47,554 bases of DNA from an uncultured Pseudomonadales bacterium (GTDB lineage: Bacteria > Pseudomonadota > Gammaproteobacteria > Pseudomonadales > Balneatricaceae). Position 1 is the first letter of the stretch. Every line of letters begins with the position of its first letter. The position numbers and the translations under genes were made by a program. The stretch lies in contig CALKFY010000132.1 of assembly GCA_938084925.1 (NCBI GenBank), positions 1 to 47,554 on the forward strand. The letters are read 5' to 3'. The notes under the pieces are model-generated. The model was not told the DNA's origin. It was given only the letters and a program-made list of their open reading frames with translations, and did no database searches. Shown piece by piece: positions 1 through 47,554 of the stretch.

Positions 1-7
1 CCTCAAT

Positions 8-84
8 AGGACTATAGCTCAGTTGGTTAGAGCGCATCCTTGACATGGATGAGGTCCCCAGTTCGAATCTGGGTAGTCCTACCA
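8..84 (+). tRNA. tRNA-Val (anticodon GAC)
   Basis: This 77-nt sequence folds as a complete tRNA. The acceptor strands AGGACTA (8-14) and TAGTCCT (74-80) pair fully. The D stem is GCTC/GAGC, the anticodon stem CATCC/GGATG holds the loop TTGACAT, and the T stem CCCAG/CTGGG holds TTCGAAT. The anticodon is GAC at 42-44, which reads the valine codons GUC and GUU. The terminal CCA is encoded (82-84). A terminator follows directly, so this is the last gene of its transcript; anything upstream is outside the window. Confidence 0.95.
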
Positions 85-91
85 AACATGA

Positions 92-125
92 AACCCTTGC
101 AGCTTCTTAGTTGCAGGGGTTTTTT
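92..125 (+). terminator. Rho-independent terminator of tRNA-Val
   Basis: An AACCCTTGCA / TGCAGGGGTT stem with a short loop is followed by a run of T. It lies 8 nt after the tRNA CCA end. Confidence 0.85.
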
Positions 126-167
126 CGTATTTGGGCTTAGAGCAAGTTGTTGTTTGCAGCAGGTAAT

Positions 168-473
168 TTAAGACACAGAAAGCAAGGCATCGGGGTTTTT
201 AATGGCTAGCTTACACAATACCATGGCGCTGCCAGCAGGCTTAGAGCGACCTTGCTCCCAGTCTCGAACGGTGGCAACGGGTGTTTCAATTAAGCCTGCA
301 AATTTTGGCTGTGAAAGCTTCAACGCTTGGCGTGCAGAGCGCAGTAAGAGTTGTTCTGGAGTGTACTCACGCGCAATTTTACCGGCTTTCATTTCAGCTA
401 GTGACTCCCGTAGCCCTGCAATTGGTTCTCCAGCATCAACTTCAATGGCTTTGGCTATTTGGTCAATGTTCAT
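168..473 (-). CDS. XRE-type antitoxin (NadS/HigA-like)
   Basis: A 101-residue DNA-binding antitoxin. The N-terminal half (MNIDQIAKAIE..., then a GLRESLAEMKAG segment) is the typical NadS-type lead-in. A Cro/C1-type helix-turn-helix follows at about 53-83 (LKLSQPKFAGLIETPVATVR and then DWEQGR). The family normally represses its own operon and neutralises a RelE/HigB-like RNase encoded just upstream. Here the toxin remnant ends at 475 and the antitoxin ATG is at 473, with one base between them, so the gene is translationally coupled. The ATG is preferred over an upstream TTG at 497 because family members begin MNID. The antitoxin is intact although its toxin is broken, so it may still act as a repressor or protect against a related toxin elsewhere. 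The toxin-first order is as in higBA. Confidence 0.85.
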   Translation of the reverse strand: MNIDQIAKAIEVDAGEPIAGLRESLAEMKAGKIAREYTPEQLLLRSARQALKLSQPKFAGLIETPVATVRDWEQGRSKPAGSAMVLCKLAIKNPDALLSVS

Positions 474-474
474 G

Positions 475-767
475 TTATCGCACCTGTTTAATTTCAATAG
501 GTTTCATATTCTCTTTTTCGACCTTCTTGTAGATGGCTACAAGGCAAAGAATGTCGGCATCAAGGTTGAAATAAATTATTCTTGCACCGCCACGCTTGCC
601 AGTATTTTCTACAGACCAGCGTATTTTCTAGCGCCATCAGCTTTAGGAATAACATCGCCAGCATCTGGGTTAGCCGAGATGTAAGCAATGAACCCAAGGC
701 GATCCTCTTACGACCATATATTATCTACTTGCTTCTTAAATGTGTCTGTTTCAAGAACTGTTTTCAT
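475..767 (-). pseudogene. Broken RelE/HigB-family toxin
   Basis: Reading the minus strand from an ATG at 767 gives MKTVLETDTFKKQVDNIWS and then a TAA stop at 710-708. The same frame continues EDRLGFIAYISANPDAGD and VIPKADGARK. One base is then missing in the A-run (plus-strand 624-627). The next frame continues IRWSVENTGKRGGARIIYF, LDADILCLVAIYKK and ends IEIKQVR followed by TAA at 477-475. Joined, these give about 97 residues, the normal length of RelE-like toxins paired with NadS antitoxins. The stop is most simply a GAA-to-TAA change of the first Glu in an SEED motif. Two independent lesions argue for real decay rather than one sequencing error. Confidence 0.85.
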
Positions 768-774
768 AAATTGG

Positions 775-802
775 AGTATACGGGATTTCCGTATAGATGC
801 AA
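775..802 (-). promoter_or_regulatory. Promoter and operator of the toxin-antitoxin locus
   Basis: On the minus strand a -35-like TTGCAT (797-802) and a -10 TATACT (775-780) are separated by 16 nt. A perfect palindrome TATACGG-N5-CCGTATA (777-795) fills the spacer and overlaps the -10. It ends 9 nt before the toxin start. This is the usual arrangement for autorepression by an antitoxin. The site remains perfect although the toxin is broken. Confidence 0.7.
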
Positions 803-876
803 ATTCATAACGACGCTCGCTATAACAGGCGAACGTAAAAAGTAACTAAATCTAAGGGGGCTACCAAATACCATAC

Positions 877-917
877 AAAACAGCCCCTTACGGATTATGC
901 CGAGGGGCTGTTTTTGT
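877..917. terminator. Terminator downstream of trhO
   Basis: An AAACAGCCCC / GGGGCTGTTT stem is flanked by T-runs on both strands. It lies about 100 nt beyond the stop of the leftward trhO gene, and would also stop rightward transcription. Confidence 0.75.
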
Positions 918-1018
918 TTGTGATGCTGTGGGGTAGAAAATGGGTAGCCAACGAATCGGCTAGGTTCACTTAGCTTAGCCAAAGGCGCTTAGGCTAGGTC
1001 TGCTACCATGGATCTAAC

Positions 1019-2011
1019 TTATAGAAGCTTGGCGCGTTGGGCTTGTTTCTCAGCGGCCTTGGCTTGACGTCTTTCGGCAATGGTTTCAATGGCATCGGCA
1101 CCCAGATGCGCTTCGCCACGTGCTTGGGCTAGCAGCATTTGGCGCTGGCGCTCTTCAAAACGCTGACGTTGTTCTGGAGTGTGTTTGTCAAAACAGTGGG
1201 GGCAGCTCACGCCTTCTAGGTACTTTTCGCTTTGCTGTTCTGCTTTGGTGATGGGCAAACGGCAAGCGTGGCATTGGTCGTACTGACCTTTTTCCAGCTG
1301 GTGGTTTACGGTGACGCGGTTATCAAACACAAAGCATTCGCCTTGCCACATGGTTTCTTCTTCTGGCACTTCTTCTAGATATTTTAGAATGCCGCCCTCC
1401 AAGTGATACACCTCTTCAAAACCTTGCTCCTTTAGGTAGGCTGTGGATTTTTCACAGCGAATGCCGCCGGTGCAAAACATGGCCACTTTTTTGTTGGTTT
1501 TAGGGTCTAGGTTGTCACTCACATATTGAGGAAACTCACGGAAAGTGGTGGTTTCTGGGTCTAGGGCGCCGGCAAAAGTACCTACTTTTACCTCGTAATC
1601 GTTACGGGTATCTACCAATACCACGTCTGGGTCTGAAATGAGCGCATTCCAATCCTTTGGTTTTACATAGGTGCCGACCACTTGTTTTGGGTCTATGCCT
1701 TCTACGCCCATGGTGACGATTTCTTTCTTTAATTTAACCTTGGTGCGATAGAACGGGTTGCTGCTTTCAAAAGATTCTTTGGTCACGATATTGGTGAGAC
1801 GTTGATCTTTTTCAAACCAAGTCATTAAGGCATTGATACCTTCTCGGCTACTGGCCACAGTGCCGTTAATGCCTTCTTGGGCCAGTAATAACGTACCGCG
1901 AATGTTGTTGTACTCCATCACCTTAAGTAAAGGTTGGCGTAAATCTTGGAATTTTTCGAGGGTGACAAATTTGTAAAGCGCACAAACAACAATCTGTGAT
2001 TGGTCAGACAT
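1019..2011 (-). CDS. trhO: tRNA uridine(34) 5-hydroxylase TrhO (rhodanese family)
   Basis: A 330-residue cytosolic protein of the TrhO/YceA family. The family performs prephenate-independent, oxygen-dependent hydroxylation of the wobble uridine to 5-hydroxyuridine, the first step toward cmo5U or mcmo5U. An N-terminal ferredoxin-like domain (about 1-105) is followed by a rhodanese domain (about 115-215) with active-site loop [11 protein letters not shown] and catalytic Cys180. The C-terminal part has two CxxC pairs (CHAC, CPHC) and a basic, glutamine-rich tail typical of gammaproteobacterial members. Length matches the family (about 325-350). The ATG at 2011 is followed by the family-typical start. 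The gene stands alone, divergent from the GFA gene, with a terminator about 100 nt downstream. Confidence 0.93.
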
Positions 2012-2302
2012 AGTGGGGTTCCTTAGCGAGCCGAAACGTAAAATCGGAGCGGGAGTTAGTAGTGGTAATGCTAGCAGATAGCAGGGCGGTATTTTACGTC
2101 ATTTTGCAGCATAAATCCCCTATAGAGGAGGTGGCGCGTTGATATGTGTGCATAAATGGCATATTTGTGAGTAGGCGTTGATCATGTCGACTAGTTGTTT
2201 ATTCAATAGATAATAGACCGTGTCTCATATATATAAGTCTAGCAAATCAATATCGCATAAATTCAACGAAATGAGCTGTAATCAGTAACACCGGAGATTC
2301 AC
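2012..2302. other. Intergenic region between divergent trhO and GFA genes
   Basis: These 291 nt must carry the promoters of both divergent genes. The part near 2160-2270 is A+T-rich with several TATA-like stretches, but I cannot single out a convincing promoter pair or operator. No small gene with a good ribosome-binding site is visible. Confidence 0.4.
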
Positions 2303-2728
2303 ATGACCACCAAAGGCCATTGTTTGTGCAAGAAAACTACCTGGGAATACGCAGGTGAGCAAACCTGGGCTTGCTATTGTCACTGCGATGCGTGTCGGCG
2401 CAATTGTGCCGCACCGGTAGTAGCTTGGTTGGGTGTGCCGTTAAAAAATTTCCAATGGACAGGTGATGTACCCAAGACCTATGCAAGCTCCCCCGGCGTG
2501 TTTAGGCATTTTTGCAATACTTGTGGCACGTCTATGGCACTTGAGGCGGACCACTATGAGGGTGGTATGAATTTGTATGCGACAACTTTGGAAGAGCCTA
2601 GCAAGTTTCAACCTAGCTTTCACTTGAACTACGAAAGCCAGCTACCATGGTTTGCTCTGCATGATGATCTGACAAAGTATGACGGTACCTTGCTAAAGGT
2701 GCCTAATGATTTGAGCGATTATAAATAA
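2303..2728 (+). CDS. GFA-family (Mss4-like) zinc protein
   Basis: A 141-residue protein of the glutathione-dependent formaldehyde-activating (GFA) family. Visible zinc-ligand motifs are CLC near residue 8, CHCDACRR near residues 26-33 and CNTCGT near residues 71-76, the standard CxC...CxxC...CxxC pattern. Family members are small cytosolic zinc proteins; some are annotated as S-hydroxymethylglutathione synthases, but most have no proven activity. No formaldehyde dehydrogenase lies next to it, so a role in formaldehyde removal is not supported by context. CCGGAG lies upstream of the ATG as a weak Shine-Dalgarno. The gene appears monocistronic. Confidence 0.85.
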   Translation: MTTKGHCLCKKTTWEYAGEQTWACYCHCDACRRNCAAPVVAWLGVPLKNFQWTGDVPKTYASSPGVFRHFCNTCGTSMALEADHYEGGMNLYATTLEEPSKFQPSFHLNYESQLPWFALHDDLTKYDGTLLKVPNDLSDYK

Positions 2729-2831
2729 GCCTTTGTGCCTGTTTGTGGAGCATTTGCTACAGTGAACCAGAACAGGCTAGTGTAGTAGGTTAGTTACCAA
2801 GATGGAGACAGAAGAGCGAATAGGCATAAGA

Positions 2832-2855
2832 GTTCGAGACCGCAAGGCCTCGAAC
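2832..2855. other. Short hairpin after the malyl-CoA-lyase-like gene
   Basis: A perfect 7-bp stem (GTTCGAG / CTCGAAC) with a 10-nt loop lies 21 nt beyond the stop of the leftward lyase gene. There is no T-run on either side, so it is a weak terminator at best; it could also protect the mRNA 3' end. Confidence 0.35.
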
Positions 2856-2875
2856 ATCTGTTGAGTTGATACTGA

Positions 2876-3820
2876 CTAAGAAGCCTTAGCAGAAATGATG
2901 TTAGCAACGTTGACCACGTTTTCTGCCATGCGAGCTGATGCCGCATCGATCATGCGGCCATCCAGTTGTGCAGCGCCTTTGCCTTGTGCAGCGGCTTCTT
3001 CTAGAGCAGCGATGATGCCCTTGGCACGCTGTAGTTCTGTCTCTGGTGGAGAGAAAACCTCGTTGGCCAAAGCAATTTGTGATGGGTGAATGGCCCACTT
3101 GCCTTCTAGGCCCAGCGCAGCGGCGCGCTTGGCAGCGGCTATGTACATTTCAGGGTCGTTAAAATCACCAAAGGGTCCATCGATGGCGCGTAGGCCGTAG
3201 GCACGGCAGGCTACGGTCATACGAGATAGAGCCGCATGCCATTGGTCGCCTGGGTAGTCTGGGTTTAAACCACCAATAACGACGGTGCGAGCACGGCAGC
3301 TAGCGGCATAGTCGGCTACACCAAAATGCATGGCTTCTAGGCGTGGGCTGGCTTGCGCAATGGCTTCCACGTTGGCCATGCCCAAAGCTGTTTCGATGAG
3401 TGCTTCTAAACCGATCTTGTGCTCAAAACCTTTGGCTTGTTCAATTTGGTTGCACATGGCTTCCACCATATACAAGTCAGCAGGTACACCCACCTTAGGT
3501 ACCAGAATGGTATCTAGGTGTTTGCCAGCTTGTTCAACGATTTCTACCACATCACGGTACATGTAATGGGTATCTAGGCCATTGATACGAATGGATATGG
3601 TTTTTCCCTTGGCACGCCAATCAATATCATTGAGGGCCTCGATGATATTCTTGCGGGCCGGGATCTTGTCAGCGGGGGCTACGGCATCTTCCAAATCTAG
3701 GAAAATGTAATCTGCTGCACTGTCCGCGGCTTTTTCTATCATTTCAGGGTTGGATCCTGGTACCGCCAGTTCACTACGTTGCAAGCGGGTTTTAACAGGT
3801 TGGTGGTTAGTATGGCTCAT
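2876..3820 (-). CDS. HpcH/HpaI-CitE family lyase, malyl-CoA lyase-like
   Basis: A 314-residue TIM-barrel enzyme of the CitE/HpcH superfamily. It most resembles L-malyl-CoA/beta-methylmalyl-CoA lyase (Mcl), which splits or forms 3-hydroxy-dicarboxyl-CoA thioesters using glyoxylate and acetyl- or propionyl-CoA. Visible signatures are FLDLEDAVAP (40-49), substrate-binding Arg79 in IRINGLDT, metal-ligand Glu143 in LIETALGMA, Asp170 in FGVADYAAS, and the GKWAIHPSQI segment near the C-terminus. It follows the CoA-transferase gene by 82 nt on the same strand, so the pair probably forms an operon that activates a C4/C5 dicarboxylic acid as its CoA ester and then cleaves it. An alternative is a citramalyl-CoA lyase for itaconate or mesaconate. 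A GGAG motif precedes the ATG at a good distance. Confidence 0.8.
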   Translation of the reverse strand: MSHTNHQPVKTRLQRSELAVPGSNPEMIEKAADSAADYIFLDLEDAVAPADKIPARKNIIEALNDIDWRAKGKTISIRINGLDTHYMYRDVVEIVEQAGKHLDTILVPKVGVPADLYMVEAMCNQIEQAKGFEHKIGLEALIETALGMANVEAIAQASPRLEAMHFGVADYAASCRARTVVIGGLNPDYPGDQWHAALSRMTVACRAYGLRAIDGPFGDFNDPEMYIAAAKRAAALGLEGKWAIHPSQIALANEVFSPPETELQRAKGIIAALEEAAAQGKGAAQLDGRMIDAASARMAENVVNVANIISAKAS

Positions 3821-3902
3821 GAAAGCGCTCCAATAAAAGGTTGGTATTTGCCTAGTTAAGGCAAGGTTTTAAAAATAATAAGTGCTGCTAGCTAGGTCCT
3901 AC

Positions 3903-5171
3903 TCACTCGGAGTAGACCGAAAGCCGTTCGATGTGTGCCTGATCATAGCCAAGCAGGTCTTTGTAAATCACATCGTTGGCGGCGCCATGGGGTAAACCAG
4001 GGAAACGCACGCGGTTGGCTTCCTTGTTCATGCGAAATGGCACACCCGGCATTTTTAAGGTGTCGCCTGTGGTGGGGTCATCTACGCTCACGATACTGCC
4101 GCGTTCTGCATAATGAGGGTCCGTGGCAATGCTATCCATAGACATAATGGGCCCCGCCGTGATGCCCTTGTCGGCAAATAATTGCAGAGCTTCTGCACAA
4201 GTTTGTTGACTCATCCAAGCTTGGATAATGTCGTTTAGGGCGGCGCGGTTGGCCACCTTGATACGCTCGCCATTGGTGATGAAACGAGGGTCATCAATCA
4301 GCTCAGGCATGTGCATGACATTGGCTAGGTGCTCCCAGGTTTTTTGTGAAGAACATGACAAGGCCACCCAGCTAGCATCGGATGTTTGGTAGTTGTTACG
4401 TGGTGCTGCAGCGCGTAATTCATTACCAATAGGTTGCGGCACCTCACCAGTGAGCTGGTAGCTAAGAAATTCCCCGCCGAGGTAGCCAAATAAAGGCTCA
4501 TACAGGGAAATGTCTATCACCTGACCACCGCTTAGACCACGTACCGATTGATGTAAGGCTAGACTGACCGCGTAGGCCAAGTGGATGCCTGTGGTGAGGT
4601 CGGCTAGTGCTGTAGGCGGACTAGTAGGCCCACTATTGTGGCTGCCGTTTAAGTAGGAAAAGCCACTAAAAGCTTCAGCCAAGGTGCCAAAACCCGGTTG
4701 TTGAGACTGCGGACCGGTCATGCCATAGCCAGATACCTTACCAATAATCAGTCCTGGGTTTATTTCCAGCAGGTGTTCATGGCATAGGCCTAGGCGATCC
4801 ATGGCCCCCATGCGCATATTTTCAATCACCACATCGGCATTACGTACCAAGTCCTCAAAGGCTTGTTTACCTTCCGTGCTTTTTAAATCCAAGGTGACAG
4901 GGAATTTATTGCGGCCAATGTAAGCATGGTAGGGTTCGATCTTGGTCTTGTCACTGGTGCCCCAGCTGCGTAAAGGGTCTGGACTGTTGGGGTTTTCAAT
5001 TTTGATTACCTCGGCACCGGCGTCGCCCAATAAAGCTGCAGCGTAGGGCGCGGCCACTACGGTAGATAAATCGAGTACGCGTTTGCCTGCTAGCGGTTGG
5101 CCACCATGCTGGCTAGATTGCCGCTGAGCGGCGATAAACTGATTCAATTGCTGACGTGTATTTTGATCCAT
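3903..5171 (-). CDS. Class III (CaiB/BaiF-type) CoA-transferase
   Basis: A 422-residue family III CoA-transferase, which moves CoA between carboxylic acids through an aspartyl-CoA thioester. The N-terminal GKRVLDLSTVVAAPYAA and the LGDAGAEVIKIENP segment are typical. Asp191 in ALADLTTGIH matches the catalytic aspartate of formyl-CoA transferase. Length fits the family (about 380-430). It is first in a probable two-gene operon with the malyl-CoA-lyase-like enzyme, which suggests a succinyl-CoA:dicarboxylate CoA-transferase (for malate, citramalate, itaconate or mesaconate), but the acceptor cannot be read from sequence. The first 25 residues are a polar Gln/Ser-rich lead not needed for the fold. 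The ATG at 5171 has no strong Shine-Dalgarno. Confidence 0.85.
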   Translation of the reverse strand: MDQNTRQQLNQFIAAQRQSSQHGGQPLAGKRVLDLSTVVAAPYAAALLGDAGAEVIKIENPNSPDPLRSWGTSDKTKIEPYHAYIGRNKFPVTLDLKSTEGKQAFEDLVRNADVVIENMRMGAMDRLGLCHEHLLEINPGLIIGKVSGYGMTGPQSQQPGFGTLAEAFSGFSYLNGSHNSGPTSPPTALADLTTGIHLAYAVSLALHQSVRGLSGGQVIDISLYEPLFGYLGGEFLSYQLTGEVPQPIGNELRAAAPRNNYQTSDASWVALSCSSQKTWEHLANVMHMPELIDDPRFITNGERIKVANRAALNDIIQAWMSQQTCAEALQLFADKGITAGPIMSMDSIATDPHYAERGSIVSVDDPTTGDTLKMPGVPFRMNKEANRVRFPGLPHGAANDVIYKDLLGYDQAHIERLSVYSE

Positions 5172-5559
5172 AATAAGACCCTGTATTAGACTTTCGTCGA
5201 TACTGTCTGTAAGGGGGATGGCCTGTCAACAGGGAAAATACAAATAGGCTATTGCTATGAGCTTGTTTATTAAAGTGAATATGTTTCTATGCCCTTTGAA
5301 GGTATTAAATATATGTATATCAATTAGTTAGCGCAAATGATGTTGGCATATTTGGGAAAATAAGGCGGCAAAAAAAATTTAAGGAAAGTTAATCTGGATT
5401 TGGAGATAATATTCCTTTATGGGGCTTGTCGGGTAAAAAGGCACCCTGAATGGACTTGGAGCAGCACAATAGGAAATATAGGAAACATTTGCTTGCCGGT
5501 CGTGTCAGGGCATTATTTAGCCCTGAGTTTACTCCTCCTCCTCCCCCCCCAAAAAAAAA
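5172..5559. other. A+T-rich intergenic region upstream of the CoA-transferase
   Basis: These 388 nt hold the promoter region of the leftward CoA-transferase operon. I see A+T-rich stretches (5250-5370), a 7-bp hairpin TCAGGGC-N8-GCCCTGA (5505-5526), and a low-complexity CTC/C/A tract (5533-5559). No small gene is supported. Confidence 0.5.
5533..5559. repeat. Low-complexity tract (CTC)n-C8-A9
   Basis: Repeated CTC trinucleotides run into eight C and then nine A, ending at the stop codon of the reductase gene. On the coding strand of that gene it reads stop, T9, G8, GGAGGAGG. The T9 could help end transcription, but the only hairpin is beyond it, which is the wrong order for a standard terminator. 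Confidence 0.8.
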
Positions 5560-6777
5560 CTAGTCGGCGTGAGTGAATTTACTCTGCCAAAGCGCACACC
5601 TTTGCTCGTCACGGGCAGCATAAATGCTTAGTACTTTAGGTAAATCTAAGCTGCTTTGCTGGCCCTTGTCTTCGCCTAGGGCAACCATTTGCATGGTGTA
5701 CCAAGCGGTAACACCACCTTCTGGGTTGGTGGCAAAACGTGGAAAAATAGGGTCTGAGTTTGAGCCTTCTAGCCAAGCTTTTGGCAGCGCAGGGTCAAGA
5801 ATCATGACTCGGGCTAGCCCCACCATGTCCACATCACCATTAGCAATGGCTGCTTGTGCTTGCGCTTGGTGTTTAAAGCCACCGGTACTCATGAGCGGTA
5901 TTTGGGTCAGCTGCTTGGCGCGGCGCGCAAAGTCTAGGAAGTAGGGGCCGCCTTCAGCTTGGCCATCGGACGCGGCTTTGGCGCCCGGGAAATAGGTGCC
6001 GCCACTGATATCAATCAGATCTACAGAAGTCTGGTCGAGCATGCTAATGGCTTGCAGTGCGTCTTCTTCTGTAAGGCCTCCCTCTAGCAGATCTGTTGAA
6101 TTAATACGCATACCAATGGGGAAGGTTGCGCCTACTTGCTGACGCATGGCATCAACTATTTCTAAGACAATACGCATACGTCCTTCGATGTTACCACCGT
6201 ACTCGTCTGCGCGATGGTTAAACAGAGGTGACAAAAATTGACTCAGTAAGAAACCATGGCCCGCGTGTAATAGCAAACCGGTAAAGCCAACGTGTTTGGC
6301 AATGCCAGCGGCTTGCGCATAAGCGTATGGTAGGGCCTTTATATCCGCCATACTCATGCCCGCGCATTTTAATTCTGGCAGATCTAAGGCCGAAGGACCT
6401 TTAGCTTGGCTGATGGGTGCATGAGACAAAGCACCGGCATGCCCCAGTTGTGCCCACAAGTGAGCACCATCTACAGTGGCACGAGAGGTCAATTGCTTTA
6501 GAGCTTGGTGATCTGACTGTGGCCCCAGTACTAGGTTGCCTGGCTTTTCTGCAAAGCCTGGGTCAATTTGTACTTCACCAATAATAGACAGAGCAATGCC
6601 ACCATGGGCCCATATCTCATAGAGGCGTGTTTGTTGTGGGGTAGGGTCACCTTGGCCATTGCCTAGGGAATCGGACATGGGTGACTTGACTAAACGATTC
6701 TTCAAGACAGCACCGCAAGGCAAGGTTAATGCTTCGTCTAGGTTCGTTGCGTTGCTGGATTGATGGGCATTATTCAT
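5560..6777 (-). CDS. Old-yellow-enzyme family NADH:flavin oxidoreductase
   Basis: A 405-residue single-domain FMN TIM-barrel protein of the OYE family, which reduces activated C=C bonds such as enones, quinones and nitro compounds. Visible motifs are LKNRLVKSPMSDSLGN (25-40), WAQLGHAG (108-115), LHAGHGFLLSQFLSPLFNHR (170-189), the RADEYGG segment, DLIDISGGTYFPG and PLMSTGGFK (phosphate binding). His171 and His174 match the substrate-anchoring pair, but the usual proton-donor Tyr is Phe176. There is no C-terminal FeS/FAD half, so it is not a full 2,4-dienoyl-CoA reductase. A perfect inverted repeat 26-46 nt upstream of the start is shared with the neighbouring arsR-like gene, so this reductase is very probably its target. 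Confidence 0.88.
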   Translation of the reverse strand: MNNAHQSSNATNLDEALTLPCGAVLKNRLVKSPMSDSLGNGQGDPTPQQTRLYEIWAHGGIALSIIGEVQIDPGFAEKPGNLVLGPQSDHQALKQLTSRATVDGAHLWAQLGHAGALSHAPISQAKGPSALDLPELKCAGMSMADIKALPYAYAQAAGIAKHVGFTGLLLHAGHGFLLSQFLSPLFNHRADEYGGNIEGRMRIVLEIVDAMRQQVGATFPIGMRINSTDLLEGGLTEEDALQAISMLDQTSVDLIDISGGTYFPGAKAASDGQAEGGPYFLDFARRAKQLTQIPLMSTGGFKHQAQAQAAIANGDVDMVGLARVMILDPALPKAWLEGSNSDPIFPRFATNPEGGVTAWYTMQMVALGEDKGQQSSLDLPKVLSIYAARDEQRCALWQSKFTHAD

Positions 6778-6803
6778 GTTTAGCGCCTACTATAGTTATT
6801 TGC

Positions 6804-6823
6804 ATATCGAAATTTATCGATAT
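6804..6823. promoter_or_regulatory. Operator of the reductase gene (ArsR-type site)
   Basis: A perfect inverted repeat ATATCGA-N6-TCGATAT. The same 20-bp site occurs with only two central differences at 7174-7193, directly in front of the ArsR-family gene. It lies 27 nt upstream of the reductase start codon. Confidence 0.75.
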
Positions 6824-6858
6824 GTAGTTTGTTAAAAAAAGTAAGCGTACTTGCAGGC

Positions 6859-7173
6859 TTACTTTTTGTTAGCTAATAGCTCTGTGGCTATGGCATCCAT
6901 AAAGGCTTGGATAGCGGCTTCGTTGCGGCGGTAGAAGGTCCATTGCCCGTGGCGTTCCGAATCTACTAAACCAGCTTGCTTGAGCTTGCTCATATAGCTG
7001 GAGATGGTGGATTGGGAAAGCCCGGCCTTTTCCTGGATATAGCCAATGCAAACACCTTCCTCATTGGCATGCTCAGGTAGGGCAGGCGGGAAATTGGAAC
7101 GATCTTTTAGCCAAACAATAATCTTCAAACGAATAGGGTTACTGAGGGCATTGATAATAGTTTCTGTATTCAT
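6859..7173 (-). CDS. ArsR-family transcriptional regulator
   Basis: A 104-residue winged-helix repressor of the ArsR/SmtB family. The opening IINALSNPIRLKIIVWLKDR is the family hallmark, and the recognition helix is LSQSTISSYMSKLKQAGLV followed by a wing (RHGQWTFYRRN). There is only one cysteine (Cys42, in EGVCIGYIQEK), so it lacks the CxC metal sites of classical arsenic or zinc sensors. A thiol-reactive or quinone/enone signal is more likely, given the adjacent old-yellow-enzyme gene, but that is inference. The start codon directly abuts its own operator and no Shine-Dalgarno is visible, which suggests a very short or leaderless mRNA. Transcribed in the same direction as the reductase, 81 nt upstream of it. 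Confidence 0.88.
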   Translation of the reverse strand: MNTETIINALSNPIRLKIIVWLKDRSNFPPALPEHANEEGVCIGYIQEKAGLSQSTISSYMSKLKQAGLVDSERHGQWTFYRRNEAAIQAFMDAIATELLANKK

Positions 7174-7219
7174 ATATCGAACTATATCGATATGCTATTC
7201 GAAAATCAAGATTTGACAA
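7174..7219 (-). promoter_or_regulatory. Promoter and operator of the ArsR-family gene
   Basis: The operator ATATCGA-N6-TCGATAT (7174-7193) touches the ATG. On the minus strand a TTGTCA (7214-7219) and TAGCAT (7192-7197) are separated by 16 nt and would start RNA only about 10-14 nt before the ATG. The -10 overlaps the operator edge, which fits autorepression. Confidence 0.55.
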
Positions 7220-7220
7220 T

Positions 7221-7308
7221 TATCATTGCAAGGGAAGCGAAGCAATCTCTATCAGCTCACTGCAACCCTGCTGGAGATTGTCACGGCACTTCGTGCCTCG
7301 CAATGACA
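7221..7308. repeat. REP-like inverted repeat pair
   Basis: The left copy (about 7221-7249) and the reverse complement of the right copy (about 7274-7308) both read as ATTGC-(A/G)-AGG...GAAG...CAATCTC. The right copy contains the hairpin GGCAC-TTC-GTGCC. This type of 'cattgcgaggcacgaag' element is a common dispersed repeat in gammaproteobacteria. It lies between the ArsR gene and the VF530 gene. Confidence 0.65.
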
Positions 7309-7365
7309 TTAAAGACAGCTATTTCAGCACCACCTAAGAAAGCCGTCTTTAACACCTGATTGTTA

Positions 7366-8088
7366 CTAGTCGCTGACTTTGTTCTTGGCTTTTGCCCAAG
7401 GATCAAATGTGGCTGAGCTAGTGCTAGGCTTAGATGCTGGTGTTGCCTTAGGCTTGTCGCCATAAGGGCTTGCATGATCTCTTTGTGGACGCGCGGGGCG
7501 GTCGCTATATGATCCTTTTTCGGAGCGGCTGTCAGAACGGCTATCTGAGCCAGAACGCTTGCTATCACCATAGGGGCTTTTGCTCTTGCCGTAAGGAGAG
7601 TCACTGCTCGCTGCTGAAGAGCCGCCGTATGGGCTACCTTTAGCCTTATCGCCACCACGCTTTTTAGCGTTGTTGCCTTTGAAACCGTTGCCCTTAAAAC
7701 TGTGGCGTTGATTGTCATGCTCGGCTGCTTTCTTTTCACGCTTTTCTTGTAAGCGTGCTGCATCTTCTAGGCTCAGTTCAGCAGGTTCACCAGGCTGATG
7801 CTCGTCAGGCACGATACGGTCACGTGGCGCGATGGAGAATTCTTGTGCCGTGGCTCTTGGCAAGTTCTTGAACCGATATAGATAAAAAGCTTCCACCTTT
7901 TCTCGGGCCCATTCGGTCTTCTTTAAAAACTTAAAGCTGGAGTCCACACTGGGGTTGGTATTAAAGCAATTCAGCTGCAAATAAGCGTACAAAATTTCAA
8001 AACCATAGTGGTCAACGATTTCCTCTACCATGGTTTTTAAGCCTAGACCGTGTAGAGGGTTATTCTGGTAGTTGATTTCACTACTCAT
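7366..8088 (-). CDS. VF530-domain protein with SPYG-rich tail
   Basis: A 240-residue protein. Residues 1-75 form a VF530 (DUF2132) domain, recognisable from NPLHGLGLKTMVEEIVDHYG, LNCFNTNPSVDSSFKFLKKT and WAREKVEAFYLYRFK. The domain is small, helical and thought to bind DNA. Normal VF530 proteins stop at about 80-90 residues. Here about 150 residues follow that are rich in Ser, Lys, Asp, Gly and Pro and contain four SPYG units plus RSDSRSDSRS repeats, so the tail is probably disordered. Function is unknown; nucleic-acid binding with a condensate-like tail is a guess. The ATG at 8088 is chosen over a TTG at 8103 because family members start close to it; neither has a strong Shine-Dalgarno. Confidence 0.8.
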   Translation of the reverse strand: MSSEINYQNNPLHGLGLKTMVEEIVDHYGFEILYAYLQLNCFNTNPSVDSSFKFLKKTEWAREKVEAFYLYRFKNLPRATAQEFSIAPRDRIVPDEHQPGEPAELSLEDAARLQEKREKKAAEHDNQRHSFKGNGFKGNNAKKRGGDKAKGSPYGGSSAASSDSPYGKSKSPYGDSKRSGSDSRSDSRSEKGSYSDRPARPQRDHASPYGDKPKATPASKPSTSSATFDPWAKAKNKVSD

Positions 8089-8270
8089 AGTTTTTACTCG
8101 CAAAAAGGTGATCCGAAAGTTATTCGGTAATGACGGGCATTATACCCTGACTGGCCAGCTTTAATCTGCTTTGCTAGACAAAATTGTCAGTTGATAAGTA
8201 AGTTTGCATATTTCTCTAAATAAGTATATTCTAATATATTGAATTATTTACTAGAATTAAGAGAGTAGAA

Positions 8271-8615
8271 ATGGCCTATACAGAAAAATTCCAAGCTATG
8301 TCCGATGCCGCTATGGCCCGTGTAAAAGGCGTGAGCCCAGCCAAGGTTGATGGCCTAGTTGCCGCTGGTGCTGTATTGCTGGATATTCGTGACAAGGAAG
8401 AGCATGATGCTGATCACCTTGCGGGCTCTATCAATGTCAGCCGTGGTAAGTTGGAAATGAATATCGAAGGCGTTTTACCAGATTTGCATACGGTGATCTT
8501 GTGCTATTGCAATGCCAATAATCGTGGTGCCTTGTCCGCAGAATCCTTGTTAGATATGGGCTATGTTAACGCTAGCTATATTGCTGGTGGCCGCTTAGGT
8601 TACCGTGCCCTGTAA
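8271..8615 (+). CDS. Single-domain rhodanese-like protein
   Basis: A 114-residue cytosolic rhodanese domain, which carries persulfide sulfur on a loop cysteine. The CH2A-like LLDIRDKEEHDADHLAGSIN (36-55) and the active loop CNANNRG (Cys80, CX4R) are complete, so activity is likely. Substrate and partner are unknown. It stands alone, with GAGAG just before the ATG and a clear terminator 17 nt after the stop. A role in sulfide or thiosulfate handling would fit the YeeE/YedE genes 5 kb away, but nothing links them directly. Confidence 0.88.
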   Translation: MAYTEKFQAMSDAAMARVKGVSPAKVDGLVAAGAVLLDIRDKEEHDADHLAGSINVSRGKLEMNIEGVLPDLHTVILCYCNANNRGALSAESLLDMGYVNASYIAGGRLGYRAL

Positions 8616-8632
8616 ATCCCAATTTTTAAAAC

Positions 8633-8667
8633 AAAAAGCCCGGTTTGCGACATGAATAGGGCTTTTT
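8633..8667 (+). terminator. Terminator of the rhodanese gene
   Basis: Stem AAAAAGCCC / GGGCTTTTT with a 17-nt loop; the T-run is part of the right arm. Confidence 0.85.
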
Positions 8668-8756
8668 ATTATCTGTTCTAAGCAAGAGTTGACCCTGTCC
8701 TAAGCCGTTGCTAGTATCCCTGCCTTGCTTTGCTCAGGATGTTAAAGGATTTAACC

Positions 8757-9452
8757 ATGTCGGCTTCCACCAGTTTGTCAGCTATTGCGTTTCGTACGAC
8801 GATACCCGTGATGCTGGGCTATGTACCTTTAGGCATTGCCTTTGGTGTGCTGTTTGCCGAACTAGGTTATCACTGGTTGTATGCCGGCCTTATGGGGGTG
8901 GTGGTATTTGCCGGTACCGCGCAGTTTTTGGCCGTTGGTTTGCTAGCCAATAGTGCTGGTTTGGTTGAGGTGTTTGCCGCAACTTTGCTACTTAATATCC
9001 GCCATATGTTCTACGGCCTGTCTTTATTAACCCGTTTTCCCAAAACTGGCTGGCGACGCTGGTATATGATCTTTGGTTTGACCGACGAAACCTATTCTCT
9101 GCTTACTTCTTCTAAAGTGCCACACGGCGAAGATCCTGTGCAGTTTAAGTTTTTAATCACCTTATTTAATCAAATGAGCTGGGTGCTAGGTTGCACCATT
9201 GGTGGTTGGCTAGGCAGTCAAATTAACTTTTCGACGGCAGGCATTGAGTTTGTATTGCCCGCTTTGTTTCTAGTGTTGGTGATTGAGCAGTATCGTCAGC
9301 TACCCAAATTAAGCTTGTTTGTTGCGGCCTTGGCGTTGGGTTTTGCTACTTTGATCTTCATTAGTCGTGATCAGATGTTGTTGATTTCCTGTAGTCTCGC
9401 CGTGGCGTTATTGCTATTGGCCAAAGGAGCGCAGACATGGAAAATTCGATAA
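8757..9452 (+). CDS. azlC: AzlC-family branched-chain amino acid exporter subunit
   Basis: A 231-residue integral membrane protein with about six to seven hydrophobic segments. The GYVPLGIAFGVLFAELGYHW and FAGTAQFLAVGLL segments near the N-terminus are the AzlC signature, with LLNIRHMFYGLSL further on. It is the large subunit of an LIV-E type exporter that works with small AzlD. The ATG at 8757 is chosen over upstream TTG/ATG codons (8730, 8739) because AAAGGA lies 6 nt before it. It overlaps azlD by 16 nt, so the two are translationally coupled. The exported substrate could be branched-chain amino acids or azaleucine-like analogues. Confidence 0.9.
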   Translation: MSASTSLSAIAFRTTIPVMLGYVPLGIAFGVLFAELGYHWLYAGLMGVVVFAGTAQFLAVGLLANSAGLVEVFAATLLLNIRHMFYGLSLLTRFPKTGWRRWYMIFGLTDETYSLLTSSKVPHGEDPVQFKFLITLFNQMSWVLGCTIGGWLGSQINFSTAGIEFVLPALFLVLVIEQYRQLPKLSLFVAALALGFATLIFISRDQMLLISCSLAVALLLLAKGAQTWKIR

Positions 9453-9769
9453 GCTATCTGCTGTTGTTTATGCTGGTTATGGCGAGTGCAACCTTTATAA
9501 CTCGCGCGCTGCCTTTTGTCTTGTTTCACAAGAAGAGTGACCATCCACTGGTGGAGTATTTGGGCACCTACTTACCGCCGGTATTGATGGTATTGTTATT
9601 GGTTTATAGTTTCAAAAATGAATCTTTTATCAGCCTCGGTTTTGTGCCCGAAGTGATTGGTTTGGTGAGTACCTTGATATTCCACCTACGGTGGCGTCAG
9701 CCTTTAATCAGCATTGTTGGCGGTACCGCAATCTACATGGTGCTGGTACAAATTGGCTTTATGGCTTAA
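9437..9769 (+). CDS. azlD: AzlD-family exporter subunit
   Basis: A 110-residue membrane protein with four hydrophobic segments. The TFITRALPFVLFHKKSDHP motif followed by YLGTYLPPVLMVLLLVYS is typical of AzlD. AAAGGAG lies about 8 nt before its ATG, inside the end of azlC. It is the obligate small partner of AzlC. The gene converges on the MFS gene, with only 18 nt between their stops and no clear terminator. Confidence 0.9.
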   Translation: MENSISYLLLFMLVMASATFITRALPFVLFHKKSDHPLVEYLGTYLPPVLMVLLLVYSFKNESFISLGFVPEVIGLVSTLIFHLRWRQPLISIVGGTAIYMVLVQIGFMA

Positions 9770-9787
9770 ACCTATTGGCGTTACCCT

Positions 9788-10999
9788 TTAGGCCTGCTTA
9801 TTTTCTAAGCTCGCTTTGCCCAACCAGTAGATCACTAGCAGAATCACACTTGCTAGGGCGACCATGCCCAACATGGCTTGGGCCGTACCAGTGTAAAGTT
9901 GCGCCGCCAAAAAACTACCCAAAGCACCACAGGCAATTTGTGCTGTTCCCAGCATGGCAGCTGCAAAGCCTGCCATATGTCCCAAAGGCTGCAAAGCGAT
10001 AGCTGTACCATTGGCTAATACTAAACCAAGACCTGTCAAGAAAGGTACTAAGGCCAGCCAGATAAGGCCAAAACTCGGTTTCTCCAAGAGTAGACTCCAG
10101 GCCAATAAAGGTGTGCCTAGCATGATGAAAAACATGCCCCACTGCAATAGCCGCCAGGGACCGTGGCGGCTAACAGTCAAGCGGTTGAAGGTGCTAGAGA
10201 CGATATAAAAGAAAGCCGCTGCGGCAAAACTCCAGCCCACTATGGTGCTGGACATACCATACACATCAACCACCACGCTAGCCAAACCGCCCACAATAGC
10301 CATGTAGCCTAAAAAGGCACAGCCAACTAGGGTTGCCGCCCATAAGCTTTGGCGAGTGTTGATAAATATGGCTGCGCTTTGGCTAAGCTGTTGAATTATG
10401 TGTTGTTCGCGATTTTTTTGTCGAGCACCAACGCTGGAGGTCTCCTTAAAGAGCAAGGAAAAACATACGACAAGTAATGCTGCGAATACAATGTTGGCCA
10501 AAAATATACTGGGCCAGGTGGCATATTCTAGGATCATACTGCCTACCAATGGTGCCCCTAAGGTAGCGATCGCCAAACTAGTGACTAACATGGCCGTGAG
10601 TTTGGCGAGTTCTATACCGTCACTGCAATCTCGTACTATAGCGCGTGCAATAACAGCGCCAGTGGTACCGGCTAAGCCTTGTGCAAAGCGTGCCCAAAGT
10701 AAGGTTTCAAAACTATCAGCTTGGCTAGCCATCCAGCTGCTTACCAGATAAAAGCCAAGTCCTGCATATAACACCGGCATGCGGCCATAACGATCACTCA
10801 TCAACCCCACGGGTATTTGCGCTATTGCAAAGCCAATGAGATAGGTGGCAATAAGAAGCTGTCCTTGGCCTTGGCCAACACCAAATTGCGAAGCAATACC
10901 AGGCACGGCAGGGATGGTGATGTCGATACTGCTAGATGCTAGACATACGAGAGCACAGAGGCTAAATACTTGCGCTTTTGATAGATGGCCAGAAGACAT
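9788..10999 (-). CDS. Bcr/CflA-family MFS drug-efflux transporter
   Basis: A 403-residue, 12-helix major facilitator of the Bcr/CflA (DHA1) group, which exports antibiotics or small metabolites by proton antiport in the inner membrane. The LSSSSIDITIPAVPGIASQFGV-like helix 1, the loop-2 motif GLMSDRYGRMPVLYAGL and helix 5 motif GPAGTTGAVIARAIVRD-like sequence are visible. Length matches the family. It is transcribed alone and is divergent from the sensor-kinase gene, so the 137 nt between them (11000-11136) should hold both promoters. Substrate cannot be inferred. Confidence 0.88.
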   Translation of the reverse strand: MSSGHLSKAQVFSLCALVCLASSSIDITIPAVPGIASQFGVGQGQGQLLIATYLIGFAIAQIPVGLMSDRYGRMPVLYAGLGFYLVSSWMASQADSFETLLWARFAQGLAGTTGAVIARAIVRDCSDGIELAKLTAMLVTSLAIATLGAPLVGSMILEYATWPSIFLANIVFAALLVVCFSLLFKETSSVGARQKNREQHIIQQLSQSAAIFINTRQSLWAATLVGCAFLGYMAIVGGLASVVVDVYGMSSTIVGWSFAAAAFFYIVSSTFNRLTVSRHGPWRLLQWGMFFIMLGTPLLAWSLLLEKPSFGLIWLALVPFLTGLGLVLANGTAIALQPLGHMAGFAAAMLGTAQIACGALGSFLAAQLYTGTAQAMLGMVALASVILLVIYWLGKASLENKQA

Positions 11000-11136
11000 G
11001 AGGGACTTGGATCAATTTTGATGAGGTTTTTAATTTAACATGTTAAGTATGCTGGTGGAAGCATTTGCCGTATCTATAGCCTTGCAGTAGTATCTTAGTA
11101 ATCTCTTATTAGCTGGTTTCCCTTTTGGGATGTTGT

Positions 11137-13491
11137 ATGGCGAATTTTAAAACTTGGCGTGTGTCTGTAAAGCTATTCTGGTTGAGCTGCCTAAGCTTGC
11201 TTTGGTCATGGCAGGTACAGGCGGAGGCAGAAAATCAATTAGATAAAGTTCGCCTGCAGCTCAAATGGTATCACCAATTTCAGTTTGCCGGCTATTACGC
11301 CGCTCTTGAAAAAGGTTTCTACCAAGAGGTTGGCTTAAATGTAGAGATCATGGAAAACGATGTTAACCGTTCACCGGTGGAGGTTTTGCTCGCAGGAGAT
11401 GCTGAATATGCTGTGTCTTCCGCCGGAGTTCTAATTCAGCGTGCAGAAAACAAACCGATTGTAGCTTTAGCATCCGTCATGCAGCATAGTCCTCTGGCTT
11501 TACTGGTTTTGAAGTCGTCGGGCATAAAAGAACCCGCCGACCTATCGGGCAAGCGCATAATGTTAGGTGAGGGTGAGACGGCAGCAGAAGTGATTGCTAT
11601 GTTGCGTAAAGCTGGGCTGCAAGAAGGTGATTATGACGTCCAATCTCCTAGTTACAATCCTCAAGATTTGATTGACGGAAAAACCGATGCCCTGTTTGCT
11701 TATGTATCTAATGAGGGTTATTACCTAGACCAGAAAGGTATTGATTATCGTTACCTTTCACCGTCTCGCTTTGGTGTCGATTTTTATAGTGATTTGCTGG
11801 TTACTTCAGAAGCGGAGGCTTCTAATCACGGGCAACGCGTCGAGCATTTTCGTGCAGCCAGTATGAAAGGTTGGGTATATGCTATGGAGCATTCCGACGA
11901 AATCGTTGATCTGATATTCAATAAATACAATACCCAGAATAAAGCTAAGGAGCATTTGGCCTATGAGGCGGCAAGCCTCAGGGAAATGATTCAGCCCATG
12001 TTTGTCGAAATGGGCTATATGCATGTTGACCGTTGGCAGCATATAGCAGATGTATTTAGATCCCTTGATCTATTAGGAATAGCGGCTCCCATAGAAGACC
12101 TTATGTATCACAAACCAGATACGGTTTGGGGTATGGATCGCCTGCTGTTTTTATGGGTGTTGCTTGGCACAGTGGTAACCTTGGTTCTTATTGCGGTGCT
12201 ATTCCAATCCTATATGTGGAACCGTAATTTACAGCTGATAGTGAAGCAGCGTACTCAAGCCCTTGATGAAGCCCTTGTGGCGGCAACAAGTACAAAAGAG
12301 CAGTTGGAACATATTGTTAACTCCATGAACGATGGTTTGGTGGTGATCGATGGGCAGGGGCTAATTACCTTGTGCAATCCAGAGTTGCAGCGACTAACAG
12401 GGTTGGATTTAAGGTCACTTGTGGGAACATCAATAGACGAATTAATCGAATACGGAAATAAAAAACTTGGTGACTATGATGTGCAAATAACCCATGCAGA
12501 TGGTTACCCTTTTCCCATCGATGTTTCGCGGGCTCAGTTAGGTGGTGGTGACATTGTTGGTGCCGAGGTACTGATTATTCGTGACTTAAGTGAGCAGCTT
12601 TCGGCGGAGCGTAGTCGGCAACGTGACGCCAATGAATTGGCATTTCGGGCAGGCATTGCAGAAACTAACGCCACTATTTTTCATAATATCGGTAATACGG
12701 TGACGTCTTTAATTCATCAGGTTAAAGTCTGGGGCCGTCACGAGAAAAAATATCAAGAAGTCGCTCAGGCTATGTCTGACGTGGTGCCAAAAATAGAAGA
12801 AGCGCTAGCAAAATCTCCAGAATTAGGTACCCATAGCTTTTTGCATAGAGTACCCCAAGGCCTGAAACAAATGGGGCATCTGGTCCAAACCAATACCCAA
12901 TCTCTTGCTGAAGTTTCTGTGCGTGTTGATCGTGGTGTAAACCATATTGCCGAGATTATTCGTATTCAACAGCAAATGTCTCGTAGTGATGCTAAAGCGC
13001 CAGAACTACAAGGCTTTCGAAATCCAAGTTTTTCTTTACAAGAGTTAATGGAAGATGCGTTGCAGCTGGAACAGGTGGTATTAGATCGTTATCAGGTGCA
13101 GGTAGAACTACAGCTTGCCGAAGGATTGCCAGCCATAAGGTGCTCGCGCAATGAACTACTCCAGGCCTCAATAAATCTATTAAGAAATGGCATTGAAGCG
13201 ATAGCAGGGCGTACTGATTTAGCCACTGGAGATGGTAGAATGCAGATCGCCGCCACGTTAAATGTGGATGGGTATATTGAAGTTTCAATTAGTGATAATG
13301 GTGAAGGAATAAGTTCAGACCGCTTATCTCATTTATTTCAATATGGTTATACAAATAAGGCTGATGGTAGCGGTTTTGGGTTACACTCCGTGGCGCGCTT
13401 TGTGCGTGAGCAAGGCGGAGAAATTAACATTCATAGTGAAGGCGTTAATATGGGCAGTAAGGTCACCTTTACCCTATTAGCAAGCCTGTAA
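11137..13491 (+). CDS. Substrate-binding-protein/PAS/histidine-kinase fusion
   Basis: A 784-residue membrane sensor. A signal peptide ends near AQA-like VQA (about 29). Residues 35-320 form an NMT1/THI5-like periplasmic binding domain (LQLKWYHQFQFAGYYAALEKGFYQEVGL is its hallmark). One transmembrane helix (about 333-355) is followed by a short coiled coil, a PAS domain (about 390-485), a histidine-kinase H-box FHNIGN (His516) and an ATPase domain with N box (SINLLRNGIEAI), G1 (DNGEGIS) and G2 (GSGFGLHSVARF). It probably detects a pyrimidine- or taurine-like ligand directly, with no separate binding protein. No receiver gene adjoins it, so its partner is elsewhere. The ATG is preferred over TTG at 11125. 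yqcC follows after 9 nt. Confidence 0.85.
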   Translation: MANFKTWRVSVKLFWLSCLSLLWSWQVQAEAENQLDKVRLQLKWYHQFQFAGYYAALEKGFYQEVGLNVEIMENDVNRSPVEVLLAGDAEYAVSSAGVLIQRAENKPIVALASVMQHSPLALLVLKSSGIKEPADLSGKRIMLGEGETAAEVIAMLRKAGLQEGDYDVQSPSYNPQDLIDGKTDALFAYVSNEGYYLDQKGIDYRYLSPSRFGVDFYSDLLVTSEAEASNHGQRVEHFRAASMKGWVYAMEHSDEIVDLIFNKYNTQNKAKEHLAYEAASLREMIQPMFVEMGYMHVDRWQHIADVFRSLDLLGIAAPIEDLMYHKPDTVWGMDRLLFLWVLLGTVVTLVLIAVLFQSYMWNRNLQLIVKQRTQALDEALVAATSTKEQLEHIVNSMNDGLVVIDGQGLITLCNPELQRLTGLDLRSLVGTSIDELIEYGNKKLGDYDVQITHADGYPFPIDVSRAQLGGGDIVGAEVLIIRDLSEQLSAERSRQRDANELAFRAGIAETNATIFHNIGNTVTSLIHQVKVWGRHEKKYQEVAQAMSDVVPKIEEALAKSPELGTHSFLHRVPQGLKQMGHLVQTNTQSLAEVSVRVDRGVNHIAEIIRIQQQMSRSDAKAPELQGFRNPSFSLQELMEDALQLEQVVLDRYQVQVELQLAEGLPAIRCSRNELLQASINLLRNGIEAIAGRTDLATGDGRMQIAATLNVDGYIEVSISDNGEGISSDRLSHLFQYGYTNKADGSGFGLHSVARFVREQGGEINIHSEGVNMGSKVTFTLLASL

Positions 13492-13500
13492 GGACAATAA

Positions 13501-13827
13501 ATGGCAACTGAACAAGCCGCGCAAATACTGCGTGAGTTAGGGGTTTTACAGCGCGAAATACAAAATGTGGGGTTGTGGAGTGATTTGTCTCCAACAGAAG
13601 AAGCGATGATGAGTAGTGAGCCCTTCTGCTGCGATAGCATGAGTTTTACTAGTTGGCTGCAGTGGATTTTTGTACCGCGTATGTTATACATGATTGAAAG
13701 CGAGAGCGCCTTGCCTGCTAAAAGTGGTATGCATCCTATGGCTGTAGAAGCCTTAGCAGAAATGCAGGGACAGGCCAAGGGCATATTAGACAGTGTGAAA
13801 CGCTTGGATGTGTTGATCAGCGCGTAG
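13501..13827 (+). CDS. yqcC: YqcC-family protein
   Basis: A 108-residue cytosolic protein of the YqcC (DUF446) family. The family core is seen in LQREIQNVGLWSDLSPTEEA, the SEPFCCDSMSFTSWLQWIFVPRM block and SGMHPMAVEALAEM. It is helical and small, with no known biochemical activity. In enterobacteria the gene usually neighbours truC; here it instead follows the sensor-kinase fusion by 9 nt and is probably cotranscribed with it. AAGGACAATAA precedes the ATG. The palindrome at 13841 probably ends its transcript. Confidence 0.9.
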   Translation: MATEQAAQILRELGVLQREIQNVGLWSDLSPTEEAMMSSEPFCCDSMSFTSWLQWIFVPRMLYMIESESALPAKSGMHPMAVEALAEMQGQAKGILDSVKRLDVLISA

Positions 13828-13840
13828 GTGCAGAATAAAT

Positions 13841-13916
13841 TGGGGTCAGAGTAAAGTTAAACGGGCCAAACTTCAGTCTCTGGTCGGTTTAACTTTACTC
13901 TGACCCCAGTTTTTTA
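13841..13916. repeat. 22-bp-arm palindromic repeat, also a likely bidirectional terminator
   Basis: Perfect 22-bp inverted arms at 13841-13862 and 13887-13908 (starting TGGGGTCAGAGTAAAG) enclose 24 nt. A six-T run follows at 13910-13915. The sequence resembles the GGGGTCAGA-type repeats that accompany REP-associated (RAYT/IS200-like) transposases. It sits exactly between two convergent genes, the stop codon of the leftward one being inside the T-run, so it can terminate both. Confidence 0.85.
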
Positions 13917-14324
13917 GGCAGAGAACTTCTGACCGATATAACCACCGATGATCAAAGCTGGGATAAAGATAATCGCCTCAGCAGGGTTGATCATGGCATT
14001 AACGATACCAGGGCCGGGGCAGTAACCACTAAGGCCCCAACCAGTACCAAACAATACGGCACCTAGAATAAGGCGCGCGTCAATATTGGACGTCATGGCC
14101 ATATAAAAGCGGTCAGCAAAAATAGGTGTCTTGCGACGCAAGATAAAACGAGAAGTGACTAAGGTCACGGCGACAGCACCACCCATTACTAGTACTAGGG
14201 ATGGGTCCCAGTTACCAAACAAGTCTAGGAAACCTTGCACTTTTACAGGGTTGACCATTTCAGATAATACTAAACCTGCACCAAATAGGATGCCGGATAT
14301 TAAAGCAATAATTACGCGATTCAT
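13914..14324 (-). CDS. YeeE/YedE-type sulfur transporter, C-terminal half (DUF6691)
   Basis: A 136-residue membrane protein with four hydrophobic segments. LISGILFGAGLVLSEMVNP at the N-terminus and FGTGWGLSGYCPGPGIV later are the two characteristic motifs; the latter's Cys is conserved in YeeE/YedE (TsuA-like) channels for thiosulfate or related sulfur species. It pairs with the upstream half (14338-14763), 13 nt apart with a good Shine-Dalgarno (AGGGAGA). Together they equal one full-length YeeE/YedE. Two-gene versions often sit with sulfide regulators and persulfide dioxygenases, none of which is adjacent here. Confidence 0.85.
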   Translation of the reverse strand: MNRVIIALISGILFGAGLVLSEMVNPVKVQGFLDLFGNWDPSLVLVMGGAVAVTLVTSRFILRRKTPIFADRFYMAMTSNIDARLILGAVLFGTGWGLSGYCPGPGIVNAMINPAEAIIFIPALIIGGYIGQKFSA

Positions 14325-14337
14325 TATATATTCTCCC

Positions 14338-14763
14338 TTAACCTACAATGCCAAACATGCGCATGATGGTCACTGTGATGATGCCTGCACTCATAAAGGT
14401 TATGGTAGCTACGATGGAACGGCCAGCGAGCAAACCAATACCGCATACACCGTGACCGCTGGTGCAGCCATTACCAATGCGGGTGCCGATACCAACGGCA
14501 AGGCCGGAGAGTATTAGTAGTACGCTGGAGTAGCCTTCGCGTAGTTCAAATTCAACAGGTAATAAAGCATAACCACCGACAAATAGACCAATCAAAAAAG
14601 CCAAACGCCAACTGCGGTCGTAACTGCCTAAGTTGTTAAATAGTAAGTTGTAGAGAATGCCGCTGATGCCCGCAATGCGGCCGTTAAAGGCAAGGAGTAG
14701 GGCGGCACTTAGGCCAATGAGGATGCCCCCGTAAAGGGCTTCAATGGGTAAGCTTTCTAGCAT
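14338..14763 (-). CDS. YeeE/YedE-type sulfur transporter, N-terminal half
   Basis: A 141-residue membrane protein with about four helices. GGILIGLSAALLLAFNGRIAGISGI and GNGCTSGHGVCGIGLLAGRS are the family motifs; the Cys residues in the latter are thought to relay sulfur through the pore. It is first in a two-gene operon with the DUF6691 half. AAGGAAG precedes the ATG. Expected role: uptake of thiosulfate or another reduced sulfur compound across the inner membrane. Confidence 0.87.
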   Translation of the reverse strand: MLESLPIEALYGGILIGLSAALLLAFNGRIAGISGILYNLLFNNLGSYDRSWRLAFLIGLFVGGYALLPVEFELREGYSSVLLILSGLAVGIGTRIGNGCTSGHGVCGIGLLAGRSIVATITFMSAGIITVTIMRMFGIVG

Positions 14764-15055
14764 GCGGACTTCCTTTGTATATTAGTAATTGTTGATGTAA
14801 TTATATAAGCGGGAATTGACATAAGTCAATGCTAATATAAAGAAATATGCGTGAATGTTTGGAGCGTCTTCCTAAGCGAACTAAACTTGTGGATTACATA
14901 TAGGGAACCAATAGCAACTATATTTTGTCCAACATCTCTACAAAAGCATCATTTCGTGCTATTTTTACTGGTTGAGAATGATGAAGGTTTGACGGGTTGG
15001 CTACACTCTTAATGAGCTACCAAATACCCACTTAAAGTTTACGAGAAGAACACAC
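14764..15055. other. Divergent intergenic region with a small palindrome
   Basis: These 292 nt separate the leftward sulfur-transport operon from the rightward coiled-coil gene. A perfect palindrome ATTGAC-ATAA-GTCAAT lies at 14815-14830, about 52 nt upstream of the transporter start, and an imperfect A+T-rich dyad lies at about 14780-14807. Either could be the operator of a sulfide-type repressor, but I cannot assign it. The stretch 14880-15030 shows nothing recognisable. Confidence 0.4.
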
Positions 15056-16267
15056 ATGCCAAGACGCGATGACATCGATGACATACCAATGCTGATGCCT
15101 GATTCGGACGAGATTCAGGCGTTTCGTGCGGGTAGCAATCAAGCTAATGCTAATCCGTCGGCGGGTGCTCAAGGTGCTGCTCAGTCTGGTCAGCGAGAGG
15201 CTGTTATTCGGCCTACACAGGTGGCGCGTAGCACGCCACCAGCAGCGCCTGTTGCACCTAAGCGTAGTTTTGGCTTGTGGTTGTTTTGCTTGCTGACTTT
15301 ATCCATGGTGACTGTGGGAGGGTGGTGGATGCACACCCGCGTAGTAGATATGGAAGATATGCTAACTGTGTCGCGTGGCGAACTCGGTCATGCGCGTAAG
15401 CGTATAGGTGAATTGGAAGCCTTGGTTGTAGCGACCGATGTTAACGCCAACAAGTCCGGTACCGTAGTGCAGGCGCAAGTTAAATTGATTGATGATCGTG
15501 CTAAAGAACGCAATAAGTTTATTGATTCAGAAATCGACAAACTTTGGGGTGTTGCCTATCGTACTAATAAGCCAGCTATCGCTGAAACGCAAAAAGCTGT
15601 GGCTAACAATAGCGTAGGTATCAAGCAGCATACCGAGCAGCTAGCTGCGCAAATGGCTTTAGTTGCTAAACAGCAAGATCTCGTTGCTGGTCAACAAAAG
15701 CAAATGGATGAAGTTGTTTCCGGCAACAAGGAGCTGGTTACTGATATTGCTGCCCAGAGTAAAAATCTCAAAGGTATTACTGGCAGCCTAAAAGCCCAGG
15801 AAGTTAAAGTATCCAGGGCGCTTGCTGAAGTTGTGATGTTGCAACAGAAAGGTGGCGAAACAAGCGGCAACATCAACGAAATCCAACAAAACCTGATTGA
15901 ATTGCGTGCTAATAGTGAAGTGTTGCAAGATGGTATTGCAAGCCTTAAGGTGAGTGTTGAGGACAGCGCTGCTGCAGTAGCTAAGGTACGTGAAGATGTT
16001 GCAGATCAATCCCAACAGGCTAGTCAAACAAGCTCTGATGATGCTGCAGAGATGAGTGGGGCTGTGGCACAATTACAAGTAGATTTAACTGCTTTGCAGC
16101 GCCAAGTAAGGATGGCGGAGGTGCTAGAGCAGACTGCGTCTGAATTGGATGAACGTTTGTATATGACAGAGCAGTCTTTAGATTCCATTACTGCCTTCCG
16201 CCAAGACACCAATCGTAAGTTGGACCAGCTGGCCAATCAGATTCGTACTCTTCAGTATAGCGACTAA
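15056..16267 (+). CDS. Single-pass membrane coiled-coil protein, function unknown
   Basis: A 403-residue protein I do not recognise with certainty. Residues 1-72 are acidic then Ala/Ser/Pro/Gln-rich and probably disordered (DDIDDIPMLMPDSDEIQAF at the start). One transmembrane helix follows at about 73-92 (SFGLWLFCLLTLSMVTVGGWW). The remaining 300 residues are almost free of Pro and Cys and rich in Gln, Ala, Val, Glu and Lys with heptad spacing, which indicates long coiled coils on the periplasmic side. A positively charged stretch before the helix would place the N-terminus in the cytoplasm. It stands alone. A role in envelope organisation or as a scaffold is possible but unproven. Confidence 0.7.
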   Translation: MPRRDDIDDIPMLMPDSDEIQAFRAGSNQANANPSAGAQGAAQSGQREAVIRPTQVARSTPPAAPVAPKRSFGLWLFCLLTLSMVTVGGWWMHTRVVDMEDMLTVSRGELGHARKRIGELEALVVATDVNANKSGTVVQAQVKLIDDRAKERNKFIDSEIDKLWGVAYRTNKPAIAETQKAVANNSVGIKQHTEQLAAQMALVAKQQDLVAGQQKQMDEVVSGNKELVTDIAAQSKNLKGITGSLKAQEVKVSRALAEVVMLQQKGGETSGNINEIQQNLIELRANSEVLQDGIASLKVSVEDSAAAVAKVREDVADQSQQASQTSSDDAAEMSGAVAQLQVDLTALQRQVRMAEVLEQTASELDERLYMTEQSLDSITAFRQDTNRKLDQLANQIRTLQYSD

Positions 16268-16313
16268 TCGTCAATTTCAACAGAGCTGGTAGATCGCTAG
16301 CTCCGCGTTGCTT

Positions 16314-17237
16314 TTAGTCTATATGCTTGGTAGCGTGCAAATAATCGTGACCTAAGCTTTCTACATGGCTAGCAAAGTTTGCAATTATTACTTCTTCTAA
16401 TGCCTGAGTGGCAGGTAGCTGATGTGCCTGACGTGACTTCAATAAAGCTATGCGACGCTGAATACTGCCACCTTCCAGTAAGCGGAACCCTAATTGCGGG
16501 TTGTTCTGCGGAAACGCTAGCCAAGGTAAAGTCGTAATGCCTGCCCCCGCGCTGAGCACCGCTTCCAACGATGCCATGTTAGCAATCTGAGTAGGTGCTT
16601 GCATAAAAGCATGCGCTACTGTGTTGTTGATGAGAGGGCTAGTACCGTTGCGTATCAGCCGATGCTCAGCAATATGCTCCCAGTCAATGTCTTGGGCTTG
16701 CATGCAAGGGTGATCGGCCAAGCTAACTAAGCCAACAGCATCACTGCACAAGTGATGGTGCTCTATATCAGGTTCGTGTTGCCATATGCTGCTCACCGCA
16801 ATATCGATTTGCCCGTCCAGTAATTTGTTGCGTAAACTGTCACCGTTATCGTCTTGTACTTGCAGTTCTACCTGCGGGTAAAGCTGGATAAAACGACGCA
16901 TAATATCGCTTAAAAAATGCTTGGCTACAGAAGGTAATACGCCCAAACGTACAGTGCCGGTTTTTGCTTGGGCTATTTGTAGGGCGCTAGTTAGTATTTC
17001 TTGGTATTGCTGGTATAGGCTTTTAGCTTGTGGCAAGAAACTGTTACCAAAGGCGGTTAGTTGTGCTTGTTTTTGCTTATCAAAAAGATCTGCCCCCAAT
17101 AATAGCTCGAGCTGTTTGATGGCTAGGCTCACTGCCGGCTGGGAGCGGCAGAGAATTGTTGCAGCACGACGGAAATTGCTGCATTCAGCAACAGTAATAA
17201 AGGTTTTTAGGTGGGCAATTTTAATATCGGGTAGCAT
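16314..17237 (-). CDS. LysR-family transcriptional regulator
   Basis: A 307-residue LysR-type regulator. The winged helix-turn-helix occupies about 1-65 (HLKTFITVAECSNFRRAATI, then CRSQPAVSLAIKQLELLLGADLF), and the effector domain covers about 90-300 (TVRLGVLPSVAKHFL..., IDIAVSSIW, GAGITTLPWLAF). The ATG at 17237 (MLPDIKIAHL) matches where the family begins; an upstream TTG at 17273 would add an odd hydrophobic lead. It is divergent from the aldehyde dehydrogenase operon, 129 nt away, the classical layout of a LysR protein with its target. The ligand is presumably a substrate or intermediate of that pathway. Confidence 0.9.
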   Translation of the reverse strand: MLPDIKIAHLKTFITVAECSNFRRAATILCRSQPAVSLAIKQLELLLGADLFDKQKQAQLTAFGNSFLPQAKSLYQQYQEILTSALQIAQAKTGTVRLGVLPSVAKHFLSDIMRRFIQLYPQVELQVQDDNGDSLRNKLLDGQIDIAVSSIWQHEPDIEHHHLCSDAVGLVSLADHPCMQAQDIDWEHIAEHRLIRNGTSPLINNTVAHAFMQAPTQIANMASLEAVLSAGAGITTLPWLAFPQNNPQLGFRLLEGGSIQRRIALLKSRQAHQLPATQALEEVIIANFASHVESLGHDYLHATKHID

Positions 17238-17256
17238 GCTTGGTATTAAAGCAAAA

Positions 17257-17301
17257 CTTATCAAAATTAACAATCAATTAATTATTATTATCAAATGATA
17301 A
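17257..17301. promoter_or_regulatory. Candidate LysR operator between regulator and operon
   Basis: A perfect palindrome TTATCA-AA-TGATAA (17288-17301) and a matching half-site CTTATCA (17256-17262) about 30 nt away lie in an A+T-rich stretch in the 129-nt divergent region. Paired sites of this spacing are typical for LysR regulation, although the classical T-N11-A core is not obvious. Confidence 0.5.
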
Positions 17302-17366
17302 GGGCTAGAATAGTCCTATCGATCGAAATTAAAACGCTCTTTTGAGCTTGGAATAGGAAACCTGTT

Positions 17367-18800
17367 ATGTCACAGATTCAGAAAAACTATATCGCTGGTA
17401 ATTGGGTAGAAGGTGTTAGCAGCATCAAGAACATGAACCCATCCAATCACTCTGAAGTAGTGGGCGAATTCGCGCAAGCTTCTTCTGCACAAGTACAAGA
17501 GGCCTTGGCTGCGGCACAAGCTGCACAAGTTGAGTGGCAAGCCACTGGCCTTGAAGCACGTTTGAATGTGTTGCAGGCAATTGGCGATGAAATGATTGCT
17601 CGCTGTGACGAATTAGGTACCTTACTTTCCCGTGAAGAAGGCAAGCCATTTGCTGAAGGCCGTGGTGAAGTATACCGTGCCGGTCAATTCTTCCAGTACT
17701 ATGCTGCTGAAGTGCTACGTCAAATGGGCGAAACAGCCGATTCTGTACGCCCAGGTGTAGAGGTGGAAACCCGTCGTGAGCCAATGGGCACCATTGCAAT
17801 CATCAGCCCATGGAACTTTCCGACCGCTACGGCATCTTGGAAAATTGCTCCAGCCTTAGCTTTTGGTAACGCTGTAATCTGGAAGCCAGCTAACCTGACA
17901 CCAGCTAGTGCCGTAGCTCTAACTGAAATTATCGCCAAGCAAAACATCCCTGCCGGCTTGTTCAACCTTGTTATGGGTTCTGGTGCCGAAGTTGGCGAAC
18001 AGCTAATCAACAGCACCGAAGTAGACGCTATCAGCTTCACCGGTTCTTTGCAGGTTGGTCGTCACATTGCCGTAGCTGCTGCCACTAACCTTACTAAGTT
18101 CCAGTTGGAAATGGGCAGTAAGAATGCGCTAGTTGTATTGGATGATGCTGATCTAGATCTGGCCGCTGATTGTGCCGTTGGCGGTGCCTTTGGTAGTACT
18201 GGTCAAAAATGTACCGCGTCTACTCGTTTGATCGTAACTGCTGGCGTACACGACGAGTTCGTTGCCAAGGTACAAGAGCGCATGGCCAAACTGAAAGTGG
18301 GTGGCGCGCTAGAAGAAGGTACTACTATCGGCCCAGTTGTTGACGGTAAGCAACTACAGCAAAACCGCGACTACCTACAACTAGCCAAAGATGAAGGTTG
18401 TGAGTTGGTGTGTGGTGGTGACATTGATGACAGCCAAGGTTACTACATGACGCCTGCCTTGTTTGTTAACTCCAACAACCAAATGCGCATCAACCGTGAA
18501 GAAACTTTTGCACCTATCGCTTGTGTGATCAAGGTTGCTGACTATGACGAAGCTCTAGCTACTCTAAACGACACAGAATACGGCCTCACTGGCGGTATCT
18601 GTACTCAGTCTTTGAAGTACGCTACACACTTTAAGCGTAACGCTAAGACCGGTTGCGCCATGGTCAACTTGCCAACGGCAGGTACTGACTACCACGTACC
18701 ATTTGGTGGCCGTAAGAATTCCAGCTTTGGTAGCCGTGAACAAGGTCAATACGCCGTTGAGTTCTACACCGAAGTGAAGACAACTTACATCAAAGCATAA
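17367..18800 (+). CDS. NAD(P)-dependent aldehyde dehydrogenase, 2-oxoglutarate-semialdehyde type
   Basis: A 477-residue ALDH-superfamily enzyme oxidising an aldehyde to an acid. Asn150 in SPWNFP, Glu248 in LEMGSKNA and Cys282 in GQKCTAS form the complete catalytic set; GSLQVG (226-231) is the cofactor loop. The YYAAEVLRQMGETADSVRPG segment and the whole pattern resemble alpha-ketoglutaric-semialdehyde dehydrogenases (hydroxyproline, arabinose and glucarate pathways) and succinate-semialdehyde dehydrogenases more than betaine-aldehyde enzymes. It is first in a LysR-controlled operon with an M19-like protein, a 576-residue unknown and a DUF3726-like protein, so it probably makes the last oxidation of a catabolic route. 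AGGAAA lies before the ATG. Confidence 0.88.
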   Translation: MSQIQKNYIAGNWVEGVSSIKNMNPSNHSEVVGEFAQASSAQVQEALAAAQAAQVEWQATGLEARLNVLQAIGDEMIARCDELGTLLSREEGKPFAEGRGEVYRAGQFFQYYAAEVLRQMGETADSVRPGVEVETRREPMGTIAIISPWNFPTATASWKIAPALAFGNAVIWKPANLTPASAVALTEIIAKQNIPAGLFNLVMGSGAEVGEQLINSTEVDAISFTGSLQVGRHIAVAAATNLTKFQLEMGSKNALVVLDDADLDLAADCAVGGAFGSTGQKCTASTRLIVTAGVHDEFVAKVQERMAKLKVGGALEEGTTIGPVVDGKQLQQNRDYLQLAKDEGCELVCGGDIDDSQGYYMTPALFVNSNNQMRINREETFAPIACVIKVADYDEALATLNDTEYGLTGGICTQSLKYATHFKRNAKTGCAMVNLPTAGTDYHVPFGGRKNSSFGSREQGQYAVEFYTEVKTTYIKA

Positions 18801-18820
18801 GTTAAGCCGGGCAGCATATA

Positions 18821-18884
18821 TGAGGTCAGAGAGCCTGCCCCATGAGCACAGCGAGTGCTTTGGGTGCCTGAGGTCTGACCCCAC
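18821..18884. repeat. REP-like hairpin element between operon genes
   Basis: Outer arms TGAGGTCAGA and TCTGACCCCA surround a hairpin CCCA..AGCAC-AGCGA-GTGCT..TGGG. A 33-nt core (18833-18865) recurs at 43720-43752 with three differences. The outer GGTCAGA/TCTGACC arms also recall the palindrome at 13841. It occupies most of the 103-nt gap between the first two genes of the operon and may stabilise mRNA or lower downstream expression. Confidence 0.75.
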
Positions 18885-18903
18885 TTATAGAAAGGAGAGA
18901 GCG

Positions 18904-19899
18904 ATGAGCAAAATGATGATGATTGATGGCTTGCAGTATAGTAACTGGAGCCGCGAAGTATTTGAACAAATGCGCGTTGGCGGACTAAGTGCTGTGCATG
19001 TCACTATCGCTTATCACGAAACTTGTCGTGAAACCTTGCTTAACATCGGTGCTTGGAATCGCTTGTTTGAACAGCATAGCGACTTAATCATGCCTGTGCA
19101 TACGGCGGCGGATATCGAAACTGCTCATGCACAAAACAAGGTCGGTATCATTTTTGGTTTCCAAAACTGCTCGCCTATTGAAGACGACGTGGACCTAATT
19201 CAGATTTTCCATCAGTTGGGTGTGCGCATCATGCAGCTTACTTATAACAACCAAAGCCTGTTGGCAGCGGGTTGCTATGAGTCCACTGACCCAGGTGTTA
19301 CTCGTTTTGGTAAAGTGGCGATTCAAGAGATGAATCGTGTGGGCATGGTGATAGATATGTCCCACAGTGCCGAAGAAAGCACCATGCAAGCCATTGAGTT
19401 GTCGCAGCGTCCGATTGTTATCAGTCACGCTAATCCAACTTTCTTTGAGCCCGCTAAGCGTAATAAGTCCAATCGCGTCTTGTCAGCCTTGGCTGAAAGT
19501 GAAGGCTTGCTAGGTTTCAGTGTGTACCCGTTCCACCTTAAAGATGGTCCTAAGTGCACGCTAGAAAACTTCTGCAACATGGTGGCCGATACCGTCGATT
19601 TGATGGGTATCGATCGCGTCGGTATGGGCAGTGACCTATGCCTAAACCAACCCTTGTCTGTCCTCGAGTGGATGCGCAATGGCCGTTGGACTAAACAAAT
19701 GGATTACGGGGAGGGCTCTGCCAGCAACGCTGCTTGGCCTGAGTCATTAACTTGGTTTAATGACAGCTCTGATTTCCCGAATATTGTTCAAGGCCTACAA
19801 CAAAAAGGCTTTAATGACACGGAAGTAGAAAAAATAATGGGACGTAACTGGTTGGAATTCTGTCGTCAGAATTTTGGCCCGCAAGAGGCGGCTAAATAG
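18904..19899 (+). CDS. M19-family (membrane dipeptidase-like) protein with non-canonical metal site
   Basis: A 331-residue amidohydrolase-fold protein of the M19 renal dipeptidase family. Conserved elements are MVIDMSH (His154), RPIVISHANP (His175), KRNKSNR, RVGMGSDL (Asp244) and GRNWLEF near the end. The canonical first metal-ligand motif (DGHND) is here DGLQYSN (8-14), and the bridging Glu of the GVEGG motif is Gln87 (GFQNC). A true binuclear zinc dipeptidase is therefore doubtful. Similar M19 proteins with IDGL...W..E at the start occur beside N-methylated-glycine catabolic genes in pseudomonads (from memory), where their role is also unclear. AAAGGAGAG precedes the ATG at 18904; a longer start would run through the repeat. 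There is no signal peptide, so it is cytosolic. Confidence 0.8.
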   Translation: MSKMMMIDGLQYSNWSREVFEQMRVGGLSAVHVTIAYHETCRETLLNIGAWNRLFEQHSDLIMPVHTAADIETAHAQNKVGIIFGFQNCSPIEDDVDLIQIFHQLGVRIMQLTYNNQSLLAAGCYESTDPGVTRFGKVAIQEMNRVGMVIDMSHSAEESTMQAIELSQRPIVISHANPTFFEPAKRNKSNRVLSALAESEGLLGFSVYPFHLKDGPKCTLENFCNMVADTVDLMGIDRVGMGSDLCLNQPLSVLEWMRNGRWTKQMDYGEGSASNAAWPESLTWFNDSSDFPNIVQGLQQKGFNDTEVEKIMGRNWLEFCRQNFGPQEAAK

Positions 19900-19915
19900 A
19901 GTCATATAATTGCCC

Positions 19916-19982
19916 GTAGGTCGGACTTTAGTCCGACAACGCTGGCTAATATTTGCTTTGTCGGGTTAAAGCCCGGCCTACT
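19916..19982. repeat. REP pair (BIME-like)
   Basis: Two head-to-head copies of a 24-nt repeat, GTAGG(T/C)CGG(A/G)CTTTA and then (G/A)(T/C)CCGACAA, separated by about 19 nt. Each forms its own hairpin (GTCGGAC-TTTA-GTCCGAC in the left copy). This is a widespread 'gtaggtcgg...ccgacaa' REP type. It fills the gap between the M19-like gene and the 576-residue gene. Confidence 0.85.
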
Positions 19983-20002
19983 CAATAGTGAGGTAACGCG
20001 TT

Positions 20003-21733
20003 ATGCAAAATGCAATGTTGCGACCACCTGCCCAAGCCATGGACTTGAACCGGCTTGGAGCGGGGTTTGCTAGCCGCTTGAGTTTTATGCGTACTCTGGT
20101 CCGTCACATGACGGATAATCAGTGGCGTATCGAATATAGTCGTTTTAACTTAGACGAAAATGGCTACGGCCATGTGGTGTTTGATATTCAATCACCAAAT
20201 AGTCATTTGAGTTTTGTGGTGTTTTCACAATATTTAGATTCCAGTGAACGTAATGACCGCGTTATTGCCGAGAAGTGGGATCTCACCATGACCTTAATGG
20301 AAGGTGGTGTGGATGATGCTACCTTGGCTATGCTTGAGGCTAACGTGCCTTTACAAGAAGCCGGTCGTATCGATGCTCGTAGTATCTCTTTGGCACGTGC
20401 CAACCGTAGTGCGCGTGTATTTGGTGAAGTGTTAGAAAACTTGCGTCATGGCCAGCAGCCTGATGTGCAGCGACTAACCGAAGTCGGTTACTTGTATCGT
20501 ACTACTGCTGTTTATGGTTCCGGCAAGTTTGGCTCTTGTGATTGGGATAAGGTGGTTAACCAACACCCTGATCTAGCCCGACCTTTTGCGGGTGAAATGC
20601 TCGTTTGTTACCTGCTACGTCAATTTAGTCTAGACCAATTGCATCATATGGCCCATCAGGATGCTTATCCTAATGCCGTTGAAATGGATGTGGATCTACA
20701 GCGTTACTTAGGTATTGGTAACTCTACAGGTCTAGGCATGGCACCTTGGTTGATCAATCACCCGCAAGTCATTGCGCAATGGGTGTTGCAACGAGAAACA
20801 GCCCTAGCCAATGTGTTGCAAACCGAAGTGACGGCAGAAAAAATCAGCCAGCTGCAAGGGTTGATGTCCCGTGCCTGTCAGCATGTTAGTGAAGTAAGTA
20901 CCTTCGATGACTGGCAGGCGCAAAACAACCGTGTCTTGTTGGCCGACCTAGAAGCCTTGAATGACTGGTTTAATGATGCCGCTAGCGAAGTAAACAGCTG
21001 GCAACAGATCAATACCTGGGCTGAGCAAAACTACAGCTTAGAAACCCAAGAGCTGTTGGTTAACTTGTTTCTAGAAATGTATCCACAGATGGTAGATAGC
21101 CTAGAAGATCAAATGGCTGCGGTAGAATCGTTGCAATACGACCCAACAGCGAGCGCTCAAGATTTAGCTGATGCCGTGCAAGAAAGCTATGACTGGGTTT
21201 TTGACTACGATTTCTCTGACGTTAAGCAGTGCGAAACCTTTTGGTATTACTCCCAAGGTAAGATCGAGCCTAGGTTGGGTAAAATCGGTACCGATGACGG
21301 TGCTGAGCTACAAATGTTCTTAGGCATTGCTAAGGCTGTGCAAGAGTGCCATACGGCATTGCTGGCTTTATTGGCTGATGATGCCGATGCTACAGTGGCG
21401 GATTTCTTACTGTTAAATCCTAGTCAGCAAGCCATTGTGGCGCGTATCGCTACCATGTCGCAAACCCATTTTGGTGAAATTAGAGCCAATTTGCTCGATG
21501 CCGGTGTACTGCCTATGCACCTTTTGCGTGCCAAGTTGTCATTTTTTGGCGTCAGCAAGTTTGATCCCAAGTCTGCTTTATGGGTGCGCAATACCATGTT
21601 CCAAGGTGCTCCTCTTGTGTCGGACCTCATGGCTGATGATAAATCTGCCATTAAGGAAGATTGGTCTTTCCCGGTTGCGCCTAAAAGCTTGGCTTCTAAT
21701 GCTGCGGCTCAACAGGAGGTGACACATGGCTGA
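20003..21733 (+). CDS. Conserved protein of unknown function (576 residues)
   Basis: I do not recognise a characterised family. It has no signal peptide or membrane helix and looks like a soluble, mostly helical cytosolic protein. Striking segments are YGSGKFGSCDWDKV (171-184), FAGEMLVCYLLRQFSLDQL (195-213) and GIGNSTGLGMAPWLINHP (237-254), which look like ligand-binding loops, and an acidic, Trp/Tyr-rich stretch near 405-430. The GSGKFG motif superficially resembles a P-loop but lacks the following Thr/Ser and a Walker B. It is third in the LysR-controlled operon and overlaps the DUF3726-like gene by 8 nt, so the two proteins are probably made in equal amounts and may form a complex. GAGGTAACGCG precedes the ATG. 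No function is assigned. Confidence 0.8.
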   Translation: MQNAMLRPPAQAMDLNRLGAGFASRLSFMRTLVRHMTDNQWRIEYSRFNLDENGYGHVVFDIQSPNSHLSFVVFSQYLDSSERNDRVIAEKWDLTMTLMEGGVDDATLAMLEANVPLQEAGRIDARSISLARANRSARVFGEVLENLRHGQQPDVQRLTEVGYLYRTTAVYGSGKFGSCDWDKVVNQHPDLARPFAGEMLVCYLLRQFSLDQLHHMAHQDAYPNAVEMDVDLQRYLGIGNSTGLGMAPWLINHPQVIAQWVLQRETALANVLQTEVTAEKISQLQGLMSRACQHVSEVSTFDDWQAQNNRVLLADLEALNDWFNDAASEVNSWQQINTWAEQNYSLETQELLVNLFLEMYPQMVDSLEDQMAAVESLQYDPTASAQDLADAVQESYDWVFDYDFSDVKQCETFWYYSQGKIEPRLGKIGTDDGAELQMFLGIAKAVQECHTALLALLADDADATVADFLLLNPSQQAIVARIATMSQTHFGEIRANLLDAGVLPMHLLRAKLSFFGVSKFDPKSALWVRNTMFQGAPLVSDLMADDKSAIKEDWSFPVAPKSLASNAAAQQEVTHG

Positions 21734-22439
21734 TTTACTACAGATTTCTGCCAATGAAATGAAGTTTTTGGTTAAGCGTAGTGTCGAAGGTTTAGGCTTT
21801 ACCCCTGGTGACCAATTAGGCGCGGGTGCGCGCGCCGCTGCTTGTTACCAATATGGTTTGGCTAACAGTGCCGTTATCGATGCTGCCCTGAGCAATTTAC
21901 AAGCCGCTGTGACAGGCCCCGTATTGATCGACAAGGGTGATGAGTGGTTGTTCGATGCCCAGGGTCAATCTGCCCTAGTGCAAGCTGAACTCGCCCTTGG
22001 CGCAGCGCTATCTCATGGTGCAAGTGCCGTACGTGTACGCAATACCAGTCAGGGTATGCTTGTTGCGCCAGTGCTTATGGCATGGTTAAGTAAGCCCATG
22101 GCGCAAGGTGCGGTCCAGCAATCTATGGCCTTGTATTTCGTCAGCCAAAAAGGCGACCAACGTTGCCTATGGTTGGCAGCCAATGGCATGCCCTTGGGTT
22201 TGTATCAGCCAAAGTCTGAGGTTGTGGCGAGCAATGAATTGCTAGTGCGCGTAGCCGAAGAAGATGTCGATGCTCACCTGATCACCGATGGTGCTGATCT
22301 ATTGGGCTGGCGAGAGCGTAGCCTAGACCAAGGTCTGCTCGTGGACCTAAACCTAGTAACTCGTCTCAAAACCATGATGATGGACTCTTTTGTGCCAGAA
22401 TCAGAAGAGTCTCGCAATAGTGGTGCTGGCCCAAGCTAA
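21726..22439 (+). CDS. DUF3726-like protein
   Basis: A 237-residue soluble protein. The opening ISANEMKFLVKRSVEGLGFT followed by GDQLGAGARAAACY resembles the DUF3726 pattern (NEVEALAKRAARGAG...A..AGRAA). The rest is Ala/Leu-rich with a central GASAVRVRNTSQGMLVAP segment. No catalytic motif is recognisable. AGGAGG lies 6 nt before the ATG and the start overlaps the preceding stop by 8 nt, so translation is coupled. It is the last gene of the operon, with a terminator 23 nt after its stop. A partner or regulatory role for the 576-residue protein is inferred from the coupling only. Confidence 0.65.
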   Translation: MADLLQISANEMKFLVKRSVEGLGFTPGDQLGAGARAAACYQYGLANSAVIDAALSNLQAAVTGPVLIDKGDEWLFDAQGQSALVQAELALGAALSHGASAVRVRNTSQGMLVAPVLMAWLSKPMAQGAVQQSMALYFVSQKGDQRCLWLAANGMPLGLYQPKSEVVASNELLVRVAEEDVDAHLITDGADLLGWRERSLDQGLLVDLNLVTRLKTMMMDSFVPESEESRNSGAGPS

Positions 22440-22461
22440 GCTTTGCTTTCGCGCTTTGTTT

Positions 22462-22490
22462 AAAAAAGGCCGTTTTCAGCGGCCTTTTTT
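22462..22490 (+). terminator. Terminator of the aldehyde dehydrogenase operon
   Basis: Stem AAAAAAGGCCG / (C)GGCCTTTTTT with a short loop; strong T-run. It closes the operon begun at 17367. Confidence 0.9.
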
Positions 22491-22567
22491 GTGCCTGAAA
22501 GAACGTGAAGAGGTAGGTCGCAAGAAGGGTTTATTTAACCTGTTCGCCGCTGCTTGCCATGCTTAGG

Positions 22568-22840
22568 TTACCCAACAAGTGCCAGTTTAGCTTTGCGTGG
22601 CAGCTTCTTAAGGGCTGCTTCACGTTTGGTGGCACTAGAACGGTCGTCTTGCTGTTCCTTATACACCATCGCTTTAGCCGGATCACTGCGGAAAAAACGG
22701 GCACCTAATTTGGGGTCATTTTGATGCTCGTTAAAGCGCCGTTCAGGATCCGTAGTGATGCCCGTATAAAGTTTTCCAGACTTGGTTTCCACCATGTAAA
22801 CCCACCACTTTTGGTTTGCTGTCTTTGACGAAGGGCTCAT
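22568..22840 (-). CDS. GIY-YIG domain protein (YhbQ/UPF0213-like)
   Basis: A 90-residue single-domain GIY-YIG nuclease-fold protein. WWVYMVETKSGKLYTGITTDPERRFNEHQ holds the paired Tyr (GIY-YIG appears as VYM...YTG) and conserved Arg; KAMVYKEQQDDRSSATKREAALKKL follows with the conserved Glu region. YhbQ-type proteins are linked to nucleic-acid repair, but activity is unproven for most. It is divergent from the DUF3549 gene, 60 nt away. Confidence 0.88.
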   Translation of the reverse strand: MSPSSKTANQKWWVYMVETKSGKLYTGITTDPERRFNEHQNDPKLGARFFRSDPAKAMVYKEQQDDRSSATKREAALKKLPRKAKLALVG

Positions 22841-22862
22841 TACGCAAGGCGCTCAAAATAGG

Positions 22863-22868
22863 TATAAT
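22863..22868 (+). promoter_or_regulatory. -10 element upstream of the DUF3549 gene
   Basis: A perfect TATAAT hexamer lies 32 nt before the ATG at 22901 in the 60-nt divergent gap. No good -35 is found at the expected distance. Confidence 0.45.
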
Positions 22869-22900
22869 AGGCGCTATATTCTAACTGCTTGTTGGTCCTT

Positions 22901-23941
22901 ATGCAGCCCGCTATTGATTCACTACAAACCCTGTCCGACTTATTTAAAGAAGTAGAGGGTAATTACCGCCTGTTTGACCTAGGTTGTCGCCTATCAAAAC
23001 TCAGTGTTAAAGACTTTAACGAATTTGAAACTGGCCAAAAACCTTATCCGCTACCATGGCTCAAGCATGCCTGGATTGGCATCTTGTTGTGGCAAACAGA
23101 ACAGCAGCATGCAGCGCCAACTATTTGGTTCTTAAAGTTTCCATTGGATGAGCAGGGTTACTTGATTCAGGCCTCCCGTGATGAATTCCTCAATCAGCTA
23201 CTGGATACCATTGGTACCAATATGCTTGATCAGAAAGAATCGGCGGCCATGGCGGACAAGTTACAACACAGCAATCTGGCCTTTACCCCTGATCAAGATC
23301 GTATGGCGGCCTTTAACGCTCAAGCAAGGGCCTTGTTGAAGCAGCCAGCTTCAGACTTCTATGAGCCGGTGCGAGACTACATGATGGCGTCAGAGCACGC
23401 TGAGGGCTGGCAGGAGCTAGGTTTGCAAGGCTTTGCTGATCTGGTAAGCCGTTTACCCGACAATGATGGTCTAGCCAAGGCTGTGGCTGCTAGCGTGGTC
23501 ACTGTTCCCGCAGCGGTGATGTCAGGCTTGGCGGTGCAGTGCGAAAACGTCGTTTTGCCTTACAATGTGAGTCAAGCGCTTATGCAGCGTGGTCAAGCAG
23601 CTACTGACCTTGGTGAGCAAGTGGCTTGTTTGCGTGCTGTTAGTCAAGCGCCTAATGCCCAAGAACGCCAAGTATGGTTGTTGCAGTTATTGGCGGCGGG
23701 TCAGGAAGTGAGTGTTGAATTGTTGGCTGCCGTAGCTAGCAAGTGCCAAACAGACTTGCGGCAGCATACTGTGTTAGCGGCCTTCGTTGAAGCTTGCTCT
23801 GCAGAACAGGGGATCTTTAATGGTTTGGTCGGAGAGCTGATGTATCAGCAGGATCTGCGTCAGGCTATTTTGGCGTTGGTGCGCAGCCCCGAGCGTTCTG
23901 AGCGTTTGGCTGTGGCCTTTGGTCAATTCTTACAGGCTTAA
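22901..23941 (+). CDS. DUF3549 family protein
   Basis: A 346-residue soluble protein of the DUF3549 family, found in pseudomonads and relatives with no known function. Family blocks are visible: SLQTLSDLFKEVEGNYRLFDLGCRL, DFNEFETGQKPYPLPWLKHAW and IWFLKFPLDEQGYLIQASRDEFL. The second half (about 180-346) is a string of Leu/Ala-rich helices that could be HEAT-like. The ATG at 22901 is chosen over the TTG at 22889, as family members begin near QPAIDSLQTL. It converges on yciK across a 110-bp repeat element. Confidence 0.85.
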   Translation: MQPAIDSLQTLSDLFKEVEGNYRLFDLGCRLSKLSVKDFNEFETGQKPYPLPWLKHAWIGILLWQTEQQHAAPTIWFLKFPLDEQGYLIQASRDEFLNQLLDTIGTNMLDQKESAAMADKLQHSNLAFTPDQDRMAAFNAQARALLKQPASDFYEPVRDYMMASEHAEGWQELGLQGFADLVSRLPDNDGLAKAVAASVVTVPAAVMSGLAVQCENVVLPYNVSQALMQRGQAATDLGEQVACLRAVSQAPNAQERQVWLLQLLAAGQEVSVELLAAVASKCQTDLRQHTVLAAFVEACSAEQGIFNGLVGELMYQQDLRQAILALVRSPERSERLAVAFGQFLQA

Positions 23942-23957
23942 TAATTGGCCCGATTAT

Positions 23958-24067
23958 AGGTGCCTGGCTGTTCCCGTAGGGAAGTGCCTGGCTCCTAATG
24001 TGGGAAGAGGTGCAATGGTTAGGCTAGGAGTCAGGCACTATTCCTGCGGAATAAGAGCCAGACACCT
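23958..24067. repeat. 110-bp cloverleaf-forming repeat element
   Basis: Nested inverted repeats: outer arms 23958-23969 and 24056-24067 (one mismatch), a side hairpin TTCCC-GTA-GGGAA (23971-23983), a long middle stem 23984-23996 with 24026-24038 (one mismatch), and a second side hairpin TATTCC-TGC-GGAATA (24039-24053). As single-stranded DNA or RNA it could fold into a four-way junction. The outer arm and middle-stem arm share TGCCTGGCT, so it is also a duplicated unit. It lies between convergent genes and may terminate both. Confidence 0.85.
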
Positions 24068-24074
24068 GAGGATT

Positions 24075-24836
24075 TTACCCCTGCGGGCCACCCAAAGCCT
24101 GGGCATCAAACCGCTGGCCTGTAACTCCTTTGCTGTCCGGTCCCATAAGATATTGGTACACAGGCATGATTTCTTCTGGTGCTAAGTTAATTGCTGGGTC
24201 TTCACCGGGGTAAGCCTTGGCGCGCATGTTGGTGCGTGTGGGGCCTGGGTTGATAGTATTTACCCGAATGTTGCTGATGTTCTCTAGTTCGGCGGCAAAA
24301 ATTTGCGCCATACCTTCTGTGGCAAACTTAGATACGCTGTAAGCGCCCCAGTAGGCTTTGCCTTGTGTGCCAACACTGGAGCTAGTAAAGATGATAGAAG
24401 CGTCTTCAGAGGCTTCTAGTAGGGGTAGTAGTGCCTGTGTCATTATGAAGCCGGCATTCACATTCACATGCATAACATGACGCCAGGTGCGGGCCTCGTA
24501 TTGGCTAAGGGGTGTGCGTTCGCCAAGAAGTGAGGCGTTGTGTAGTAGGCCGTCTAGCTTGCCAAACTCGGCTTCTAAAATGGTGGCCATTTCAGTGTAG
24601 TCTTCTTCTTTGGCGCGACTTAAATCAAAGGGGTAGATAGCCGGAGTAGGGCTGCCTTGGTCAATAATTTCGTCGTAAATGGATTCCAATTTCTCTTCTG
24701 TTCTGCCCAATAAAACGACGGTAGCGCCTAGCGCCGCATAGTTCTTGGCAGCGGCTCGGCCAATACCTGCACCAGCGCCAGTGACGACGATAGTTCGGTT
24801 GGCAAGGGAGTTGTCAGGAGCTTTGTAATCAAACAT
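24075..24836 (-). CDS. yciK: YciK-family short-chain dehydrogenase
   Basis: A 253-residue classical SDR. The cofactor motif TGAGAGIG (20-27), NAS (100-102 region, LLHNASLLGERTPL), catalytic Ser in FTSSSVG, YSVSK (Tyr and Lys) and PGPTRTNMR are all present. The N-terminal FDYKAPDNSLANRTIVVTGA is the YciK signature. The substrate is unknown; an NADP-dependent reductase role is expected. It lies 32 nt downstream of ubiG on the same strand, the order seen in pseudomonads (ubiG-(gph)-yciK), although the phosphoglycolate phosphatase gene usually between them is absent here. Confidence 0.9.
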   Translation of the reverse strand: MFDYKAPDNSLANRTIVVTGAGAGIGRAAAKNYAALGATVVLLGRTEEKLESIYDEIIDQGSPTPAIYPFDLSRAKEEDYTEMATILEAEFGKLDGLLHNASLLGERTPLSQYEARTWRHVMHVNVNAGFIMTQALLPLLEASEDASIIFTSSSVGTQGKAYWGAYSVSKFATEGMAQIFAAELENISNIRVNTINPGPTRTNMRAKAYPGEDPAINLAPEEIMPVYQYLMGPDSKGVTGQRFDAQALGGPQG

Positions 24837-24868
24837 GAAATAGTTTCCGAAACAGTGTTGGCAGGTGC

Positions 24869-25573
24869 TTAGCTAGCAGGTTTGCTGGCGTGCACCAGGT
24901 AGTTAACATCAACGTCTTTAGCGTTTAGTTTATAGGTTTTTGTGATCGGGTTGTAGAGCATGCCAGTCATGGCGTGGCTTTCTAGTCCTGCTAAGCGCAT
25001 ATATTCGTGTAATTCTGAAGGGCGAATAAACTTGCCGTGCTCATGGGTGCCCTTAGGTAGCATTTTGAGGATGTGCTCGGCACCAATGATGGCAAACAAG
25101 TACGACTTGGGATTGCGGTTAATGGTGGAGAAGAATACTTGGCCGCCGGGTTTGACTAGCTTGGCGCAAGCGGCAATGACTAAGCTTGGGTCGGGTACGT
25201 GTTCTAGCATTTCTAGACAGGTGACAATATCGTACTGGCCGGCTTCTTCTTCGGCTAATTCTTCGGCAGTGATTTGACGGTAGTTGATATTCACACCAGC
25301 TTCAAGGGCGTGTAGTTGTGCCACCTTTAGTGGCGCTTCGCCCATGTCGATACCAGTAACTGTGGCACCGCGTTGTGCCATGGCTTCGGCGACAATGCCG
25401 CCGCCGCAGCCGATATCAGCGACTTTTTTGCCATGTAAGGGCGCGCGCTCGTCTATCCAGCCAATGCGTAAAGGGTTGATTTCATGTAGTGGTTTGAACT
25501 CGCTTTCACGGTCCCACCAGCGGCTGGCAAGGGCTTCAAATTTGGCGATTTCGGCAGGGTCTACGTTGTTCAT
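24869..25573 (-). CDS. ubiG: Ubiquinone biosynthesis O-methyltransferase UbiG
   Basis: A 234-residue SAM-dependent methyltransferase carrying out both O-methylations of ubiquinone synthesis. Family features: [34 protein letters not shown] at the start, SAM motif [17 protein letters not shown] (50-65), [15 protein letters not shown] and the C-terminal [15 protein letters not shown]. It acts at the inner membrane face with the Ubi complex. It is divergent from gyrA, as in many gammaproteobacteria, and probably cotranscribed with yciK. Confidence 0.95.
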
Positions 25574-25628
25574 ATGAATCCATACTTTTGACTCGGGTCA
25601 GATAAGGCGAAGTATAACGCTTTCCGGT

Positions 25629-25660
25629 CCTTAAGGCACCTGTGGATGGTGCTTTTAAGG
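25629..25660. other. Imperfect hairpin in the ubiG-gyrA divergent region
   Basis: CCTTAAGGCACC pairs with GGTGCTTTTAAGG (one G-T pair, one bulged T) around a 7-nt loop. No T-run follows. The remaining region (25574-25794) should hold the ubiG and gyrA promoters; a TATCAT at 25695-25700 is a possible gyrA -10, but no convincing -35 accompanies it. Confidence 0.3.
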
Positions 25661-25794
25661 GGTTCTAAAATTAGGTTCTGTAGGGGCGAATGTGCTATCA
25701 TTGGCGTTTTTGTGGTCTGCCTTTGTGGTTAGACTTATCCACCCAACGTAGGCTTGCTTTTTAAAGCCAAATGGACAAGGAAATTCGTTTAGTT

Positions 25795-28455
25795 ATGAGC
25801 GAAATAGCTAAAGAAATCTCACCAATCAACATTGAAGACGAGCTCAAGCAATCTTATTTGGATTACGCTATGAGTGTTATCGTCGGCCGTGCTCTTCCTG
25901 ATGTACGTGATGGTTTGAAGCCAGTGCACCGTCGCGTGTTGTTTGCGATGAACGAGCTGAACAACGATTGGAACAAGGCTTACAAAAAATCAGCCCGTGT
26001 GGTTGGTGACGTAATTGGTAAATATCACCCTCATGGTGACTCCGCTGTGTACGAGACTATCGTACGTATGGCGCAGCCATTTTCCATGCGCTACACCTTA
26101 GTGGACGGTCAAGGTAACTTCGGTTCCATTGATGGTGACTCAGCAGCGGCCATGCGTTATACGGAAATCCGTATGGAGCGTATGTCCCATGATCTATTGG
26201 CCGATCTAGAAAAAGACACGGTTGATTTTGTGCCCAACTACGACGGCACAGAAATGATCCCTGAAGTGTTGCCCACGCGTTTGCCTAACCTGCTGGTAAA
26301 CGGTTCTTCCGGTATCGCCGTGGGTATGGCGACGAACATCCCGCCTCATAATCTGAATGAGGTCATTAGTGGTTGTTTAGCCTTGATCGAAAACCCAGAC
26401 ATCGAAATAGATGAGCTGATGGAGCATATCCCTGGTCCAGATTTTCCGACTGCGGGTATTATCAATGGCCGTGCTGGTATCGTGCAGGCTTATCGCACTG
26501 GTCGTGGTCGTATCTACATGCGTGCTCGCTACCATGTGGAAGAAGATCCAAAGAACAACAAGCCTTCAATTATCGTTACCGAGTTGCCTTATCAGGTGAA
26601 TAAGGCGCGTTTGATCGAAAAGATCGCCGAGCTGGTAAAAGAGAAGAAAATTGAAGGTATTACTGAGCTGCGTGATGAGTCTGATAAAGACGGTTTGCGC
26701 GTGGTTATCGAACTGCGTCGTGGCGAAATGCCGGATGTGGTTGTTAACAACCTATATGCTCAAACTCAGTTAGAAAACGTATTTGGTATCAACGTAGTGG
26801 CCTTGGTTGATGGTCAGCCTAAGACCCTTAACTTGAAGCAAATGCTAGAAGCCTTTGTACGCCATCGTCGTGAAGTAGTCACTCGTCGTACTTTGTTTGA
26901 ATTACGTAAAGCCCGCGCGCGCGGCCACGTATTAGAAGGTTTGACCGTTGCTCTTGCTAACATCGATGAAATTATTGAGACCATCAAGACCTCGCCGAAT
27001 GCGGCAGAAGCACGCCAGAAATTGTTGGCTAAGTCTTGGCAAGCGGGTCCCGTAATTGCGATGTTGGAAAAGGCAGGTAACGATGCTTGTCGTCCTGATG
27101 ACTTGCCAGCCGAATGCGGTATTCACGATGGCCGTTACCAGCTATCTGAAACGCAAGCCCAAGCTATTTTGGAATTGCGTCTACACCGTTTGACCGGTTT
27201 GGAGCAAGACAAGCTAATTGCAGAATACCAAGAGCTACTTGAACGTATTGCGGAGTTGCTAGAAATCTTGGGTTCTGCTGAGCGTTTGATGGAAGTGATT
27301 CGTGAAGAATTGGCGGAAGTGCTAGAGCAGTATGGCGATAAACGCCGTTCTGAAATCGTGGCCTCGCGTCAGGATTTGACCATTGCTGACTTGATTCCAG
27401 AAGAGGATCTAGTAGTGACCATCTCCCATGGTGGATACGCTAAGACTCAGCCTGTTAGTGATTACCAGGCCCAGCGCCGTGGTGGTCGTGGTAAGGCAGC
27501 AACAGCCGTGAAGGAAGAGGATTTTGTTGAACACCTAATGGTGACCTCATCTCACGATACTATCTTGTGCTTTAGTAACAAGGGCAAGGTGTATTGGCTG
27601 CGTGTATTTGAAATCCCACAAGCCTCGCGTACCGCTCGCGGTCGCCCAATTGTGAATATCTTGCCTTTAGAAGAAGGCGAGCGCTTGACTACCATCTTGC
27701 CATTGCCAGAAGGCGGCTACATGGAAGGTCACTACATCTTTATGGCCACCGAACACGGTACCGTGAAGAAGACGCCTCTAACCGCCTTTGCGCGTCCACG
27801 TACTAGCGGTTTGATTGCCCTAGGCCTAGACGAAGGCGATACTTTGATTGGTGCCACTGTAACCGACGGCTCTCAGCACATTATGTTGTTTGCTGATAAC
27901 GGTTTGGCAACACGTTTTGATGAAGACGATGTACGTACTATGGGCCGAACAGCTCGCGGTGTACGTGGTATTCGTTTGGAAGAAGGCGCCAAGGTGATCA
28001 GCTTGATCATGCCACAAGAAGGTGGTCGTATTCTTACGGCTAGTGAAAATGGCTATGGTAAGCAAAGCCGCGTAGAAGACTTCCCGACCCGTGGTCGTGG
28101 TGGTAAGGGCGTAATATCTATTCAAATGTCCGAACGTAACGGTGCCCTAGTCGGTGCGGTACAAGTGTTTGATGGTGATGAAGCGATTCTTATTAGTGAC
28201 CAGGGTACCTTGGTGCGTACGCGTACTAATGAAGTATCTATCTTGGGCCGCAATACTCAGGGTGTCACCTTGATTAAGGTGCAAGAAGGCGAGAAGCTGG
28301 TACAGGTTGCCCGCGTTGCCGAGTCTGTTGGTGAAGAAAGCGATGAGCTTGATGGTGAAGTAGTGGCAGGCCAAGAAGGTCAGGAAACTGCTGCAACTGA
28401 AGGTGAAGCTTCTACTGAAGCAGCAGCTGGTGAAACTGGTGGTGACGATGAGTAA
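25795..28455 (+). CDS. gyrA: DNA gyrase subunit A
   Basis: An 886-residue subunit of DNA gyrase, which introduces negative supercoils using ATP together with GyrB. The breakage-reunion domain covers about 1-520 with catalytic Tyr122 ([10 protein letters not shown]). The quinolone-resistance region reads [16 protein letters not shown], with Ser83 and Glu87. The six-bladed C-terminal domain (about 530-840) begins near the GyrA-box QRRGGRGK, and an acidic tail rich in Glu, Gly and Ala ends the protein. The ATG at 25795 is preferred to 25771 because an AAGGAA lies upstream of it and numbering then matches E. coli exactly. The gene overlaps serC by 8 nt. Confidence 0.97.
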
Positions 28456-29536
28456 CCGAGCACATAATTTTTGCGCCGGACCCGCTTCACTACCTACTGC
28501 TGTACTGGAACGCGCCCAAGCGGAGATGCTAAATTGGCAGAACCGTGGCGTGTCCGTGATGGAAATGAGTCACCGCCACAAGTCCTTTATGGACTTGACC
28601 GCGCAGGCCGAAGCCAATTTGCGTCAACTGATGCAAATCCCTGATAACTATAAAGTTATTTTTATGCAGGGTGGTGCCACGGCACAGTTTTCTTTGTTGC
28701 CTTTGAACTTGTTAGGCGATAAGGCACAAGTCGATTTTGTTGATACAGGCATCTGGTCAACCAAGGCTATTAAGGCCATGGCTCCATACGGCAATGCTAA
28801 TGTCATTGCTTCTAGCCAAGGGCAAAATTACTTAACGGTGCCGCAACAAGCGGATCTAAAAATCAGTAGTGACAGCGCCTTTGTACACTATTGCCCCAAC
28901 GAAACTATTGGTGGCTTAGCCTTTGATTATATTCCCGAAACTGGTGATATACCGCTAGTTGCTGATATGTCTTCGGTGATTCTTTCTGAGCCTATAGATG
29001 TAAGCAAATTTGGTGTTATCTATGCCGGTGCACAAAAGAATATTGGCCCTGCTGGTATTACCCTATTAATAGTTCGCGATGATCTACTAGGTAAGGCACG
29101 TTTTGACACCCCTGGGGTATTTAACTACCAGTCTCAGTGGCAAAACGATTCTATGCTAAATACACCGCCTACTTATGCGTGGTATTTAGCGGCTTTGGTA
29201 TTTGAGTGGTTGCTTGAAAACGGTGGCCTTGAAGCTATGGGTAAGCAAAATCGTGCCAAGGCGTCAGCTCTATATAGTGCTATAGACAGTAGTAGTCTGT
29301 ACGACAACAACATTAATACCGCCAACCGTTCTATTATGAACGTGACCTTTACTTTGGCTGACGAAGCGCTAAATGCTGTGTTCTTAGAACAAGCTGAAGC
29401 CAATGGTTTGCTAAACCTAAAGGGCCACCGCAGTGTCGGTGGCATGCGTGCAAGTATATACAATGCTGTACCAATGGAATCTATTGAAGCCTTGATTAGC
29501 TTCATGCAGGACTTTGAGCAGCAACACTGGAAATAA
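28448..29536 (+). CDS. serC: Phosphoserine/phosphohydroxythreonine aminotransferase
   Basis: A 362-residue class V PLP aminotransferase of serine and pyridoxal-phosphate biosynthesis, making 3-phosphoserine from 3-phosphohydroxypyruvate. Visible: [18 protein letters not shown] at the start, [14 protein letters not shown], the PLP-lysine motif [16 protein letters not shown] and the C-terminal [17 protein letters not shown]. The ATG lies within the last codons of gyrA (8-nt overlap), so serC is probably translated by coupling. pheA follows after 2 nt. Confidence 0.95.
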
Positions 29537-29538
29537 TT

Positions 29539-30660
29539 ATGTCGCAGACCCCTAAGACCCAAGAGCAAGAATTGGGCTTGTTGCGTGATGAAATCGATAG
29601 TATTGATCAGCAGATTCAAAGCTTAATCAATCAGCGCGCCTCCTGCGCCCAGCGCGTGGCTGATGTGAAACAAGCTCATCAAGGTGTCACGGACGCTGTA
29701 TTCTATCGTCCGGAGCGTGAAGCTCAGGTGCTACGTAAGGTGATGGAACGTAACACGGGCCCCTTGGACAACGAGGAAATGGCACGTTTATTCCGTGAAG
29801 TGATGTCGGCTTGCTTAGCTCATGAAAAGCCTATGCATGTGGCTTTTTTGGGGCCACAAGGCACTTTTACCCAATCAGCAGCACTTAAGCATTTTGGTCA
29901 TTCTGTGGTCACGGTACCTATGGGTTCAATTGATGAAGTGTTCCGCGAAGTAGAAGCCAAGAGCGCTCACTATGGCGTGGTACCTATCGAAAATTCCTCC
30001 GAAGGTATGGTTAATCACACCTTAGATAGTTTTCGTCAGTCTAACCTAGTGATTTGTGGCGAAGTAGAAATGCGCGTGCATCAGAACTTACTGACCGAAG
30101 ATGGCACTGATTTAAGTAAGGTTGAACGTATTTATTCCCATTCCCAGTCTTTAGCCCAGTGTCGTACTTGGTTGGATACACACTTATCCAAAGCTGAGCG
30201 TTATCCTGTAAGCAGTAACGCTGAGGCAGCACGACGGGTAGCTGAAGCGGGTGCGGAGTCTGGCAAGGTAGCCGCCATCGCAGGCAGCATGGCGGCCGAT
30301 CTATACGGTCTTGAAATTGCCAACGCCAATATCGAAGATCAGCCTGATAACACTACACGTTTTTTGATCATTGGTCACAATAGTATTCCAGCTAGCGGCC
30401 AAGACAAAACCTCTTTGTTGGTTATGGCGCGTAATAAATCGGGTGCTTTATATCACATACTTGAGCCTTTTCAACGCCATGGTGTGAGCATGACCAGTAT
30501 TGAATCACGACCTTCTGGCAATGGCCTTTGGGGCTATGTTTTCTATATTGATTTTGAAGGCCACCTAGACGATGACAATGTTAAGGCAGTTATCGCTGAC
30601 CTGGATACAGAAGTCGCCGAGCTACGTGTGCTAGGCTCCTACCCACAGGCAGTGTTGTAG
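29539..30660 (+). CDS. pheA: Bifunctional chorismate mutase/prephenate dehydratase
   Basis: A 373-residue P-protein making phenylpyruvate for phenylalanine. The AroQ chorismate mutase domain is at about 10-95 (LRDEIDSIDQQIQSLINQRA), the dehydratase domain at about 100-275 (VAFLGPQGTFTQSAALKHFG; NTTRF motif), and an ACT regulatory domain at about 285-370 with ESRPSGNGLWGYVFYID for phenylalanine feedback. It sits 2 nt after serC and 7 nt before the tyrA/aroA fusion. Confidence 0.96.
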   Translation: MSQTPKTQEQELGLLRDEIDSIDQQIQSLINQRASCAQRVADVKQAHQGVTDAVFYRPEREAQVLRKVMERNTGPLDNEEMARLFREVMSACLAHEKPMHVAFLGPQGTFTQSAALKHFGHSVVTVPMGSIDEVFREVEAKSAHYGVVPIENSSEGMVNHTLDSFRQSNLVICGEVEMRVHQNLLTEDGTDLSKVERIYSHSQSLAQCRTWLDTHLSKAERYPVSSNAEAARRVAEAGAESGKVAAIAGSMAADLYGLEIANANIEDQPDNTTRFLIIGHNSIPASGQDKTSLLVMARNKSGALYHILEPFQRHGVSMTSIESRPSGNGLWGYVFYIDFEGHLDDDNVKAVIADLDTEVAELRVLGSYPQAVL

Positions 30661-30667
30661 CAAGACT

Positions 30668-32887
30668 ATGTTTAATAGTGAAAAAGTACTAGTCGTAGGC
30701 CTTGGTCTTATCGGTGGCTCTCTAGCTGCTGCGTTGCGCCGCACGGGTCAACATCAGGTATGGGGCTATGACCTCGACCACAGTAGCGTCGCCCAAGCCG
30801 TAGAGCAGGGTGTTATTGATGTTGCTATTGATGACCTTGATAGCGCTGTGGCGACCGCAGACGTCGTCGTATTGGCCGTCCCCGTGATCGCTATGGAGTC
30901 CCTGTTGCGTCATGTGGCACCTTTGATCAAAGACAATACGTTGCTTACGGATGTAGGCAGTGTAAAAGGCAACGTTGTTGCTACGGCTTATGAAGTATTT
31001 GGTACACCCCCACCAGGTTTTGTGCCTGGGCACCCTATAGCAGGCTCGGAACGTAGTGGCATTAACGCCGTTAATATCGACTTGTTTGTTGATCACAAGT
31101 TTATTATTACGCCCTTACCAGAAAGTAGCCAGCAGGCTATAGATGTATTGGCGGCCATGTGGCGTGGGGTGGGCAGCGACATCCTGACCATGGATGTGGC
31201 ACGTCACGATCAGGTATTGGCAGCGACTAGTCATTTGCCGCATATATTGGCTTTTTCTATCGTTGATACCTTGGCCTCTGATCCAGAAAATAAAGATATT
31301 TTCCGTTATGCGGCAGGCGGTTTTAGAGACTTTACGCGGGTATCAGGTAGTGACCCAACCATGTGGCACGATGTGTTTGTAACTAATCGCGATGCATGTT
31401 TAAAAACCTTAGATCAGTTTACCGACGGTCTTAAAATTATGCGCCAGGCCATAGCCGAAGGCGATAGCAATACCATGTTGGGCATCATGACGCGTGCTCG
31501 TGTGGCAAGACATCATTTTGAAAAATTATTAGCAGGCACAGCCTACACTGGAACTATGACTACAAAAACTCATTTCGACGTAACCCCTGGTGGCCAGGTG
31601 CAAGGACGTATTCGTGTCCCTGGCGACAAGTCTATTTCACACCGTTCAATTATGCTGGGTGCTCTAGCCGACGGTACCACACATATTAGTGGTTTCTTGG
31701 AAGGCGAAGATGCCTTGGCTACTTTGCAAGCATTTCGCGATATGGGCGTAGTCATCGAAGGCCCCGTGGATGGTAAGGTAACTGTGCACGGTGTTGGCTT
31801 GCACGGTTTGCAAGCGCCTCCTGGGCCTTTGTATGTTGGCAATTCGGGTACTACTATTCGTTTGCTATCTGGTTTGTTAGCTGGACAAAAATTTGATGTG
31901 GAATTGACCGGCGATGTTTCTCTAAACGGTCGCCCAATGTTGCGTGTGGCCAATCCCTTGCGTGATATGGGTGCCAAGGTTGAAACTGCAGAAGGCGGTA
32001 CGCCACCTCTGAAAATTAGCGGTGGCCAAGCCTTAACTGGTATCGATTATGAACTCCCTATGGCTAGTGCGCAGGTTAAATCCTGTGTCTTGTTAGCCGG
32101 CTTGTATGCCCAAGGGCAAACTCGTGTAACAGAGCCAGCGCCGACTCGCGATCATACAGAGCGCATGCTACAAGGCTTTGGTTATGCCGTAGAAACCGAC
32201 GGCCCTAGCCGTAGTTTGGTTGGTGGTGGATCTCTAAGTGCCGGTGATATAGATGTACCTTCGGATATTTCATCTGCCACCTTCTTCCTAGTGGCAGCGG
32301 CTATTAGCCCGGGTTCTGATCTAATTATAGAGCACGTGGGCATGAACCCAACGCGTGTGGGCGTGATTAATATCTTGCGTCTTATGGGTGCTAACCTTGA
32401 AGTACTTAACCCACGTGATGTTGGTGGTGAGCCTGTGGCGGATTTACATATCCGTTATGCGCCTCTTAAAGGTATTGAAGTGCCTGAAGAACAAGTTGCT
32501 TTAGGTATTGATGAATTCCCAGCCTTAATGGTGGCCGCAGCTTGTGCTGAAGGTACAACCACCGTAACTGGCGCTGAAGAACTACGCGTCAAAGAAAGTG
32601 ACCGTATCCAGTCCATGGTAGATGGTCTGCAAATACTTGGTATAGATATTACAGGCACACCCGATGGTGCTGTGATTGTTGGTAAAGGTGAAAATGGTGC
32701 GGTATTTGGTGGTGGCGAAATCGTTACCCATCATGACCACCGCATTGCCATGTCGTTTACCATTGCCGGTTTACGAGCTGGCGCGCCAATTAAAGTTCTA
32801 GATTGTGCTCATGTAGCTACGTCTTTCCCTGGCTTTGTAAACCTAGCCGACAAGGTCGGCATGCAAGTAACCGAAATAAAGGAATAA
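30668..32887 (+). CDS. tyrA/aroA: Fused prephenate dehydrogenase and EPSP synthase (TyrA-AroA)
   Basis: A 739-residue bifunctional enzyme as in pseudomonads. Residues 1-295 are TyrA: NAD fold [19 protein letters not shown], the [11 protein letters not shown] catalytic segment and [12 protein letters not shown]. Residues about 300-739 are AroA, 5-enolpyruvylshikimate-3-phosphate synthase: [47 protein letters not shown] and the C-terminal [10 protein letters not shown]. It links tyrosine synthesis with the shikimate pathway. An in-frame ATG at 31556 (residue 297, MTTKTHF) resembles the start of stand-alone AroA and may allow internal initiation. The hisC gene that pseudomonads carry between pheA and tyrA is missing. 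Confidence 0.95.
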
Positions 32888-32892
32888 ATACT

Positions 32893-33567
32893 GTGAGTAA
32901 GGCTCCGGTTATTGCCATTGACGGCCCTAGTGGTTCAGGCAAAGGCACAATTTGTAAATTATTGGCGCAAGCCATGGGGTACCACCTGTTAGATAGTGGT
33001 GCTTTGTATCGTTTGGTCGCTTTGGCGGCTGAGCATCATGGCGTGAGCATGGAAAATGAACGAGCCTTGTCTGATATAGCTGCGCATTTGGATGTACAGT
33101 TTTTGACCTCTGTCGATGGCGATAAAGTCGTGCTTGAAGGTGAAGATGTTAGCTTAGCTATACGTACAGAAGCTGTAGGTATGAATGCGTCGCGAGTGGC
33201 AAGTTTGACTTTAGTGCGCAAGTCCTTAGAAGAAAGGCAACGTGCTTTTGCCGAGCTTCCAGGTTTGGTGGCTGATGGTCGCGATATGGGGACAGTGATC
33301 TTTCCGCAAGCCAGTATTAAGGTTTTTTTGACCGCTAGTGCTGAAGAACGTGCTGACAGACGCTACAAACAGTTGAAAAGCAAGGGCTTGGATGCTAGTC
33401 TCGCAGATATCTTAGTTGATATTCAGCAACGTGACGAGCGCGATCAAAACCGCAGCGTCGCACCGTTGAAGCCGGCTGCTGATGCTGTACTGATCGATTG
33501 CACGCATATGAGCATTGCAGAAGTAGAGCAAGAAGTCATGACTTTGATAAGAAACAGGGGGCTGTAA
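32893..33567 (+). CDS. cmk: Cytidylate kinase
   Basis: A 224-residue P-loop kinase phosphorylating CMP and dCMP. The P-loop [42 protein letters not shown] and the [10 protein letters not shown] lid are present. The start is a GTG ([16 protein letters not shown]), 5 nt after the aroA stop, with AAAGGA 8 nt upstream inside the end of the previous gene. Cotranscribed in the aromatic-amino-acid operon, and followed by rpsA as in most proteobacteria. Confidence 0.95.
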
Positions 33568-33674
33568 TAGTACGGTTTCCTTTTGATTAACTAACCGATA
33601 GAGGTGCTCGCCAGTGTTGGGGATGCCGCTATAAACCGGCCATGCACAGCTAGAGTATCCAAAAGAGTTTGCGC

Positions 33675-35339
33675 ATGAGCGAAAATTTTGCTGACCTGTT
33701 TGAAGAAAGCCTGCAGCAGGTAGAAATGAAAAAAGGGGCCCTAATTACCGGTGAGGTAATTGGTATTGATAGTGAGATGGTGACTATCAACGTAGGTCTA
33801 AAATCCGAAGGTGTTGTACCACGTAGTCAATTCTTGAGCGCCAGTGGCGAACTAGAGGTGGCGGTTGGTGATTCCGTACAGGTTGCATTGCAAGAAGTCG
33901 AAGATGGCTTGGGCGCTACCCAAGTATCTCGTGAGCGTGCAAAACAGCTAGAACGCTGGCAAGAACTCGAAAAACTACAAGTGGCCGAAGAGCCAGTTAC
34001 GGGTGTTATTACTGCTCGTGTTAAGGGTGGTTTCAATGTCGAACTAAATGGCGTGCGTGCCTTTCTCCCTGGTTCCCTTATCGACACCCGTCCTCTGCAG
34101 GATACTTCCCATTTGGAAGGCCAAGACCTGCAATTTAAGATTATCAAGCTCGATATAGACCGTAACAACGTTGTTGTGTCTCGTCGTGCTTTGCTGGATG
34201 AAGCCAATAAGGCCCAGCGTGAAGAAATTCTAGCTAACCTAGAAGAAGGTTCCGTAGTTAAGGGCTTTGTTAAGAACTTGACTGATTACGGTGCGTTTAT
34301 TGATCTAGGCGGTTTGGACGGCTTGTTGCATATCACCGATATTGCATGGCGTCGTATCAAGCACCCAAGCGAAATGCTAAAAGTTGGCCAAGAGATCGAT
34401 GTCAAAGTACTAAAGTTTGACGAAGAGAAGCAGCGTGTATCCCTAGGCCATAAACAGTTGCAACAAGACCCTTGGAGCAGCTTCGTCGATACCTACCCAG
34501 TTGGTAGTCGCCTACCTGCTACCGTGACGACGGTAACCGATTACGGTTGCTTTGCTCGCGTAGCTGAAGGCATTGAAGGTTTGGTTCACTCCTCAGAAAT
34601 GAGCTGGATGAAGCGTAACCTGCACCCATCTAAGATGGTCCATTCTGGTCAAGAAATTGAAGTTATGATTCTTGACGTTAACAGCGACAAGCGTCGTCTG
34701 TCCTTAGGCATGAAGCAATGCAGTGAGAGCCCATGGGTGGCATTCTCCAAGCAGTATGCTGAAGGTGATAAGGTTTCCGGTAAGCTTAACTCCAAGACTG
34801 ACTTTGGTTTGTTCATTGGTTTGGCTGATGGTATCGATGGTTTGGTGCACATCTCTGATATCGACTGGAACCGTAGCGATGAAGCCTTGCTAGCTGATTA
34901 CCAGAAGGGCGAAGACATTGAAGCAGTAATCCTATCTATTGATACCGAACGTGAGCGTGTTGCTCTTGGCATCAAACAGATGGCTGGCGATCCGTTTAGC
35001 GATTTTGCCGATGCCAATAAGAAGGGTAGCGAAGTAACAGCGACTGTTACCGAAGTGACTTCTGGTGGCTTGGCTGTTGAACTTGCTCCTGGCGTACCAG
35101 GCTTTTTGAAGCGTGGTGAAATGGGTGATGATCAACACCTATCCGATTTCAACGAAGGCGATGAAATTACGGCTTATGTTGGCGCTATCGATAAGAAGGG
35201 CCGCAGTGTTGGCTTGTCTATTCGAGGCCACGAGGCTGCTGCTCAGCGTGCACAATTGCAAGAGCTGAACACGCAAACTGTTGATACTGCCGGCCCAACT
35301 ACCATTGGTGACTTGATTAAGCAACAGTTGGACAAGTAG
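33675..35339 (+). CDS. rpsA: 30S ribosomal protein S1
   Basis: A 554-residue ribosomal protein with six S1 (OB-fold) RNA-binding repeats at roughly 20-86, 104-170, 190-258, 275-345, 362-432 and 449-516. Repeats 3-5 carry the clearest motifs, such as LTDYGAFIDLGGLDGLLHIT. It unwinds mRNA leaders and recruits structured mRNA to the 30S subunit. The ATG at 33675 (MSENFADLFEESL) matches homologues; AAAAGAG lies 8 nt before it. The 107-nt gap after cmk contains the leader by which S1 usually represses its own translation, though I cannot identify the hairpins. Confidence 0.96.
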   Translation: MSENFADLFEESLQQVEMKKGALITGEVIGIDSEMVTINVGLKSEGVVPRSQFLSASGELEVAVGDSVQVALQEVEDGLGATQVSRERAKQLERWQELEKLQVAEEPVTGVITARVKGGFNVELNGVRAFLPGSLIDTRPLQDTSHLEGQDLQFKIIKLDIDRNNVVVSRRALLDEANKAQREEILANLEEGSVVKGFVKNLTDYGAFIDLGGLDGLLHITDIAWRRIKHPSEMLKVGQEIDVKVLKFDEEKQRVSLGHKQLQQDPWSSFVDTYPVGSRLPATVTTVTDYGCFARVAEGIEGLVHSSEMSWMKRNLHPSKMVHSGQEIEVMILDVNSDKRRLSLGMKQCSESPWVAFSKQYAEGDKVSGKLNSKTDFGLFIGLADGIDGLVHISDIDWNRSDEALLADYQKGEDIEAVILSIDTERERVALGIKQMAGDPFSDFADANKKGSEVTATVTEVTSGGLAVELAPGVPGFLKRGEMGDDQHLSDFNEGDEITAYVGAIDKKGRSVGLSIRGHEAAAQRAQLQELNTQTVDTAGPTTIGDLIKQQLDK

Positions 35340-35366
35340 TGGTTGAGCGAGTAACTAGGTAAAACT

Positions 35367-35654
35367 ATGCGTAAATCTGAACTGATAGAGAATTTGGTAG
35401 ATCGCTTTCAAGATTTACCCGTGCGAGATGTCGAAGTGGCTGTTAAATCCATTATCGAGCATATGACGGAGGCTCTGGAAGAGGGTGATCGTATAGAGAT
35501 TCGTGGCTTTGGTAGCTTTAGCCTGCACCATCGTGCGCCACGTATTGGCAGAAACCCTAAGACCGGTGAATCCGTGTCGCTAGAAGCCAAGCGTGTACCG
35601 CACTTTAAACCAGGTAAAGAATTACGTGATCAAGTAGATGCCAGCGCCAAGTAA
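35367..35654 (+). CDS. ihfB: Integration host factor subunit beta
   Basis: A 95-residue HU/IHF-type DNA-bending protein that pairs with IhfA. The start [55 protein letters not shown] (the DNA-wrapping arm with the intercalating Pro) and the C-terminal helix [15 protein letters not shown] are typical. It follows rpsA by 27 nt, the conserved arrangement, and a terminator follows. Confidence 0.96.
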
Positions 35655-35675
35655 GTCTAGTACTTGAGCTAATAT

Positions 35676-35711
35676 AAAAAGGGTCTGGTGTTTTCATCTG
35701 ACCCTTTTTTT
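35676..35711 (+). terminator. Terminator of the rpsA-ihfB transcript
   Basis: Stem AAAAAGGGTC / GACCCTTTTT with a 14-nt loop and a seven-T run, 21 nt after ihfB. Confidence 0.88.
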
Positions 35712-35757
35712 GTACTCTAAATTTTACGGGGGCTGGCTCTTATTTGGCCGCGCAGCG

Positions 35758-35786
35758 GACAAAAAGTACCTGTCCCCTTTTAGAAA
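35758..35786. repeat. Fragment of a dispersed 'gggacaggtac'-type repeat
   Basis: The sequence AAAAAGTACCTGTCCCCTTTT resembles, on the other strand, the GGGGACAGGTACTTTT repeats that accompany RAYT-type transposases in many proteobacteria. Only one arm is seen, so it is a remnant. Confidence 0.4.
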
Positions 35787-35813
35787 ACCTCTATACCTTA
35801 GCCAACATCACTA

Positions 35814-35841
35814 TTTAGAACCTAGGATTATCGGTTATACT
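35814..35841 (+). promoter_or_regulatory. Candidate promoter of lapAB
   Basis: TTTAGA (35814-35819) and TATACT (35836-35841) are 16 nt apart, 78 nt upstream of the lapA ATG. This fits a vegetative promoter, with a weak -35. Confidence 0.4.
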
Positions 35842-35918
35842 GTGCAGCATTCAAGTGTCTTTGCTTGGCAGGCAAATAACGCCACCATAAGGCTCTGAAA
35901 TCTCAAGGAGAGAAGACC

Positions 35919-36200
35919 ATGAAATTCATAAAAGGCTTATTGGTTGCCCTTTTGGCATTGGCTGCGCTAACCATCGGTATTTTGTTTAGCAGTCGTAACA
36001 GTACCCCTGTTGCCGTGGACATGTTGGTCGTGCAATTACCGCCTATGAGTGTGGCCTTGTGGATTCTAATTAGCTTTACCTTAGGTGCTATCGCGAGCGC
36101 TTTAGTCTATGGTTTGACTAATCAAAACCAAAAGCGTCAAAACAACCGATTACTACGTCAAGTTAACCAACTTGAAGCTGTGCGTGAGACTGCTAAATAG
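35919..36200 (+). CDS. lapA: LPS assembly protein LapA
   Basis: A 93-residue inner-membrane protein (DUF1049) with two transmembrane helices (about 5-24 and 42-66) and a basic cytoplasmic tail. The pattern LFSSRNSTPVAVDMLVVQLPPMSVALWILISFTLGA is typical. With LapB it takes part in controlling LpxC turnover and LPS assembly. AAGGAGAG precedes the ATG. lapB starts 2 nt after its stop. Confidence 0.92.
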   Translation: MKFIKGLLVALLALAALTIGILFSSRNSTPVAVDMLVVQLPPMSVALWILISFTLGAIASALVYGLTNQNQKRQNNRLLRQVNQLEAVRETAK

Positions 36201-36202
36201 TC

Positions 36203-37363
36203 ATGATGGATCTACTCTTACTACTGTTCTTTTCCGCGGCGATCGGTATTGGATGGTGGTTGGGTAGACGTCACCAAGCGCAGTTACAAACCCCTTGTGT
36301 AGCCGACGAGAACTATTATCGCGGCCTCAACTACCTGCTTAACCACGACACTGATGCCGCCCTAGATCTGTTTATCGATTCCTTAGAAGTTAATAACCAT
36401 AACTTGGATACGCATCTAGCCTTGGGGAGTGCCTTTCGTCGTAAAGGCGAAGTCGATAAAGCCATTCAAATACACCAAAATTTGCTCAATCGTTCAGGCC
36501 TTACTCATCATCAATTGGCTCAGGCTCAGCTAGAACTGGCCCACGACTTTGTTAAAGCTGGATTGTTGGATAGGGCCGAGCAATTACTGTTAGAAAGCGC
36601 TGGTTTCAGTTCTGATAAGCAAGCTTGGGGTACTTTATTGCTGGATATTTACCAGCGAGAAAAGGATTGGCAAAAAGCTTTAGATATTGCTCGTCGTTTC
36701 CAGTTGCATAAAGTGCCCAATCTAGCATCTAGATTGTCTCATTATGCCTGTGAACAGGCACAAGAAGCCCTTGATGATGAAGATTTGCCCGCTGCAAAAC
36801 TGTTATTGAAACAAGCCAAAGGCCTGAAAACAGATAACCCTAGGGTATTTATGATAGATGCAGCCATTGCTATGCAACAACAAGACTATGACCTTGCTGG
36901 TAAGCATTTGCGCTATCTGGCCGAGCAAGAACCCAGCCTTATTCCCAATTTTTTAACGGATTTAGCCCAGTGCTTTGCTTTTGCTACAGACCAGCAGGCT
37001 TGGCAGAACTGGTTGGACACCTGTATGCAAGAGCATCCCAGCACTAGTGTAATGTTGGCTTTGGCAGACGTGTTACGTCAAGAATCTGATACCAAAGCTG
37101 CGGCTTTTGTGACCAAAGAATTACGTAAAAGGCCCTCTGTGAAGGGCTTTAATTATTTAATAGATTTGCATATGCAATGGGCTACAGACAACGCCCGGGA
37201 ATCCCTTGAGGCTTTACAAGGTTTAACCGTGGCTTTAGAACAGCGTAAACCTGCTTTTCAATGTAAGCAATGTGGTTATGCCAGTAGCAGTATGCAGTGG
37301 CAGTGCCCCACTTGCCATCAGTGGGATACCACTAAACCCGTTTATGGACTACGAGGAGAATAG
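36203..37363 (+). CDS. lapB: LPS assembly protein LapB (YciM)
   Basis: A 386-residue inner-membrane protein with one N-terminal helix (3-20), about nine TPR-like helical pairs (about 35-340) and a C-terminal rubredoxin-like zinc knuckle ([18 protein letters not shown]). It guides FtsH to degrade LpxC and so sets LPS amount. Two adjacent ATGs (36203, 36206) could start it. It is 2 nt after lapA, and pyrF begins immediately after its stop with its ribosome-binding site inside the lapB end. Confidence 0.94.
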
Positions 37364-37364
37364 T

Positions 37365-38072
37365 TTGCAAGCCGATCCTAAAATCATTGTTGCTTTAGAT
37401 TACGACAATCAAGACGACGCCCTAGCAATGGCCCAGCGTTTGGACCCACAACGTTGCCGAGTTAAAGTGGGCAAGGAGTTATTTACCTCTAGTGGTCCTC
37501 AGCTAGTGCAAGCGCTGCACGATTTGGATTTTCAGGTGTTCTTGGATCTCAAGTTTCATGATATTCCTAATACAGTTGCTAAGGCTGTCCTTGCGGCAGC
37601 CAAAATGGGCGTATGGATGGTAAACGTCCATGCCAGTGGCGGTAGTGAAATGATGCGCGTGACGTTAGAGACGTTACGTACACAAGGTGGCCACCAACCG
37701 ATTCTTATCGCCGTGACCGTGCTTACCAGCATGGATGAGGCAGGTCTTAGGGAAACCGGTATACAGCAAACGCCTGCCGAGCGTGTGCTAGATTTGGCTA
37801 ATTTGACACAAAGTAGCGGTTTTGAAGGGGTCGTTTGTTCGGCTCAAGAAGCTGAGCTGTTAAAGCAAAAATTGGGCAAAGATTTTATTTTGGTTACCCC
37901 AGGTATTCGCCCAGCCTTCGCGGTGGTTGGTGATCAAAAGCGTATCATGACACCGGCCGACGCTATAGCTGCGGGTAGTGATTATTTGGTTATCGGGCGT
38001 CCTATCACCCAAGCCGACAAACCGATGGCAGCGTTAGCTTTGATCGAGGCCGAACTGGCTGGCGTGCAATAG
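37365..38072 (+). CDS. pyrF: Orotidine-5'-phosphate decarboxylase
   Basis: A 235-residue TIM-barrel enzyme for the last step of UMP synthesis. The [17 protein letters not shown] start, the catalytic [12 protein letters not shown] motif and the phosphate-binding LVTPGIRP...VIGRPIT segments are present. I choose a TTG start at 37365 because GAGGAG lies 6 nt before it and the protein then begins [12 protein letters not shown], as in relatives. An ATG at 37344 is possible but has no Shine-Dalgarno and adds only a short polar lead. It follows lapB by 1 nt, the usual order. Confidence 0.95.
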
Positions 38073-38093
38073 ACACAACCTCTGCTACACTAA

Positions 38094-38120
38094 GGGTAGA
38101 GAACGGGAGGTTCTCTACCC
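38094..38120. other. Perfect 11-bp hairpin between pyrF and comEA
   Basis: GGGTAGAGAAC-GGGAG-GTTCTCTACCC, 22 nt after the pyrF stop. No T-run follows, so it is not a canonical terminator; it may attenuate or protect the pyrF mRNA end. Confidence 0.75.
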
Positions 38121-38160
38121 ATGTTACTCACCCGAGTAGACATTAACCAAGGAGAGGTTT

Positions 38161-38436
38161 ATGAAATTCATTCCACTTATCTCGGCCCTGTGCCTGTCTT
38201 TAATGCTTAGCTGGTCACCCCTTAGTATGGGTGCTGGCCAGAGCATCAATATCAATACTGCTACGGCCCAAGAAATTGCCACAAGCCTATCTGGAGTAGG
38301 TCCAATTAAAGCCCAAGCGATCATTGCTTTACGTGATCAGATAGGCGGATTTACCGATATTAATCAATTGCTTAAGGTCAAAGGTATTGGCGAATCTACG
38401 ATCCAACGCATTAGCGATCAAATCGTGTTAGAGTAA
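38161..38436 (+). CDS. comEA: ComEA-family helix-hairpin-helix protein
   Basis: A 91-residue secreted protein: a signal peptide (MKFIPLISALCLSLMLSWSP..., cleavage near GAG, about 27) followed by two helix-hairpin-helix motifs (INTATAQEIATSLSGVGPIKAQAII and FTDINQLLKVKGIGESTIQRI). It is the periplasmic DNA-binding type linked to natural transformation, although in many gammaproteobacteria its role is untested. AAGGAGAGG lies 6 nt before the ATG. Type IV pilus genes 1.5 kb downstream would be the natural partners for DNA uptake. Confidence 0.88.
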   Translation: MKFIPLISALCLSLMLSWSPLSMGAGQSININTATAQEIATSLSGVGPIKAQAIIALRDQIGGFTDINQLLKVKGIGESTIQRISDQIVLE

Positions 38437-38500
38437 CTAATAATAGGGCTGGGAAACATTTTCTGGCCCTAAATTGGCTTAAGGGAAAGGGAGTTATATA

Positions 38501-39841
38501 ATGCCCAGCATGCAGTGGCAGCGTTTATTAGACGATCAACGCATCGGTAAACCCCATAAAGAGCACCGTGAAATGGGGCGTACACCTTTTCACAAAGATC
38601 ATGATCGGCTGGTGTTTTCTAGCGCGTTTAGGCGTTTAGGTCATAAAACCCAAGTCCATTCCCTATCTCATAATGACCATGTTCATAACCGCCTAACCCA
38701 TAGCTTAGAGGTGTCTAGTGTGGGCCGTAGTCTGGGCATTAGTGTTGCCCAGAAGTTGTGTCAACAACAGGATTGGCCACAATGGATACAGCCCCATGAT
38801 GTGGGTGCCATTGTACAGTCAGCTTGTCTAGGGCATGACATTGGCAATCCACCGTTTGGTCATTTTGGTGAAAATGCCATCCGTGGTTGGTTTGCAAAAT
38901 TCCATGCCGCTGATGGTTTACAAGACCTGAGCATTGCCGAACAGCTGGACTTTCTGAACTTTGAAGGTAATGCCCAAGGTTTGCGTACGTTAACACAGTT
39001 GGAATATCATCAATTTGATGGTGGTATGCGCCTCACTTATGCCACGCTAGGGAGCTTTCTAAAATACCCATGGTTGGCTAATGACCCTGTGGCGCAAAGT
39101 AAACGTAAGTTTGGATCCTTGCAGGCAGAAAGTCAGATTCTTGAGGAAACTGCTAATCGTCTAGGTCTGCTAAAGCGTGGTCCAAACCATTGGTGTCGTC
39201 ACCCGTTGGTGTACCTAATGGAAGCGGCTGATGATATTTGCTATGCCATTGTTGATTTAGAAGATGGTGTCGAACTAGGCATTCTTGATGAAGTTGATGT
39301 TATGGAGTTATTGGCACCGATCACAGGACCCTTGGTGGTTCCTGAGCGAGCACCAATGACCGATGAGTATTATTCAACTCGGCGTTTGGCTTTGTTGCGT
39401 GGCAAGGTTATCAATTACTTGGTTAGTGCTTGTGCTACGGCCTTTATTGAACAAGAGCAAGTGTTGTTGCAAGGGCGTTTAGAGGGGGACTTAATCAGTC
39501 ATGCTGACCCAGTGACTCAAGAAGTCATCGGTAATGCCAAATTGTTGGCGCGCAAGCGCATATTTGAATCACCGCAACGTCATCGTACGGAGTTGGGTGC
39601 TAGTGCTATCTTAGAAAGAATACTCGATGGCTTCGTACCCGCTGCTTTGGAAAATAGTGATGGCGTTACTGACAATATTTCCTTTAAGTCGCAAAAGTAC
39701 CTGGCCTTGATGGGAGCGCATCAGCCAGAACCGGGTGCAACAGCATACCAAGCTTTATGCCAGACCATGGATTTCGTGGCAGGCATGACAGACAAATACG
39801 CAGTAACCCTTGCTCGTCAGCTAGGTGGTGAGCTTTTGTAA
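38501..39841 (+). CDS. dgt: Deoxyguanosinetriphosphate triphosphohydrolase
   Basis: A 446-residue HD-domain dNTPase that splits dGTP into deoxyguanosine and triphosphate. The FSSAFRRLGHKTQVHSLSHNDHVHNRLTHSLEV region (first His ligand), CLGHDIGNPPFGHFGE (HD pair) and DDICYAIVDLEDG (final Asp) are intact. Length fits the long dgt type of gammaproteobacteria. It may start at 38501 or at the ATG at 38510; the former is 9 nt after GGGAG. It neighbours pilus genes without obvious functional link. Confidence 0.92.
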   Translation: MPSMQWQRLLDDQRIGKPHKEHREMGRTPFHKDHDRLVFSSAFRRLGHKTQVHSLSHNDHVHNRLTHSLEVSSVGRSLGISVAQKLCQQQDWPQWIQPHDVGAIVQSACLGHDIGNPPFGHFGENAIRGWFAKFHAADGLQDLSIAEQLDFLNFEGNAQGLRTLTQLEYHQFDGGMRLTYATLGSFLKYPWLANDPVAQSKRKFGSLQAESQILEETANRLGLLKRGPNHWCRHPLVYLMEAADDICYAIVDLEDGVELGILDEVDVMELLAPITGPLVVPERAPMTDEYYSTRRLALLRGKVINYLVSACATAFIEQEQVLLQGRLEGDLISHADPVTQEVIGNAKLLARKRIFESPQRHRTELGASAILERILDGFVPAALENSDGVTDNISFKSQKYLALMGAHQPEPGATAYQALCQTMDFVAGMTDKYAVTLARQLGGELL

Positions 39842-39915
39842 AAAATGATAGAAGCGAGAGCGGTTCACAATTAGATAATTTTTTGTGTAGCGGTCTCGCA
39901 GGCAAGGATGCCTTT

Positions 39916-41106
39916 ATGTTAGACGTCTATATCAGAACTCAGGATGCACCTGGGGTGGTTAACGCCTGTTTGCTATTAGCAGCTAACAGCAAGGCGTCAG
40001 ACCTACATATTGAGCCCCAAAGTCAGGGTTGGCAAATACGTCAACGAGTGGATGGTTTGCTTCATCCCGTGGTGTTCTTGCCACAAGTCTTGGGTAATGC
40101 AGTATTGGTGCGAGTGAAGTTGCTGGCGCAACTGGATATAGGCGAACAGCGTAAGCCGCAAGACGGTAGCTTTCAAACCACCATCAATCAAAACCAATTG
40201 GATATCCGTTGTAGCACCTTGCCTGGTCATCTCGGTGAGAAGCTAGTCATGCGTATTCAAAATCGTAATATTGGCTCTCTGCAGTTAAGTCAGCTGGGTA
40301 TGAGTCAGCAACAATTAAGTGTTTTACATCAATGCCTAGAGGCACCTCAGGGCATGCTCTTGGTCACCGGGCCTACAGGAGCCGGCAAGTCCATTACTCT
40401 CTACGCTGCCTTGCAGAGTTTGTTGCAACCACAGCGCAACGTCATGAGCGTGGAAGACCCTGTAGAGTTGGTGATGGCAGGTATGCATCAGGTGGCACCG
40501 GCACCCCATATTGGTGTTACCTTTGCACAGGTACTACGGGCACTATTACGGCAAGACCCGGATGTCATAATGTTGGGCGAGCTGCGGGATGCAGAAAGCG
40601 CCGATATGGCTATTAAGGCGGCACAAACCGGGCATTTGTTACTTTCCTCAATGCACACCAATACGGCTTTAGAAGCGATCACTCGCTGCTATGGTTTAGG
40701 CATAGATTTGCAAGGTTTGAGTTATTGCTTGCAGCTGGTGGTCAATCAACGCCTGTTACGTCGCCTTTGTGAAGACTGTAAAAAGCCCCTGTCTTCTACG
40801 CAACTAAAGCAATTGCATACGCCGCAGTGGCGTCAAGTTGAAGCCGATTATGGCGCTGAATTTGGCATCTCTGCACCGTCTCAGGCCGTTGGTTGTTCGC
40901 GTTGTTATGGCGGCTATAAAGGGCGTATTGGTGTGTTTGAGCTGTGGTCAATTGACGACCACCAGCGCCAACAAATTGCCCAAGGGCTGCAGCCAGATAA
41001 GTCAGAGCATCAACATCTTGGTACTCAAAATATCTACCATCAGGGTTTGGCTCGAGTATTGGCGGGGCAGACTGGTATTGATGAATTAAAACGAGTTTTA
41101 GTTTAG
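39916..41106 (+). CDS. pilB: Short PilB/GspE-type secretion ATPase
   Basis: A 396-residue hexameric assembly ATPase. The N2 domain begins almost at once (VVNACLLLAANSKASDLHIEP), then Walker A GPTGAGKSITLYA, Asp box VMSVEDPVEL, Walker B PDVIMLGELRDAE, His box LLSSMHTN and the tetracysteine zinc knuckle CEDC...CSRC. A normal PilB has about 560 residues; the N-terminal N1/MshEN domain of about 160 residues is missing, and the upstream sequence (39842-39915) does not encode it. The ATG at 39916 follows AAGGA by 7 nt. Domain loss suggests a specialised or c-di-GMP-independent motor. It is followed 20 nt later by pilC. Confidence 0.88.
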   Translation: MLDVYIRTQDAPGVVNACLLLAANSKASDLHIEPQSQGWQIRQRVDGLLHPVVFLPQVLGNAVLVRVKLLAQLDIGEQRKPQDGSFQTTINQNQLDIRCSTLPGHLGEKLVMRIQNRNIGSLQLSQLGMSQQQLSVLHQCLEAPQGMLLVTGPTGAGKSITLYAALQSLLQPQRNVMSVEDPVELVMAGMHQVAPAPHIGVTFAQVLRALLRQDPDVIMLGELRDAESADMAIKAAQTGHLLLSSMHTNTALEAITRCYGLGIDLQGLSYCLQLVVNQRLLRRLCEDCKKPLSSTQLKQLHTPQWRQVEADYGAEFGISAPSQAVGCSRCYGGYKGRIGVFELWSIDDHQRQQIAQGLQPDKSEHQHLGTQNIYHQGLARVLAGQTGIDELKRVLV

Positions 41107-41126
41107 CTGCAAACAGTGGAGGCGAG

Positions 41127-42311
41127 ATGGCAGATTATCTGTGGTACGGCGAAGATGAGCGCTTGCATTCATGCCAAGGTATCACCTGGGGCCAATCCAT
41201 AGCGCAACTACGTGCAGAGCTTGCCTTACAAGGTGTACGTTTACAAAGTTACTATCGCTTGGCTTATTGGCATAGGCGTCGGCGTTTGATGAATGCAGGG
41301 GCAGCAGCTGATTTGTTTTTACAGTGGCAACGTTTATTAGCCGCAGGGTTGCCGCTGCTAGAGTGTATAGCCTTGGCTGTGCCAAGGCAGATGAATATGC
41401 CGTTACGCTGGCAACTATGCATGCTGCAGCAGCATTTGCAACAAGGTTATACCTTATCGCAAATATGTGAGCGGCAACGCCTATTGCCAGCTTATCAAAT
41501 TGCCATGCTCGCGGCGGGTGAGAAGCAATCGGATTTGGGTAAAGCATTAGGTTCCCTCGCAGAACAGCAATTGCAGACCATGCAATTATTGAAGAAGCTA
41601 AAGAGAAACTTAATAATGCCAGCCATTACCCTTGCTGCTGGTGCCCTTGTTTGCGTGCTGATTTTGCTGTTTTTGGTACCTAACATTGCTAGTCTCGTGG
41701 CTCATAGTGAGGCGCCGATACCCATAGCCACGCAATGGTTGTTAGGGGCATCTAGTTGGTTGCATATGTCTGGAAAACTTCTAATGATCAGTTTGTTATT
41801 GCTGTTAGGTGCGCTTGTTCTGGGTCTGAAGACTAGTAGGGGGCGGGCTATTAGGTCGGCCCTTTTAGCTTGGCTGCCTGGTTGGAAGGGAATTTACCAA
41901 GTGCAGGGGCAGTTGTTGGTAATGCAGTTGCTAGCTAGTAGTCTCGCCAGCGGTATTCCCATACTTGAAGCGTTGCAGTTGTGCCAACGCGCGGCGCCAA
42001 ATGCTAAGTTAGCCAAGCGTGTGCAAATCATCTGCCAATGTTTGCAGTCGGGTATGGGTTTGTCACGGGCTTTCACCAAGGCCGGTTTTGAGGAGCAGCA
42101 AGTGGTAATGCTGCGTTTGGCAGAACAAAGTGGGGATTTGGCGGGCGCCTGTCAGCACCTTAGTAATCAATTAGAGCAACGTCTGGAAGACAAAATGGCA
42201 ATATTTAGTTCTTTGCTAGAGCCTTTGATAACCAGCTTTCTCGCCTTGTTAGTTGGGTCTTTAGTGGTGGCAATTTATCTACCATTGATGCAAATGGGTA
42301 GCTTGATGTAA
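41127..42311 (+). CDS. pilC: PilC/GspF-type inner-membrane platform protein
   Basis: A 394-residue platform protein of type IV pilus/type II secretion systems. Two GspF domains (about 60-180 and 260-385) each include a conserved block (AADLFLQWQRLLAAGLPLLE; LLVMQLLASSLASGIPILEAL) and three hydrophobic helices lie near 170, 220 and 370. It is more divergent than a housekeeping PilC and rather Gln/Leu-rich. GGAGG precedes the ATG. The prepilin peptidase gene pilD, which normally follows, is absent; coaE comes next. Confidence 0.9.
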   Translation: MADYLWYGEDERLHSCQGITWGQSIAQLRAELALQGVRLQSYYRLAYWHRRRRLMNAGAAADLFLQWQRLLAAGLPLLECIALAVPRQMNMPLRWQLCMLQQHLQQGYTLSQICERQRLLPAYQIAMLAAGEKQSDLGKALGSLAEQQLQTMQLLKKLKRNLIMPAITLAAGALVCVLILLFLVPNIASLVAHSEAPIPIATQWLLGASSWLHMSGKLLMISLLLLLGALVLGLKTSRGRAIRSALLAWLPGWKGIYQVQGQLLVMQLLASSLASGIPILEALQLCQRAAPNAKLAKRVQIICQCLQSGMGLSRAFTKAGFEEQQVVMLRLAEQSGDLAGACQHLSNQLEQRLEDKMAIFSSLLEPLITSFLALLVGSLVVAIYLPLMQMGSLM

Positions 42312-42412
42312 GAGCAATAATCTAGACCTTATAGGAAAGCCACTGCCAATGGTACAATGTGCCTCAATTAGGCTAGTCAGTGTTTTAATTAAAGCAATAA
42401 AGGATAACGGCA

Positions 42413-43021
42413 ATGACCTTCGTGGTAGGTGTTACAGGTGGCATCGGTAGTGGCAAAACCCAAGTGACTGATTTATTGGCTAGTTTGGGCGTGACTATTG
42501 TCGATGCAGACGTTGTTGCAAGGGAAGTCGTGATGCCGGGCAGTGTTGCCTTATCTGAGATTACTGCCCACTTTGGCGATAATATGCTTGATGCCCAAGG
42601 TAATTTGCAGCGGGCTTTATTGCGTGAAATTATATTCTCCGATAACCAAGCTAAGACCTGGCTAGAAGCCTTGTTACACCCGCTAATACGCAGCAGTATT
42701 AAGCAGCAGCTAGCTGCCGCTAGTGGAGCTTATGCGGTATTGGTATCGCCTTTGTTATTGGAGACGGATCAACAAGAACTGGTTGATGAGTTGGTGGTGG
42801 TTGATGCCGAGCCTCAGCAACAAATGGATCGAGCTAGCCAACGAGATAGCAATGCCGCGGCTCAGATAAAAGCCATTATGGATAAGCAATTGCCTCGTCA
42901 AGAGCGCCTAGATGGGGCCGACAGAGTGCTGGACAATAGCCAGTCCCTTAGTCACCTGCACGAACAGGTGATGCAATTACATGAACAATTAATCAAAGTA
43001 GCGGAACACAAGCATGCGTGA
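42413..43021 (+). CDS. coaE: Dephospho-CoA kinase
   Basis: A 202-residue P-loop kinase for the last step of CoA synthesis. VGVTGGIGSGKTQVTDLL (Walker A), VDADVVAREV, HPLIRSS and the RASQRDSN lid are present. Its 3' end overlaps yacG by 8 nt. AAAGGATAACGGC precedes the ATG. Confidence 0.95.
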   Translation: MTFVVGVTGGIGSGKTQVTDLLASLGVTIVDADVVAREVVMPGSVALSEITAHFGDNMLDAQGNLQRALLREIIFSDNQAKTWLEALLHPLIRSSIKQQLAAASGAYAVLVSPLLLETDQQELVDELVVVDAEPQQQMDRASQRDSNAAAQIKAIMDKQLPRQERLDGADRVLDNSQSLSHLHEQVMQLHEQLIKVAEHKHA

Positions 43022-43211
43022 ATACCCTTGCCCTCAATGCCAAACTAAATTGCAGTGGCGCAGTGACAATGAATACCGACCTTTTTGCAGTGAACGCTGC
43101 CAAAAGTTGGATCTTGGTGCCTGGGCACAAGAGGAATATGCTATTGCTGGCGATGACGACGAAAACGATGCATCTACTGGGCTTTTAGACCCCAGCGAAG
43201 AGGATTACTAA
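43014..43211 (+). CDS. yacG: DNA gyrase inhibitor YacG
   Basis: A 65-residue zinc protein with CPQC...CSERC ligands (CxxC-N-CxxxC), the LDLGAW motif and an acidic tail ending SEEDY. YacG proteins bind GyrB and inhibit gyrase. It overlaps coaE by 8 nt, a common arrangement. Confidence 0.93.
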   Translation: MREYPCPQCQTKLQWRSDNEYRPFCSERCQKLDLGAWAQEEYAIAGDDDENDASTGLLDPSEEDY

Positions 43212-43214
43212 CCC

Positions 43215-43231
43215 GACAACAGGAGGTTGTC
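43215..43231 (+). promoter_or_regulatory. Hairpin presenting the pilin ribosome-binding site
   Basis: GACAAC-AGGAG-GTTGTC: the Shine-Dalgarno is the loop of a perfect 6-bp stem ending right at the ATG. It could tune translation of the pilin gene. Confidence 0.6.
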
Positions 43232-43690
43232 ATGCAAACAATAGAGAAGTCACGGAAGACCAACTATTTATTTACTAACCCACAGCAAGGCCAGCAGGGT
43301 TTTAGCCTGTTAGAAATGCTCTTGGTAGTCGCTTTAATAGGCATTCTTGCTGCCTATGCAGTGCCCACCTATCAGGGATATATGCAGCAAACCCGTTTTA
43401 TGGAAGTGGTGCAACAAGCCCAATCAGTACGAATTTCCCAAGCGGCCTGTTTAATGACTGCCGGCCAAGATCTGGCGGCCTGTGACAGTTTTGATGAGCT
43501 AGCTCTACAAGCACCAACGGCAACTGACAACACGGCTAGTGTGAGCGTCTTAGCCAGTACCGCTGTGATCACAGGTACTGGCACAACCGCATCTGGGGCT
43601 TACACTTATATATTAACTCCAGGTTATAACGACGTTGGGCAGTTGCAGTATGCTGTGAGTGGTACCTGTGTAGCAGCTGCAGCCTGTTGA
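43232..43690 (+). CDS. Type IV pilin-like protein
   Basis: A 152-residue prepilin. A 23-residue polar leader ends at Gly23, then FSLLEMLLVVALIGILAAYAVPTYQGYM is a textbook N-methylated pilin helix with Glu at +5. The globular part is small and Ala/Thr-rich, with Cys pairs at CLMTAGQDLAACDSF and GTCVAAAAC at the end, the latter resembling the C-terminal disulfide loop. The leader is much longer than in ordinary type IVa pilins, but AGGAGG directly before this ATG supports the start. It probably is an accessory (minor) or PilE-type pilin for the short pilB-pilC system upstream. A terminator follows. Confidence 0.88.
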   Translation: MQTIEKSRKTNYLFTNPQQGQQGFSLLEMLLVVALIGILAAYAVPTYQGYMQQTRFMEVVQQAQSVRISQAACLMTAGQDLAACDSFDELALQAPTATDNTASVSVLASTAVITGTGTTASGAYTYILTPGYNDVGQLQYAVSGTCVAAAAC

Positions 43691-43694
43691 GGAT

Positions 43695-43770
43695 AACCGT
43701 CATTGCTGCGCTGCGCTGGGCCTGCCCCATGAGCAGAGCGCATGCTTTGGGTAAGCAATGACGGTTTTTT
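43695..43770 (+). terminator. Terminator of the pilin gene containing a dispersed repeat core
   Basis: Perfect 13-bp arms (43695-43707 and 43754-43766) followed by T6. Inside the loop lies a 33-nt core (43720-43752) nearly identical to 18833-18865. Confidence 0.85.
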
Positions 43771-43876
43771 GTGGCTTTTCACAATGACGAATATTGTGTC
43801 TTTCCCTTGACTCTAGATGCTCATCCCATACACTTGCCTGAATTCTGTTATTTAATGCAATGAAGTGAAATAAAGT

Positions 43877-44365
43877 ATGGATTGTGCCAATTTTCTTGCC
43901 ATCGAAACCAGCCCCGAAGCCCCGTATTATCCGGTAGCTTGTGCTTGGAGTTTAGCTGATGGCACTATCAAAACCAGTTTTATCATGCCAGCCGATGATT
44001 GGCCTAGCGAACTTTGTTATAGCGATCATCTAGATTTAGGTACGATTATGTCCCAAGGCCATTCGGTCAAAGACGTGATTATAGAAATGAACGATGACCT
44101 CGATGGGGAGTGGGTCTTATGTCATGCCGACTTTACTCCAGCCACTAGCTTTGAGCATATTGCCGAGGCTATCGATATTCATCCATCTTTTGAATGGAGT
44201 GATCGCGGCAGCGACCTCGCTGAAGCCTTGAGTGATTACTGGCGTGAAGAACTGCAGGATCTTAGTTTTGAGCTAGGTTTAGACCTTACGCAAGCCGAAG
44301 ACCAGGTGCGTGTGATGCAGCTGTGTTGGGCACGCGCCAATGACCTCGTCGCTCACGACTGGTAA
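43877..44365 (+). CDS. Exonuclease-like (DEDD-fold) protein lacking catalytic residues
   Basis: A 162-residue cytosolic acidic protein. Its start, FLAIETSPEAPYYPVACAWS followed by LADGTIKTSFIMPADDW, resembles small DnaQ-like exonucleases (FxDxEAS...YPIEVAWSLxDG...LIxP). The first catalytic motif D-x-E is A-I-E here, and the usual second Asp motif is VLCHADF. It is probably a non-catalytic relative, but the assignment rests on motif resemblance only. It overlaps none of its neighbours; yheU starts 4 nt after its stop, so they are likely cotranscribed. Only a weak Shine-Dalgarno is visible. Confidence 0.5.
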   Translation: MDCANFLAIETSPEAPYYPVACAWSLADGTIKTSFIMPADDWPSELCYSDHLDLGTIMSQGHSVKDVIIEMNDDLDGEWVLCHADFTPATSFEHIAEAIDIHPSFEWSDRGSDLAEALSDYWREELQDLSFELGLDLTQAEDQVRVMQLCWARANDLVAHDW

Positions 44366-44369
44366 TAAC

Positions 44370-44618
44370 ATGATTATTCCTTGGCAACAGATTCCCCCCG
44401 CAACCCTTGATAATTTGCTTGCAGAGTATGCCAGTCGCGATGGTACCGATTACGGCCTAGTCGAAGTCTCCCTAGGAACCAAAGTGGAGCAAATTCGGGC
44501 GCAATTACAAAGCGGTAAGGTGGTCATTGTGTTTAGTGAATTGCACGAAACTGTGAACATTATGTTGGCGCAAGAGTTTGCATCTAGTGAGCGACAGGGT
44601 GCAGCACAAGAGTATTGA
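44370..44618 (+). CDS. yheU: YheU-family protein
   Basis: An 82-residue protein of the YheU (UPF0270) family. MIIPWQQIPPATLDNLLAEYASRDGTDYG, KVEQIRAQLQSGKVVIVFSELHETVNIM is the family core. Function is unknown. The ATG at 44370 matches the invariant family start; longer versions are not supported. Confidence 0.92.
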   Translation: MIIPWQQIPPATLDNLLAEYASRDGTDYGLVEVSLGTKVEQIRAQLQSGKVVIVFSELHETVNIMLAQEFASSERQGAAQEY

Positions 44619-44684
44619 TGACGGTCATAGAGTGGTGCAACTGTTAGTCCCCTAGGCCAAAGTATTATTCATTATTGTGATAAT

Positions 44685-44707
44685 GCTTGGTATAACTATT
44701 ACCAAGC
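44685..44707. promoter_or_regulatory. Palindromic candidate operator upstream of acs
   Basis: Perfect inverted repeat GCTTGGTA-N7-TACCAAGC, 48 nt before the acs ATG. It may bind the LuxR-type regulator encoded after acs, or another regulator. There is no T-run, so it is not a terminator. Confidence 0.5.
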
Positions 44708-44755
44708 TAGCATAACGCTAATCATTTTATATATTTCACCAGTTAGGATACTAGT

Positions 44756-46696
44756 ATGAGCGACGTGAAAACCTATCCCGTAGATCCACAAGTAGCTGCA
44801 AATTCATGGGCGGACGAAGCCACCCGTGCCGCTATGTACGAGGAATCAGTAAACAATCCAGAAGGATTCTGGGGCAAGCAAGCGGAAATGCTTGATTGGG
44901 TTAAAACCCCTACTAAGATCAAAGATACCTCATTTGCCCCAGGCAATGTTGATATCAACTGGTACGCTGACGGTGAACTAAACGTTGCTGCAAACTGCCT
45001 AGATCGTCACTTAGCGGAGCACGGCGAAGAAATAGCCATTATTTGGGAAGGTGATAATCCTGCCGAATCTCGCCATATTAGCTACCGTGAACTACACGCG
45101 GAAGTGTGTAAGCTAAGTAACGCACTTTTGGCCCAAGGCGCCAAGAAGGGCGACGTAGTCACTCTTTACATGCCAATGATCCCTGAAGCCGCAGTTGCCA
45201 TGCTAGCTTGTGCTCGCATTGGTGCCGTGCACTCGGTAATTTTCGGTGGTTTCTCTCCAGACGCTATTGCCGGTCGAGTAGAAGGCGCTAACAGTACTAT
45301 CGTGATCACCGCTGACGAAGGTTTGCGTGGCGGCCGTAGCGTACCGCTTAAGGCTAACGTAGATACAGCGCTTGCTAACATGGACAGTGTTAACACGGTT
45401 ATCGTTGTTAAGCGTACCGGTGGTGATATTGCTTGGGTTGAAGGTCGTGACGTATGGTACTCCGACATTGTTGAGCCAGCTTCCGCTGAGCACACACCTG
45501 AAGTAATGAATGCTGAAGATCCACTATTTATTCTTTACACATCCGGTTCTACTGGCCAGCCAAAGGGTCTAGAGCACACTAGTGGTGGTTACCTAGTATG
45601 GGCCGCTATGACTCACCGTTATGTATTCGACTACAAGCCAGGTGATGTCTACTGGTGTACTGCTGACGTTGGTTGGATTACAGGTCACAGCTACATTGTT
45701 TATGGTCCACTAGCTAACCGTGCTACTAGCTTGATGTTTGAAGGTGTACCAAATTACCCAACTAACTCGCGTTTTGGTGATGTTATCGCCAAGCACAAGG
45801 TTAACCAATTCTACACAGCTCCTACGGCTATCCGCGCACTTATGCAGCACGGTGACGACGTATTGGCTGGTGCGGATCTTTCCAGCATCACGCTATTGGG
45901 TTCTGTGGGCGAGCCAATCAACCCTGAAGCTTGGACCTGGTACCGCAATATCTTTGGTAACGGTACTGCACCAATCGTTGATACTTGGTGGCAGACCGAA
46001 ACAGGTGGTCACATGATTACACCTATGCCGGGTTCTGTAGCGACTAAGCCTGGTTCGGCAACGCTACCATTCTTTGGTGTGCAGCCAGCTTTGGTTGATA
46101 ACGAAGGTGAGATCATTGAAGGAGCAGCTGAAGGTAACTTGGTTATCACTGATAGCTGGCCTGGCCAAGCCCGTTCCATCTGGGGCAACCATGATCGTTT
46201 TGAAGAGACTTACTTCTCTACCTTCAAAAACTTCTACTTCACTGGTGACGGCGCACGTCGTGACGAAGACGGTTACTTCTGGATCACAGGCCGTGTTGAT
46301 GACGTGTTGAACGTTTCTGGTCACCGTATGGGTACAGCCGAAATCGAAAGCTCCTTGGTTGCTCACGAAGCCACTTCTGAAGCCGCTGTAGTTGGCTACC
46401 CGCACGAAATTAAGGGTCAAGGTATCTACTGCTACGTAACCCTAAAAGACGGCGTAGAAGCCACTGATGAGCTAATGAAGGAATTGCGCACTTGGGTGCG
46501 TACCGACATCGGCCCAATCGCTTCTCCAGACTTCATTCAGTTTGCTCCAAGCCTACCTAAGACTCGTTCTGGTAAGATCATGCGTCGTATCTTGCGCAAG
46601 ATTGCTGCCAACGACTTTGGTGAGCTAGGTGATACTTCTACCTTGGCTGATCCAAGTGTAGTCGACGACTTGATTGATAATCGTCGTAATCGCTAG
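44756..46696 (+). CDS. acs: Acetyl-CoA synthetase
   Basis: A 646-residue AMP-forming enzyme converting acetate, ATP and CoA to acetyl-CoA. The P-loop [44 protein letters not shown] and the C-terminal [17 protein letters not shown] with the regulatory, acetylatable lysine are all intact. It scavenges low acetate. The adjacent downstream response regulator resembles the acs-controlling ErdR of pseudomonads, and a palindrome lies in the promoter region. A strong terminator follows. Confidence 0.97.
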
Positions 46697-46714
46697 ACGT
46701 TATTCGATCTAGGT

Positions 46715-46755
46715 AAAAGCCAGGTTTGAGAGTTATTTCTCGCCTGGCTTTTTTT
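46715..46755 (+). terminator. Terminator of acs
   Basis: Stem AAAAGCCAGG / CCTGGCTTTT followed by further T; 18 nt after the acs stop. Confidence 0.9.
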
Positions 46756-46894
46756 ATGTCTGGTGTTTATGTTCGGTATTTTGAAGGTCGTTTTTTAGCA
46801 CAAAGTCTTTCCCTGAGAGAGGATTTGATTTATTCTTTCAAGTTATAGAAAGTCTTGTTCTTATTGGCCAAGTTCATGTAGTAGAGAGGTTAGT

Positions 46895-47554
46895 GTGAAT
46901 CACACCATTATTATCGCCGACGACCATCCTTTGTTCCGCGCTGCTCTTAAGCAGGCGTTGGTTAATGCCGTAGATGATGCGCGTATTCTCGAAGCCGAAA
47001 GCCTTAAGCAGCTTGAACAACATGTGCATGGCGAAATTGATTTGGTATTGTTAGATTTACATATGCCAGGTGCTAATGGCTTCTCTAGCCTTATCTACTT
47101 GCGCAATCACTTTCCATCTGTACCGGTCGTTGTCGTATCCGGTAATGAGCAGCCTAGCGTTATGCACCGCGCCGTGCAGTTTGGCGCGTCTGGCTTTATT
47201 CCTAAATCGTCTTCCATGGATACTATTGCCAATGCCATTGGCGAAGTGTTAGACGGTGAAGTTTGGCTACCTGCTGACTTGCCAGATATGGATGCCATGA
47301 CAGATTCTGAAGACAATAAATTTGCCGAGCAACTAGCGACGCTGACGCCACAGCAGTTTAAGGTGTTGATCATGTTAACGGAAGGTTTGTTGAATAAGCA
47401 GATCGCCTATGAACTAGAAGTATCTGAAGCCACTATCAAAGCCCACGTAACCGCTATCTTGCGTAAGCTAGGTGTGTACAGTCGTACCCAAGCCGTTATC
47501 GCGGCAAGCCGTCTACAAATTGATCACCCACAAGATCAAGAAGTCAGTCAGTAA
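46895..47554 (+). CDS. LuxR/NarL-family response regulator (ErdR-like)
   Basis: A 219-residue two-component regulator ending exactly at the window edge. The receiver domain (1-120) has DDHPLF, phosphorylation Asp55 in LVLLDLHMPG, the switch Ser in VVSGNE and Lys in IPKSSS. The C-terminal LuxR helix-turn-helix is LTPQQFKVLIMLTEGLLNKQIAYELEVSEATIKAHVTAILRKLGV. It starts with GTG, 7 nt after GAGAGG. Its place next to acs and its sequence resemble ErdR/AgmR-type regulators that activate acetate and alcohol use, so acs is the likely target. Its sensor kinase is not in the window. Confidence 0.88.
   Translation: MNHTIIIADDHPLFRAALKQALVNAVDDARILEAESLKQLEQHVHGEIDLVLLDLHMPGANGFSSLIYLRNHFPSVPVVVVSGNEQPSVMHRAVQFGASGFIPKSSSMDTIANAIGEVLDGEVWLPADLPDMDAMTDSEDNKFAEQLATLTPQQFKVLIMLTEGLLNKQIAYELEVSEATIKAHVTAILRKLGVYSRTQAVIAASRLQIDHPQDQEVSQ

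Follow-up and report, generated by a model that had tools for sequence, protein, structure and literature searches.

Two near-identical palindromes at a regulator gene and a reductase gene

An ArsR-type regulator gene and the old-yellow-enzyme (OYE) family reductase gene that follows it are each preceded by nearly the same palindrome. This raises the question of whether the regulator represses both genes through these sites, and what signal would release it. The locus lies in a 47,554-nucleotide stretch of an uncultured Pseudomonadales bacterium (contig CALKFY010000132.1), referred to as the window, and comprises the following features:

5560 to 6777, minus strand: OYE-family reductase, 405 amino acids, active-site motif HAGHGF, start at 6777 (PF00724, E = 2.5e-46)
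6804 to 6823, strandless: predicted operator 2, a 20-bp palindrome 27 bp upstream of the reductase start (exact match)
6836 to 6867, minus strand: terminator-like hairpin that closes the regulator gene and carries a U tract (fold -11.1 kcal/mol, z -1.86)
6859 to 7173, minus strand: ArsR-type regulator, 104 amino acids, single Cys42, start codon at 7173 (scores above cutoff for PF01022 and NF033788; the model has an ArsR fold)
7174 to 7193, strandless: predicted operator 1, a 20-bp palindrome abutting the regulator start codon (exact match)
7181 to 7209, minus strand: sigma-70-like regulator promoter TTGATT-N17-TATAGT, predicted by consensus scan, its -10 box within operator 1

Positions 7366 to 8091 of the window encode a VF530-domain protein (PF09905, N-terminal) whose tail is long, of low complexity, and rich in SPYG motifs.

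The pattern ATATCGA-N6-TCGATAT occurs exactly twice in the window, as ATATCGAACTATATCGATAT at operator 1 and ATATCGAAATTTATCGATAT at operator 2. All 14 fixed bases match without mismatch in both copies, and the copies are identical at 18 of 20 positions, so that the shared palindrome described in the initial annotation is confirmed in place and identity. Among 100 dinucleotide shuffles of the window, zero exact matches were found (expectation, 0.00). The genome scan proposed alongside it was carried out with a mismatch pattern on the 2.38-Mb draft genome (87% complete); it returned no exact copy beyond these two and three further places with two mismatches. The flanks of two of these places (C32 and C95) show no layout resembling that of the window.

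The regulator is an ArsR-family protein with one invariant cysteine

The regulator has the winged-helix DNA-binding domain of the ArsR/SmtB superfamily and belongs to it. It scores 29.2 bits against PF01022 (HTH_5; cutoff, 22) and 60.6 bits against NF033788 (HTH_metalloreg; cutoff, 55), and its AlphaFold model is a winged helix (pLDDT, 90) for which ArsR-family structures rank on top in structural comparison (SrnR, Z 13.4; RexT, Z 10.2). Cys42, the sole cysteine of the protein, is invariant in 81 of 81 close and 6 of 6 distant sequences. A metal-binding cysteine pair or cluster is absent, Cys42 alone being conserved in the 81 sequences. With only one cysteine, a classical metal sensor was rejected as far as cysteine-based sites are concerned, in line with the original expectation. 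Residue 16 (7126 to 7128), which falls in the helix 2 motif NPxRR, is Arg in 99% of close orthologues but Leu in the window regulator, a deviation that is counted against the model proposed below.

Operator 1 overlaps the predicted promoter of the regulator gene

A scan of a genome collection yielded 80 orthologous regulator loci (65 to 76% identity) in alpha- and gammaproteobacteria. Operators were counted in 67 loci (66 and the window), with 14 degraded Psychrobacter paralogues set aside; the loci are kin by descent, and the counts are not independent. In 65 of the 67, the best operator occupies positions -20 to -1, beginning exactly 20 bp upstream of the regulator start codon. Because 64 of these operator 1 sites served to build the operator matrix, their high scores arise partly by construction; what is independent in the evidence is the constant position of the site and the outcome for operator 2.

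A TTGAC-like -35 element is conserved at about -35 in the orthologues, at the matching distance. Since the -10 box lies inside operator 1, transcription is predicted to start at or next to the ATG. No Shine-Dalgarno sequence is present in the 20 bases before the regulator start in 66 of 67 loci; in the exception, L044, the operator is shifted to -47 and a TTAGGAG ribosome site is present. With operator 1 covering the -10 box of a TTGAC-type promoter, the regulator transcript is probably leaderless.

In the 14 Psychrobacter paralogues (L041, L049, L051, L054, L055, L057, L060, L061, L064, L066, L067, L071, L073, and L100), which have no adjacent OYE, the operator is degraded and the left half alone is kept (GTATCGATATCACACATTTT). 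The next gene is mostly a convergent SulP-like transporter. Directly after the regulator of L049 (G056) lies a site-2-like palindrome, ATATTGAAATATCTAGATGT, possibly the relic of a lost OYE, and one genome (L060, G058) additionally has an intact regulator-operator-OYE locus. Distant targets of these orphan regulators were also sought; extra sites that are conserved close to a transglycosylase-like gene did not add up to a coherent picture, and this line was abandoned.

Presence of operator 2 follows the regulator and the gene layout

Where the reductase stands apart from the regulator, defined as an OYE alignment starting more than 50 bp past the regulator stop, 51 of 54 loci have a second operator; in tight operons the count is 0 of 13 (Fisher p = 2e-11, kinship of the loci ignored). 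The arrangement of regulator, operator, and reductase is kept across many marine bacteria; the conservation in relatives for which a check had been suggested thus extends to both sites. In the window, the terminator-like hairpin closing the regulator gene would explain why the OYE needs its own site. The consensus scan did not report this hairpin, probably on account of a loop that exceeds the permitted length. It also gave no promoter match next to operator 2 in the window, which is counted against the proposed model. In many alphaproteobacterial loci, the right arm of operator 2 reads CGATGGAG about 10 bp upstream of the OYE start, so that operator 2 seems to be merged with the ribosome site.

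Some loci carry tandem or shifted operators before the OYE: half sites in direct orientation at operator 2 of L047 and L079, and overlapping ATATCGAG repeats with 8-bp spacing in L059 (3353 to 3388).

Two full-length OYEs of the same subfamily (56 to 60% identity), from same-genus genomes and without an adjacent regulator, have no operator. Their best operator scores are -5.6 and 0.6, compared to 20 to 35 for operator 1 in the orthologues. Given this absence and the 51 of 54 against 0 of 13 above, operator presence tracks the regulator and the gene layout. The fixed position of operator 1, the presence of operator 2 according to layout, and the absence of sites without a regulator strongly support the autorepression and reductase control that the palindromes had first suggested. 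On this comparative evidence, functional operators, autorepression, and control of the reductase are, taken together, very likely.

The reductase belongs to an OYE clade without the active-site tyrosine

With 158.9 bits against PF00724 (Oxidored_FMN; cutoff, 27), the reductase is a member of the OYE family. Its active-site His pair (H-x-x-H; His171 and His174 in HAGH) is conserved across the aligned loci. The Tyr after this pair is missing from the window OYE; among 65 aligned OYEs, the position holds Phe in 50 and Tyr in 15. This Tyr is typical of ene-reductases, is not needed for OYE family membership, and serves as the proton donor in enone reduction by OYE1 and YqjM. In a quick tree, the regulated OYEs form two well-separated clades. 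That of the window carries HAGHGF, while the other clade and the YqjM-like enzymes have Tyr at the Phe position. The tree, which was built to see if the window OYE was native or foreign to its genus, gave this enzyme no resolved place. No description of the Phe-type clade was found in a literature search that was not exhaustive. Because the Tyr donor is replaced by Phe, quinones or nitro compounds may suit the enzyme better than enones, and the enone signal suggested in the initial annotation is weakened by this clade-wide replacement of a Tyr that is conserved in YqjM-like OYEs.

Layout and enzyme clade are partly confounded, since 10 of 14 Tyr-type enzymes lie in tight operons and 46 of 49 Phe-type enzymes stand apart. 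The exceptions in both directions follow layout: L036, L077, and L095 are Phe-type, tight, and without the site, and L035, L059, L070, and L079 have the other enzyme type, stand apart, and carry the site.

Relation to known regulators of OYE-family reductases

In the NemR-NemA system of Escherichia coli, a thiol-sensing repressor lies beside an OYE; NemR is of the TetR family, whereas the window regulator is ArsR-type. The NemA model gives the window OYE 99 bits, far under its cutoff of 403. A NemR-like logic with an unrelated regulator family had been proposed for this locus. Logic of this kind has precedents, since PyeR-XenB and CyeR-Cye1 are ArsR-type repressors of OYEs; both regulators were compared to that of the window by description rather than by sequence.

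In the 2012 study by Mac Aogain, PyeR reportedly lacks a metal-binding motif and has a palindromic motif conserved among its orthologues. The accounts of PyeR (PA4354) in PMC7950407 and PMC10134825, which describe the primary study (Mac Aogain 2012, pmid 22820840), present it as an ArsR-family repressor of its own pyeR-pyeM-xenB operon in P. aeruginosa. Like this autorepressor, which shares its operon with an OYE-family reductase, the window regulator is ArsR-type, without a cysteine metal site, OYE-linked, and preceded by a palindromic operator at its own gene. The PyeR operon differs in containing an MFS transporter and XenB, whereas the window locus has no transporter, an OYE of another clade, and two operators.

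CyeR of Corynebacterium glutamicum is similarly paired with an OYE, being described as an ArsR-type redox-responsive regulator of Cye1 (Ehira 2010, pmid 20110293; PMC8960804). However, it has two cysteines seven residues apart, and the window regulator has one: position 35, seven before Cys42, is an invariant His. RexT of Nostoc sp. PCC 7120 (PDB 7txm, 7txn) shares the ArsR fold (rmsd, 2.2 over 81 residues), and its reactive cysteines sit where helix 3 begins, near the wing. It differs in its vicinal Cys40-Cys41 pair, thioredoxin target, and adjacent thioredoxin gene, where the window regulator has a single cysteine and an OYE neighbour. Its sequence similarity to the window regulator is weak (E = 0.36), and the offset of this weak profile match aligns Cys42 with Cys40 rather than Cys41.

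Literature searches found no direct description of a single-cysteine ArsR electrophile sensor, of an ArsR-alkene reductase pair, or of a leaderless ArsR autorepressor. Judged from sequence, what appears new here is the regulator subfamily, the leaderless operator-embedded promoter, the two-operator layout, the Phe-type reductase clade, and the one cysteine.

A proposed two-operator switch and its signal

We propose that an ArsR-type repressor would bind as a dimer to both of these closely matching 20-bp sites. Its binding to operator 1 would mask the -10 box and the transcription start of the regulator promoter, which is probably leaderless, and would thereby give self-repression; binding to operator 2 would repress the reductase, which would require its own promoter since regulator transcription would stop at the terminator-like hairpin. 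Cys42 lies on a short strand immediately ahead of helix 3; its modification would free the repressor and induce both genes, and the induced reductase would help to clear the signal. As a whole, this explanation is likely.

A single conserved cysteine beside reductase genes suggests a covalent thiol signal, and a thiol or electrophile signal is plausible. That Cys42 is the sensor is somewhat favoured by its invariance; a structural role for it is possible and is counted against the explanation. An electrophile or quinone, rather than an oxidant, as the natural signal is a tentative reading that we place a little below even chances.

The same two-operator repressor could instead sense oxidation (by HOCl or peroxide, or as a mixed disulfide or persulfide on Cys42), with the reductase acting in the oxidative-stress response. 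HOCl induces the pyeRM-xenB operon, and cells in which this operon is deleted are sensitive to the oxidant (PMC7950407); in CyeR and RexT, cysteines mediate a response to oxidative stress (PMC8960804). RexT and CyeR use two cysteines, however, and the one present here would have to form a disulfide with another molecule or subunit; moreover, the partner genes reduce organic compounds and are not peroxidases. We consider an oxidant signal possible but rather doubtful. It is unlikely that a non-covalent small molecule, perhaps a reductase substrate, releases this repressor while Cys42 is structural: invariance also extends to many residues near the 25-35 loop (RSNFPP, LPEH), and these could make up a pocket, but a cysteine invariant down to about 45% identity amid mostly varying positions would be unusual if purely structural. 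Although bacterial promoters often hold AT-rich palindromes, a chance repeat or the sites of an unrelated regulator are highly improbable and were rejected, because the shuffles were empty, site position and presence track the regulator gene across alpha- and gammaproteobacteria, and the same-genus OYEs without a regulator have no site.

Relatives beyond the close orthologues and implications

Cys42 is retained in plasmid-borne relatives of the regulator from three phyla, mostly at 45 to 50% identity. In L141 and L142, paired ATATCG...CGATAT sites precede the regulator and an annotated zinc-dependent alcohol dehydrogenase family gene; L146 has two such sites, the second without an annotated gene directly after it. 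Other distant relatives have alkene reductase or LLM-class flavin oxidoreductase genes in their vicinity, and Pseudomonas relatives with 46 to 48% identity to the window regulator adjoin XenB-like OYEs and also retain the invariant cysteine.

The regulator relative on a Klebsiella pneumoniae plasmid (L144, NZ_CP069904.1) lies between an alkene reductase gene, which it follows and which has operator-like sites upstream, and the frmR-frmA formaldehyde genes. On plasmid pPGA1_262 of Phaeobacter inhibens DSM 17395 (L138), both OYE clades follow the regulator in a row; operator 1 is present, and the first OYE is preceded by an operator-like site. An orthologue in this strain shares the layout of the window locus.

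These relatives may point to a widely distributed family of ArsR-type thiol switches that share one cysteine, a GVC motif, and an ATATCG...CGATAT operator and control changing NAD(P)H reductases, an idea we advance with considerable reserve. The branch in the window would combine a leaderless, operator-embedded, autoregulated promoter with a Tyr-less OYE clade probably reducing non-enones such as quinones. If true, the locus would amount to a compact switch, responsive to electrophiles or oxidants, whose operator hardly varies and which could serve as a biosensor part, and the link of one conserved cysteine to several unrelated reductases would make one-cysteine sensing in ArsR proteins directly testable.
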